From an archaeon (GTDB lineage: Archaea; Thermoproteota; Nitrososphaeria; Nitrososphaerales; CADDZS01): a DNA stretch of 37,233 nucleotides. The notes beneath the pieces are model-generated. The model ran no database searches. It was not told where the DNA came from and saw nothing but the letters and a program-made list of their open reading frames with translations. Positions 1 to 37,233 of this stretch are shown here, in pieces. Positions within the stretch are counted from its first letter, which is position 1; each line of letters opens with the position of its first letter. The stretch spans positions 1-37,233 of the forward strand of contig CADDZS010000006.1 in assembly GCA_902812485.1 (NCBI GenBank). Direction: 5' to 3'. Made by a program: the position numbers and the translations under genes.

Positions 1-1245
1 TATGTCATCTCAAGTTACAACCCTACAACAAAGGAAATTGATCTGACCGCAAACACAAACTATTGGGGAGGAGCGTATCCATCAAAGATAAAGGCTCAAA
101 TCCCTAACATCAAGATTACTTTCCAGCCAGATGACAACACTCGGAAAATAGATATTCAAAATGCTGCAAGGTCTGGCCAAGCAATGGCAATTGATGTGAC
201 TGGGGCCCACTTGTATGATTTTGCAGACAGAAACCAGTGGCTTAACAATAACAAGCTGGTTTCCGATGTTCCTGGAGTGAGCATATACGGCCCCTATAGT
301 AGTCTGAACACTCTGTTCGATCCCTTTGATATGAATGTGACAAATCCAAATACAGGACACCCCTATACCTTCCAGCCATTTGCTGATCGACGAATAAGGC
401 TCGCATTTGCTGACTCTGTAAACATGACAGCTGCCAATTTGTACGACAACAACAAACTGGGGCAGGTCGCAATCAACGTAGTGGCTCCAGGCCTCAATCC
501 TCCTGGCGTATACAATACATCCAACACACCGATTTACAGCTATAATCCAGATGAAGCTGCAAACCTTCTCTTGCAAGCCGCCGAAAATCCAATAAAGACA
601 TTCAATTTTGAGAATGGCACGCAGGCTCCACCTGGGATGTTTAACAACACGTATGGCTGTCCTTCTCTTCCAACGCCCTGTGCTTCTGGCACCGAGACCG
701 TACCTTCTGGATGCGGCAATCCCTGCGTGATCAACATGTACGTAGCCTCCGGCGACACAGTTGATACTGAGATCTTTGATTCAATTGCTTCAGTAATCAA
801 CAACATTACATACACCTACAATCTCGGCTGGTCTGTTTCTGTAGCAACCGTCCCCAGCGGCCAACTTTTGACTCAAGCATTTTCGGGGTATTATTATTTC
901 TACAGCTTGGGTTGGTTTGCCGATTATCCGTGGGTAACTGATTTCCTTGGACCAATGTACGCGCCAGCAAACACCTATCCGGGGCCTGATGGTTGGAACC
1001 TCGCTCAAATGGCAACACTCTATGCGCAGGCAAGAGCTGATACAGCTAGCAATAACACAGCCGACCTTATACGAGTGACAAACGAGATGAACACGCTTGC
1101 GAACCAAGAAGTCATGTATCTCTGGACATTCAACGCATACAACATGCTGGTAATAACCTCCAACGTGCAAGGAATTTTCAACAACCCAGCCCTTAGTACG
1201 AACGCAGCCGGCGACGCTCTAGAGCTGTTCTGGCCTCTCTACTAA
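1..1245 (+). CDS. ABC transporter solute-binding protein, family 5 (peptide/nickel type), 5' truncated by window edge
   Basis: The reading frame is open from base 1 to a TAA at 1243-1245, so about 414 C-terminal residues of a longer protein are present. It looks like the C-terminal lobe of an extracytoplasmic family 5 solute-binding protein: an N-Y-W-G-G segment just after the edge, then a stretch on leftward-moving intermediates (DRRIRLAFADSVN), and a late segment FADYPWVTDFLGPMYAP of the kind seen near the end of DppA/OppA proteins. It should capture peptides or similar solutes outside the cell and deliver them to the permeases that follow on the same strand. The protein is rich in Asn, Thr, Tyr and Ser, as exported archaeal binding proteins often are, and has several N-x-S/T sequons that the AglB enzyme in this window could use. 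The signal peptide lies outside the window, and the ligand cannot be told from sequence. Confidence 0.9.
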   Translation, partial: YVISSYNPTTKEIDLTANTNYWGGAYPSKIKAQIPNIKITFQPDDNTRKIDIQNAARSGQAMAIDVTGAHLYDFADRNQWLNNNKLVSDVPGVSIYGPYSSLNTLFDPFDMNVTNPNTGHPYTFQPFADRRIRLAFADSVNMTAANLYDNNKLGQVAINVVAPGLNPPGVYNTSNTPIYSYNPDEAANLLLQAAENPIKTFNFENGTQAPPGMFNNTYGCPSLPTPCASGTETVPSGCGNPCVINMYVASGDTVDTEIFDSIASVINNITYTYNLGWSVSVATVPSGQLLTQAFSGYYYFYSLGWFADYPWVTDFLGPMYAPANTYPGPDGWNLAQMATLYAQARADTASNNTADLIRVTNEMNTLANQEVMYLWTFNAYNMLVITSNVQGIFNNPALSTNAAGDALELFWPLY

Positions 1246-1411
1246 TTTCGTCAATTCGAGGGGCTTTCACCCCTCTCACTTTCTTTTTCCATTCTTCCCA
1301 TTTTGGAGAGTCTACTCGATTCTTTTCATTCTTCGGAGGACTTCAAAGAAAGTAGAATTATTCTAGCCGAATCGTTATTATCTTTGCCCGTAGCACATCA
1401 GTCTCAGCAAA

Positions 1412-2542
1412 ATGAAGCTATACGAATACGTCATCCGACGCCTCGTACTGATGGTATTCGTGCTACTGGCAGTAAGCGTAATAGTCTTCGTGATAACAAG
1501 GGGGGTTCCCTCACCGACTTATGCTCTTGCCCCCTACATCACTCCAAGGATGACTGATCCACAAAAGCTACAAACTGCTGTAGGACTGGGGATTGCTGAG
1601 CCAAGTTGTCCTTCTTGGGTCGATTTCACTCAGAGTGCCCCGGGATGCATTACTCCTCTATACGTACAGTACTTTTCATGGCTCAAACAGGTGCTTTCCG
1701 GTAACTGGGGAAATAGCGTCATTCCCAGCATTGGCGTTGGTCAATCGACGTGGGGCCTCTTCGTTGCTAGATTTCCGTACACAGCGGAGCTGGCGGTTGC
1801 CGCCGCGCTCATCACTGTACTCTTTGCACTTCCGATGGGTATAGTTTCAGCGACCCACAACAATAAAGTGCCCGATCATTTTTCAAGGATAGTTGCGCTA
1901 GTGGGGTATTCTATGCCTGTGTTTTGGCTAGCGTTTATACTTCAGATAATATTCGTTATCTACCTGACTCTAACGATCCACGGAAACACCTTCGGTCTTC
2001 TCCCCTCTTCGCAAACGGTAGGAACTGACTGCGCGCTGTGCATTCCAAACCCTGGCAACATTAACACTTACACTGGCGCCCCGATCTTAGATGCAATTCT
2101 TTCACTCAATCCCGCCTATTTTTGGGATGCATTGCTTGCACTCATACTCCCTGCAATCACTCTTGCCTTTTCCACGCTGGGTGCTCTTACCCGGATAGTA
2201 AGATCGAGCATGATGGAAGCGCTTAGGCAGGATTACATCTTGCTTGCAAGATCCAAGGGGCTGAGAGAAAGAACTGTAATCTATAGACATGCCCTGAAAA
2301 ACGCGCTTCTCCCTGCAATCACTATAACCGGACTCATACTTGCCACATTACTGGGAGGAGCAGTTGTAGTTGAGGAAGTGTTTAGTTGGCCAGGAGTGGG
2401 CCAAGCTGCGCTTGATGCTTCTCTTTTTCTTGACATAAACTTTCTAGAGCTATACACTCTAGTCACAGCTTTGATTATTGTTGTGGCAAATCTTGGTGTC
2501 GATGTTCTCTACGCTTTCATAGATCCAAGGATAAGGTATTAG
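1412..2542 (+). CDS. dppB: ABC transporter permease, DppB/OppB family
   Basis: A 376-residue inner permease of a peptide/nickel importer. The N-terminus (YEYVIRRLVLMVFVLLAVSVIVF) is the first membrane segment typical of DppB, followed by an extracellular loop, several more hydrophobic helices, and the cytoplasmic EAA-type coupling loop at about residues 265-290 (EALRQDYILLARSKGL) that docks on the ATPases. The C-terminus ends in the family-typical DPRIRY. The region before the start (1246-1411) has a T-rich stretch after the binding-protein stop and no clear ribosome-binding site. The extracellular loop between the first two helices contains two Cys residues (CPSW and GCIT), as does a later loop (CALC); these could form disulfides. 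It heads the permease/ATPase block and pairs with the next permease. Confidence 0.95.
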   Translation: MKLYEYVIRRLVLMVFVLLAVSVIVFVITRGVPSPTYALAPYITPRMTDPQKLQTAVGLGIAEPSCPSWVDFTQSAPGCITPLYVQYFSWLKQVLSGNWGNSVIPSIGVGQSTWGLFVARFPYTAELAVAAALITVLFALPMGIVSATHNNKVPDHFSRIVALVGYSMPVFWLAFILQIIFVIYLTLTIHGNTFGLLPSSQTVGTDCALCIPNPGNINTYTGAPILDAILSLNPAYFWDALLALILPAITLAFSTLGALTRIVRSSMMEALRQDYILLARSKGLRERTVIYRHALKNALLPAITITGLILATLLGGAVVVEEVFSWPGVGQAALDASLFLDINFLELYTLVTALIIVVANLGVDVLYAFIDPRIRY

Positions 2543-2576
2543 GCTTCAAAGTGGCTGGCGGAGAGAGAGGAAAAGA

Positions 2577-3536
2577 ATGACTCAGAGAGTTGAGGAAGTT
2601 CCTTTTGAACCCAGATCGGTTTACAGAAGAAGATCTGGAAGAATTTCTGAGATCAAATACTCTCTCTATCTTGCTAGAAAGAACCCACTTGTCTTGTCTG
2701 GCTCTGTCCTAGCAATCGGTTCGATTCTGATTGCAGCTTTGTCTGGAATTATTGTGGATCCGAGATCTTGGGCCTTTCAGTACCCTCCAAGGTACTATTG
2801 TTGGAATAATCCATGGATAAACTGGCATCTTCAAAATATCAAACCCTGTCCACCTGGAACTCCATTTTATCCGCTTGGAGCAGATGCTTTCGGAAGAAAC
2901 TTGCTTAATATGATAATTCTGGGTTTACCAATCGATCTTCAGATCTCCTTTTCGATAGTGATATCTGCCTTTGCGATTGGAGTTGCTCTTGGAGCGGTGG
3001 CCGCTTATGCCGGAGGGCTGATTGACGAAGCCGTATTGAGAATAACTGACGTCTTTTTCGCTTTTCCCGGTCTTGTGCTCGCTTTGGTACTTGTAGCAGT
3101 TTTCGGGAGAAATCTTACGATTCTTACGCTTGCGGTTCTCGTAGTTTGGTGGCCACTTTATGTGAGGCTGACAAGATCACAGATACTCGCTGAAAAGGAG
3201 AAACCATATGCAGAAGCCTTGAAAGCGATGGGAGCAGGTCGTTTGAGAATTCTCTTTTTGCACATAATACCAAACTCGATCTATCCAGTCATCGTTCAAG
3301 CCACTTTGGATATTGGAGGCGTCATCCTTACATTTTCGTCTCTTATGTTTCTTGGGTTTGCCCCGAGTCCGCTTACTCCAGAGCTTGGGAAGCTTGTCAG
3401 CGATGGGATTAGTTTTGTGTCGCAGGCCCCATGGCTTGTGATATTCCCTGGTCTTGCCATCGTTTTGGTCGCTTTAGGTTTCAACCTATTAGGAGATGGC
3501 ATCAGGGATATATTGGACCCAAGACTAAGAAGATAG
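2577..3536 (+). CDS. dppC: ABC transporter permease, DppC/OppC family
   Basis: A 319-residue second permease. The N-terminal cytoplasmic arm ends in a short basic segment before the first helix (NPLVLSGSVLAIGSILIAAL), followed by the family motif PLGADAFGRN around residue 100, the transmembrane core, and an EAA loop at about residues 210-233 (YAEALKAMGAGRLRIL). The C-terminus DGIRDILDPRLRR is diagnostic of DppC. A purine-rich ribosome-binding site (GGAGAGAG) lies about 13 bases before the ATG, and the gene starts 34 bases after the dppB stop, consistent with one operon. It forms the heterodimeric channel with the upstream permease. Confidence 0.95.
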   Translation: MTQRVEEVPFEPRSVYRRRSGRISEIKYSLYLARKNPLVLSGSVLAIGSILIAALSGIIVDPRSWAFQYPPRYYCWNNPWINWHLQNIKPCPPGTPFYPLGADAFGRNLLNMIILGLPIDLQISFSIVISAFAIGVALGAVAAYAGGLIDEAVLRITDVFFAFPGLVLALVLVAVFGRNLTILTLAVLVVWWPLYVRLTRSQILAEKEKPYAEALKAMGAGRLRILFLHIIPNSIYPVIVQATLDIGGVILTFSSLMFLGFAPSPLTPELGKLVSDGISFVSQAPWLVIFPGLAIVLVALGFNLLGDGIRDILDPRLRR

Positions 3537-3670
3537 TTTCATCATCGTCGGCTCCTTCTTCTTCGCATTCTTCTCTCATAGAAATAAAAATGAAATTTCA
3601 AAAACAAACAAGATGGCAATCTCAAAGTAGAAGCAATCCTCCCCCTCAATCAAGATGGTCTGTCAATTTG

Positions 3671-4813
3671 ATGAACTCAACGCCCCAATTAACCAAGAAG
3701 AATGTTGCTCTTGAGGTAAGGAATCTAAGAGTAGTCTTTCACACATACGCAGGGGTAGTGAAAGCAATTGATGGCGTCAATCTTACAGTCCACAGTAAGG
3801 AACTCTTAGGCCTTGTCGGAGAAAGTGGCTCAGGGAAATCGGTCACGGCTCTTGCTATCGCGGGTTTGCTACCCGAAAATGCGGAGGTACTTGAAGGCGA
3901 AGTTCTCCTGCGAGGAAAGGATCTTCTAAAACAAAGCAAGAAGGAACTGCGCATGGCCCGCCTCACCGACATAGCTCTAGTCTTTCAGGATCCGATGACA
4001 TATCTCAATCCTGTCATGACAATTGGAACACAAATTACTGAGATATTCACAGGCAACTTGAAAATTTACAAAGATGAGCTGATCCAATCAAGACTCGATC
4101 AGATCGAGAACGAATTACGCCAGGAGACCGATCCAAAGAAAATTTCTAAACTTAACGAAGAGAAGACCAAACTCGAGATCAAAAAGCAAAATTCATCTGG
4201 CATTTCCAAGAAAGAAGGAAAGAGACTTGCGAAGCTCTTAGCCATCGAATATCTCAAGCTTGTCAAACTTCCTGAGCCGGAGCGCGTATTCAAGATGTAT
4301 CCCTTTGAGCTATCTGGTGGAATGCGTCAACGTGCAATGATCGCTATGGCACTAGTGAGACGGCCCGCCGTCCTTCTCGCGGACGAAATCACGACAGCTC
4401 TAGATGTCACTGTCCAAGCTCAAATACTCAAACTAATCAAAGAGCTTCGAGACAAAGTCGATGCAGCCATAATTTTGATCACACATGATCTCGGGATCGT
4501 TGCAGAAACATGCGACAGAGTCGCAGTTATGTACGCAGGCAACATAGTTGAAGAGGGGGATGTAATAGAGATCTTCAAGAACCCCTTGCATCCTTATACA
4601 GTTGGATTGTTTGGGGCAGTTCCCCGTCCCGATATTGAGAAGGAAAATCTCGAACCAGTACCAGGCTCTGTTCCAGATCTGATAAATCCTCCTTCAGGCT
4701 GCAGATTCCATCCAAGATGCCCCAAGGCTTTTGAACGTTGTCCTAAGAGCAAGCCTCCCCTGATAGAGTACAAGCCCGGTCATAAAGTAGCATGCTTTCT
4801 ATACGGAGGCTGA
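3671..4813 (+). CDS. dppD: ABC transporter ATPase, DppD/OppD family, with a helical insertion
   Basis: ATPase of the importer, 380 residues from the ATG at 3671. The open frame extends to 3431, but the upstream part is Ser-rich, overlaps dppC and lies outside the ABC fold; 3590 is a second possible ATG. Walker A is at 50-57 (GESGSGKS), the Q-loop at Q106, signature LSGGMRQ at 214-220, Walker B ending D238-E239, and the H-loop in the segment ITHDLG. The C-terminal peptide-transporter domain has the Cys pattern G-C-R-F-H-P-R-C-P with further Cys, which in this family can hold an iron-sulfur cluster. Unusual is a Lys/Glu-rich insertion at about residues 128-185, between the Q-loop and the signature, likely a helical hairpin or coiled coil. 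Its stop overlaps the next ATPase gene by 22 bases. Confidence 0.93.
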   Translation: MNSTPQLTKKNVALEVRNLRVVFHTYAGVVKAIDGVNLTVHSKELLGLVGESGSGKSVTALAIAGLLPENAEVLEGEVLLRGKDLLKQSKKELRMARLTDIALVFQDPMTYLNPVMTIGTQITEIFTGNLKIYKDELIQSRLDQIENELRQETDPKKISKLNEEKTKLEIKKQNSSGISKKEGKRLAKLLAIEYLKLVKLPEPERVFKMYPFELSGGMRQRAMIAMALVRRPAVLLADEITTALDVTVQAQILKLIKELRDKVDAAIILITHDLGIVAETCDRVAVMYAGNIVEEGDVIEIFKNPLHPYTVGLFGAVPRPDIEKENLEPVPGSVPDLINPPSGCRFHPRCPKAFERCPKSKPPLIEYKPGHKVACFLYGG

Positions 4814-5856
4814 ATTTCTTGGGCACAATCACGGATTCAACTCTTGGAGAATTGGAATCAATCAACTTAGTAGAAGCCCGAAATGTCTTCAAATGGTTTC
4901 CAATAAAGGGAGGACTCTTTGGTCGTACGATTGCAAATGTGAGAGCAGTCGACGGAGTTTCCATCTCTATCAGAAAGGGCGAGACTATGGGTCTAGTCGG
5001 AGAGTCCGGTTCAGGGAAAACAACCTTAGGCCGAACCATCATGAGACTGATAGATCCTACGAAAGGGGAAATATTCTTCGACGGAGTAAACATCACTAGG
5101 TTATCGGGGCGCTCACTCAAACGCTATAGAAGGAGGATGCAAATGGTTTTCCAAGATCCATACGCTTCCCTCGATCCACGTCAGACTGTGAGATCTGCGC
5201 TTACTGAGCCTATGAAGATCCATCACATAGCAAGTAGCAAAAAGGAAGCAGATGAAGCTGCGGCTAAGCTCATAGAAACAGTCGGTCTCAATCAGGATCA
5301 CTTGGAAAGATTCCCTCACGAGTTCAGCGGCGGCCAACGCCAAAGGATCGCCATCGCGAGAGCACTTGCAGTCAACCCAGAATTCGTGCTTCTCGACGAG
5401 CCTACTTCATCTTTGGATGTCTCGGTTCAAGCGCAGATACTAAACTTGTTGAAGCAGTTGCAGCGCCGATTCAACTTGACATATCTTTTCATATCTCATA
5501 ATTTGTCTGTCATTCGCCACATGTGCGACAGAGTCGCAGTGATGTACCTTGGGAGAATCGTCGAGATAGGGAATATGAAGGCGATCTACGAGAGCCCAAA
5601 ACATCCTTACACCTTCGCTCTCCTTTCCGCAGTTCCAAATCCAGATCCGACAAAGAGAAAGGAGCACGAACCTGTTCTTGAAGGTGAAGTACCTAGTCCC
5701 ATTGATATTCCTTCAGGTTGCAGATTCAGAACTCGATGTCCTTACAATACTGAAAAATGTGCAAGAGAATTTCCTCCTCTTGTAGAGATTGAACCAGGGC
5801 ACTGGGTAGAATGCCACTATGATATCGATTTTTCTTCCGCAAGGAGAAGCTTTTAG
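4792..5856 (+). CDS. dppF: ABC transporter ATPase, DppF/OppF family
   Basis: Second ATPase of the importer, 354 residues. Walker A at 70-77 (GESGSGKT), Q-loop at Q121 (MVFQDPYASLDPRQT), signature FSGGQRQR at 178-185, Walker B LLDEPTSSLD from 200, H-loop in FISHNLSV. The C-terminal oligopeptide-transporter extension carries the G-C-R-F-R-T-R-C-P cysteine pattern. The ATG chosen lies inside the end of dppD; no other ATG precedes the ABC core, but later non-ATG starts near residue 26 would also give a full domain. It is the last gene of the transporter operon: the next genes are on the other strand. Confidence 0.94.
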   Translation: MLSIRRLNFLGTITDSTLGELESINLVEARNVFKWFPIKGGLFGRTIANVRAVDGVSISIRKGETMGLVGESGSGKTTLGRTIMRLIDPTKGEIFFDGVNITRLSGRSLKRYRRRMQMVFQDPYASLDPRQTVRSALTEPMKIHHIASSKKEADEAAAKLIETVGLNQDHLERFPHEFSGGQRQRIAIARALAVNPEFVLLDEPTSSLDVSVQAQILNLLKQLQRRFNLTYLFISHNLSVIRHMCDRVAVMYLGRIVEIGNMKAIYESPKHPYTFALLSAVPNPDPTKRKEHEPVLEGEVPSPIDIPSGCRFRTRCPYNTEKCAREFPPLVEIEPGHWVECHYDIDFSSARRSF

Positions 5857-5932
5857 CTTTGAGGTGGGTCTTTCACTCAATTTTCTTGAAGGGAACGAAT
5901 GTGTGATCGCTCAGCCTTGCTTCCATAGCACT

Positions 5933-6250
5933 TTAATGACTCGACAATGCAATTGCTAGCAAGATTGCAAGGACGATCACAACAAAGATTACTAACGGAA
6001 GAAGAACTGTTTCAAGAGCCGCGATCGAAAGAGCAATGTAATCTTTCCAGTCGAGTTTGATTTCGTCGCTCTTTGTTCCCTCTCTGTTTTCATTTGGTTT
6101 GAATTCTCCTTTGTTTGAGTCTTCTCCTTCTTCTGAGAATCTTTCATGAGGGGGCTTGCCTACTACGTTTTCATTATCGTCGTCCTCCCAGATCCAATTC
6201 CCATAAATGTCTCTCTTTATCCTTCTTACCAATTTCTGATTTTGCTCCAA
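5933..6250 (-). CDS. Unknown small protein with C-terminal membrane anchor
   Basis: A 105-residue protein I do not recognise. The N-terminal two thirds is charged and acidic, with many Glu, Asp, Asn and Lys residues and likely disordered. A single long hydrophobic helix follows at about residues 76-101 (IAALETVLLPLVIFVVIVLA...), and the protein ends three residues after it. It would be a tail-anchored membrane protein with a soluble cytoplasmic part. The start is a TTG. It lies 59 bases downstream of another unknown gene on the same strand, so the two may be co-transcribed. The clean amphipathic-then-hydrophobic layout and the lack of a better frame support coding. Confidence 0.6.
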   Translation of the reverse strand: MEQNQKLVRRIKRDIYGNWIWEDDDNENVVGKPPHERFSEEGEDSNKGEFKPNENREGTKSDEIKLDWKDYIALSIAALETVLLPLVIFVVIVLAILLAIALSSH

Positions 6251-6309
6251 AGAGTCCGGCTCTCAAATTACGTAACGATGGGCTTCCTCTCGAAAAGGAA
6301 AATCAAGTA

Positions 6310-6696
6310 TTATTCCATCTTTTTCTCTTCGTTCAACAAGATCCGCCATTTTCTCTCCTGCACCAGCCTTTCTCTGAAGCCCAAGCGAGCCCAAGGCTTC
6401 TCTGGAAGTGAAGTAACAAGGTGCCAAATAAATTCCCTTGCACTTCTTTCTGCATTCCTGATACCTTCAGGCGAGTCATCAATCCCGAATCGTATTTCAA
6501 GAGTGCAACCCGAACGAGCTGAAATATGCGGAGGAATGAGTAGCATGAGATTCCTAGCATTGGGATCTGATCTCATCTCCACCACGACTCGAAAATAGGC
6601 AGGTCTTTGAACCTCAAACTCCACAAGCCGGTTTGTCTCATTCTTAATGAACTCGAATCCGAGCTTGCGTAAAACCTCTTCCGATTTGTTGGCCAT
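6310..6696 (-). CDS. Conserved-looking hypothetical protein, about 128 residues
   Basis: I do not recognise a family. From the ATG at 6696 the protein is 128 residues with a mixed alpha/beta pattern: an N-terminal helix (SEEVLRKLGFEF), alternating strands (LVEFEVQRPAYFRVVVEMR, NLMLLIPPHI, CTLEIRFGI) and a C-terminal helical part rich in Arg, Trp and Glu. No signal peptide or membrane helix is seen. The frame extends to a TTG at 6735, which would add 13 residues that look less protein-like. It probably forms a two-gene unit with the tail-anchored protein downstream. The function is unknown. Confidence 0.6.
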   Translation of the reverse strand: MANKSEEVLRKLGFEFIKNETNRLVEFEVQRPAYFRVVVEMRSDPNARNLMLLIPPHISARSGCTLEIRFGIDDSPEGIRNAERSAREFIWHLVTSLPEKPWARLGFRERLVQERKWRILLNEEKKME

Positions 6697-6844
6697 TTGC
6701 TTGTGGTTAAATGAGGATTTGAGAAATGTCGCCAAAAGAAGTGATCACTAATTTGGCTATTCCTTCGACAATGAAGCTAGAGACCGAAGGAAAGCAATTA
6801 ACTTTCTGTTCTATTTTGCTTCAGCTGTTTTGCAACTATCTTCT

Positions 6845-9202
6845 TCAGAACTTTGCGTTATAGTTTATCTTGTAAATCAAGACTGCAGCGTAAAGTCCTG
6901 TTGAGGAAGGTCCTGGGAGACTGCTGGACTCGAAAACAAGCTGGAAGGGAGCGCTCGAATTGCCTGCGGGATACTTCATTTGATAATTGTAAAGTTCTGT
7001 ATAGCCGGCGTCGATTCCACATATTCCGTTTGTGCAGGTTGCCGCGAAGCCCTGTTGTGTGGATGAAGTAGATGGACTGATGAATGTTCCGCCACTTATC
7101 TCTGTAAAGGGCATTAGCTGTCCAAGAGTAGTGTTTGCCCAGAAGTAGGGAGTAGGAGTAAAGTCGTCAGACTCCATGAGCGCATGAGGACCGTTCGTCT
7201 CTTCTATGCAACCACATGTCGTGTTTCCAATCCGCATGAACCATTGTTTCTTGGACTCGTCCCCTCCCGCGGGGTTGTTACCGACCGTAAGCATGTAATA
7301 GACCTGACCGCTTCCGCTTTGTGGCACGAAACGCTCTCCAGCGAGAAATATGAGTATGTAAGTTGGTTTGTGAAGCTGCTCGAGTATCTGCATTGAAGTC
7401 TGCGGACTTGACACGAGCATTCTCCCTATTAGGGCAATTTGAGTTTCATTCATAGTCGCGTTGTCTGCAAGAGAGGTTCTATTCCCCATCACAGCAATCC
7501 AGTATCCATAGTCCCACCATGAGACAAATGTAGAATTTGACGGAGTCTGTCTGATCCATTGCAGTGCTTGAAGCCAATCCTGACTAGTTGTCTGAAAAGC
7601 GGTGCCTCCGTTTGCTATGCTCACAGGAACATTAGCACTCTGGAACCATCCTGAGTCTTGCAGCTGATATGCGGAGGAAGAGGAGCTGAAAACAGCTGGG
7701 AAGAACATTGGCAGGCAGATAAGAATTATCATTAGAGCAGAAAACGCAACTTTGATTTCGCTCCTTGCCTCATATATTCTGGTTTTCTTTCTGGAAATTG
7801 CAGCAACCGTCGGCCTTAGAAGCGACTCAGACAACTCCACGAGACCGACCGCGGCAAGTATCCCCAACGCAAGAGTAGAGTAGACCATCAGTCTTGAGAA
7901 AGATGAAGCTATATAGATTCCGGTAATGCCCAGAATTAGGGCAAACAGGGCATCAATGTTCTTTCGCCTGAAAGCTATGTATGCGCCGAAACCTCCAAGC
8001 AGAATAAGAATCGCGTAATCTTGGAAGAATTGGCTGCCTGTCGGGACAGCCTGCTCAGCAACTGACTGAACCAAAGGATTCGTCTGTCTGAAAGTCGCGT
8101 CAATGACGGTCAGATACCTCCCAGAGACTGAACCGAGGAGACCAAATCCCATCGCCAGGAGACCGACGAAGACAAGAGCAAGCAGTATCTTGACAATGTT
8201 CCTAAAATAGAGGCTTGGGTTCCCGTAATTTCTAACAAGATAAGCTAAGACACAGAAAAGCCAAGAGACGAGAAGTCCAACTCCTATGTAATTCGTCACG
8301 ACTCCTGGCCCAGGCCTAGGCGTCGCAGCCGCTATGAGGAGTGTCAACCCAGCTATGATAGAACCACCGTAGACAGTTCTCTTGATATCTATGCTCTTGA
8401 CAAACGGGACAACCAAAAAGATGAAAGCAAATACTAGATAATACTCGTCGCCTCCTCCCCATGCAATTACTGAGAGACCGAAGAGTAATCCCGTTACGAT
8501 CGCTCTTGTGATAACTCCCTTCATGGTATTCTTTGCATCATACATTGTCAGAAAGAAGTAGGAACCAGTAATTGAAAGGAGAAGAGAGTACGGTTCGGAT
8601 TTGAACCATCCAAGATTACCTCTTTCAAGTATCGGGGGAGATACCGCGAATATGAGTGCAGCAAAGATTCCACCTGCGCTGTTGTTTGTAATCTTCTTTG
8701 CAAGGAAGTAGAGCGAAATCGTCGTAAGAGAACCGAAAAGCACAGGGAGAAAGACAAGAAAATCATAGTAAGTTATCGGTACCCGGAGAACCTGATTCAC
8801 AAACAAGTAGAGCAAAGCGCCAGTCAGCTGGAGTCCGACTTGGCTGGTTGCAGCCACGTTACGCCCGTAAGGCCACCAGGTCTGTATATCATGCCAATAA
8901 AAGTAGCCCTGCTGACTGTGGCAGGCCGTGAGCGCAGATGCTGGGCAGTTGGGTGGATTGTTAAAGAGTGCATAGTAGAGACCATGCTGCTCTGCGAGAG
9001 TGACCACATGTAATGAAGCATAATAGTCGTAGTAAGGATCGAATTCGTTTAGGTACCATCCATACTGCGCGGGAAAGATTCGCATCACTAGAGCAATGAC
9101 AAATATCATTGACATTGCAAGGAAGATGGCAGCACTTCGCCTTGTCATAGTGGGGCGATAGAAAACGTTTCTAAGCCCGGCGAATCGCTCACGAAGCGTC
9201 AT
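6845..9202 (-). CDS. aglB: Oligosaccharyltransferase catalytic subunit AglB/STT3
   Basis: A 785-residue polytopic enzyme that transfers a lipid-linked glycan to Asn in N-x-S/T sequons of exported proteins. The N-terminal cytoplasmic tail and first helix lead into an extracytoplasmic acidic motif around D55 (NEFDPYYDY), with a second acidic loop near DIQTWWPYG. About a dozen hydrophobic helices follow. An SVAE sequence at 380-383, in a soluble loop, matches the SVSE/TIxE motif that contacts the acceptor in this family. The soluble C-terminal domain begins near residue 500 and carries the signature W562-W563-D564-Y565-G566. The length is usual for archaeal AglB. It stands alone here, without nearby glycosyltransferases. 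Likely clients include exported proteins such as the transporter's binding protein. The start is ATG with a short upstream gap. Confidence 0.96.
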   Translation of the reverse strand: MTLRERFAGLRNVFYRPTMTRRSAAIFLAMSMIFVIALVMRIFPAQYGWYLNEFDPYYDYYASLHVVTLAEQHGLYYALFNNPPNCPASALTACHSQQGYFYWHDIQTWWPYGRNVAATSQVGLQLTGALLYLFVNQVLRVPITYYDFLVFLPVLFGSLTTISLYFLAKKITNNSAGGIFAALIFAVSPPILERGNLGWFKSEPYSLLLSITGSYFFLTMYDAKNTMKGVITRAIVTGLLFGLSVIAWGGGDEYYLVFAFIFLVVPFVKSIDIKRTVYGGSIIAGLTLLIAAATPRPGPGVVTNYIGVGLLVSWLFCVLAYLVRNYGNPSLYFRNIVKILLALVFVGLLAMGFGLLGSVSGRYLTVIDATFRQTNPLVQSVAEQAVPTGSQFFQDYAILILLGGFGAYIAFRRKNIDALFALILGITGIYIASSFSRLMVYSTLALGILAAVGLVELSESLLRPTVAAISRKKTRIYEARSEIKVAFSALMIILICLPMFFPAVFSSSSSAYQLQDSGWFQSANVPVSIANGGTAFQTTSQDWLQALQWIRQTPSNSTFVSWWDYGYWIAVMGNRTSLADNATMNETQIALIGRMLVSSPQTSMQILEQLHKPTYILIFLAGERFVPQSGSGQVYYMLTVGNNPAGGDESKKQWFMRIGNTTCGCIEETNGPHALMESDDFTPTPYFWANTTLGQLMPFTEISGGTFISPSTSSTQQGFAATCTNGICGIDAGYTELYNYQMKYPAGNSSAPFQLVFESSSLPGPSSTGLYAAVLIYKINYNAKF

Positions 9203-9258
9203 GCTAAGAAAATACCTCTAGCCCTCAAGAGTGTATTAATCTTTCCCAAAGTCAGAAC

Positions 9259-9693
9259 TCAAGCCTCCTCCTCAGAGGCTTTGAGCTGATTCACGTATTC
9301 TGAATACTGATTTCTGCTAAGGAGAGATTTCAATTCATTATCAAGATTCGAAGCCTTTACTTCAACCATCCAGCCAGATTCGTACGGGGATTCACTAATC
9401 AATTCTGGCTTGAGCGTGAGCTCCTGATTTGTTTTCAATATGGAGCCGGACACCGGCATGTACACATCTGCGACTGTTTTGACCGACTCGACTTGACCCA
9501 AGACTTCCTTTTGCGAGAGTATCTGTCCTTCCTGTGGAAGAGTCACATACACTATATCGTGAAGCATTTTCGCGGCATAATCTGTGATTCCCACAAGGAC
9601 AACATCACTTTCGCCTGTCTTTCTTCTGACCCACTCGTGATCTTTCGTATAGTAGAACCCTTCAGGAATGGAATACTCTTCCCTTTCTGTCAT
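9259..9693 (-). CDS. gcvH: Glycine cleavage system H protein
   Basis: A 144-residue lipoyl carrier protein that shuttles the aminomethyl group between the P, T and L proteins. The lipoylated lysine is K72, in the motif GQVESVKTVADVY, preceded by the usual hydrophobic sandwich (ITDYAAKMLHDIVYVTLP). The N-terminal YTKDHEWV is also characteristic, and the downstream part ends in a short acidic helix. The gene is 111 bases after gcvT on the same strand. A TATA-like element at 9731-9740 precedes it, suggesting it can be transcribed separately from gcvT. No P-protein gene is in this window. Lipoylation enzymes would also be needed and are not seen here. Confidence 0.96.
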   Translation of the reverse strand: MTEREEYSIPEGFYYTKDHEWVRRKTGESDVVLVGITDYAAKMLHDIVYVTLPQEGQILSQKEVLGQVESVKTVADVYMPVSGSILKTNQELTLKPELISESPYESGWMVEVKASNLDNELKSLLSRNQYSEYVNQLKASEEEA

Positions 9694-9730
9694 TTTTTCG
9701 AATCAGCTCTCTTCTTCTTCTACTGGTTCT

Positions 9731-9740
9731 AATTTAATAC
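9731..9740 (-). promoter_or_regulatory. TATA box of gcvH
   Basis: On the minus strand this reads GTATTAAATT, an archaeal box-A-like element. Transcription would begin roughly 25 bases further on, near 9711, leaving a short leader before the gcvH ATG at 9693. Confidence 0.45.
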
Positions 9741-9804
9741 TTGAAAAACTATGTAACAAGCAGTCCGGAGAAAGAATACTACCTTGAGTTTGTAATCTCT
9801 GAGC

Positions 9805-10950
9805 TCAAGTTGAAGAGGAGGTTTTTCTTGTTATTCCGTACTTTGAGGTGTCGTAGAACGGCATTCTTGTCACTTGCGCCTCTCTTTCCAGATTTCGAAT
9901 CTTAATCATGAACTTCTGACCAATTTCTGAAAGTGCCCTTGGAACGTAGGCCATTCCTATCCCCTTCTTGAGAATCGGAGAGAAACTTCCGCTTGTCACA
10001 ACACCCACCTTTACTCCACCTAGGACAACATCGAACTCGTGTCTTGGGATTCCGTCTTCCGTCATTACGAAGCCTACCCTTATTCTGCTTGTGCCATTGC
10101 GAATCTGTTCGTCTATAACCTTTCTTCCCACGTACTCTACTGATTTTTCTTGACTGACTATACTCGAAAGGGAAGCCTCAATCGGAGTGATATCATCATT
10201 CAGATCCTGTCCGTAAAGACACATACCTGCCTCGAGCCTGAGCAAATCTCTAGCGCCCAGCCCGCATGGCTGTATGCTGTATTCCTTTCCTGCTTCAAGC
10301 AAAGATTCCCACACTCTCTCGGCCTTTGCAGGAGAATCCAAGGGAGTATCTAGGACAGTAATTTCGAACCCGTCCTCACCCGTATACCCAGTTCTCGAAA
10401 CTATGCACTCAACCCCTGCCACTTTCGCGGTTGAAAACGCAAAACGTTTCATTGAACCAAGATCCACATCACAAATTTTTTGGAGAGTGGCCCTGGCGAG
10501 CGGCCCTTGAATAGCAATGAGAGCAGAATTCTCGGACGAGTTTGATATGGATACTTCAAAACCAGATGCATGACTTTCGAGCCATCGCAGGTCCTTTTCA
10601 ATGTTGGCCGCGTTTACCACCATCATGTACTTGGAGGACGAAAATCTGTTTGTGACCGAGTCGTCTATTATTCCCCCTCGTTCATTGCATATCGCTGAGT
10701 AAAATGCCCTAGAATCTTTCATCTTCTCAACGTTAGTGGGAAGGATGAAATCAAGGAACTTTGTTGCGTCCCTTCCTTCGATGAGGAGCCTACCCATGTG
10801 AGAAACATCGAAGATGCCAACGGAGTTTCTCACCGCACCGTGCTCTTCCACAATCCCCTTGTACCAGAGCGGCATTTCAAATCCACTGAACTCGATCAAC
10901 TTGCCCCCTTCTTCTTTGTGAAATCTGTAAAGATGAGTTTTCTTTGGCAT
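9805..10950 (-). CDS. gcvT: Glycine cleavage system T protein (aminomethyltransferase)
   Basis: A 381-residue tetrahydrofolate- or tetrahydromethanopterin-dependent aminomethyltransferase that takes the one-carbon unit from the H protein and releases ammonia. The N-terminal H-K-E-E-G-G-K-L-I-E-F-S-G-F-E-M-P-L-W-Y start is diagnostic, followed by VRNSVGIFDVSHMG, SRTGYTGEDGFEI around residue 190, and the late GLGARDLLRLEAGMCLYG. The glycine-cleavage C-terminal barrel ends near residue 370. The start ATG faces the divergent cofE-like gene across a 101-base gap. With gcvH next to it, the pair supports glycine catabolism or C1 supply. Confidence 0.96.
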   Translation of the reverse strand: MPKKTHLYRFHKEEGGKLIEFSGFEMPLWYKGIVEEHGAVRNSVGIFDVSHMGRLLIEGRDATKFLDFILPTNVEKMKDSRAFYSAICNERGGIIDDSVTNRFSSSKYMMVVNAANIEKDLRWLESHASGFEVSISNSSENSALIAIQGPLARATLQKICDVDLGSMKRFAFSTAKVAGVECIVSRTGYTGEDGFEITVLDTPLDSPAKAERVWESLLEAGKEYSIQPCGLGARDLLRLEAGMCLYGQDLNDDITPIEASLSSIVSQEKSVEYVGRKVIDEQIRNGTSRIRVGFVMTEDGIPRHEFDVVLGGVKVGVVTSGSFSPILKKGIGMAYVPRALSEIGQKFMIKIRNLEREAQVTRMPFYDTSKYGITRKTSSST

Positions 10951-11051
10951 CGTCGGATTCCTTGTCTCACAATATCAGGATCAAGAGTGTTATTTGAATT
11001 AGCCCATAACATCCATTACTCTAGCGATAAGAATTAGGAGGAACTGGTTGA

Positions 11052-11975
11052 ATGATCAAGTCAGATCAGATGAAAAGCTCACATCGCAAGGAAGAGGCAA
11101 GCTCCAGGATGGTATCATTCATAGGAGTAAAGACAAGGAGGAAATTGGGCAGATTCGATCTCGCTACCTCCATAGTTGAGGATGTACGAAGAAATAGGTT
11201 GTCCTTAGAAGATTGTGATATTCTGGTAATCTCAAGCAAGTACGCAGCAATGTCCGAAGGTAGTTATGTCAGACTCAATGAGGTAGTTCCTACCAAAACG
11301 GCAGTTGAGCTTTCAAAGCGTTACAGTCTCGACCCGCGACTTGCCCAGATGGTACTTCAAGAGTCCCAAGAAATTCTTGGTGGAGTGCCAGGCTTTGCAC
11401 TTGCGATTACCAAGGATGGGACACTCGCTCCAAATGCAGGAATCGATCGAAGCAATGTCCCCAAGGGATTCGTTATCCTTTATCCGAGGGATCCTGAGGC
11501 TCTTGTGATGAATTTGAGAGAGTCTTTGATCAAGCTATGGAATAAGAAGGGTAAGTCATCCTCTTCCAAGGTCAAGATAAGACGCCTTGGAATAGTACTC
11601 TCCGACAGCAGAATAGTCCCTACCCGTCTCGGAACAACAGGTGTTGCACTCGCAGTCGCTGGTTTCAGGCCAGTAATTGATTTGAGAGGTAAGAGAGACT
11701 TGTTTGGCAATACGCTCAAAGTTACAATGAAAGCTGTTGCAGATCAGATAGCATCTGGTGCTGAAATTCTCATGGGAGAATCTTCAGAGTCGATCCCCAT
11801 CGTGATTGCAAGAGGGATTGAAGCGTCACTTTTCTTCAGGGAGGGAAAAGGCGAGGTTGCAAGAAGAGTACCTCTGACAATCGATTGCAAGAAATGCCTT
11901 ATAATCAATGGTCTTAGGAATGCCTTAGCAAAGGAAGAAGCGCGTGAAGATATCCTCTCCTCTCAACTCAGTTAG
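11052..11975 (+). CDS. cofE: CofE-like F420-0:L-glutamate ligase family protein
   Basis: A 307-residue protein of the CofE/FbiB-N family, which adds gamma-linked glutamate to coenzyme F420-0. Recognisable parts are DILVISSKYAAMSEG near residue 60, the A-G-I-D-R-S-N-V-P motif near residue 130, a central SDSRIVPTRLGTTGVALAVAG, and KAVADQIASGAEILMGE toward the end. The central motif differs from the D-(T/S)-x-G-R-P-(F/W)-R-x-G form of characterised CofE, so enzyme activity is inferred. An AGGAGG sequence about 10 bases before the ATG fixes the start; the first 25 residues are an unusual polar extension. Its stop overlaps a convergent small gene by 4 bases. An F420-type oxidoreductase at 25711 would be a possible user of the cofactor. 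Confidence 0.78.
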   Translation: MIKSDQMKSSHRKEEASSRMVSFIGVKTRRKLGRFDLATSIVEDVRRNRLSLEDCDILVISSKYAAMSEGSYVRLNEVVPTKTAVELSKRYSLDPRLAQMVLQESQEILGGVPGFALAITKDGTLAPNAGIDRSNVPKGFVILYPRDPEALVMNLRESLIKLWNKKGKSSSSKVKIRRLGIVLSDSRIVPTRLGTTGVALAVAGFRPVIDLRGKRDLFGNTLKVTMKAVADQIASGAEILMGESSESIPIVIARGIEASLFFREGKGEVARRVPLTIDCKKCLIINGLRNALAKEEAREDILSSQLS

Positions 11976-12145
11976 ACGGTTTCCTCAGCCTTTAAGACTT
12001 CGAGTGTAAAGTCTGACGGAATTATCGGCTTTCCGCATCCCGTGCATTTACCTCCGCTTGCTCGCACTACTTCCTTTGGGGATCTAAGATCATAACCAGA
12101 ATACAAAACCTTTCCACATCCACCGCATAGAACTTCAAGTGTCAT
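11972..12145 (-). CDS. Small zinc-ribbon protein, 57 residues
   Basis: Reading the minus strand from the ATG at 12145 gives a 57-residue protein ending at a TAA at 11972. It carries two Cys-x-x-Cys pairs, C-G-G-C at residues 7-10 and C-T-G-C near 34-37, each followed by Gly-Lys, the classic layout of a single zinc ribbon. The remainder is hydrophilic with an acidic C-terminus. The four bases of its stop overlap the cofE-like stop in a tail-to-tail arrangement. Short archaeal zinc ribbons commonly bind nucleic acid or protein partners, but nothing here assigns a specific role. Confidence 0.75.
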   Translation of the reverse strand: MTLEVLCGGCGKVLYSGYDLRSPKEVVRASGGKCTGCGKPIIPSDFTLEVLKAEETV

Positions 12146-12460
12146 AGTGTTGTTCGAACTCCTCCCAAGCGCTCCCCTTTAGAGTTTTTCATTTTAGTTG
12201 GTTGTATTAGTGATTTGTGGCTGTACTGAAATAGATGCTGACTCTGAAGCAGTGTTGGATGATCTGCAACCTTCGCCGATTCTGTAATCTGTCCTATTTC
12301 AAACAAAACAACAAGGCAAGTCCACACTCGTGGGAAAGCTATTTAGAGTGATTTTTGCACAATCAGAAAGTGAATAAGCGGAATTGGTGTTTTTTCCTTG
12401 CGCGAGGAGTCATGAAACCCAAGAGATCAGGCACCTTGAGTACAACATGAAAAACTGGAC
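12146..12460. other. Intergenic region between divergent small genes
   Basis: No convincing gene is visible in these 315 bases. A TATA-like CTATTTAG at 12339-12346 could drive the membrane-protein gene that starts at 12461. The 61-residue minus-strand frame at 12142-12327 has an implausible composition and is not called. Confidence 0.4.
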
Positions 12461-12892
12461 GTGGAGAGAATTTTGGTCGTAAAGAAGCGAATTCAGGAGA
12501 GCCTGCAAAGAGTAACTTTCAGAGTCAAGAGATCAAGTATCTCAAGGAGGCTAACTTCGGGTTCGAGTGCCTCCTTGGCGGCTCGTGGGATAGAATGGCT
12601 CTATCTAATAATTTTGTTCCTTTTCATTGCTGGGGTGATCAACGCTGTTATCAATTCATCCAATCCCAATGTGGCAGCCGAGGTAATAGTCCCATCTCCC
12701 AGCGTTCAGAGTCCTACGGAGACTTTCGTGATGCTTTTTACGTACATAATTGGAGCACTTGGGGCATATGCTCTGTATCTCAGCGGAAGACAAACGATAA
12801 GGGCGAGATCCGCGGAGATATTCTTTGTGTCAGGTTTTCTTCTGATGGCTTTTGCAATGACAATAGGTTACTACGTCTTGAGCTACAAATGA
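12461..12892 (+). CDS. Small membrane protein of unknown function
   Basis: A 143-residue protein with a basic N-terminal arm (about 40 residues, many Arg, Ser and Lys) and three hydrophobic helices at about residues 46-65, 88-106 and 120-138. Between the second and third helix is a short basic turn (SGRQTIRARS). The N-terminal basic arm would lie in the cytoplasm. I do not recognise the family. The start is a GTG; a stop lies upstream in frame at 12437-12439 and no ATG or TTG intervenes. The gene is isolated between a zinc-ribbon gene and a convergent RecA-fold gene. Confidence 0.7.
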   Translation: MERILVVKKRIQESLQRVTFRVKRSSISRRLTSGSSASLAARGIEWLYLIILFLFIAGVINAVINSSNPNVAAEVIVPSPSVQSPTETFVMLFTYIIGALGAYALYLSGRQTIRARSAEIFFVSGFLLMAFAMTIGYYVLSYK

Positions 12893-12920
12893 GAGATGAA
12901 ATTCAAGAACTAGAATTTTT

Positions 12921-13643
12921 TCAGGTAAACATGTAGTGAGGAACTTCGAGCAAGTAAGACCTTGTGTTTTCAAAACCAATGCCTCTGTCGCTTTCTTTAG
13001 TCAGCTTCAAAACCGCCTTAAGCAAGAAATGTTCCGATTCGTTATCTGCCAGGTTTTTCGAAGTTTCTATGTATAGTATTGCTTTGCTCTTCTGAGTGAC
13101 GAGTCTTCCTCCTACGAGTTCGGCTGACCACTGTCGGTCATGCGTCGGAGATCTTGGGGGTCTCGAGCGTAAAAGATTTGAGATGATAAGGGTCATCCCA
13201 AGAGATTTGGTCTGCATTTGAAGCAAAGTGAGATATAGGAACGCTAGTCTGTTTGCAGCAACCCAATCATATCTTCCGTCCACTGCGACGAGGAGATGCT
13301 CGAACGAATTGAGAGAATCAAGGATGACCAGTCCGCGTTCAGATCGCTTGGTGGATTGAAGTGATGCGATGAAATCAATCAGTTCTCTCTCAAATTTCGC
13401 AGAAGAGGGTCGTATTATGTCAAGACGCGTAAATACGTTGCTTTGCTTCAGGCTGTCTTGGATGCAAGAATAAAGTGATGAAAATTGCAGGTCAAAATCC
13501 AAGTATGTCACCTGCATGTCTGAATCAAGAGCAGCTTTTGCAAGGCATGTAAGTCCTATAGTTTTGAAAATAGGCTCACGAGATGAAATGCTCAAGGTTC
13601 CAAAGGAAACAATCTCACGCAGAAGTTCCTCAAACTTTGTCAT
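12921..13643 (-). CDS. RecA/RadA-superfamily-like protein without a recognisable P-loop
   Basis: A 240-residue protein with the strand-helix order of a RecA-type ATPase core. It has a strand at VTYLDFD (46-51), a Walker B-like GLVILDSLNS (104-113), a following helix, then MTLIISNLL and a C-terminal V-G-G-R-L-V-T-Q-K-S-K-A-I-L-Y-I-E hairpin like that of RadA paralogues. At the position where GxxxxGKT should sit (about residues 17-32) the sequence is SISSREPIFKTIGLT, with no P-loop. It is therefore probably an inactive or non-ATP-binding RadA paralogue, perhaps a recombination mediator subunit. The assignment rests on pattern, not on a database match. The convergent neighbour is the membrane protein at 12461; the RuvC-like gene is divergent. 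Confidence 0.55.
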   Translation of the reverse strand: MTKFEELLREIVSFGTLSISSREPIFKTIGLTCLAKAALDSDMQVTYLDFDLQFSSLYSCIQDSLKQSNVFTRLDIIRPSSAKFERELIDFIASLQSTKRSERGLVILDSLNSFEHLLVAVDGRYDWVAANRLAFLYLTLLQMQTKSLGMTLIISNLLRSRPPRSPTHDRQWSAELVGGRLVTQKSKAILYIETSKNLADNESEHFLLKAVLKLTKESDRGIGFENTRSYLLEVPHYMFT

Positions 13644-13770
13644 TTGAGTTCCTTTCTACTCCATTTTTCTTTTCTCTGTCAAATAAGGAGGAAAGTAGGA
13701 CAACCCTCAATTTTTTCTTTTCTTTTTTTTTGTGAAGAGCAAGGAAGCAAAAAGTTCTTCTTTTCATCAA

Positions 13771-13779
13771 TATTTAAAA
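13771..13779 (+). promoter_or_regulatory. TATA box upstream of the RuvC-like gene
   Basis: TATTTAAAA is a good archaeal box A. Transcription would start near 13800, about 45 bases before the GTG at 13847. Confidence 0.5.
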
Positions 13780-13846
13780 GAAGCCGCAATAATAATCATA
13801 GGTTAAGGTACCCAAAAGAAGAGCCAAGAAAATTTTATTCGCTCAG

Positions 13847-14656
13847 GTGAGAAGCATAGGCGTCTCAAACGATTATGCCGCAAAGGTCGGAGTGGCTACG
13901 CTAAGCGGCAAGGCCTACTATAAGATTACATCTCTTCTTAATCGCGCCGGATTCAGTTATACTGATCTAATTTCAGGGGAAAATCCATCCTTCCCTCTTA
14001 ACGGGGATCTTCCCGAGTCCATGGCAGATCGCTATATTCAATTTTCAGTTAACGGAGGGAACGGTAAGGATCAGTGGAAAGTCGCTCGAAAACCAGACTT
14101 GATAATCACAACCCAAAAAGAAAGACTACTCTTTCGAGCGGGCTATACTATGTGCATCGAAGATCTGGGGGATGACGTTGCGCTCGCAAGAGAAAAGATC
14201 CTAGGAGTTCTTTATCCGGATTCGTTTGGAAAGACTGGCACTTTGGTAGTTGGAGTCGATCCTGGAAAGAGGACAGGACTAGCCGCATTCATAAATAACG
14301 TGCAAGTAGAAAGCCGAGTTCTAGGGTCGATTGAGGACACGGTCTCCCGGATCGAACAGCTGTTAATGAACGCTCCAGACGGGACAAGAAGGATAGTGAA
14401 GATCGGATTTGGGAACCGGGAAATTGCCACAAGGATAGCAAGAGAGATTGGAACAAGGTTTGGAAAGAATGCGGTTAGAATAGAGCTTGTGGACGAGAAG
14501 GGTACCTCTTCTTTGAGCGTCCGCCGCAATAAAGCCCCAAATAAAAGAAAGAGAAGAATGCTCGAATCATTCAATTCCTCGTTGTACACCAGGGACGAGC
14601 GCTCAGCAAGACTTATCGCCTTCCGTAAGGGCGCCGAATTTAGTTTGGCCGCTTGA
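13847..14656 (+). CDS. RuvC/RNase H-fold-like protein
   Basis: A 269-residue protein. Residues 134-145 (VVGVDPGKRTGL) match the first catalytic strand of RuvC/YqgF-type RNase H folds, where the Asp (D138) binds metal. The N-terminal 120 residues form a separate domain that I do not recognise, starting VGVATLSGKAYYKITSLL. The C-terminus is strongly basic (RRNKAPNKRKRRM), suggesting nucleic-acid contact. A later Asp (in VELVDEKGTSS) and Glu residues could complete a metal site. The GTG start is the only usual start codon after an upstream in-frame TAG at 13799. Neighbouring DNA-repair genes (RecA-like protein, endonuclease IV) fit a role in DNA metabolism, which is inference. Confidence 0.6.
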   Translation: MRSIGVSNDYAAKVGVATLSGKAYYKITSLLNRAGFSYTDLISGENPSFPLNGDLPESMADRYIQFSVNGGNGKDQWKVARKPDLIITTQKERLLFRAGYTMCIEDLGDDVALAREKILGVLYPDSFGKTGTLVVGVDPGKRTGLAAFINNVQVESRVLGSIEDTVSRIEQLLMNAPDGTRRIVKIGFGNREIATRIAREIGTRFGKNAVRIELVDEKGTSSLSVRRNKAPNKRKRRMLESFNSSLYTRDERSARLIAFRKGAEFSLAA

Positions 14657-14695
14657 GCTTCCAAAGTTGCAACAACTAGGATTTTCTGTGTTAGA

Positions 14696-15580
14696 CTAAT
14701 TGATCTGAGAAAAGCGTTTCAGGATCAGAACGTTCTCCAAGTCGCTCCTTTTGCCATCTCTTGGCGTTTCTAATATCGCGGGAACCTTTGATAAGATGGG
14801 GAGAGAGAAGAAGCATTCCATCCCTCTCTTCCCTATTTTGCCGATGCCGATGTGCTCATGTCTGTCGATCCCTTTGCCACGCTCGGCCTTCGAATCGTTT
14901 GCGTGAATCAGAAAGAGATTGTTCAATCCAACGATTCTATCAAATTCATGAACCGTGTTTCTTACTCCTTCTTCACTCGAGATTTCATAGCCAGAAGCAA
15001 AAGCGTGGCATGTATCGAAACAGATTCCTGTTCGCTTTGGTTCAGCTATGTCTTTAAGACACTCTCTCAGAGTTTCAAACTTCGAGCCTAGATCTCTCTT
15101 TCCGCCCGCCGAGTTTTCAATCAATAAGCGAACTGAAAGAGAGTCTGTTTTTGAAATTGCTTCTCGACATGCATTCACGAGGCGTTTCTTTCCTTCCTCG
15201 ATCCCTGTTCCAAGGGAGCTTCCAGTGTGAAGAACAAGGTATTTGATACCTAGAAAGTCGCAACGCTTGACTTCTCGCACCAACACCTCTTTTGATTGGG
15301 AGTAGAATTTAGGATCTGGGGACGAGAGGTTTGGCATGTAAGGCATATGTGCGAAAGGAACAAAGCCATTCTTTGAGCACTTTGCTCTGAATGCACTTGC
15401 CTTCTCCTCTTCAATTGGAGCCGCATTCCACCTACGTGGACTACACGTGAATATCTGAAATGCTCCTTCGCATCCAAGCTCGATAGCCCTGTCAACCGAC
15501 TCGTCTATGCCATCGCCTATTGACACGTGGATTCCGACATGCCGCGATAGTTTTGCTTTTGAGGGATTCCTTTGAGGCAT
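14696..15580 (-). CDS. nfo: Endonuclease IV (AP endonuclease)
   Basis: A 294-residue TIM-barrel enzyme that cuts DNA 5' of abasic sites. The N-terminus VGIHVSIGDGIDESVDRA is typical. Metal ligands are recognisable in FAHMPYMPNL, LVLHTGSS, LLIENSAGG, ICFDTCHAFASGY, FLIHANDSK, a DRHEHIGIGKIG motif, and AILETPRD near the C-terminus. All three zinc-binding clusters of the family are therefore represented. It starts at an ATG, and its short gap to the RuvC-like gene is tail to tail. It should act in base-excision repair. Confidence 0.97.
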   Translation of the reverse strand: MPQRNPSKAKLSRHVGIHVSIGDGIDESVDRAIELGCEGAFQIFTCSPRRWNAAPIEEEKASAFRAKCSKNGFVPFAHMPYMPNLSSPDPKFYSQSKEVLVREVKRCDFLGIKYLVLHTGSSLGTGIEEGKKRLVNACREAISKTDSLSVRLLIENSAGGKRDLGSKFETLRECLKDIAEPKRTGICFDTCHAFASGYEISSEEGVRNTVHEFDRIVGLNNLFLIHANDSKAERGKGIDRHEHIGIGKIGKRGMECFFSLPILSKVPAILETPRDGKRSDLENVLILKRFSQIN

Positions 15581-15770
15581 CGTTTTTTCGGCTCCACCCT
15601 ACGTTCTTCACACTATTGCTCTCCTACTACTTCTTCTTGTTGTTTCATTTGAAGCGTGTAATGGGCAGAAATCAGTTGCACTCTTCTTTTCAGCAAAGAA
15701 AACTTTGCCTATTCTATTCTCACAAAGACACAAATCACCAAAAGGACCCGAAAAGACCTCTTTCTGAAGG

Positions 15771-15778
15771 TTTAATAA
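15771..15778 (+). promoter_or_regulatory. TATA box of the initiator tRNA gene
   Basis: TTTAATAA lies about 50 bases before the first base of the tRNA. A start site near 15800 would leave a leader of some 20 bases, to be removed by RNase P. Confidence 0.5.
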
Positions 15779-15862
15779 CTGATAAGGAAAAAAGTCGTTC
15801 TTGTAACTTCTGAGCTTCTGGTTAGCGGGGTGGGGAAGCCAGGTTATCCCGGCGGGCTCATA

Positions 15863-15908
15863 ATCATGTTGCAACGCTTTTGCAGTCTGGCCGTTGGAAC
15901 AATGAGAA
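15863..15908 (+). other. tRNA intron 1, anticodon loop (canonical 37/38 site)
   Basis: 46 bases are inserted after A37. The anticodon-loop CTCAT (15857-15861) can pair with ATGAG (15902-15906), leaving an AAA bulge before the 3' half of the anticodon stem, and TGTT (15867-15870) pairs with AACA (15898-15901). This approximates a relaxed bulge-helix-bulge cut by the archaeal splicing endonuclease. Confidence 0.85.
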
Positions 15909-15930
15909 ACCCGCAGAGCGGTGGTTCAAA

Positions 15931-15962
15931 ATCCCTGCAGCATGGGCTTGCAGAGAAGAAAA
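15931..15962 (+). other. tRNA intron 2, T loop (non-canonical 59/60 site)
   Basis: 32 bases interrupt the T loop between A59 and T60. Inside it CTGCA (15935-15939) pairs with TGCAG (15949-15953), and exon TTC (15925-15927) can pair with GAA (15955-15957). The result is a short central helix between A-rich bulges, as in relaxed splicing motifs. The four A's at each end make the exact cut ambiguous. Confidence 0.8.
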
Positions 15963-16046
15963 TCCACCCCCCGCTACTCAATCTCCTCCAAGAATCGGGT
16001 TTGAGAAAAAGAAGGTTGGAAAGTAGAAATTGAGTCTTTCTAGCCT

Positions 16047-16874
16047 CTATTCACTAACACGTGGAGCGAGGTAGAAATCGATCAGTCCTTTTTTCGAAAC
16101 CATATCTCCGAGATTGAACCTCATCCTTAGTGGCATCTTGCTTGAATATTCAAAGCCAATAGATTCGGATGCCGATCCGGCGGCCTTTGTTATCTTTAAC
16201 AAGTATTCAATACTGTAGGTAGCCTTGCTTTCTTCCTTTACTTCGAGTTCGAGAACTTCTTCCGTTCCTTTCTCCAAGACGACCGAGGCCTTCCCAGTGT
16301 CCCCCTTGCCGGAGAAAATTATTTTGTCCTTACTGGTCTCGATTGTTATGTGGTTTGAAATTGCGGATACATCATTGAGGACTCTGTCAAAGGCCGCTTC
16401 GAGTGTGCGAAATCGTGCATTAAAGTTGAGTTTTGGGAGCGGAGTGTTTCCTTGGTTTGTATCGATTAGGTGCAATTCAAACTCTCTCAGGTAACCGTTC
16501 TTGATCTTCAAGCTAAGGGAATCTGCGCTCTTTCTAGAGAGTTCGATGCTATCCTTTGACTCTGCCCTTCTGATTAGCTTTGCAAAATCTTCAACGCGGA
16601 CGGTAAAGCGATCTGGCCTTTCGCAATGGAACTTTTCAAAATCAGAGCTTGGCCAGAAAAGATCTACAAGTGCTACATGAGACGGATCCATGGCTCGAAA
16701 CGTTATGCCATCACTTGTAACATCAAAAGTCGCTTCTTCAACAAGTGTTTGTATCGTTGAAGTTACTGCCTTCCATTCAGAAGGCGAAGCGCTCCTAGCC
16801 GTGAAGGTTTGCGAAGATGATGATGCGGAGGAGAGATCAGTTGCAACAGAAGATTTTGAAGCTTCAGTGGTCAT
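16047..16874 (-). CDS. pcn: DNA polymerase sliding clamp PCNA
   Basis: A 275-residue clamp that encircles DNA and recruits polymerases, FEN1 and ligase. The PCNA core starts around residue 24 (FTARSASPSEWKAVTSTIQTLVEEATF) and includes GITFRAMDPSHVALVDLFWP, FTVRVEDFAKLIRRAESKD, an interdomain linker around LHLIDTNQGNTPLPKL, and a C-terminus ending FYLAPRVSE. It resembles Nitrososphaeria clamps, which act as homotrimers. A Ser/Thr/Ala-rich N-terminal tail of about 23 residues precedes the core, which is unusual because the family normally starts within a few residues of the first strand. The core's own first residues lack an ATG, so the tail is probably translated. Confidence 0.97.
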   Translation of the reverse strand: MTTEASKSSVATDLSSASSSSQTFTARSASPSEWKAVTSTIQTLVEEATFDVTSDGITFRAMDPSHVALVDLFWPSSDFEKFHCERPDRFTVRVEDFAKLIRRAESKDSIELSRKSADSLSLKIKNGYLREFELHLIDTNQGNTPLPKLNFNARFRTLEAAFDRVLNDVSAISNHITIETSKDKIIFSGKGDTGKASVVLEKGTEEVLELEVKEESKATYSIEYLLKITKAAGSASESIGFEYSSKMPLRMRFNLGDMVSKKGLIDFYLAPRVSE

Positions 16875-16905
16875 AGTATGCTTCTAGCGAACAGACTGGA
16901 TTGAT

Positions 16906-16916
16906 CTATAATTAAA
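16906..16916 (-). promoter_or_regulatory. TATA box of pcn
   Basis: On the minus strand the sequence CTTTAATTATAG around these bases is a box-A candidate. Transcription would start near 16886, a short leader before the ATG at 16874, giving pcn its own promoter within the gene string. Confidence 0.45.
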
Positions 16917-16986
16917 GTAAGCTGTCTCAATTGTATCCCTCTCTTGTTAGTGGGCATAGGCGGCCCGAAGGATTCGTCGAGGTATT

Positions 16987-17319
16987 TCAGCTGTACTGTC
17001 GCCAAGTATGGCCGCATTTTTCGCATCTGAAAAACTGGGTCGGAGGTTCGTCGCCGCTCCTAGTTTGCAAGAACCACCAAAAAGCAGTTCCGTGGCCGCA
17101 TTTTGGGCAATCGATGTTCGTCGTCGGCATTGTTTTGATTTTTTCTTCTTTATCTCCAACCACCTTAATTGGTTCGCCCGCCTCCGGGGCTATCTCCTCT
17201 GGCCTCGTGACGCTGGGCTCAACAGGCTGGGTCGTCCCGCATTTCTCACAGACAAGTACGGGGTTTGGCTTTTGTGCTCTATACCTGAGTCTAGTTCCGC
17301 ATTTAGGACAGAATTTCAT
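16987..17319 (-). CDS. tfs: Transcription factor S (TFS)
   Basis: A 110-residue TFIIS-like factor that stimulates RNA polymerase to cleave backtracked transcripts. The N-terminal zinc ribbon has C4, C7, C24 and C27; the C-terminal ribbon has C71, C74, C99 and C102. The catalytic acidic pair D90-E91 sits in the loop TRSGDEPPTQFFRCEKCGH, so it should be active and not one of the inhibitory paralogues. The linker between the ribbons is rich in Glu, Pro and Lys. It lies between rpoL and pcn on the same strand, an order expected for archaeal transcription genes. Confidence 0.97.
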   Translation of the reverse strand: MKFCPKCGTRLRYRAQKPNPVLVCEKCGTTQPVEPSVTRPEEIAPEAGEPIKVVGDKEEKIKTMPTTNIDCPKCGHGTAFWWFLQTRSGDEPPTQFFRCEKCGHTWRQYS

Positions 17320-17537
17320 CCTTGGTTACCACGCATATTCTATTATTTTAGACACTTCTCTTGAAGGGAAAGGAAGAATGCTACCCCTTTCGCAACGACC
17401 GCAAGCACAATTCCTTTTTTGTGAATCGTCGCAGTGGCCTATATTTTTGTGTTCTCCTATCCGAACTTCTTCATCATCATCAAGGCGATAAAGAAAAAAT
17501 GAGAAGAAAGCAGAAGCCAAAAGTTCTGCCTATTTCT

Positions 17538-17957
17538 TCAAGATGCTGAGTAGGAGGAAGGAGAGGAAGAAGAAGCCAACGATTCACTTGACGAAGACCC
17601 CTTCTTTGCAGACTCGTCTTGGATTTCTGAGAGCGGGTTTTCTTTGACTGAGGCGTTAGAAGCCAAATTCCCTGACAGCTCGGGAAACGCCTTCCTTACA
17701 ATTTGAAGCAGTTCAGAGACCTTTGATTGGGCCGAGACAAGCGCGTCGCTGACCGCTTTCTTCGGCGTTAATTCTCCATCGGTCTCTAATTGAATCGTCA
17801 GTTTCTTAATCAAAGGATGCGGCGGAGCGACTCCTGCAAACTTCACATGTCTTAAGCCAAGAAGCTCTTTGTGGATGATGTCCGAAACGCTGTAGTCTCC
17901 ACTTTCCACTATGATCTGAGCAGCCCCTTCGTTCAGGGATATTAGTTTGAAGTTCAT
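17538..17957 (-). CDS. rpoL: DNA-directed RNA polymerase subunit L
   Basis: A 139-residue homologue of eukaryotic Rpb11 and partner of subunit D in polymerase assembly. The core is residues 1-90, with the family signature SVSDIIHKELLGLRHVKFAGVAPPHPLIKKLTI within positions 23-55 and a C-terminal helix (KAVSDALVSAQSKVSELLQIV). Typical archaeal RpoL proteins end near residue 90-100. This one continues with about 40 residues rich in Ser, Ala and Glu (SSSSESLASSSSPSSYSAS at the end), a likely disordered tail. It is 39 bases downstream of the GT-C-like gene. Confidence 0.95.
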   Translation of the reverse strand: MNFKLISLNEGAAQIIVESGDYSVSDIIHKELLGLRHVKFAGVAPPHPLIKKLTIQLETDGELTPKKAVSDALVSAQSKVSELLQIVRKAFPELSGNLASNASVKENPLSEIQDESAKKGSSSSESLASSSSPSSYSAS

Positions 17958-17996
17958 CGATAAAATAACCCAAAGGTCTCTGAGCGCTTTTATATG

Positions 17997-19037
17997 TTAT
18001 TCCTCATACCGAGACTCTTTCTTGGAATAGCTTCCTTCTTCTCCGAGAGGTCGTGGCCTTTTCAAAGCAAGCGGTAGCATGGTGCAAGCGATGGTCATCG
18101 ATGGAAGCAGGTAGCTCCAAAATCCGTTTACAGGTAGCACTACAGCTCCTACTGCAAGGAAAAAGAGAATCGATGCAAGAAATTTGAGAGCGTCCTTCGA
18201 AAGAAAGACAAGGAAATATACTCCGACAACAAGAACAAGAATTGAGCGAACAATTAGGCTTAATTCAATACCGGTTGCGTAGTAAGTTAGGAAATAAAGA
18301 CTCATGAACCCGTTGCTTTGAAGCGGCCTTTGAAACTGGAAAAGAAAGACATCGTAGAGAAATCTCGAAGGTGAGGCGAGATAAAACGGAATCACAATTG
18401 CAAGTGCCGTGATGAATGAAGCGGCCAAGAACCTTGTTTTCTTCATTCTCCACAGATACCGAAGAAAGAATGGAACAGCAAGTATCAGAAGTTGGTTAGT
18501 GGCAAGGCCCAATCCAAAGATTATGGCGAAGCTCCAATACTTCTCCTGAAACAAAGCCGCAAGAGCTAGGAGAAGAAACATCGAACCAATCATCATATTG
18601 CTGCCGATGAAACTTGTAAGGAAGATTGAAGGGGGAAGAAGGGCGAAAGCAACAGAGCTCCAGATTGCCTTTTGATTAAAGAAGGTTCTCGCGACCCAAA
18701 AACAGGCGAGTGTTATAACGGCGTCTGCGAAGATGGCGCCGTAGCGGACATCTCCAAAGACAAGTTCGAAGGGAGACAGGAATATCGGTACCATTGGCAG
18801 ATAGGCGTAGACATCTCTTTGGCCCGCAAGAGAATCGAAGACAATGTTATAGGGGTTATGGAAAGAGAGCAGTGCTTTGCATGCTTCCGTGTCTGCATAG
18901 TAAATGTCGACAACTCCTATGAAATTTACTGAAGGTAAAACGACTGGGATCAATCTTAACGCGATGCCGGTTCCTGTGATCAGGAAGAGTGGAATTTTCA
19001 AACCCGACCAAATTGATCTTCCAGAGCTCATTCTCAA
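17997..19037 (-). CDS. Polytopic membrane protein, probable GT-C-type glycosyltransferase
   Basis: A 346-residue protein with about nine to ten hydrophobic helices. After the first helix an extracytoplasmic loop reads VVDIYYADTEACKALLSFHNPYNI, followed by YAYLPMVPIFLSP. That arrangement of an acidic loop, an NPY and a Tyr/Pro-rich segment is common in GT-C mannosyltransferase-like families (GT87/DUF2029). The proposed activity, transfer from a polyprenyl-phosphate sugar, is inferred from pattern only. Starts are TTG at 19037 or ATG at 19031. It sits inside a string of transcription and RNA-processing genes, where it has no obvious functional partner. Confidence 0.65.
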   Translation of the reverse strand: MRMSSGRSIWSGLKIPLFLITGTGIALRLIPVVLPSVNFIGVVDIYYADTEACKALLSFHNPYNIVFDSLAGQRDVYAYLPMVPIFLSPFELVFGDVRYGAIFADAVITLACFWVARTFFNQKAIWSSVAFALLPPSIFLTSFIGSNMMIGSMFLLLALAALFQEKYWSFAIIFGLGLATNQLLILAVPFFLRYLWRMKKTRFLAASFITALAIVIPFYLASPSRFLYDVFLFQFQRPLQSNGFMSLYFLTYYATGIELSLIVRSILVLVVGVYFLVFLSKDALKFLASILFFLAVGAVVLPVNGFWSYLLPSMTIACTMLPLALKRPRPLGEEGSYSKKESRYEE

Positions 19038-19204
19038 GAATCATCTACATTTTACCTTGGAGTATCCTAATTTGTTGGATCGCCTTTTTCTCCCATCACA
19101 ATTTTAGGTCGTTCCTCCAAAAAGGAAGCGATTGTGTGGTTAGTTTACAAGCTTCGAAAACTTGAACAGCTGCCTATTTTCTCTCTGAAGATTTTCAGAC
19201 TTTC

Positions 19205-19810
19205 TCATTGTGGAGGCCTCGACCTGGAATACTTTACAAACTCATCGGAGAGAGCCCTCTCCTCAACCCATCCGCATGATGTGCACTTTACTCTATCCTT
19301 GCTGAGCGCAACGACCTCCTCTCCGCAATTGCTACAGACGGTGAAGATGACTCCGCAATCGGGAGCGTCAATCGTCAAGTGGAATATCGCATTTTTGGTG
19401 CTGAAAACTTGAGCTCGAATTACATCACCTGCCTTGACTGGGGACGAGAACGAAGAACGCTTTCGACCTTCCTCATGTACAAGAAGCATACCAGTGAAGC
19501 TCTTGTCGCTTCTTTGATCGTTGATTGCTTCTATTTTCACTTGAGCAATCGCGCCTTGAGCACTCTCGACTGTGCCTATAACGAAGTCCCCCACCTTTGG
19601 AATCTTGGAGTCTTCGCTCCTCACCGGTAATACGTTGATGACTCTCCTTTTCATGTCAGGAGAAACGATGCCCACTTTCTTCGAGATCACAAAATCACCG
19701 TTAGTTAGAGCATTTTCTCCAGCGACAAACTCCTCGATTGTAGCGATCTTATCCCCCGGGAGAACCGGCCGCTCTGAACGCTTCAAAGCCGCTCCTTCTG
19801 ATTCTTGCAT
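19205..19810 (-). CDS. csl4: Exosome RNA-binding subunit Csl4
   Basis: A 201-residue cap protein of the archaeal exosome. The N-terminal domain (RPVLPGDKIATIEEFVAGENA) precedes an S1-like barrel (PKVGDFVIGTVESAQGAIAQVKI, then VKAGDVIRAQVFS) and a C-terminal zinc ribbon with C159, C162, C176 and C179. These three parts are in the usual order and length. Csl4 links the Rrp41-Rrp42 ring to RNA and to the DnaG-like subunit. It starts at ATG 147 bases after dph2 on the same strand. Confidence 0.96.
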   Translation of the reverse strand: MQESEGAALKRSERPVLPGDKIATIEEFVAGENALTNGDFVISKKVGIVSPDMKRRVINVLPVRSEDSKIPKVGDFVIGTVESAQGAIAQVKIEAINDQRSDKSFTGMLLVHEEGRKRSSFSSPVKAGDVIRAQVFSTKNAIFHLTIDAPDCGVIFTVCSNCGEEVVALSKDRVKCTSCGWVEERALSDEFVKYSRSRPPQ

Positions 19811-19957
19811 TTCCTTTGTAAACTTCCCAAAAGATAGTGGATCAACTAATGCGATTAGCTAAATGAAACATTTGAACTACTAGGAGAAAGGAGAACAAAA
19901 ACCCCTTTAGATCAGTCGTCCCCTGGTTAATTCGCCAACGCAAAGTGTCTTTCGAAC

Positions 19958-20974
19958 CTATAACCAGTGTTTCCTTATTAATAAATCAGGTTCGAGCTCC
20001 TGCCCCGAGAGAACGCGTATGAGCGCCATCGCTTGAGGGACGCTCAGCACGGGCTTTGAGAAGGTGTATCCATCTATGCTTACTCTCGGGCAACCTGTCT
20101 GGACAAATGCCTGAATGCCCGTAAAGGTGTCCAGACGGTCAGGCGTGATCTCACGCATTGCAAGAAGATCAACTATCTTCCCGAACGACTCAAGATCTTT
20201 CTTGATCCTGATGGATTGATCAGGCATCATCTGCCCCTCCTTAAGACAAATGATCACGCCGAAATGTTCGGCTTCTCTAGCTTTGTAAACCGAAAGTATT
20301 GCCCTTTTGAGCCTTTCATCCGCGAGATCTTGAACGTTTCTCACCTCGTTTGAATATGGGTCTAACATATATGTAGGCCTCCCCGTCGAAAGGCACACGC
20401 CAATCGCGTGAAACACACTATTGCCCAAGAGAGCCATCGCATCTACAGAATCTTTGATGCTGAAAGCAGGATAGAACTCGCATCCAAAAACCTGTCCGTC
20501 GTGTAATTGCCCCAATCCCTTCCCTATCCTTGTTTCGATTCCAAATTTCCCAAATATTTTGGAAGTCTCATCGAGCGATTGAAGGTACTGAGCAAAAGTG
20601 ACGAGACCAATCCTTCTAAATCCGAAGCTATTGAAAAAGCGCGCTGCTTTCTCAACTACTTCTGAGAAAGGCACATCATCCCAGACATCTATGTTATACG
20701 ATATCTTGCCTAGTTTCTGGATAGACGTGTTGTGGCCTATATGAAATGCGACCTCGGCTCCTAAAGCTCTTGCATCGCTATCGACCGTATCGCAAGAGCC
20801 GTAAGTCGGATCCGCAACAAGAATGGTTTGGATTCCTGGGTGACTTTTCTCTATCTTCTTCGCGGCATCCATTGTAATTTTGAGAAGGCCGTCAGGTGTG
20901 TTAAAGACCACCCGACTTGGTTTGCAGCTCTCAATGATAGCCTCGATTTTCTGCAAATCTATTCTGAGAGTCAT
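19958..20974 (-). CDS. dph2: Diphthamide biosynthesis protein Dph2
   Basis: A 338-residue radical-SAM-like enzyme that makes the first carbon-carbon bond of diphthamide on elongation factor 2. Three domain-spread cysteines that hold the 4Fe-4S cluster are C61 (TYGSCDTVDSDA), C165 (VFGCEFYPA) and C295 (QTGCPRVSID), matching the spacing of characterised archaeal Dph2. N-terminal FNTPDGLL and the segment STGRPTYMLDPYSNEV also fit. As in other archaea it should act as a homodimer. It lies upstream of csl4 in the same direction. Confidence 0.96.
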   Translation of the reverse strand: MTLRIDLQKIEAIIESCKPSRVVFNTPDGLLKITMDAAKKIEKSHPGIQTILVADPTYGSCDTVDSDARALGAEVAFHIGHNTSIQKLGKISYNIDVWDDVPFSEVVEKAARFFNSFGFRRIGLVTFAQYLQSLDETSKIFGKFGIETRIGKGLGQLHDGQVFGCEFYPAFSIKDSVDAMALLGNSVFHAIGVCLSTGRPTYMLDPYSNEVRNVQDLADERLKRAILSVYKAREAEHFGVIICLKEGQMMPDQSIRIKKDLESFGKIVDLLAMREITPDRLDTFTGIQAFVQTGCPRVSIDGYTFSKPVLSVPQAMALIRVLSGQELEPDLLIRKHWL

Positions 20975-21199
20975 GAGTAAAGAACGCCGATTGCTCCGTA
21001 ATTCCTGTGGGTCATTTCTTTTTTATTCGAATCATTTATTCAGCGAAATTAGATTTTTCCGGGTTACAATCTGGTTCTGCCCTTGAAAAACAAGGAGAGA
21101 AGGAAACATGTTTCCTTTCTTTGGGAATTTTCTTTATGCGAAGCTGAGAGATTGAAAAAAAGAGGGAGGCAAAAAAGGGACAAAAGAAAAGGGAAAGGA

Positions 21200-21742
21200 C
21201 TACGCAACGCCAGCAGCTGTCTCGCTGAGCTCAGGAGAAGGCTCTTCAGCCTTGAGGCTTTGAATTCTGATCTGGGTTGGCATCGGAAGCTTGCTAGACG
21301 CATTCTTCATTGCCTCCTTCGCCTTAGCCAAGTTCTCCTTCTTAACGAATAACTCGAGAATAACGTCTCCCGAATCCACCCTCGCTGCAAGACCAATGGG
21401 CTTGCCCCAGGCCTTTCTCATGCCTTCCTGCAACCGGTCTGCTCCGGCCGTCGCAATCATTTTGTTTTCGCGCAAGATAACATGCGGATAGACCTTTACT
21501 CTTAGAAAGTAAGAGTTCTCCCCTATTGGGACAAGTTTCTTGTTGGCCGCTACTCGAGCTGCCTCGAGAGCGTTGTGGCGAATCTGAACCTTTTCTGTGC
21601 TCAAAAGTTGAACGAGATAATCATAATCTCCACTTGCTTGACCGGTGCTGAATCTTGCAATTTTGGGGTTTGGAGCTCCAGGCGCAAAGGCCTTGCTCGT
21701 GAGCGGCATTCCGCTTGGAATGCGATAATTCTTGCCGTGCAA
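21200..21742 (-). CDS. rpl10e: 50S ribosomal protein uL16 (archaeal L10e)
   Basis: A 180-residue L10e/uL16 protein, which sits near the peptidyl-transferase centre and the tRNA elbow. The start is taken as the TTG at 21742, giving an N-terminus H-G-K-N-Y-R-I-P-S-G after Met that matches archaeal homologues. The frame also opens at 21766, but those eight residues do not resemble the family. Core segments are KIARFSTGQASGDYDYLVQLL, RHNALEAARVAANK, RVKVYPHVILRENKM and a GMRKAWGKPIGLAARV loop. The C-terminus has an acidic, Ala-rich tail of about 20 residues. A TATA-like TTATTTAG near 21781-21788 would put the start site just before this TTG. Confidence 0.95.
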   Translation of the reverse strand: MHGKNYRIPSGMPLTSKAFAPGAPNPKIARFSTGQASGDYDYLVQLLSTEKVQIRHNALEAARVAANKKLVPIGENSYFLRVKVYPHVILRENKMIATAGADRLQEGMRKAWGKPIGLAARVDSGDVILELFVKKENLAKAKEAMKNASSKLPMPTQIRIQSLKAEEPSPELSETAAGVA

Positions 21743-22210
21743 TTGAAAAATAACACTCAAAGTCAAGCTTTCGTTTTATCGCTAAATAACTGTTGCTTGA
21801 ACAAAGGCAAAGCAAGGACGCAGAAAATGCGCACTCACCCTGCTCTTCCTTTTAATTCCCTCAACCGAAGATAGAGGCCTATCTACTAGGTCGGAGAGAC
21901 GGGGACCCCTTTGGCTTTAGGGTATGCATGCATTCTCTCTACTTAATGAACAGGAGCACTCTTGTGCACCATCTCTGTAACACGATGGTCGATCCTTCGA
22001 TTCTTTGGCCCAACTCAAGGGTCGCTTTTCTAGAAACTCGCATTTTCCCGATCTCGACTACGCTTAGAAGGAGAACAGGACTCAGGTTCCAAGTGAAATT
22101 TTTCAGCTTCGACCATACAGAGGAGATTTCTTAACGGACTGAGCTATTCGCTTTATAATTCTTGAAAGCTAAAGCGAGATTGTTTTCCTAAACAGGCGTT
22201 CCCTTTCTCC
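21743..22210. other. Divergent intergenic region between rpl10e and glmS
   Basis: No gene is supported in these 468 bases. They hold the probable rpl10e promoter on the minus strand near 21781-21788 and the glmS promoter on the plus strand. Small hairpins such as GATAG/CTATC near 21870 are present. I could not fold it into a tRNA, 5S, SRP or RNase P RNA. The 68-residue frame at 21928-22134 has no coding character. Confidence 0.4.
22152..22159 (+). promoter_or_regulatory. TATA box of glmS
   Basis: TTTATAAT is a clear archaeal box A. Transcription should begin near 22183, leaving about 28 bases before the TTG start of glmS at 22211. Confidence 0.55.
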
Positions 22211-23980
22211 TTGTGCGGTATCATTGGCTACATTGGCGAGCGAAACGCGTCCCCGATACTTTTCGAGGCACTGAGAAGAATGGAATATCGCGGGTACGAC
22301 AGTGCAGGGATCGCCACCTTCGACGACAACTTCATCATTAAGAAAGGTATTGGCAAAATCTCGGATCTTGACAAGGAGCTCAATTTCAGAGAGATGCAAG
22401 GAACAGCTGGAATGGGGCACACGCGTTGGGCGACCCACGGAGGCGTGACAAAGGAGAACGCCCATCCACATTGGTCCTGCCGTGGAGAAGTAGTGATAGT
22501 CCACAATGGAATAATAGAAAACTACTCCGGTCTTAGGGAATTCCTATCATCCCGAGGTCACAAATTCACAAGTAGCACCGACTCTGAAGTCATTGCCCAT
22601 CTTTTGGAAGAAGCAATGAAGAATCATCAAGATCTCAAATCAGCGGCCCTCAGTGTTGTAGCCTCGCTCAAAGGCAGCTACGCGTTTCTAGCAATGACAA
22701 GATCCAAGCCGGACACAATAATTGGTGCAAGGAAGGATGTTCCACTCATTGTTGGAATCGGGAGAGGAGAAAATTTTCTTTCGAGTGATGTATTTGGTTT
22801 CATCGATAGGACTAATCAGGCTATTTTCATGGACAATAAGGAGATTGCTCTTGTAACAAAAGATCAAGTGGAATTCTTCGATTTCACTGGCAAATCCATT
22901 TCGAAGAAGCCGGCTACCGTTGCCTGGGAGGTAAGCGACTTCTCAAAGAAGGAATTCTTGCATTTCACATTGAAGGAGATCCACGAGCAGCCTCTAGCAA
23001 TCCGCCAAACACTTTCTCAAGAAGTTGAGGCTGTGCGGGAATTCGCCTCACTCATCTTAAAAGCAAAGAACTTGTTCATAACAGGCTGCGGAACTAGTTT
23101 TCATGCTGCACTTCTCATGAAGTATTTACTTGCAAGAAAGGCAAAGATTCGTTCGGAAGTCTTCCTCTCAAGTGAGATAGAACACCAGAAATATCTAATG
23201 GATGGTGACTCTGTTCTGCTTGCAATTTCGCAGAGCGGTGAAACAGCAGATGTTCTCTCTGCAGTTTCAGAGGCGAAGAGTAGAGGGGTCAAAGTCATAT
23301 CCATTGCAAACGTGATGGGATGCTCACTAGCTAGAGAGAGCTTCAAAACACTTTACACTCGCTGCGGCCCAGAGATTGGTGTTGCCGCGACAAAGTCATT
23401 TACTTCTCAAGTTGCTCTTCTGTACTTGATCGCTTCTGAAGCTTGCTCGGATCTTGCGATGAGAAAGTTTCTCATCGAATCACCTGACTACGTCGAACAA
23501 GCACTTGAGTTTGAAGCTCGTGTTCAAGAAATAGCCTACAAGTACATGAATGCAAATGACTTTTACTTTGTGGGCAGGGGGGATCACTATCCCATCGCTT
23601 TGGAAGGAGCCCTGAAACTCAAAGAGCTGAGCTATGTTCATGCTGAAGGAATGGCAGCCGGTGAGTTCAAACACGGAACCCTCGCTCTAATCGAGAAGGG
23701 AACGCCAGTCGTGTTAATGAATCCTCCAGATGAAACCTACGTTCAGACTCTCAACAATGCGATGGAGCTTAAGGCAAGAGGAGCAAGCGTCATCGGCATC
23801 TCTACTCGGCCAAATGCATGTTATGATGATTTCTTGCAGATTCCAGAGCTACCAACAGGGATTCTATATCCAATCGTAGAAAGCGTTCCTCTGCAGATGC
23901 TTGCATATTTTAGCTCGATAGGGCGAAAGCTCGATCCGGATTATCCCAGAAACCTCGCAAAGTCAGTCACGGTGATCTAG
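22211..23980 (+). CDS. glmS: Glutamine-fructose-6-phosphate aminotransferase
   Basis: A 589-residue enzyme making glucosamine-6-phosphate from fructose-6-phosphate and glutamine. A TTG start places Cys at position 2 (after Met, CGIIGYIGER), the N-terminal nucleophile of the glutaminase domain. Other N-terminal marks are RRMEYRGYDSAG, TRWATHGG and HNGIIENY. The two SIS domains follow, with C-G-T-S-F-H-A-A-L, S-Q-S-G-E-T-A-D and A-T-K-S-F-T-S-Q, and the C-terminal DPDYPRNLAKSVTV. It is complete and of usual length. It stands just upstream of a regulator and a sugar-modification cluster, to which it may supply the amino sugar. Confidence 0.97.
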   Translation: MCGIIGYIGERNASPILFEALRRMEYRGYDSAGIATFDDNFIIKKGIGKISDLDKELNFREMQGTAGMGHTRWATHGGVTKENAHPHWSCRGEVVIVHNGIIENYSGLREFLSSRGHKFTSSTDSEVIAHLLEEAMKNHQDLKSAALSVVASLKGSYAFLAMTRSKPDTIIGARKDVPLIVGIGRGENFLSSDVFGFIDRTNQAIFMDNKEIALVTKDQVEFFDFTGKSISKKPATVAWEVSDFSKKEFLHFTLKEIHEQPLAIRQTLSQEVEAVREFASLILKAKNLFITGCGTSFHAALLMKYLLARKAKIRSEVFLSSEIEHQKYLMDGDSVLLAISQSGETADVLSAVSEAKSRGVKVISIANVMGCSLARESFKTLYTRCGPEIGVAATKSFTSQVALLYLIASEACSDLAMRKFLIESPDYVEQALEFEARVQEIAYKYMNANDFYFVGRGDHYPIALEGALKLKELSYVHAEGMAAGEFKHGTLALIEKGTPVVLMNPPDETYVQTLNNAMELKARGASVIGISTRPNACYDDFLQIPELPTGILYPIVESVPLQMLAYFSSIGRKLDPDYPRNLAKSVTVI

Positions 23981-24012
23981 AGCAGATCATTAGAATTTCG
24001 AGTCTAACCTTC

Positions 24013-24059
24013 CTATATAGACCGCTGGTACCAATAATTACCAACATCTAGAACCAATA
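24013..24059 (+). promoter_or_regulatory. Promoter and repeat-containing operator candidate before the HTH gene
   Basis: CTATATAG at 24013-24020 is a box-A-like element. It is followed by three copies of ACCAA(T/C)A at 24030-24036, 24040-24046 and 24053-24059. These overlap the expected start site near 24043, a layout that would suit repression, possibly by the regulator encoded just downstream. Confidence 0.4.
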
Positions 24060-24149
24060 GGGAAAAAAGGAGTAGACGCCTTGAAAACGATACAAAAACA
24101 GAACTGAGCAACGCAATCGAATCGGCAAGAAATTGGGTGATAGAGTTCG

Positions 24150-24482
24150 TTGAGCAGGCGAATAAGACAGCACAGAAGTCGTTTGAAGATTATCAATGAC
24201 ATACTTTCAGTGGCAAGGCACGGGGCCCGAAAGACGCACATCATGTATAGGGCAAATTTAAGTTACGACCAACTCAACGAGTACCTTAATTTTCTCCTTG
24301 ACAATGGGCTAATCGAAAAGGAAGCCGATGTCGAGTATGAAGGTGCCATAATCTACAAGGTATCGAGCAAAGGCAGGCAGTTCTTGGAAAGATATTCTCA
24401 ACTGCAGGAGATTTTAGCTCACCCACAAACGGGGCAGCGAACAGGAGCGAACTACTTTGATCTTCCGATAATAGGCGAGTAG
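24150..24482 (+). CDS. Winged-helix DNA-binding protein (HTH_45 type)
   Basis: A 110-residue archaeal transcription regulator. The N-terminus is basic (RRIRQHRSRLKIINDILSVARHGARKTHIMYRANLSYDQLNEYLNFLL), followed by DNGLIEK and a wing ending with KVSSKGRQFLERY. This order and the M-Y-R-A-N-L-S-Y-D-Q-L motif are characteristic of small winged-helix proteins that are very numerous in Nitrososphaeria. The start is a TTG at 24150. The targets are unknown. The three ACCAA(T/C)A repeats upstream may be its own operator, and its place between glmS and the deacetylase gene makes these genes possible targets. Confidence 0.82.
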   Translation: MSRRIRQHRSRLKIINDILSVARHGARKTHIMYRANLSYDQLNEYLNFLLDNGLIEKEADVEYEGAIIYKVSSKGRQFLERYSQLQEILAHPQTGQRTGANYFDLPIIGE

Positions 24483-24926
24483 GCAACAAGAGAGCGAGAG
24501 CGGCGGGAAGTTTGTGTAATTTGTTAAAAATGAAGAAAGCAAAATCGCACTAGGAAGAAAAGAAGAAGAGCTTCCCCGGGCTGTGTCTTAAAATTCATGG
24601 ATTACTGATCCCCGTTTCCTCCCGCCACTTCCTTTGCCAAAGAGGAGTGTTTTGATCGGCTCTTGACAAGATTGCTCTTTTTTTGTTAGAATGATAAGTG
24701 AAGGGGTGAGAGCTTTACCCCGTTATTGTTATTCCTTCTCTTCTTCTTCTCCTCCCTACTTCTATTGCCTTCATCAGAGCAGTTTCATACAATTGCCATA
24801 GAAACCAAACACTCGCGTAAACCCTGACCTTTCTGGTGCGTCTGGAAAAAAAGTTCACACCGCTTAAGTAAAGTCGAATTGCAAAAATTGCAATAGTATT
24901 TTTCGAAGAGCGGTTAGAAAATCCAC
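24483..24926. other. Gene-free region before the deacetylase gene
   Basis: I see no supported gene in these 444 bases. There is a T-run after GATTGC near 24670 that could act as a terminator, and a weak TATA-like TTAAGTAA near 24864 that might serve the deacetylase gene. The 106-residue minus-strand frame at 24715-25035 overlaps the start of that gene and has a basic, low-complexity composition. Confidence 0.35.
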
Positions 24927-25622
24927 TTGAAAATAATGGCAATAGGAGCCCATCCAGACGACGTTGAGATCGGATGCGGTGGATCACTGCTTGCTTCTTC
25001 TGCCCTCGGCCATGAAATTTACATTTATGTCGCAACTCGCGGAGAAAAGAGTGGCAATCCCGTCATCAGGGAGGACGAGACAAGAAAGACAGCCGAATTG
25101 ATCGGCGCGCAGAAGCTGCGCATTGCTGACTTCAGAGACACTCTTTTGAAAAGGGATGGAGAGCTTATCGATAGCATCGAATCATTTGTCAAGGAGGTCG
25201 AGCCTCATATTGTATTCACACACACAGCAAATGATCAGCATCACGACCACCAAGCTGTAGCGCTTTCAGCTGTTGAAGCTTGCAGATTCGTTCCAAATCT
25301 TTTTTGCTATGAAAGTCCGAGTGCGAAGAATTTTCAACCGCAAGCATTCGTGGATATTTCATCTGTAATAAGCAAGAAGCTCAAATTACTGGATATATTC
25401 TGGTCTCAAAGAGGAAAGCAGTATCTCAGGAAGAACGCGATCGTCGGACTAGCCGAATACAGAGCATTTCAAACTCGTGTTGAGCAGATAAAATATGCTG
25501 AGGCCTTTGAAGTGAGTAAGGTCTGCATGTCAGAGGCCCTGTCTCTATTCAGCGTTCCGGTGTTTGCAAGAGAGCTTGAATTGTCGAAATCACCAATTTC
25601 CGGTGAACGCGTCGAGCAATGA
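24927..25622 (+). CDS. PIG-L/LmbE-family N-deacetylase (BshB-like)
   Basis: A 231-residue zinc deacetylase of the PIG-L family. The metal-binding motif A-H-P-D-D at 8-12 gives ligands H9 and D12 with catalytic D11; the third ligand is H108, in the segment NDQHHDHQAVAL. DVEIGCGGSLL right after the first motif is close to BshB1-type enzymes, which remove acetyl from GlcNAc-malate in bacillithiol synthesis. The start is TTG at 24927 (KIMAIGAHPDD); an ATG at 24936 would leave the fold intact. It leads a same-strand group with an oxidoreductase, an aminotransferase and a BshC-like protein, which makes an aminosugar-thiol role plausible. The substrate cannot be read from the sequence. Confidence 0.88.
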   Translation: MKIMAIGAHPDDVEIGCGGSLLASSALGHEIYIYVATRGEKSGNPVIREDETRKTAELIGAQKLRIADFRDTLLKRDGELIDSIESFVKEVEPHIVFTHTANDQHHDHQAVALSAVEACRFVPNLFCYESPSAKNFQPQAFVDISSVISKKLKLLDIFWSQRGKQYLRKNAIVGLAEYRAFQTRVEQIKYAEAFEVSKVCMSEALSLFSVPVFARELELSKSPISGERVEQ

Positions 25623-25710
25623 GAGAATAAGCGGCGGTGTCCATCGTCTTTCTCTTGCAAGGAATTGAAGTGTCATCTCGGGACGCTTCCCTGAAGGTCG
25701 GGAGAAAGGG

Positions 25711-26697
25711 ATGACTGTGCAACAAACTAAATCCGTTAATGAAATTGGATTTCCAAAATTTGGGATTCAATTTCGAAATTTCCCCAAAATCACAGCCGAT
25801 TCTCTATTCGACAAAATTGCGGAGGTTTCGCATGAGGCAGAGAGGGCCGGATATGATTCTCTTTGGACGATAGATCATTTGATGTTATGCCCTCCAATAT
25901 CTTACGAGAGCCAACCAATCCCGGACGCGTGGACTGCGCTGGTCCAGATCGCAAATGAAACTACCTCTGTGGATATCGGGACTTTGGTGACATCTTCTTT
26001 GTTTCGAAGTGCAGAGTATCTAGCGAAGCTCTCTGAGGCGCTGTACTTGATCAGTTCAGGGAGATTACAAGTAGGCATTGGAGCTGGCTGGTTTGAGCAG
26101 GAATTCAGGGCTTATGGAATCCCGTTTCCTTCTCCGATGCAGAGGCTTGCCATGGTAGAAAATCAAGTGAAATACCTCAGAAAATACTTTCGAAGTTTAG
26201 GACAAGATCTTACAAAAGATGGAATGCCTTTGGCAAGTTCCCCGCCAATCTGGATAGGTGGCTCAGGGCCTCGTTTGACACTAAAGCTTGCGGCGAAAAT
26301 TGCTGATGCTTGCAACCTCTTTGGCAATCCGAAAACTGTGCAAGAGAGATTGGAACTGCTTGAACTTTATTGCAGGAAGTTTTCAAGAGATCCCAAGGAA
26401 ATAATCAAGTCGAAGCACAGTAACGTTGTGATCGGACGCTCCAAAGCCGAAGTAGAGAAGAAATTTGCGGAAATTGTTCCTGAAAGATCTAAGTGGAAGG
26501 AATTTTCTACCTCAAACATAGTCGGAACTGCAAGTGAGTGTGTCGAATCACTGAGAAAGTACATCTTGGTGGGCGTTGAGTACTTCACACTCAACTTCCC
26601 GGATCTCTTCGAAATTGACCCCCTCAAACTCTTCATGACCGACGTAGTCGGAGCCTTGAAAGAAATGGAAATTTCAGCCTCTGGGGAACAGATGTAA
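25711..26697 (+). CDS. Luciferase-like (LLM) F420- or flavin-dependent oxidoreductase
   Basis: A 328-residue TIM-barrel protein of the bacterial-luciferase-like family. The N-terminus FGIQFRNFPK is followed by AERAGYDSLWTIDHLM, then TSSLFRSAEYLAKLSEALYLISSGRLQVGIGAGWFEQEFRAYGIPFPS, all family hallmarks. IWIGGSGPRLTLKLAAKIADACNL is the phosphate-binding part. Members closely like this in archaea usually use F420, for which a CofE-like gene is present in the window, but FMN cannot be excluded. A GGGAGAAAGGG ribosome-binding site precedes the ATG. It is 88 bases after the deacetylase gene and probably co-transcribed with it. Confidence 0.9.
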   Translation: MTVQQTKSVNEIGFPKFGIQFRNFPKITADSLFDKIAEVSHEAERAGYDSLWTIDHLMLCPPISYESQPIPDAWTALVQIANETTSVDIGTLVTSSLFRSAEYLAKLSEALYLISSGRLQVGIGAGWFEQEFRAYGIPFPSPMQRLAMVENQVKYLRKYFRSLGQDLTKDGMPLASSPPIWIGGSGPRLTLKLAAKIADACNLFGNPKTVQERLELLELYCRKFSRDPKEIIKSKHSNVVIGRSKAEVEKKFAEIVPERSKWKEFSTSNIVGTASECVESLRKYILVGVEYFTLNFPDLFEIDPLKLFMTDVVGALKEMEISASGEQM

Positions 26698-26731
26698 ATT
26701 ATTGGATCAAAAGCGTCATCGAATCAACTCT

Positions 26732-26740
26732 CTATATATT
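26732..26740 (+). promoter_or_regulatory. TATA box of the DegT gene (leaderless start)
   Basis: CTATATATT centred about 27 bases before the ATG at 26763 implies that transcription begins at or next to the start codon. The aminotransferase and the BshC-like gene downstream can thus be expressed apart from the first two genes of the cluster. Confidence 0.55.
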
Positions 26741-26762
26741 TCTATGAGGGAAGAAAAAACTA

Positions 26763-27938
26763 ATGCAATTTCGCTCCTCCTCCTTTGGGCAAGAGGAAAA
26801 ATTCTTGATCAACATTCCTTCAATGTCTCCCTTTTTCACGGATGAGGATATTCAAGAGCTGCTCAGTGGCTTTGAACAGATTTTGAGGTCGGGAAAGCTC
26901 ACTCTTGGAAAGTACACAGCCGAATTTGAAGAAAAATTTGCAAAGTATGTGGGGGTGAAATACGCAGTTGCAACTAACAGCGGTACAAGTTCGCTCGAAG
27001 CTATCTACCGCTCTCTTGGAATCGAAGGAAAGGAAGTGATAACTCCGACAAACACACATATTGCCACTTCTAATGCAGTGATTTTTGCTGGCGGGATTCC
27101 AGTTCTCACCGACATCGATGAAGAGTCGCTTTGCATGAGCTTTGAGGATCTAAGGTCAAAAATCGGGAACAAGACAAAAGCTGTAGTTGTTGTTCATGTG
27201 GCGGGTCTGATTCATCCTCGATTCGATGATTTCCGGGAGCTATGCAACGAAAAGGAAATCTTCTTGATAGAAGATGCTGCACACGCACACGGCGCCTCTA
27301 AAAATGGAAAGAGAGCCGGCTCGCTTGGGAAAGCAGGAAGTTTCTCTTTCTATCCTGCCAAAGTAATTACAACCATCGAAGGCGGAATGATAACGACAGA
27401 CGACGAAGAACTAGCCAAAACCGCACGTGAGCTCAGAAATCACGGCAGTAATTCCAGCGGCTTGCAAGTTAGACTGGGAAATAATTGGCGAATGAGCGAA
27501 ATTCATTCTCTTATTGGCTTAGTCCAATTGAACAGGATAGACGAGATCATTTACCTGAAGAGAAGGATAGCCACGGAGTATGAAAAGTACCTTGCGGATG
27601 AAAAGGACATCACGCTTCTCAAAGTTCCTTCCGACACGACTCACAGTTACTACAAGTACCCTGTCATTCTGAATCGCAAGGGCATTCCCCGTGAGAAGGT
27701 TCAGTCAATCATGAAGAAAAAGTTCGGAATAGAAACAGGTACAATTTACTACCCGCCTTGCCACTTGCAACCCGTTTATAGAGAAATGTTTCCAAATCTG
27801 CATGGAAGTCTCCCTGTAGCTGAAGACGTTCTGAATCGCACGATTTCTCTGCCGATATTTGCTAGCATGACAGAAGAGCAAGCAGAATACGTTTCAAAAT
27901 CCCTAATGGAAGCTATCTCACTTTCAAAGTTGGATTAA
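26763..27938 (+). CDS. DegT/DnrJ/EryC1/StrS-family PLP-dependent aminotransferase
   Basis: A 391-residue sugar aminotransferase-like protein. Key parts are YAVATNSGTSSLEAIYRSLG (cofactor phosphate contact), PTNTHIATSNAVIFAGG, IEDAAHAHGA with the Asp that holds the pyridine nitrogen (D171), and SFSFYPAKVITTIEGGM with K200 as Schiff-base lysine. All catalytic elements are present. Such enzymes usually transfer an amino group from Glu or Gln to a nucleotide-linked keto-sugar, making a 3- or 4-amino sugar. The first 18 residues are an unusual extension, but the TATA spacing supports this ATG as a leaderless start. The next gene, a BshC homologue, is 63 bases downstream. Confidence 0.93.
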   Translation: MQFRSSSFGQEEKFLINIPSMSPFFTDEDIQELLSGFEQILRSGKLTLGKYTAEFEEKFAKYVGVKYAVATNSGTSSLEAIYRSLGIEGKEVITPTNTHIATSNAVIFAGGIPVLTDIDEESLCMSFEDLRSKIGNKTKAVVVVHVAGLIHPRFDDFRELCNEKEIFLIEDAAHAHGASKNGKRAGSLGKAGSFSFYPAKVITTIEGGMITTDDEELAKTARELRNHGSNSSGLQVRLGNNWRMSEIHSLIGLVQLNRIDEIIYLKRRIATEYEKYLADEKDITLLKVPSDTTHSYYKYPVILNRKGIPREKVQSIMKKKFGIETGTIYYPPCHLQPVYREMFPNLHGSLPVAEDVLNRTISLPIFASMTEEQAEYVSKSLMEAISLSKLD

Positions 27939-28001
27939 CTGCCGTCTTTTCCAGTATCAATCAAAGTAACTTCATGAGAGGGGGAACTCGCAACGACAAA
28001 T

Positions 28002-29696
28002 TTGCTTGAATTTGTTCATAGATCCCTGAAAGAGCGAGAAAGACAGCCAAGCTTCAAAACGAGCTTCTTGTTTGTTAGCACATCAGAAGTTGCCGAGGCT
28101 GTCTTGTCTTACTTTGACAAGGTGAGAGAAGCCCGTGATGAGGATTACGTTCAGGAAATGAGACATAAGATTTCAAATCTAGCAGAGAAATATTACAAAG
28201 GCCTCCAAGAAGAGCTTCCAGATCCTGTGACTTCTGAAATAGAGAGAAATCTTCGACTGCTCCGAAGCATTAGTAGCAAGAATCTCATGTTAATTGTGAC
28301 GGCACATCAACCCAATCTCTTTCCCTTCTCTGGAGTGATGAGAAAGATAGTTCTTGCAAATCATTTGTCAAAGCTCGTTGCCAAGTTAAAGAAGGCTCAG
28401 GGATCAAATGATTTTGAAGTTCTCTGTCTCTTCGCAGTTGCGGATCATGACTTTGTTCACAACAAATGGATTAGATCTGCCGAGCTTCCAGCGCCTCTGA
28501 GGCGAGACGGAGTCCTGAGACTCAATCTGCAGTTTCGTGAAAAGTCGGATTTGATGCTTCCCTCGAACAGGATCTCGAAACCTAGTAAGGAGCTTCTCGA
28601 AAAATGGAGATCCGAAATTTTTGAATGGATACAAGAAAATGGCTCGCTTGCAACGAAGTATCTGAGATCTATCGAGCCGAAGTCTAAAACCGATGTTTCG
28701 TCCCAAGCCCTCCAGAGTTTCAGGGACTTTTGGGAGCTCGTAGAAACTGCCCACAATTATTCAGCGAACTTGTCGGAATTTAGTTCCTTTCTGCTGTTTC
28801 TTGTCTCATCAAAGATTTGGAGAATTCCAATGCTGTTTATGAATCTCTCTAATTTTTTTCCGCTCTTGCGAAGAGAATACCTCTGGTTCTTGGAAAACTC
28901 AGAAGGATTTCGAAGTGCAATATTGGAAAGTGAGGAGCGACTGAAAGCCTGTGAGGTCGACAGCGGCTTGCCTAACGACCTTGCTGAACTCTCTCCTCTT
29001 TGGCTCAGATGCAAGTGCGGGAGTAAGTACAGGCTCTCCTTCTCCGAAAGAGATCTCTCAGGGAAATGCCTGCGCTGTCAATCTGAAATATTTCTTTCCC
29101 TGGAGGAAGCAAGAGAGTTGATTGAACATAGTCCTGAACTTTTCGAACCAAGATCGATATCTATGCCAATTTCTCTCTCGAGAGCAACACACATGTCATG
29201 CTACATCGGAGGAATCGGAAGCCTAGGATATCTCATACATGCACGAACTGCAAGTATTGCGATGAGAGTCTCATTCCCTCCAACACCTTTTTGGTTTGTT
29301 CCTGACAGATTTATTGGCGTTGAGCAACTTGCTGCGATGCATGAAATAAAGAGAATCGCGCAGACCTACAAGCTTGTATCAGCTGAGACAGATCTTCGAC
29401 ATCTTGAATCAAATGCAGAGTCACTTGGTTCACAGCTAAGAGCGAAAATCGAAACTGGTGAGGAGAAAAAGACTCCAGTCACGCAAAGAGATCAACAGTT
29501 ACTTCAAAGAATTTCCAAGATAAGTCATGCCAATCCCTGCATGATTGGCTACGCAGTGGATATCGGCCTTGATCGGCTCGTAGCGCAGTGGAACAAGTTC
29601 CTCGAAAGAGTTGGGAATCTGCATTCAGAAGTCTCGCTAGAGTCGTTTTGCTCATTGGCTCTTGGGACCCCTGTCCATTCACAATTAGCCCTTTAA
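28002..29696 (+). CDS. BshC-like protein (putative cysteine-sugar ligase) with zinc-binding insertion
   Basis: A 564-residue homologue of the bacillithiol synthase BshC, which joins cysteine to a glucosaminyl acceptor. Landmarks align in order. T-A-H-Q-P-N-L-F at 100-107 corresponds to the GQQ-x-GLF motif; A-D-H-D at 147-150 in FAVADHDFVHNKW corresponds to GEDHD; and HSPELFEPRSISMPISLSR followed by YIGGIGSLGYLIHA corresponds to HPERFSxNVVTRPL and FIAGPGEINYW in bacterial BshC. Where BshC has its Tyr/Asp-rich loop, this protein has C337, C339, C356 and C359, likely a zinc site. A coiled-coil-like C-terminal region follows, as in BshC. The start is TTG, with GAGAGGGGG about 20 bases upstream. 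Function in this lineage is unproven. Confidence 0.82.
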   Translation: MLEFVHRSLKERERQPSFKTSFLFVSTSEVAEAVLSYFDKVREARDEDYVQEMRHKISNLAEKYYKGLQEELPDPVTSEIERNLRLLRSISSKNLMLIVTAHQPNLFPFSGVMRKIVLANHLSKLVAKLKKAQGSNDFEVLCLFAVADHDFVHNKWIRSAELPAPLRRDGVLRLNLQFREKSDLMLPSNRISKPSKELLEKWRSEIFEWIQENGSLATKYLRSIEPKSKTDVSSQALQSFRDFWELVETAHNYSANLSEFSSFLLFLVSSKIWRIPMLFMNLSNFFPLLRREYLWFLENSEGFRSAILESEERLKACEVDSGLPNDLAELSPLWLRCKCGSKYRLSFSERDLSGKCLRCQSEIFLSLEEARELIEHSPELFEPRSISMPISLSRATHMSCYIGGIGSLGYLIHARTASIAMRVSFPPTPFWFVPDRFIGVEQLAAMHEIKRIAQTYKLVSAETDLRHLESNAESLGSQLRAKIETGEEKKTPVTQRDQQLLQRISKISHANPCMIGYAVDIGLDRLVAQWNKFLERVGNLHSEVSLESFCSLALGTPVHSQLAL

Positions 29697-29758
29697 GGAA
29701 GGGGTATTTCTAGCGACAAAGAAAGAAAGAAAAGCCATAAACGAGATATTGGTAAATC

Positions 29759-30352
29759 TTACCAATCTCTTCTGGAAGAATCGTTCCTCTGTTCGGGAAG
29801 CTCCTCAGTGTTTGATTCGCTTGTCTTTTCTATAGTCATTAGCACCGTACTTTCAGTAACTGTGAACCTTGGAGTAATCCCCACATTTGCTACGAACATT
29901 GCCTCTAAAACTGATTGCAAAGCCACTGACCATTTGCTGCCATAATTGTGGCGCAACGTAACCACATATTCAGAATCTGTCGAAGAGTTGTGATACGTCG
30001 CCCATTTCATGTAGTCGCAGAAAATATTTTCAACAAAGCGGATACATCCTTTAAGATCATTCTTTTGGCCTGTAAAGAGGATCAAATCCTTGGGAAACCT
30101 TTTTCCCGTTTCTAAAGCAAGTGCTCGCACAGAGTCCTCGTTGAGGTGAGAGAGACCTCGAATAAAGTCGTGAACAGAAAACATGATGTATCCGAAGTCT
30201 TGCAGATATCGATCAAAATTTACCCATTTTCTAAGAATTTGGTTTGTTAGGTTGTTGACACTTGTTCCTCTCCGAGCGCTCTCTGTGTCAAGTGCTTCAA
30301 GGATATCTGCATCGAGTCGGAATGATTTTGTTTGGGTAGGTGTTTTGTCCAA
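29759..30352 (-). CDS. Ribbon-helix-helix regulator with C-terminal sensor-like domain
   Basis: A 197-residue protein. Residues 8-44 (TKSFRLDADILEALDTESARRGTSVNNLTNQILRKW) form a ribbon-helix-helix DNA-binding domain like CopG/Arc. The remaining 145 residues are alpha/beta; the segment VVTLRHNYGSKWSVALQSVLEAMF resembles the ligand-binding V4R or heme-NO-binding-like folds seen in sensors, though I cannot confirm that. The polar C-terminal tail is disordered-looking. Start TTG at 30352, preceded at about 26 bases by a TATA element, so it may be leaderless. Convergent with the BshC-like gene, divergent from the methyltransferase gene. Confidence 0.72.
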   Translation of the reverse strand: MDKTPTQTKSFRLDADILEALDTESARRGTSVNNLTNQILRKWVNFDRYLQDFGYIMFSVHDFIRGLSHLNEDSVRALALETGKRFPKDLILFTGQKNDLKGCIRFVENIFCDYMKWATYHNSSTDSEYVVTLRHNYGSKWSVALQSVLEAMFVANVGITPRFTVTESTVLMTIEKTSESNTEELPEQRNDSSRRDW

Positions 30353-30377
30353 GGTCAGTCATCAGGAAAACAATACA

Positions 30378-30388
30378 TGATATATAAG
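30378..30388. promoter_or_regulatory. Palindromic TATATA element between divergent genes
   Basis: TGATATATAAG contains a nearly palindromic TATATA. On the minus strand it lies about 27 bases before the TTG of the regulator at 30352; on the plus strand it would start transcription near 30412, upstream of the methyltransferase gene. Confidence 0.45.
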
Positions 30389-30428
30389 CTGAAGGACATC
30401 TTTTCTTCGGAGCTCTACAAAGAAAAGC

Positions 30429-30626
30429 ATGCGCTTGAGAAACTGGCTATCTATTCAACTATTCAATTTATCTCTATACAAGAAAGCCCAATTCTTTGGC
30501 TTCTTTTGTACTTTCTTCCTTGATGAATCCCTTTTCAATGGATCGGAAGGTTCACTGAAGAAGCTTGACAATTATATCGCGTTCAAGATCCTTAGAGACA
30601 ATTCAAAAGAGGAGGAGAATGTGTGA
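30429..30626 (+). CDS. Possible small protein, 65 residues, coupled to the methyltransferase gene
   Basis: An ATG frame of 65 residues whose stop overlaps the GTG of the next gene by four bases (GTGA), a typical translational-coupling overlap. The first half is rich in Phe and Leu and the second is polar (NGSEGSLKKLDNYIAFKILRDNSKEEENV). It starts about 17 bases after the inferred start site. I do not recognise it, and it may be only a leader region. Confidence 0.3.
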   Translation: MRLRNWLSIQLFNLSLYKKAQFFGFFCTFFLDESLFNGSEGSLKKLDNYIAFKILRDNSKEEENV

Positions 30627-31936
30627 AGGAAGAAGAACGGCTCGAATTTTTAGTTCTTTTTGGATACGGGAAAGCATCGCTTCTTGAGCTCTGTGCACTT
30701 GAAGAGTCTCGCCTGCTTGATTTCGAGGTAGTCGAGTGTTATGATTCTTTTTCTGTCATTGAGTGTACTCTATCAACTGCAAGAAAACTTGCAAAGAGGC
30801 TGGGTGGAGCATCAAAAATCGCAAAGAAGCTCTCGAATGATCTCGATGAAGCCCTCGAAACCTTGGAACTCCCATATCGAGACAAGTTCAACTGGACCAT
30901 TTCCGCTTACGAGTGCCCGGAGGAGATCGCAAGAGTAGCGAAAGAAGAGCTATCTTACAGGTTCAAAAGTGAAGGCTTGAAGAAAGGAAGATTCATCATA
31001 CCCAGTCAGGAGAGGGGAAGAGGCAAAACAAGTGATGAGCCCGTCGACAACAACCAAGGAATGGACTTCAACACTGCTAGAGTAAACTTCGAACTTCGTT
31101 TCGAAGATGTAGCCAAGAGAATTCTGAACCATGATCGAGGCGAAGGAGGACCCGGATTCGACTTTGTAATCGAGGGCGGATCGAATCTATTGAAACCGAT
31201 CTTTGCCCAAACAATTGCTACAATAGATCATAGGGGTTTCGAAGAAAGGGACTTTGCTAGACCTCACAAGGATCCCAGGATCACACTGGGACCGCGAATT
31301 GCAAGAATGATGATAAATCTTAGCGAGATGCCCCAAGATGGTGCGAAAACTGCTTCTCACAATTATGTCCTGGATCCGTTCTGCGGACTCGGCACGATTC
31401 TTATAGAAGCATTGTGTTGCGGCCATTCAGTCATTGGTTCTGATATTAGAGTGGATATTGTTTCCAAATGCAGGGAGAATCTTGAATGGTACTCTCGGAG
31501 ATACGGTCTCAGTAAAGATCAAAGTATCACAACTCTAATTTCCAACGCAAGCTTCCTCAGCTCGAAGATTCATAGAAATCAGTCTATCGGGGCGATAGTC
31601 ACCGAGCCTATCTTACTGCCTACGTTCAAGAGCAATCCAGGAAAAATTGAAGCTTTGAGGCTTCTTGACCTTTCTAAGAGAAGGTACTCTGAAACGTTGA
31701 ATAGTTTGGTAGATCTTCTCCCCCGTGAGAATTCACGTTTAGTTTTCACTACGCCAATCATCGTTGATTCAGGAGGCTCATTTCATGAAATGATGGTGAA
31801 GGTAGATTCGACTAGACCCTATGTTCCAAGAAAGCTCTCGCAGGTAAAAATTCAATATCCACTCCAAATAGAAACATCAAAGAAGAAGACTGTTCATAGA
31901 GCGATCAACGTATTGTCGATTCGTCCTCCTCCTTAG
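30623..31936 (+). CDS. Trm11/TrmG10-type RNA methyltransferase-like protein
   Basis: A 437-residue protein with an N-terminal RNA-binding half and a C-terminal Rossmann methyltransferase. The link region has LLKPIFAQTIATIDHRGFEERDFARPHKDPRITLGPRIARMMINL, typical of the COG1041/Trm11 family. Motif I is V249-L-D-P-F-C-G-L-G-T258, followed by the acidic SAM-ribose position in VIGSDIR. In motif IV, where these enzymes have DPPY, the sequence is T327-E-P-I-L-L-P333. SAM binding therefore looks intact but the target-base pocket is altered. A GGAGG seven bases before the GTG supports the start. Its stop overlaps the convergent TrmJ-like stop by four bases. Likely substrate is tRNA, not proven. Confidence 0.8.
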   Translation: MKEEERLEFLVLFGYGKASLLELCALEESRLLDFEVVECYDSFSVIECTLSTARKLAKRLGGASKIAKKLSNDLDEALETLELPYRDKFNWTISAYECPEEIARVAKEELSYRFKSEGLKKGRFIIPSQERGRGKTSDEPVDNNQGMDFNTARVNFELRFEDVAKRILNHDRGEGGPGFDFVIEGGSNLLKPIFAQTIATIDHRGFEERDFARPHKDPRITLGPRIARMMINLSEMPQDGAKTASHNYVLDPFCGLGTILIEALCCGHSVIGSDIRVDIVSKCRENLEWYSRRYGLSKDQSITTLISNASFLSSKIHRNQSIGAIVTEPILLPTFKSNPGKIEALRLLDLSKRRYSETLNSLVDLLPRENSRLVFTTPIIVDSGGSFHEMMVKVDSTRPYVPRKLSQVKIQYPLQIETSKKKTVHRAINVLSIRPPP

Positions 31937-32757
31937 CTTTCAGATTTTCTCTGCAATCTTGTAATTTTTGAAATTGCCTTCCCTGCCAAACCCATCAGAA
32001 GATATGCTTCTCTCTCGCTCAGATTGGTTCTTGCAACGATTCTCTCGATCAGGATTTTTAGCTTTCTAATTCTGTGATCCTGTACGTCTGAAAGTCTAGC
32101 TAGCTTCAACAAGAGATTTACCACACGAGCCTGTTCTTTCTTCGAAGCGCCATCCCTTGTTTCATTTGTGGCGGCTAGATTGCGAGATTGCAATCTTAAC
32201 ACTTCGAGAAATGAAAAGAAAATTATCGCAGCGGCATGAGACACGTTCAAAGTATTGTATGCAGAACCCGTCCTGATTGAGGTGATAATGTGACAAAGAG
32301 AAAGCTCTTCATTCGTAAGGCCAGTTGTATCTCTCCCAAAAACAATGCATATCGAGTTATGAGAGTCTTCTTTGGTTAAAGAGAAGTTTCTGATCAAGAT
32401 CTTTGCGCAGTTGCTGGGACTCACAACCTTTCTCGCAATATTCGACTTTTTCCTAGCGGGTATAGCAGTTGTTCCGACAAGCAGTGAGAATTCCCTTCTA
32501 AGATCTTGGAAGGTCTTGACATACTTTGCCTTGCGAACTATAAGTTCTGCGTGTGAAGCAAAGCGACAAGCTTGTTCCAGCTCATTCTGTATCTTCATTC
32601 CCCCGACAATTACAAGCCGATTCATTCCAAAGTTAGCCATGACCCTCGCAAGATAACCTACGTTAATCGCGAATTCGGGTTCGACAATTGCAACAGCAAT
32701 CTGACCCAGCTTGCCTTTCATGATGTCTGAAGAATTTGGTGAAACCTCCGATTTCAA
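31933..32757 (-). CDS. TrmJ-family SPOUT RNA methyltransferase
   Basis: A 274-residue SPOUT enzyme that methylates a tRNA ribose 2'-OH in characterised relatives. Motif 1 is VAIVEPEFAINVGYLARVMANFG (residues 22-44), motif 2 IVFGRDTTGLTNEEL (138-152), and motif 3 a Y-N-T-L-N-V-S-H-A-A segment (168-177) that forms the trefoil knot. The C-terminal helical extension fits TrmJ. The frame starts at a TTG whose first bases overlap the stop of the hemK-like gene (TTGA), suggesting coupling; an ATG at 32721 would begin right at the SPOUT fold. It is the last gene of the operon that begins with rpl21e. Confidence 0.88.
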   Translation of the reverse strand: MKSEVSPNSSDIMKGKLGQIAVAIVEPEFAINVGYLARVMANFGMNRLVIVGGMKIQNELEQACRFASHAELIVRKAKYVKTFQDLRREFSLLVGTTAIPARKKSNIARKVVSPSNCAKILIRNFSLTKEDSHNSICIVFGRDTTGLTNEELSLCHIITSIRTGSAYNTLNVSHAAAIIFFSFLEVLRLQSRNLAATNETRDGASKKEQARVVNLLLKLARLSDVQDHRIRKLKILIERIVARTNLSEREAYLLMGLAGKAISKITRLQRKSES

Positions 32758-33326
32758 CAGTTCAAAGCAACTTTTTCTTCTAAGACTTGAGGATTTGAAA
32801 GATTTTTCCTGATTTCAAACACGTATAATGTTTCAAAGAAAAGCTTCTTTTCTTCGATCTTTCGAATTTTAAGCTGGCGCATTGTGCAAAACTGGAATAG
32901 TTTATCCAGCTTGCAATGAGAGGAGAGCACCATGAGAATTCTTCCGTCTGGCCTTAAGACTCTCAAAGCATCTTCTAGGAAGGAAATTGGAACGCTAATT
33001 CCTCCGGGACCGCCATCAACCGTCACATCTTCAATCACGCTTGAAGGCATGTATGGCGGGTTGAAGGCAACTACCTCAAAAGTGCAATCGCGAAAGCAAG
33101 TTGCTCGGTCAGTCCTTAAGAAATTGACCTCCGAATTTCCCCGCACAGGTCGCAAAAGATCAGTTCCCACGAGAAATTTGAACCTAGAGCCCATCCCAGT
33201 AAGAACACCTGCGTTTCCCACTCCAATTTCGAGCAAAGATTCTCCTTCCAGTTTACTTATCGCCCTTCTCAGCAAGTCAGAATCATCAGAGTAAACATAG
33301 TTGCTTTGTCTTGGAGTCAAAGACAA
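32754..33326 (-). CDS. HemK/PrmC-like N5-glutamine methyltransferase
   Basis: A 190-residue class I methyltransferase lacking the N-terminal domain of bacterial PrmC, as in archaeal homologues related to eukaryotic Mtq2. Motif I is LLEIGVGNAGVLTG (31-44) and the catalytic N-P-P-Y is at 89-92 (FNPPYMP). The Glu/Asp after motif I is in GTDLLRP. It should methylate Gln in the GGQ motif of release factor aRF1, with Trm112-like help. The start is TTG with a GAGG upstream, starting about 100 bases downstream of an inserted IS110 element; the gene normally follows ksgA in archaeal operons. Confidence 0.9.
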   Translation of the reverse strand: MSLTPRQSNYVYSDDSDLLRRAISKLEGESLLEIGVGNAGVLTGMGSRFKFLVGTDLLRPVRGNSEVNFLRTDRATCFRDCTFEVVAFNPPYMPSSVIEDVTVDGGPGGISVPISFLEDALRVLRPDGRILMVLSSHCKLDKLFQFCTMRQLKIRKIEEKKLFFETLYVFEIRKNLSNPQVLEEKVALNC

Positions 33327-33425
33327 GAGATCTTACCTCATCGAGACTTTACACTCATGTAAGATGCTTGACTACTCTAGGTTAGCGATCCCCAAGCCTG
33401 CCCATTTTTGCCAGTGATTGGTTGT

Positions 33426-34484
33426 CTATTCGTCGATCAAGTTAAGCTTTTTCTCGTAGCTCTTCTCATTTCTTGATTCGTATGACTCGCTCCTTGACAG
33501 CATGGTCCAGATTATTTTGAGCATTTTGCTCGCGGTTGCGACGATTGCTTTTTGGTCTCCTCTTCTATATTTGATTCGCTCATAGAATGATTTCAATCTC
33601 GGATCATGATTGACTGCAACTCTAGCTGATTCTACCATTATCCACCTGATCATTTTAGACCCTTGCTTTGTGATGCTTCCATAGTACTCCACACTTCCAG
33701 ACTGGTGCATCGATGGAGCCAGTCCAGCCCATGACACCAGCTTCTTGTAGTTTGGAAATCTCTTGATGTCTCCAATCTCTGATTTGAGTAATAGGGCAGT
33801 ATAGATGCTCACTCCGGTTAGGCTCAATAGTAATCTGACATCTTCGTCTTCTGAAGCTTTCAACAGTATTTCCTGATCAACAGTTTTGATTTGGTGCTGC
33901 AAGCTTTCGAGGTGTTCCAGGTAGTTGTCAAGCATCAGTCTATCGAGTGAAGATTGGAATTGAAGCGATTTGAGCCAATCAATACCCCTCTTACTGAAGA
34001 TATTATTCTCTAATTCTGTTTCAATGCCATTCTTGTCTATCAGAGAATGGATCTTGTTCTTCACCATCGTCCTTATCTTCACAATCGATAGTCTGTGCCT
34101 GATTAGTGCTCTGATTTCACGCAGGTTATAAGGCGGAACATAGCTTTCGGCGATGAGATCAGATCTCAACAGGTGAGCGAGTATTCTGGCATCAACTTCA
34201 TCGCTCTTGATTCTTGCCCAGGCGATAGCTTTTGTCTTCAATGGATTTGCCAGTATCACTGGAATATGCTTTGAATCAAGATGATTGTATAGATTTGTCC
34301 AGAAGCTTCCGGTAGATTCCATAACAACTCTGTCATCCATAGAGAGCTTTTTAGAAAACCATTCTATCCCCTCGTGGTTGTTTGAGAATGCGAATTCATC
34401 ATCAATTAGTCCGCTCTGGTTCATCATTGCAACATTGCATTTCTTCTTTCCAATGTCAACTCCAACGTAGTATCTCGTACTCAT
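33426..34484 (-). CDS. IS110-family transposase (DEDD type)
   Basis: A 352-residue transposase from the ATG at 34484. An upstream TTG-type frame to 34532 adds 16 residues that lack family character, and a GGAG lies shortly before 34484. The RuvC-like DEDD domain has D10 (YYVGVDIGKKK), E56 (VVMESTGS), D95 and D98 (IKSDEVDAR). The C-terminal Tnp domain has LTGVSIYTALLLKSEIGDI and the motif ITKQGSKMIRW, where S276 aligns with the catalytic serine of IS110 proteins. All four acidic residues and the serine are kept, so the enzyme may be active. It inserts and excises in concert with a bridge RNA in better-studied members. Confidence 0.94.
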   Translation of the reverse strand: MSTRYYVGVDIGKKKCNVAMMNQSGLIDDEFAFSNNHEGIEWFSKKLSMDDRVVMESTGSFWTNLYNHLDSKHIPVILANPLKTKAIAWARIKSDEVDARILAHLLRSDLIAESYVPPYNLREIRALIRHRLSIVKIRTMVKNKIHSLIDKNGIETELENNIFSKRGIDWLKSLQFQSSLDRLMLDNYLEHLESLQHQIKTVDQEILLKASEDEDVRLLLSLTGVSIYTALLLKSEIGDIKRFPNYKKLVSWAGLAPSMHQSGSVEYYGSITKQGSKMIRWIMVESARVAVNHDPRLKSFYERIKYRRGDQKAIVATASKMLKIIWTMLSRSESYESRNEKSYEKKLNLIDE

Positions 34485-34626
34485 TTTCTCCTTTTCACCT
34501 CCTAGCTGGCAGAAAAGGCTGCATTCACTCATTCGATCGCACGGATCAACTCTTTAGCAGCTCGAGGGACACTGTCCAGTCAGAACCACGGTCGCGAGGA
34601 CCATGTTAAGTCATGGACTTGCCAGC
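34485..34626 (-). ncRNA. Candidate IS110 bridge RNA region
   Basis: The 142 bases 5' of the transposase gene have no coding frame but several stable hairpins. On the minus strand CATGGTC and GACCGTG form seven pairs around a five-base loop (about 34587-34605), and GGAC/GTCC form a short hairpin (about 34569-34580). A CCATG...CATGG inverted repeat spans 34601-34616. In IS110 elements of the IS621 type the bridge RNA, which reads target and donor DNA, is encoded here. No guide loops have been matched to the flanks. Confidence 0.45.
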
Positions 34627-35445
34627 CTAGGCAGTGTAAGGAGCATCTTTACATACAGTCAGAACCTTCAGTATCTTTGCATACTCAGCCGGAGCCAAAT
34701 TCTCGATTCTTTGGTTTAGTAGCGTCTCCGATAGTGAATTTTCACATGCAACAGCTCTCCAATTTTTGTTCACAGCCGAGCGAAGAAGCCTTCCTCGGAA
34801 TGCGAATATCTTCTTTAGATTCATTATTCTCGATTCGGTGAAGAAAGGAAAGAATTCAGGGTTGGGATTAAGCTTGACAATTTCCGATTCCACTCTTGGA
34901 GGAGGAACAAAGCAATCGCGAGGGACCCTATAAATTCTTTCGATAATGAATGAGAGCTGACAAATCACAGAGATGGCTCTATAATTCTTGGTACCCGGCG
35001 CTGCTGTAATCTTTGAAACAAAATCCGATTGCAAGATCGCAGCCGCGTTCTTGAAACAGAAGGGAATCTTGGCGAGCCACTCGATGAAGTCGCGTGAACG
35101 GGAGAAGGGTAGACTCGTGACACAATGGTCAAACATTGGAATGGGTTTGATCCTGAATGCATCTGCAGATAGCAAGGTTATGTTAGAATTATTTTTATTC
35201 AGCTGCCTCATGAACCCGGATGCTTTGTGAGGGTCAATCTCAACAGTTATTACTTGAGAAGCTTCCTTTGATAATAAAGAAGTGATTTCTCCGTTGCCTG
35301 TCCCGATTTCGAATACCGTATCATTCTTCCCTATCTGAGCCGCTTCGATCAACAGTTTCTTTGCGTTTTCATCAGTCAGAAAATGCTGGCCAAGTGCTGT
35401 CCTTCTTCTTTTTTGGACTTTGTAATCTTGTATTCTCTTGTTCAT
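34627..35445 (-). CDS. ksgA: KsgA/Dim1-family rRNA dimethyladenosine transferase, variant catalytic motif
   Basis: A 272-residue homologue of the enzyme that dimethylates two adjacent adenosines near the 3' end of 16S rRNA. SAM binding is normal: G-Q-H-F-L-T-D-E at 19-26, VFEIGTGNGEITSLL at 44-58, ITVEID at 66-71. Motif IV, normally NLPY or NIPY, reads S111-L-P-F114 here (VTSLPFSRSRDF), so the Asn that positions the target adenine amine and the stacking Tyr are both replaced. The C-terminal helical domain is complete. It follows DUF655 and rpoF, as usual in archaea, and ends just before the IS110 element. Confidence 0.93.
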   Translation of the reverse strand: MNKRIQDYKVQKRRRTALGQHFLTDENAKKLLIEAAQIGKNDTVFEIGTGNGEITSLLSKEASQVITVEIDPHKASGFMRQLNKNNSNITLLSADAFRIKPIPMFDHCVTSLPFSRSRDFIEWLAKIPFCFKNAAAILQSDFVSKITAAPGTKNYRAISVICQLSFIIERIYRVPRDCFVPPPRVESEIVKLNPNPEFFPFFTESRIMNLKKIFAFRGRLLRSAVNKNWRAVACENSLSETLLNQRIENLAPAEYAKILKVLTVCKDAPYTA

Positions 35446-35529
35446 CTTCGCTGCTAAGTATGAATCAAGCTAGGCTTATGTAACCTATTCTCAGAAGATG
35501 ATGAATCCAAGACAATTAGTGCTATCTAC

Positions 35530-36108
35530 CTAATGTTTCACAAAAATTGTTACTCTAGATCCTCCTGAAAGCTCTTCTATTATCCTTCTCGCAATCAACT
35601 TCGGCGGATCCCGTAGCCCGACGCGTTTCTCCAAGTCCTCGAAGTTTTCAAATTTCTTTTTCTCTCTTTGGTTTACAATTTGTCTCATAAACGTCTTTCC
35701 GATTCCTGGAATAAGCTCAAGAGCATGTAATCGGGGAGTAATGGGCTGGAGTTCGTTGAAGTACTGAATGAATCTAGTTTCGTTATCTCGGATCAACTTT
35801 TCTAGAACCCCTTCGAGTTCGTTCTTTGCCTCGTTTGTTAGTTCAGAGTAATCGAGCTTTCCGAGCACGCTCACAACTTTGACTCTATTTTCCTTTCCGA
35901 TGGAGAGTTTTTCTCCCACTTGGAATTCTGCACTGTTTGTAGCGAGTATCTCAAGAAGCGTTAGCCTTTCTTCACCCACAGCTTGCACGAGCGGTCCTTC
36001 TCTTTCCTTTATGACTTGAGACTTACCCCTAGGAATGAAGTGGAGCACATAGGCAAATTCCTCATAGCGCTTGGGGGGCTGAGAGGGCTGCGTGTACAAA
36101 GAGGTCAC
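35530..36108 (-). CDS. DUF655 protein with helix-hairpin-helix
   Basis: A 192-residue member of the archaeal DUF655 family. The N-terminal half resembles an OB-like beta barrel (YEEFAYVLHFIPRGKSQVIKEREGPLVQAVGEERLTLLEI), and the C-terminal half carries helix-hairpin-helix motif L-E-L-I-P-G-I-G-K-T (131-140) for nucleic-acid backbone contact. The family is nearly always next to rpoF, rpl21e and ksgA, as here, and is presumed to act in translation or rRNA metabolism. The start is GTG at 36108; a preceding ATG overlaps it but reads straight into a stop. Confidence 0.93.
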   Translation of the reverse strand: MTSLYTQPSQPPKRYEEFAYVLHFIPRGKSQVIKEREGPLVQAVGEERLTLLEILATNSAEFQVGEKLSIGKENRVKVVSVLGKLDYSELTNEAKNELEGVLEKLIRDNETRFIQYFNELQPITPRLHALELIPGIGKTFMRQIVNQREKKKFENFEDLEKRVGLRDPPKLIARRIIEELSGGSRVTIFVKH

Positions 36109-36304
36109 ATGGGCGATTTTTTTTCGAGAAGAATTAAACGAAGGATGAAATGTCCAGTGCGCAGTGAGTCATTTTAAGGAATAGTAGTGTTTCACTCAGA
36201 GGGGAGCTTTTTACTTCATCAAAGTCTTTTCTGGTTTGCTGACTTCACTTTTTTCCAGCTTGAGAAAGAAAAATCGAAGACTCGGTGATACTTCCTTTTT
36301 TAAT

Positions 36305-36646
36305 TTAGGCCGTGAGAAGCTTGATTATTTTTTCCGTCGTGGCTGCAGGAATCAATTTCCTCCAGCCAGAAGTAAAGACTCTCAGCTCTTCCAGAGTTTT
36401 TGGCATAATGTTCACGAGTTCAGCTGCTTCTTCTGCGGTGAGCCCGCATTCATCGGAGAGTTTTTTCCGAAGTGTTCTGGCCTTATCAGCATCGGTTTTG
36501 GAGAACTTTGCAAGATAATCAATTGTTCTTTTCTGAATTTGGTCAGCTTTTTCTGGGTCTATCCTCGAGAGTATCTCTTTGGCCTCTGGTAGGGTTATCA
36601 CCCTCGCTTTCTTTGTGGGGGCTTGCTGTTCAATCTGTTCAGTCAT
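36305..36646 (-). CDS. rpoF: DNA-directed RNA polymerase subunit F
   Basis: A 113-residue homologue of eukaryotic Rpb4, which with subunit E (Rpb7) forms the polymerase stalk. The sequence has the family's helical HRDC-like layout: an N-terminal polar tail, VITLPEAKEILSRID, then RTIDYLAKFSKTDADKARTLRKKL and a closing ELVNIMPKTLEELRVFTSGWRKLI. It starts at an ATG 40 bases after rpl21e and continues the operon toward DUF655 after a gap of about 196 bases. Confidence 0.94.
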   Translation of the reverse strand: MTEQIEQQAPTKKARVITLPEAKEILSRIDPEKADQIQKRTIDYLAKFSKTDADKARTLRKKLSDECGLTAEEAAELVNIMPKTLEELRVFTSGWRKLIPAATTEKIIKLLTA

Positions 36647-36686
36647 GAAAAATCACTGTGACACTATTAAGGGAGGTCTCAAAGCT

Positions 36687-36974
36687 TCAACCTGCGAGTT
36701 TCAAGGGTCTTACATGCTCAAGACGGGCGATCACTTGCTTTTGTTTTTCTCCAACTGGAACTCGAAGCACCATGCTCCTTCTTCTAATCTCTTCGATCCT
36801 TCCGACCAAGCCTTGGAACCTTCGATGAGGCATCCCCTTCGGTTGTCTTGAATCAATATCAATAACCACAGATTCTCCCACATTGTAGCTTCTCAGAAAC
36901 GCTCCTAGGGGGGATCTCTTCTTTGCCTTCAAAACAGATCTAGTTTTCCTTCTGAATCCAAGAGAATTCGGCAT
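36687..36974 (-). CDS. rpl21e: 50S ribosomal protein eL21 (L21e)
   Basis: A 95-residue L21e with the typical basic N-terminus (SLGFRRKTRSVLKAKKRSPLG) and the barrel segments YNVGESVVIDIDSRQPKGMPHRRFQGLVGRIEEIRR and KQKQVIARLEHVRPL. Length and order agree with archaeal homologues. An AGGAGG about 12 bases before the ATG and a TATA element near 37041 precede it. It heads a string of information-processing genes on this strand. Confidence 0.95.
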   Translation of the reverse strand: MPNSLGFRRKTRSVLKAKKRSPLGAFLRSYNVGESVVIDIDSRQPKGMPHRRFQGLVGRIEEIRRRSMVLRVPVGEKQKQVIARLEHVRPLKLAG

Positions 36975-37039
36975 AAATTCAACAAGCCTCCTAGAAGAAG
37001 CGAAATCAGATTTGAACGCCTTTCTGTACCTTTGGCACG

Positions 37040-37048
37040 CTTTAAAAT
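37040..37048 (-). promoter_or_regulatory. TATA box of the rpl21e operon
   Basis: On the minus strand this is part of GCATTTTAAAGC. A start near 37018 leaves a leader of about 44 bases containing the AGGAGG before the rpl21e ATG. From here to the window end (37049-37233) I see no gene. Confidence 0.55.
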
Positions 37049-37233
37049 GCTTCTATTCTTCCCGTTAGTAATACATCTTAGTGATGTTGGCATTCCGGAA
37101 TCACCCAACTTCAATATAGGCAGAAGAAAACTGCCTTACACATTTATGAAACAGCTCTTTGCATCTAGTAAGATGGTTCCCGACCGCTCCTTTTGTTCCA
37201 AAGGGTTTCCAACAGGGTTTCTCCCATCGCTAG

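Follow-up and report, generated by a model that had tools for sequence, protein, structure and literature searches.

A six-gene archaeal block around a PIG-L deacetylase and a BshC-like protein: a candidate amino-sugar biosynthesis module

The window analysed here, a stretch of 37,233 nt from a Nitrososphaerales contig (CADDZS010000006.1), contains a block of six genes (22211-29696; Table 1), which we read, at roughly even odds (about 0.5), as a dedicated amino-sugar biosynthesis module. In this reading, a GlcNAc-type substrate would be de-N-acetylated and then ligated through an amide by the BshC-like protein, and the product would more likely be a glycoconjugate or surface glycan than cytosolic bacillithiol. 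Five of the genes had been listed in an earlier note on this DNA, and all five were recovered on the + strand at the positions it had given, while the motifs quoted there were found again by script.

Table 1. Genes and motifs of the block (window coordinates)
Feature	Coordinates	Strand	Evidence
glmS (glutamine-fructose-6-phosphate aminotransferase), dedicated second copy	22211..23980	+	TIGR01135 690.8 bits, above cut-off
Winged-helix protein, Sso10a/HTH_45 family	24150..24482	+	HTH_45 77.3 bits; NF053610 above cut-off
PIG-L zinc de-N-acetylase, BshB1-like	24927..25622	+	PF02585 85.0 bits
LLM-class oxidoreductase	25711..26697	+	PF00296 Bac_luciferase 103.2 bits
DegT-family PLP sugar aminotransferase	26763..27938	+	PF01041 368.5 bits
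BshC-like protein, class I aminoacyl-tRNA-synthetase-like fold, putative amide ligase	28002..29696	+	PF10079 22.1 bits (cut-off 27); predicted fold
HQPNLF motif, BshC-like residues 102-107	28305..28322	+	script motif search
CxCGSK...CxxC zinc-ribbon-like insertion, BshC-like residues 337-359	29010..29078	+	

Gene context establishes the block as a unit. The same six genes occur in the same order in one relative (G005). Three others (G001, G002 and G004) lack the block as a whole, and their L10e gene directly adjoins the counterpart of the gene at 29759; in G007 the block is decayed, with a broken glmS running into the tail of the BshC gene. The block was thus gained or lost in one piece, and between them the genomes show this site intact, decayed and empty. 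The block glmS, which the earlier note had left out of its gene set, is missing along with the remaining genes at the empty sites and belongs to the same gain/loss unit as the other five; it is 45% identical to the other glmS copy of the same genome (G000:C90). Presence of the block is patchy within one family. A one-sequence search of the contig collection matched the G005 contig only, and the wider sampling described below comes from whole-genome searches; checks of the archaeon's own genome (94% complete) were run family by family.

Across wider distances it is the deacetylase and the BshC-like protein that stay together. A PIG-L gene lies within 2.5 kb of the BshC-like gene in 32 of 43 archaeal loci from three deep lineages, and in 14 of the 16 loci whose contig extends 2.5 kb or more to each side; this pairing, again a matter of gene context, includes three genomes from outside the order (G431, G495 and G502). 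The LLM and DegT genes accompany the pair together in this genome and one relative only, although a more distant DegT gene is found near the pair in G502, and both lie outside the conserved core. Co-conservation of the four enzyme families, which had been proposed as a check, is seen for the BshB-type and BshC-type pair across lineages, but not for LLM and DegT. The BshC and PIG-L trees seem to disagree, but we rejected this as evidence of transfer: neither tree is rooted, and joint descent of the pair fits both.

Family membership follows from sequence for most of the block, the HTH_45, PIG-L, Bac_luciferase and DegT matches all exceeding the Pfam gathering scores (for PIG-L, 85 bits against 28.2). 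The PIG-L protein is the sole member of its family in the genome and is 79% identical to its G005 counterpart. It carries the AHPDD and HHDH motifs (from residues 8 and 105, respectively), of which H9, D11, D12, H105 and H108 are invariant among 10 homologues. Its best-scoring NCBIfam model is BshB1 (93.9 bits), but the score falls below the BshB equivalog cut-offs (TIGR04001, 93.9 of 182.5 bits; TIGR04000, 42.9 of 195.25 bits), and its best PDB matches are bacillithiol-type and diacetylchitobiose deacetylases.

The BshC-like protein requires more evidence, and its identity as BshC from the window sequence alone was set aside as too weak in favour of orthologue, profile and fold tests. The window sequence scores 22.1 bits against PF10079 (E 1.2e-4; cut-off 27); the earlier note had named a BshC-like profile score below threshold as a refuting outcome, and for this one sequence that is the outcome. 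The assignment draws instead on the orthologues, the family and the fold. Orthologues pass, at 29.9-40.5 bits (40.5 and 38.7 among them), and PF10079 matches 27 of the 34 family members at E<=0.01; no other family competes, and PF08889 (WbqC) matches none of the 34. Against the equivalog model TIGR03998, the window protein scores 15.8 of 265.8 bits and orthologues 34.7 at most. An AF2 model (pLDDT 88.1, pTM 0.89) has the BshC fold with its C-terminal helical part, and its top Foldseek match is B. subtilis BshC (4wbd; E 3.8e-15, probability 1.00, TM 0.61/0.64), followed by a class I lysyl-tRNA synthetase (1irx; E 1e-7); a PDB profile search also matches BshC. Plasmid records gave no BshC-like match.

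The script located HQPNLF at residue 102, ADHDF at 147 and YIGGIG at 401. In the alignment of 21 archaeal BshC-like proteins, H, Q, P, N and F of HQPNLF are invariant, K115 is strictly conserved, and D148 and D150 are near-invariant. Four cysteines (C337, C339, C356 and C359) are likewise invariant across the three lineages, and define a CxC…CxxC insertion common to the archaeal proteins, which from its sequence appears zinc-ribbon-like. The class I HIGH motif is absent from this alignment. Since, in addition, BshC activity was not shown in vitro even for the bacterial enzyme, nor the chemistry of the BshC step reconstituted, as of a 2015 review (PMC4360819), ligation by the BshC-like protein is an extrapolation.

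The LLM oxidoreductase is probably F420-dependent: its best NCBIfam model is the F420 subfamily TIGR03560 (170 bits; cut-off 231), and its best solved-structure match is an F420-dependent reductase. For the DegT protein, the best solved-structure matches are scyllo-inositol transaminase and perosamine synthase, and K200 of a YPAK motif (residues 197-200, by script) is the presumed PLP lysine. Neither protein satisfies a substrate-specific NCBIfam model. Oxidoreductase and DegT pairs such as GnnA/GnnB and NtdC/NtdA put an amino group on a sugar by oxidation followed by transamination, and the LLM and DegT enzymes probably install a further amino group; the oxidoreductase here would be of the LLM/F420 type, whereas those of the known pairs are Gfo/Idh proteins. 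A gene for an F420 ligase (PF01996) also lies within the window.

The setting of the pair in relatives is that of surface-glycan loci, with PelF (142.4 bits; cut-off 100), PelG, GT2 and GT4 glycosyltransferases, NDP-sugar dehydrogenase, ATP-grasp ligases, SDR, PHP and Gfo/Idh proteins as neighbours. In one f8 arrangement, PelF-SDR-PelG is divergent from PIG-L-BshC. One f8 arrangement also has, two genes from PIG-L, a gene whose beginning resembles a CDP-alcohol phosphatidyltransferase, named by eye. Three genomes (G004, G006 and G008) are without BshC and instead have PIG-L near WbqC; each also has PelG, and a PelF locus that carries its own glmS. WbqC and the BshC-like family have a common HQPN-YxG-K start (hhalign 94.6%, E 7e-8, 67 columns) and both occur near PIG-L genes, but WbqC is only ~230 aa, lacks the remainder of the BshC-like protein, and its Pfam model does not recognize the latter. 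The block itself contains no glycosyltransferase. PelG is absent from this genome and from G005, so a Pel-type polymer is not what the block feeds here, and we rejected that assignment for this genome; Pel synthesis does need a deacetylase, but the block PIG-L is not of the PelA deacetylase family. An f8-type ATP-grasp partner in this genome was also rejected, the one candidate being a single weak match in a 1099-aa frame (E 1e-6).

From these observations we infer the reactions of the block, including the amide bond, its donor and acceptor, and the product. The second GlmS would supply glucosamine-6-phosphate, and PIG-L would take the acetyl group off an N-acetylglucosamine-type conjugate. 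The amine exposed in this way would then be joined through an amide by the BshC-like protein, most probably to an amino acid, perhaps cysteine. LLM may oxidize a hydroxyl with F420 and DegT transaminate the resulting ketone, which would probably place an amino group on the sugar or the acceptor. The product would more probably be a building block for a glycoconjugate or surface glycan than cytosolic bacillithiol.

We think it rather unlikely that the product of the block is a genuine low-molecular-weight thiol, namely cysteinyl-glucosamine attached to malate or to a different acceptor; an unlinked and diverged glycosyltransferase would then do the BshA step, and LLM and DegT would alter the acceptor. 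Bacillithiol synthesis (BshA, BshB and BshC of Firmicutes and other bacteria) does resemble the block in combining a PIG-L deacetylase with a BshC-fold protein, presumably acting in sequence on a glucosamine derivative; the ranking of BshB1 for PIG-L, the dedicated glmS, the absence of the PelG exporter from the genome and of genes for a polymer or its export from the block, and eight GT4 matches in the genome all fit such a product. However, the earlier note's finding of no BshA-type enzyme in the window extends to the whole genome, where none exceeds the curated cut-off (best 137.3 of 273.7 bits), and the best match (G000:C50) lies away from the block among other sugar-metabolism genes. YpdA, the bacillithiol disulfide reductase, also falls short (TIGR04018, 70.9 of 339.9 bits), as do BshB and BshC. 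The block further differs in having its own glmS, LLM and DegT, in the cysteine insertion, and in the glycan-locus neighbours of its relatives, and a main redox buffer would not usually be so patchily distributed within one family. In a 2025 survey no archaeon had the complete pathway (PMC12719100). None of the papers searched links BshC with Thaumarchaeota. True bacillithiol is not supported, given the profile scores and the glycan loci of relatives, while the more general part of the pathway proposed in the note, amino-sugar deacetylation followed by (amino)acylation of the amine, agrees with the conserved pair. Mycothiol synthesis follows a similar logic, the MshB deacetylase preceding MshC, a class I CysRS-like ligase acting on the amine, but the block PIG-L reaches only 12.5 bits against MshB and the BshC-like protein has no CysRS family match.

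A doubtful alternative keeps the pair in glycan synthesis and makes the BshC-like protein a nucleotidyl- or acyl-transferase of the same fold, or gives it a non-catalytic role beside the deacetylase. The fold is common to a superfamily of nucleotide-binding enzymes and the HIGH motif is missing; moreover, the deacetylase is accompanied by ATP-grasp ligases (in one arrangement) or WbqC (in other genomes), which could carry out any ligation. Against this, the nearest relative with a solved structure is BshC, which genetic evidence marks as adding cysteine, and the strict HQPN-F and K115 together with the near-invariant D148 and D150 argue for an active enzyme. Very unlikely, in our view, is a lipid reading, in which PIG-L would deacetylate an N-acetylglucosaminyl archaetidylinositol, like the enzymes of GPI-anchor or glycolipid synthesis, and the other genes would modify the lipid head group: the family is named for GlcNAc-PI de-N-acetylase and the phosphatidyltransferase-like gene noted above would suit this, but the latter is confined to a single arrangement and is missing from the surroundings of this block, and the PDB matches of PIG-L point to other deacetylases.

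A bolder and tentative possibility, which we judge on the unlikely side, is a novel cysteinyl- or aminoacyl-amino-sugar made by an archaeal zinc-ribbon branch of BshC, an archaeal counterpart of bacillithiol and mycothiol used in, or recruited from, surface-glycan synthesis. The deep archaeal BshC branch, its pairing with PIG-L, its absence from the three sister genomes where WbqC is near PIG-L, and the glycan loci suggest that PIG-L together with an enzyme of the BshC type may serve generally to form amides on amino sugars, thiol synthesis being one application. For this idea the archaeal branch provides defined and testable partners (ATP-grasp, WbqC and PelF/PelG) and the zinc-ribbon feature.

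The winged-helix protein, 86% identical to its G005 counterpart, is likely a local regulator or DNA-binding protein; HTH genes of the same type are also found near PIG-L/BshC in the f8 genomes, G431 and G495.

The six-gene block of the window (glmS, winged-helix regulator, PIG-L, LLM, DegT and BshC-like genes) is, glmS included, one unit of gain and loss. This follows from its state in five members of the same family. In G005 the order glmS-HTH-PIG-L-LLM-DegT-BshC is kept, with the same flanking genes on both sides. The whole block is absent from G001, G002 and G004, where the L10e gene directly adjoins the orthologue of the 29759 gene, and in G007 a broken glmS (codons 1-232 matched, in two frames) is followed directly by the tail of BshC (codons 489-548 matched). 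The family genomes compared are all drafts, and the G007 remnant is possibly an assembly error, while an error repeated at each of three separate empty sites is unlikely. The block's glmS is a second copy; the other glmS in the window's own genome (G000, at C90) is 45% identical and of the type common to most family members. PIG-L is single-copy in G000.

Coordinates of the features discussed, in the window and in loci of relatives
Feature	Sequence	Position	Strand	Remarks
STT3/AglB oligosaccharyltransferase	window	6845-9202	-	PF02516
Six-gene block	window	22211-29696	+	
Conserved protein, 3' neighbour of the block (29759 gene)	window	29759-30352	-	no Pfam match; start resembles ribbon-helix-helix (by reading); family genomes carry a single syntenic copy and several distant paralogues
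IS110/IS116-type transposase	window	33426-34532	-	between conserved methyltransferase gene (32754) and KsgA gene (34627); missing at corresponding site in L010, L156, L157 and L158; likely an insertion in G000
PIG-L plus WbqC	G134, L109	3626-6942		adjoining gene resembles nonulosonate synthase (by eye)
BshC-like gene in two open frames	G212, L083	about 8103-9718		intact PIG-L adjoining; gene decay or misassembly

The earlier note had described five of these genes, without glmS, as a candidate bacillithiol-like pathway. Strand and coordinates of all five ORFs, and the quoted motifs, were verified, and the PIG-L, LLM, DegT and winged-helix assignments far exceed curated cut-offs; the observation is thereby confirmed and here extended, and its interpretation is partly supported. 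From the window sequence alone the BshC assignment is insecure (22.1 bits against PF10079, cut-off 27, E 1.2e-4; 15.8 bits against TIGR03998, cut-off 265.8; no phmmer match in the PDB), but orthologues, profiles and fold support it as a BshC-like fold. Orthologues pass PF10079 (G005, 40.5 bits; G046, 38.7; G495, 33.7). At E<=0.01 this model matches 27 of 34 members, and no other family competes with it. The best PDB match of the alignment profile is B. subtilis BshC, 4wbd (E 3e-4; wider alignment, E 2e-3), which is also the top Foldseek match (E 3.8e-15, TM 0.61/0.64) of an AlphaFold2 model (pLDDT 88.1, pTM 0.89); class I LysRS 1irx is second (E 1e-7), followed by many other class I synthetases, non-significant. 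Since 4wbd is best in both searches, the modelled fold of the window protein is BshC-like. Across 21 sequences H102, Q103, P104, N105, F107 and K115 are invariant, as are C337, C339, C356 and C359 of a zinc-ribbon-like insertion (CxCGSK...CxxC), cysteines that lie outside all 4wbd-aligned stretches of the profile comparison.

The block may operate like BshB-BshC. However, among eight GT4 matches in the G000 genome none exceeds the BshA cut-off; PIG-L scores 93.9 bits against the BshB model (cut-off 182.5), and YpdA has no match over cut-off in the genome. According to a 2020 review, homologues of BshA and BshC occur in archaea, chiefly in Asgard, but bacillithiol had not been detected there (PMC7278568), and a 2025 survey finds the complete pathway in no archaeon (PMC12719100). 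By the time of a 2015 review BshC ligation had not yet been demonstrated in vitro, and the open BshC active site was read as leaving room for a missing partner (PMC4360819). The block should therefore not be classed as bacillithiol synthesis. The PIG-L plus BshC-type pair is of a known kind, here in a variant that stands out by its distribution among archaea, its zinc-ribbon-like insertion, its glycan setting and the clean presence or absence of the block.

In the mechanism that we propose, GlmS would increase the supply of GlcN-6-P, an unlinked glycosyltransferase would make a GlcNAc conjugate, PIG-L would free its amine, and the BshC-like protein would acylate that amine, the group added most likely being an amino acid. 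By analogy, LLM and DegT may follow the logic of oxidoreductase-aminotransferase pairs that convert a hydroxyl to an amine. The window has an F420-ligase gene, a sign that the cofactor F420 is available, and the STT3/AglB gene makes protein N-glycosylation a possible outlet for G000 amino sugars.

Of 300 genomes of the order, whole-genome searches give BshC-like matches in 42, nearly all in family f8; the short G007 remnant and one cross-hit to WbqC, in G134, are counted among the 42. Elsewhere in the phylum, three genomes of other families (G431, G495, G502) also have a match. Judging from genome sizes and gene content, f8 is probably Nitrososphaeraceae and the order probably Nitrososphaerales. 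A PIG-L gene lies within 2.5 kb at 32 of 43 loci, and at 14 of the 16 where the contig extends 2.5 kb or more in both directions. Outside G000's family the pair has three arrangements. In (a) (G029, G059, G214, G163, G210, G074, G212), PIG-L-BshC-HTH, usually with a second HTH, stands beside a divergent SNAP-like gene-PelF-SDR-PelG; most of these loci also have an ATP-grasp gene. Arrangement (b), in more than 20 f8 genomes, many truncated by contig ends, is PHP-BshC-ATP-grasp with a divergent second ATP-grasp gene, convergent PIG-L and, where the contig is long enough, an NDP-sugar dehydrogenase-like gene. In (c) (G431, G495, G502), PIG-L-BshC has GT2, GT4, Gfo/Idh and sugar-dehydrogenase genes around it, or a DegT gene nearby. 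The pair is therefore either older than the divergence of these lineages or has travelled as a unit, and the genes around it are glycan genes.

In three family members without BshC (G004, G006 and G008) there is a PIG-L that shares 70-73% identity with the arrangement (a) enzyme, and WbqC lies 1.7-2.5 kb from it; each of the three also has a PelF locus, next to which stands a glmS belonging to that locus. Among the nine family genomes PelG is present in exactly these three (in G004, PelF and PelG are on different contigs) and was not found in G000 or G005. WbqC and the BshC-like family have in common a 67-column N-terminal stretch, HQPN...YxG...K (hhalign probability 94.6%, E 7e-8). Together with the WbqC genes near PIG-L in these three genomes and in G134, this points to a possible swap between the two, and WbqC and the BshC-like protein may have related roles after deacetylation. 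The genes of arrangement (b), highly conserved in L064-L078 and other f8 loci, seem to form a pathway for a glycan or glycopeptide that has not been described before.
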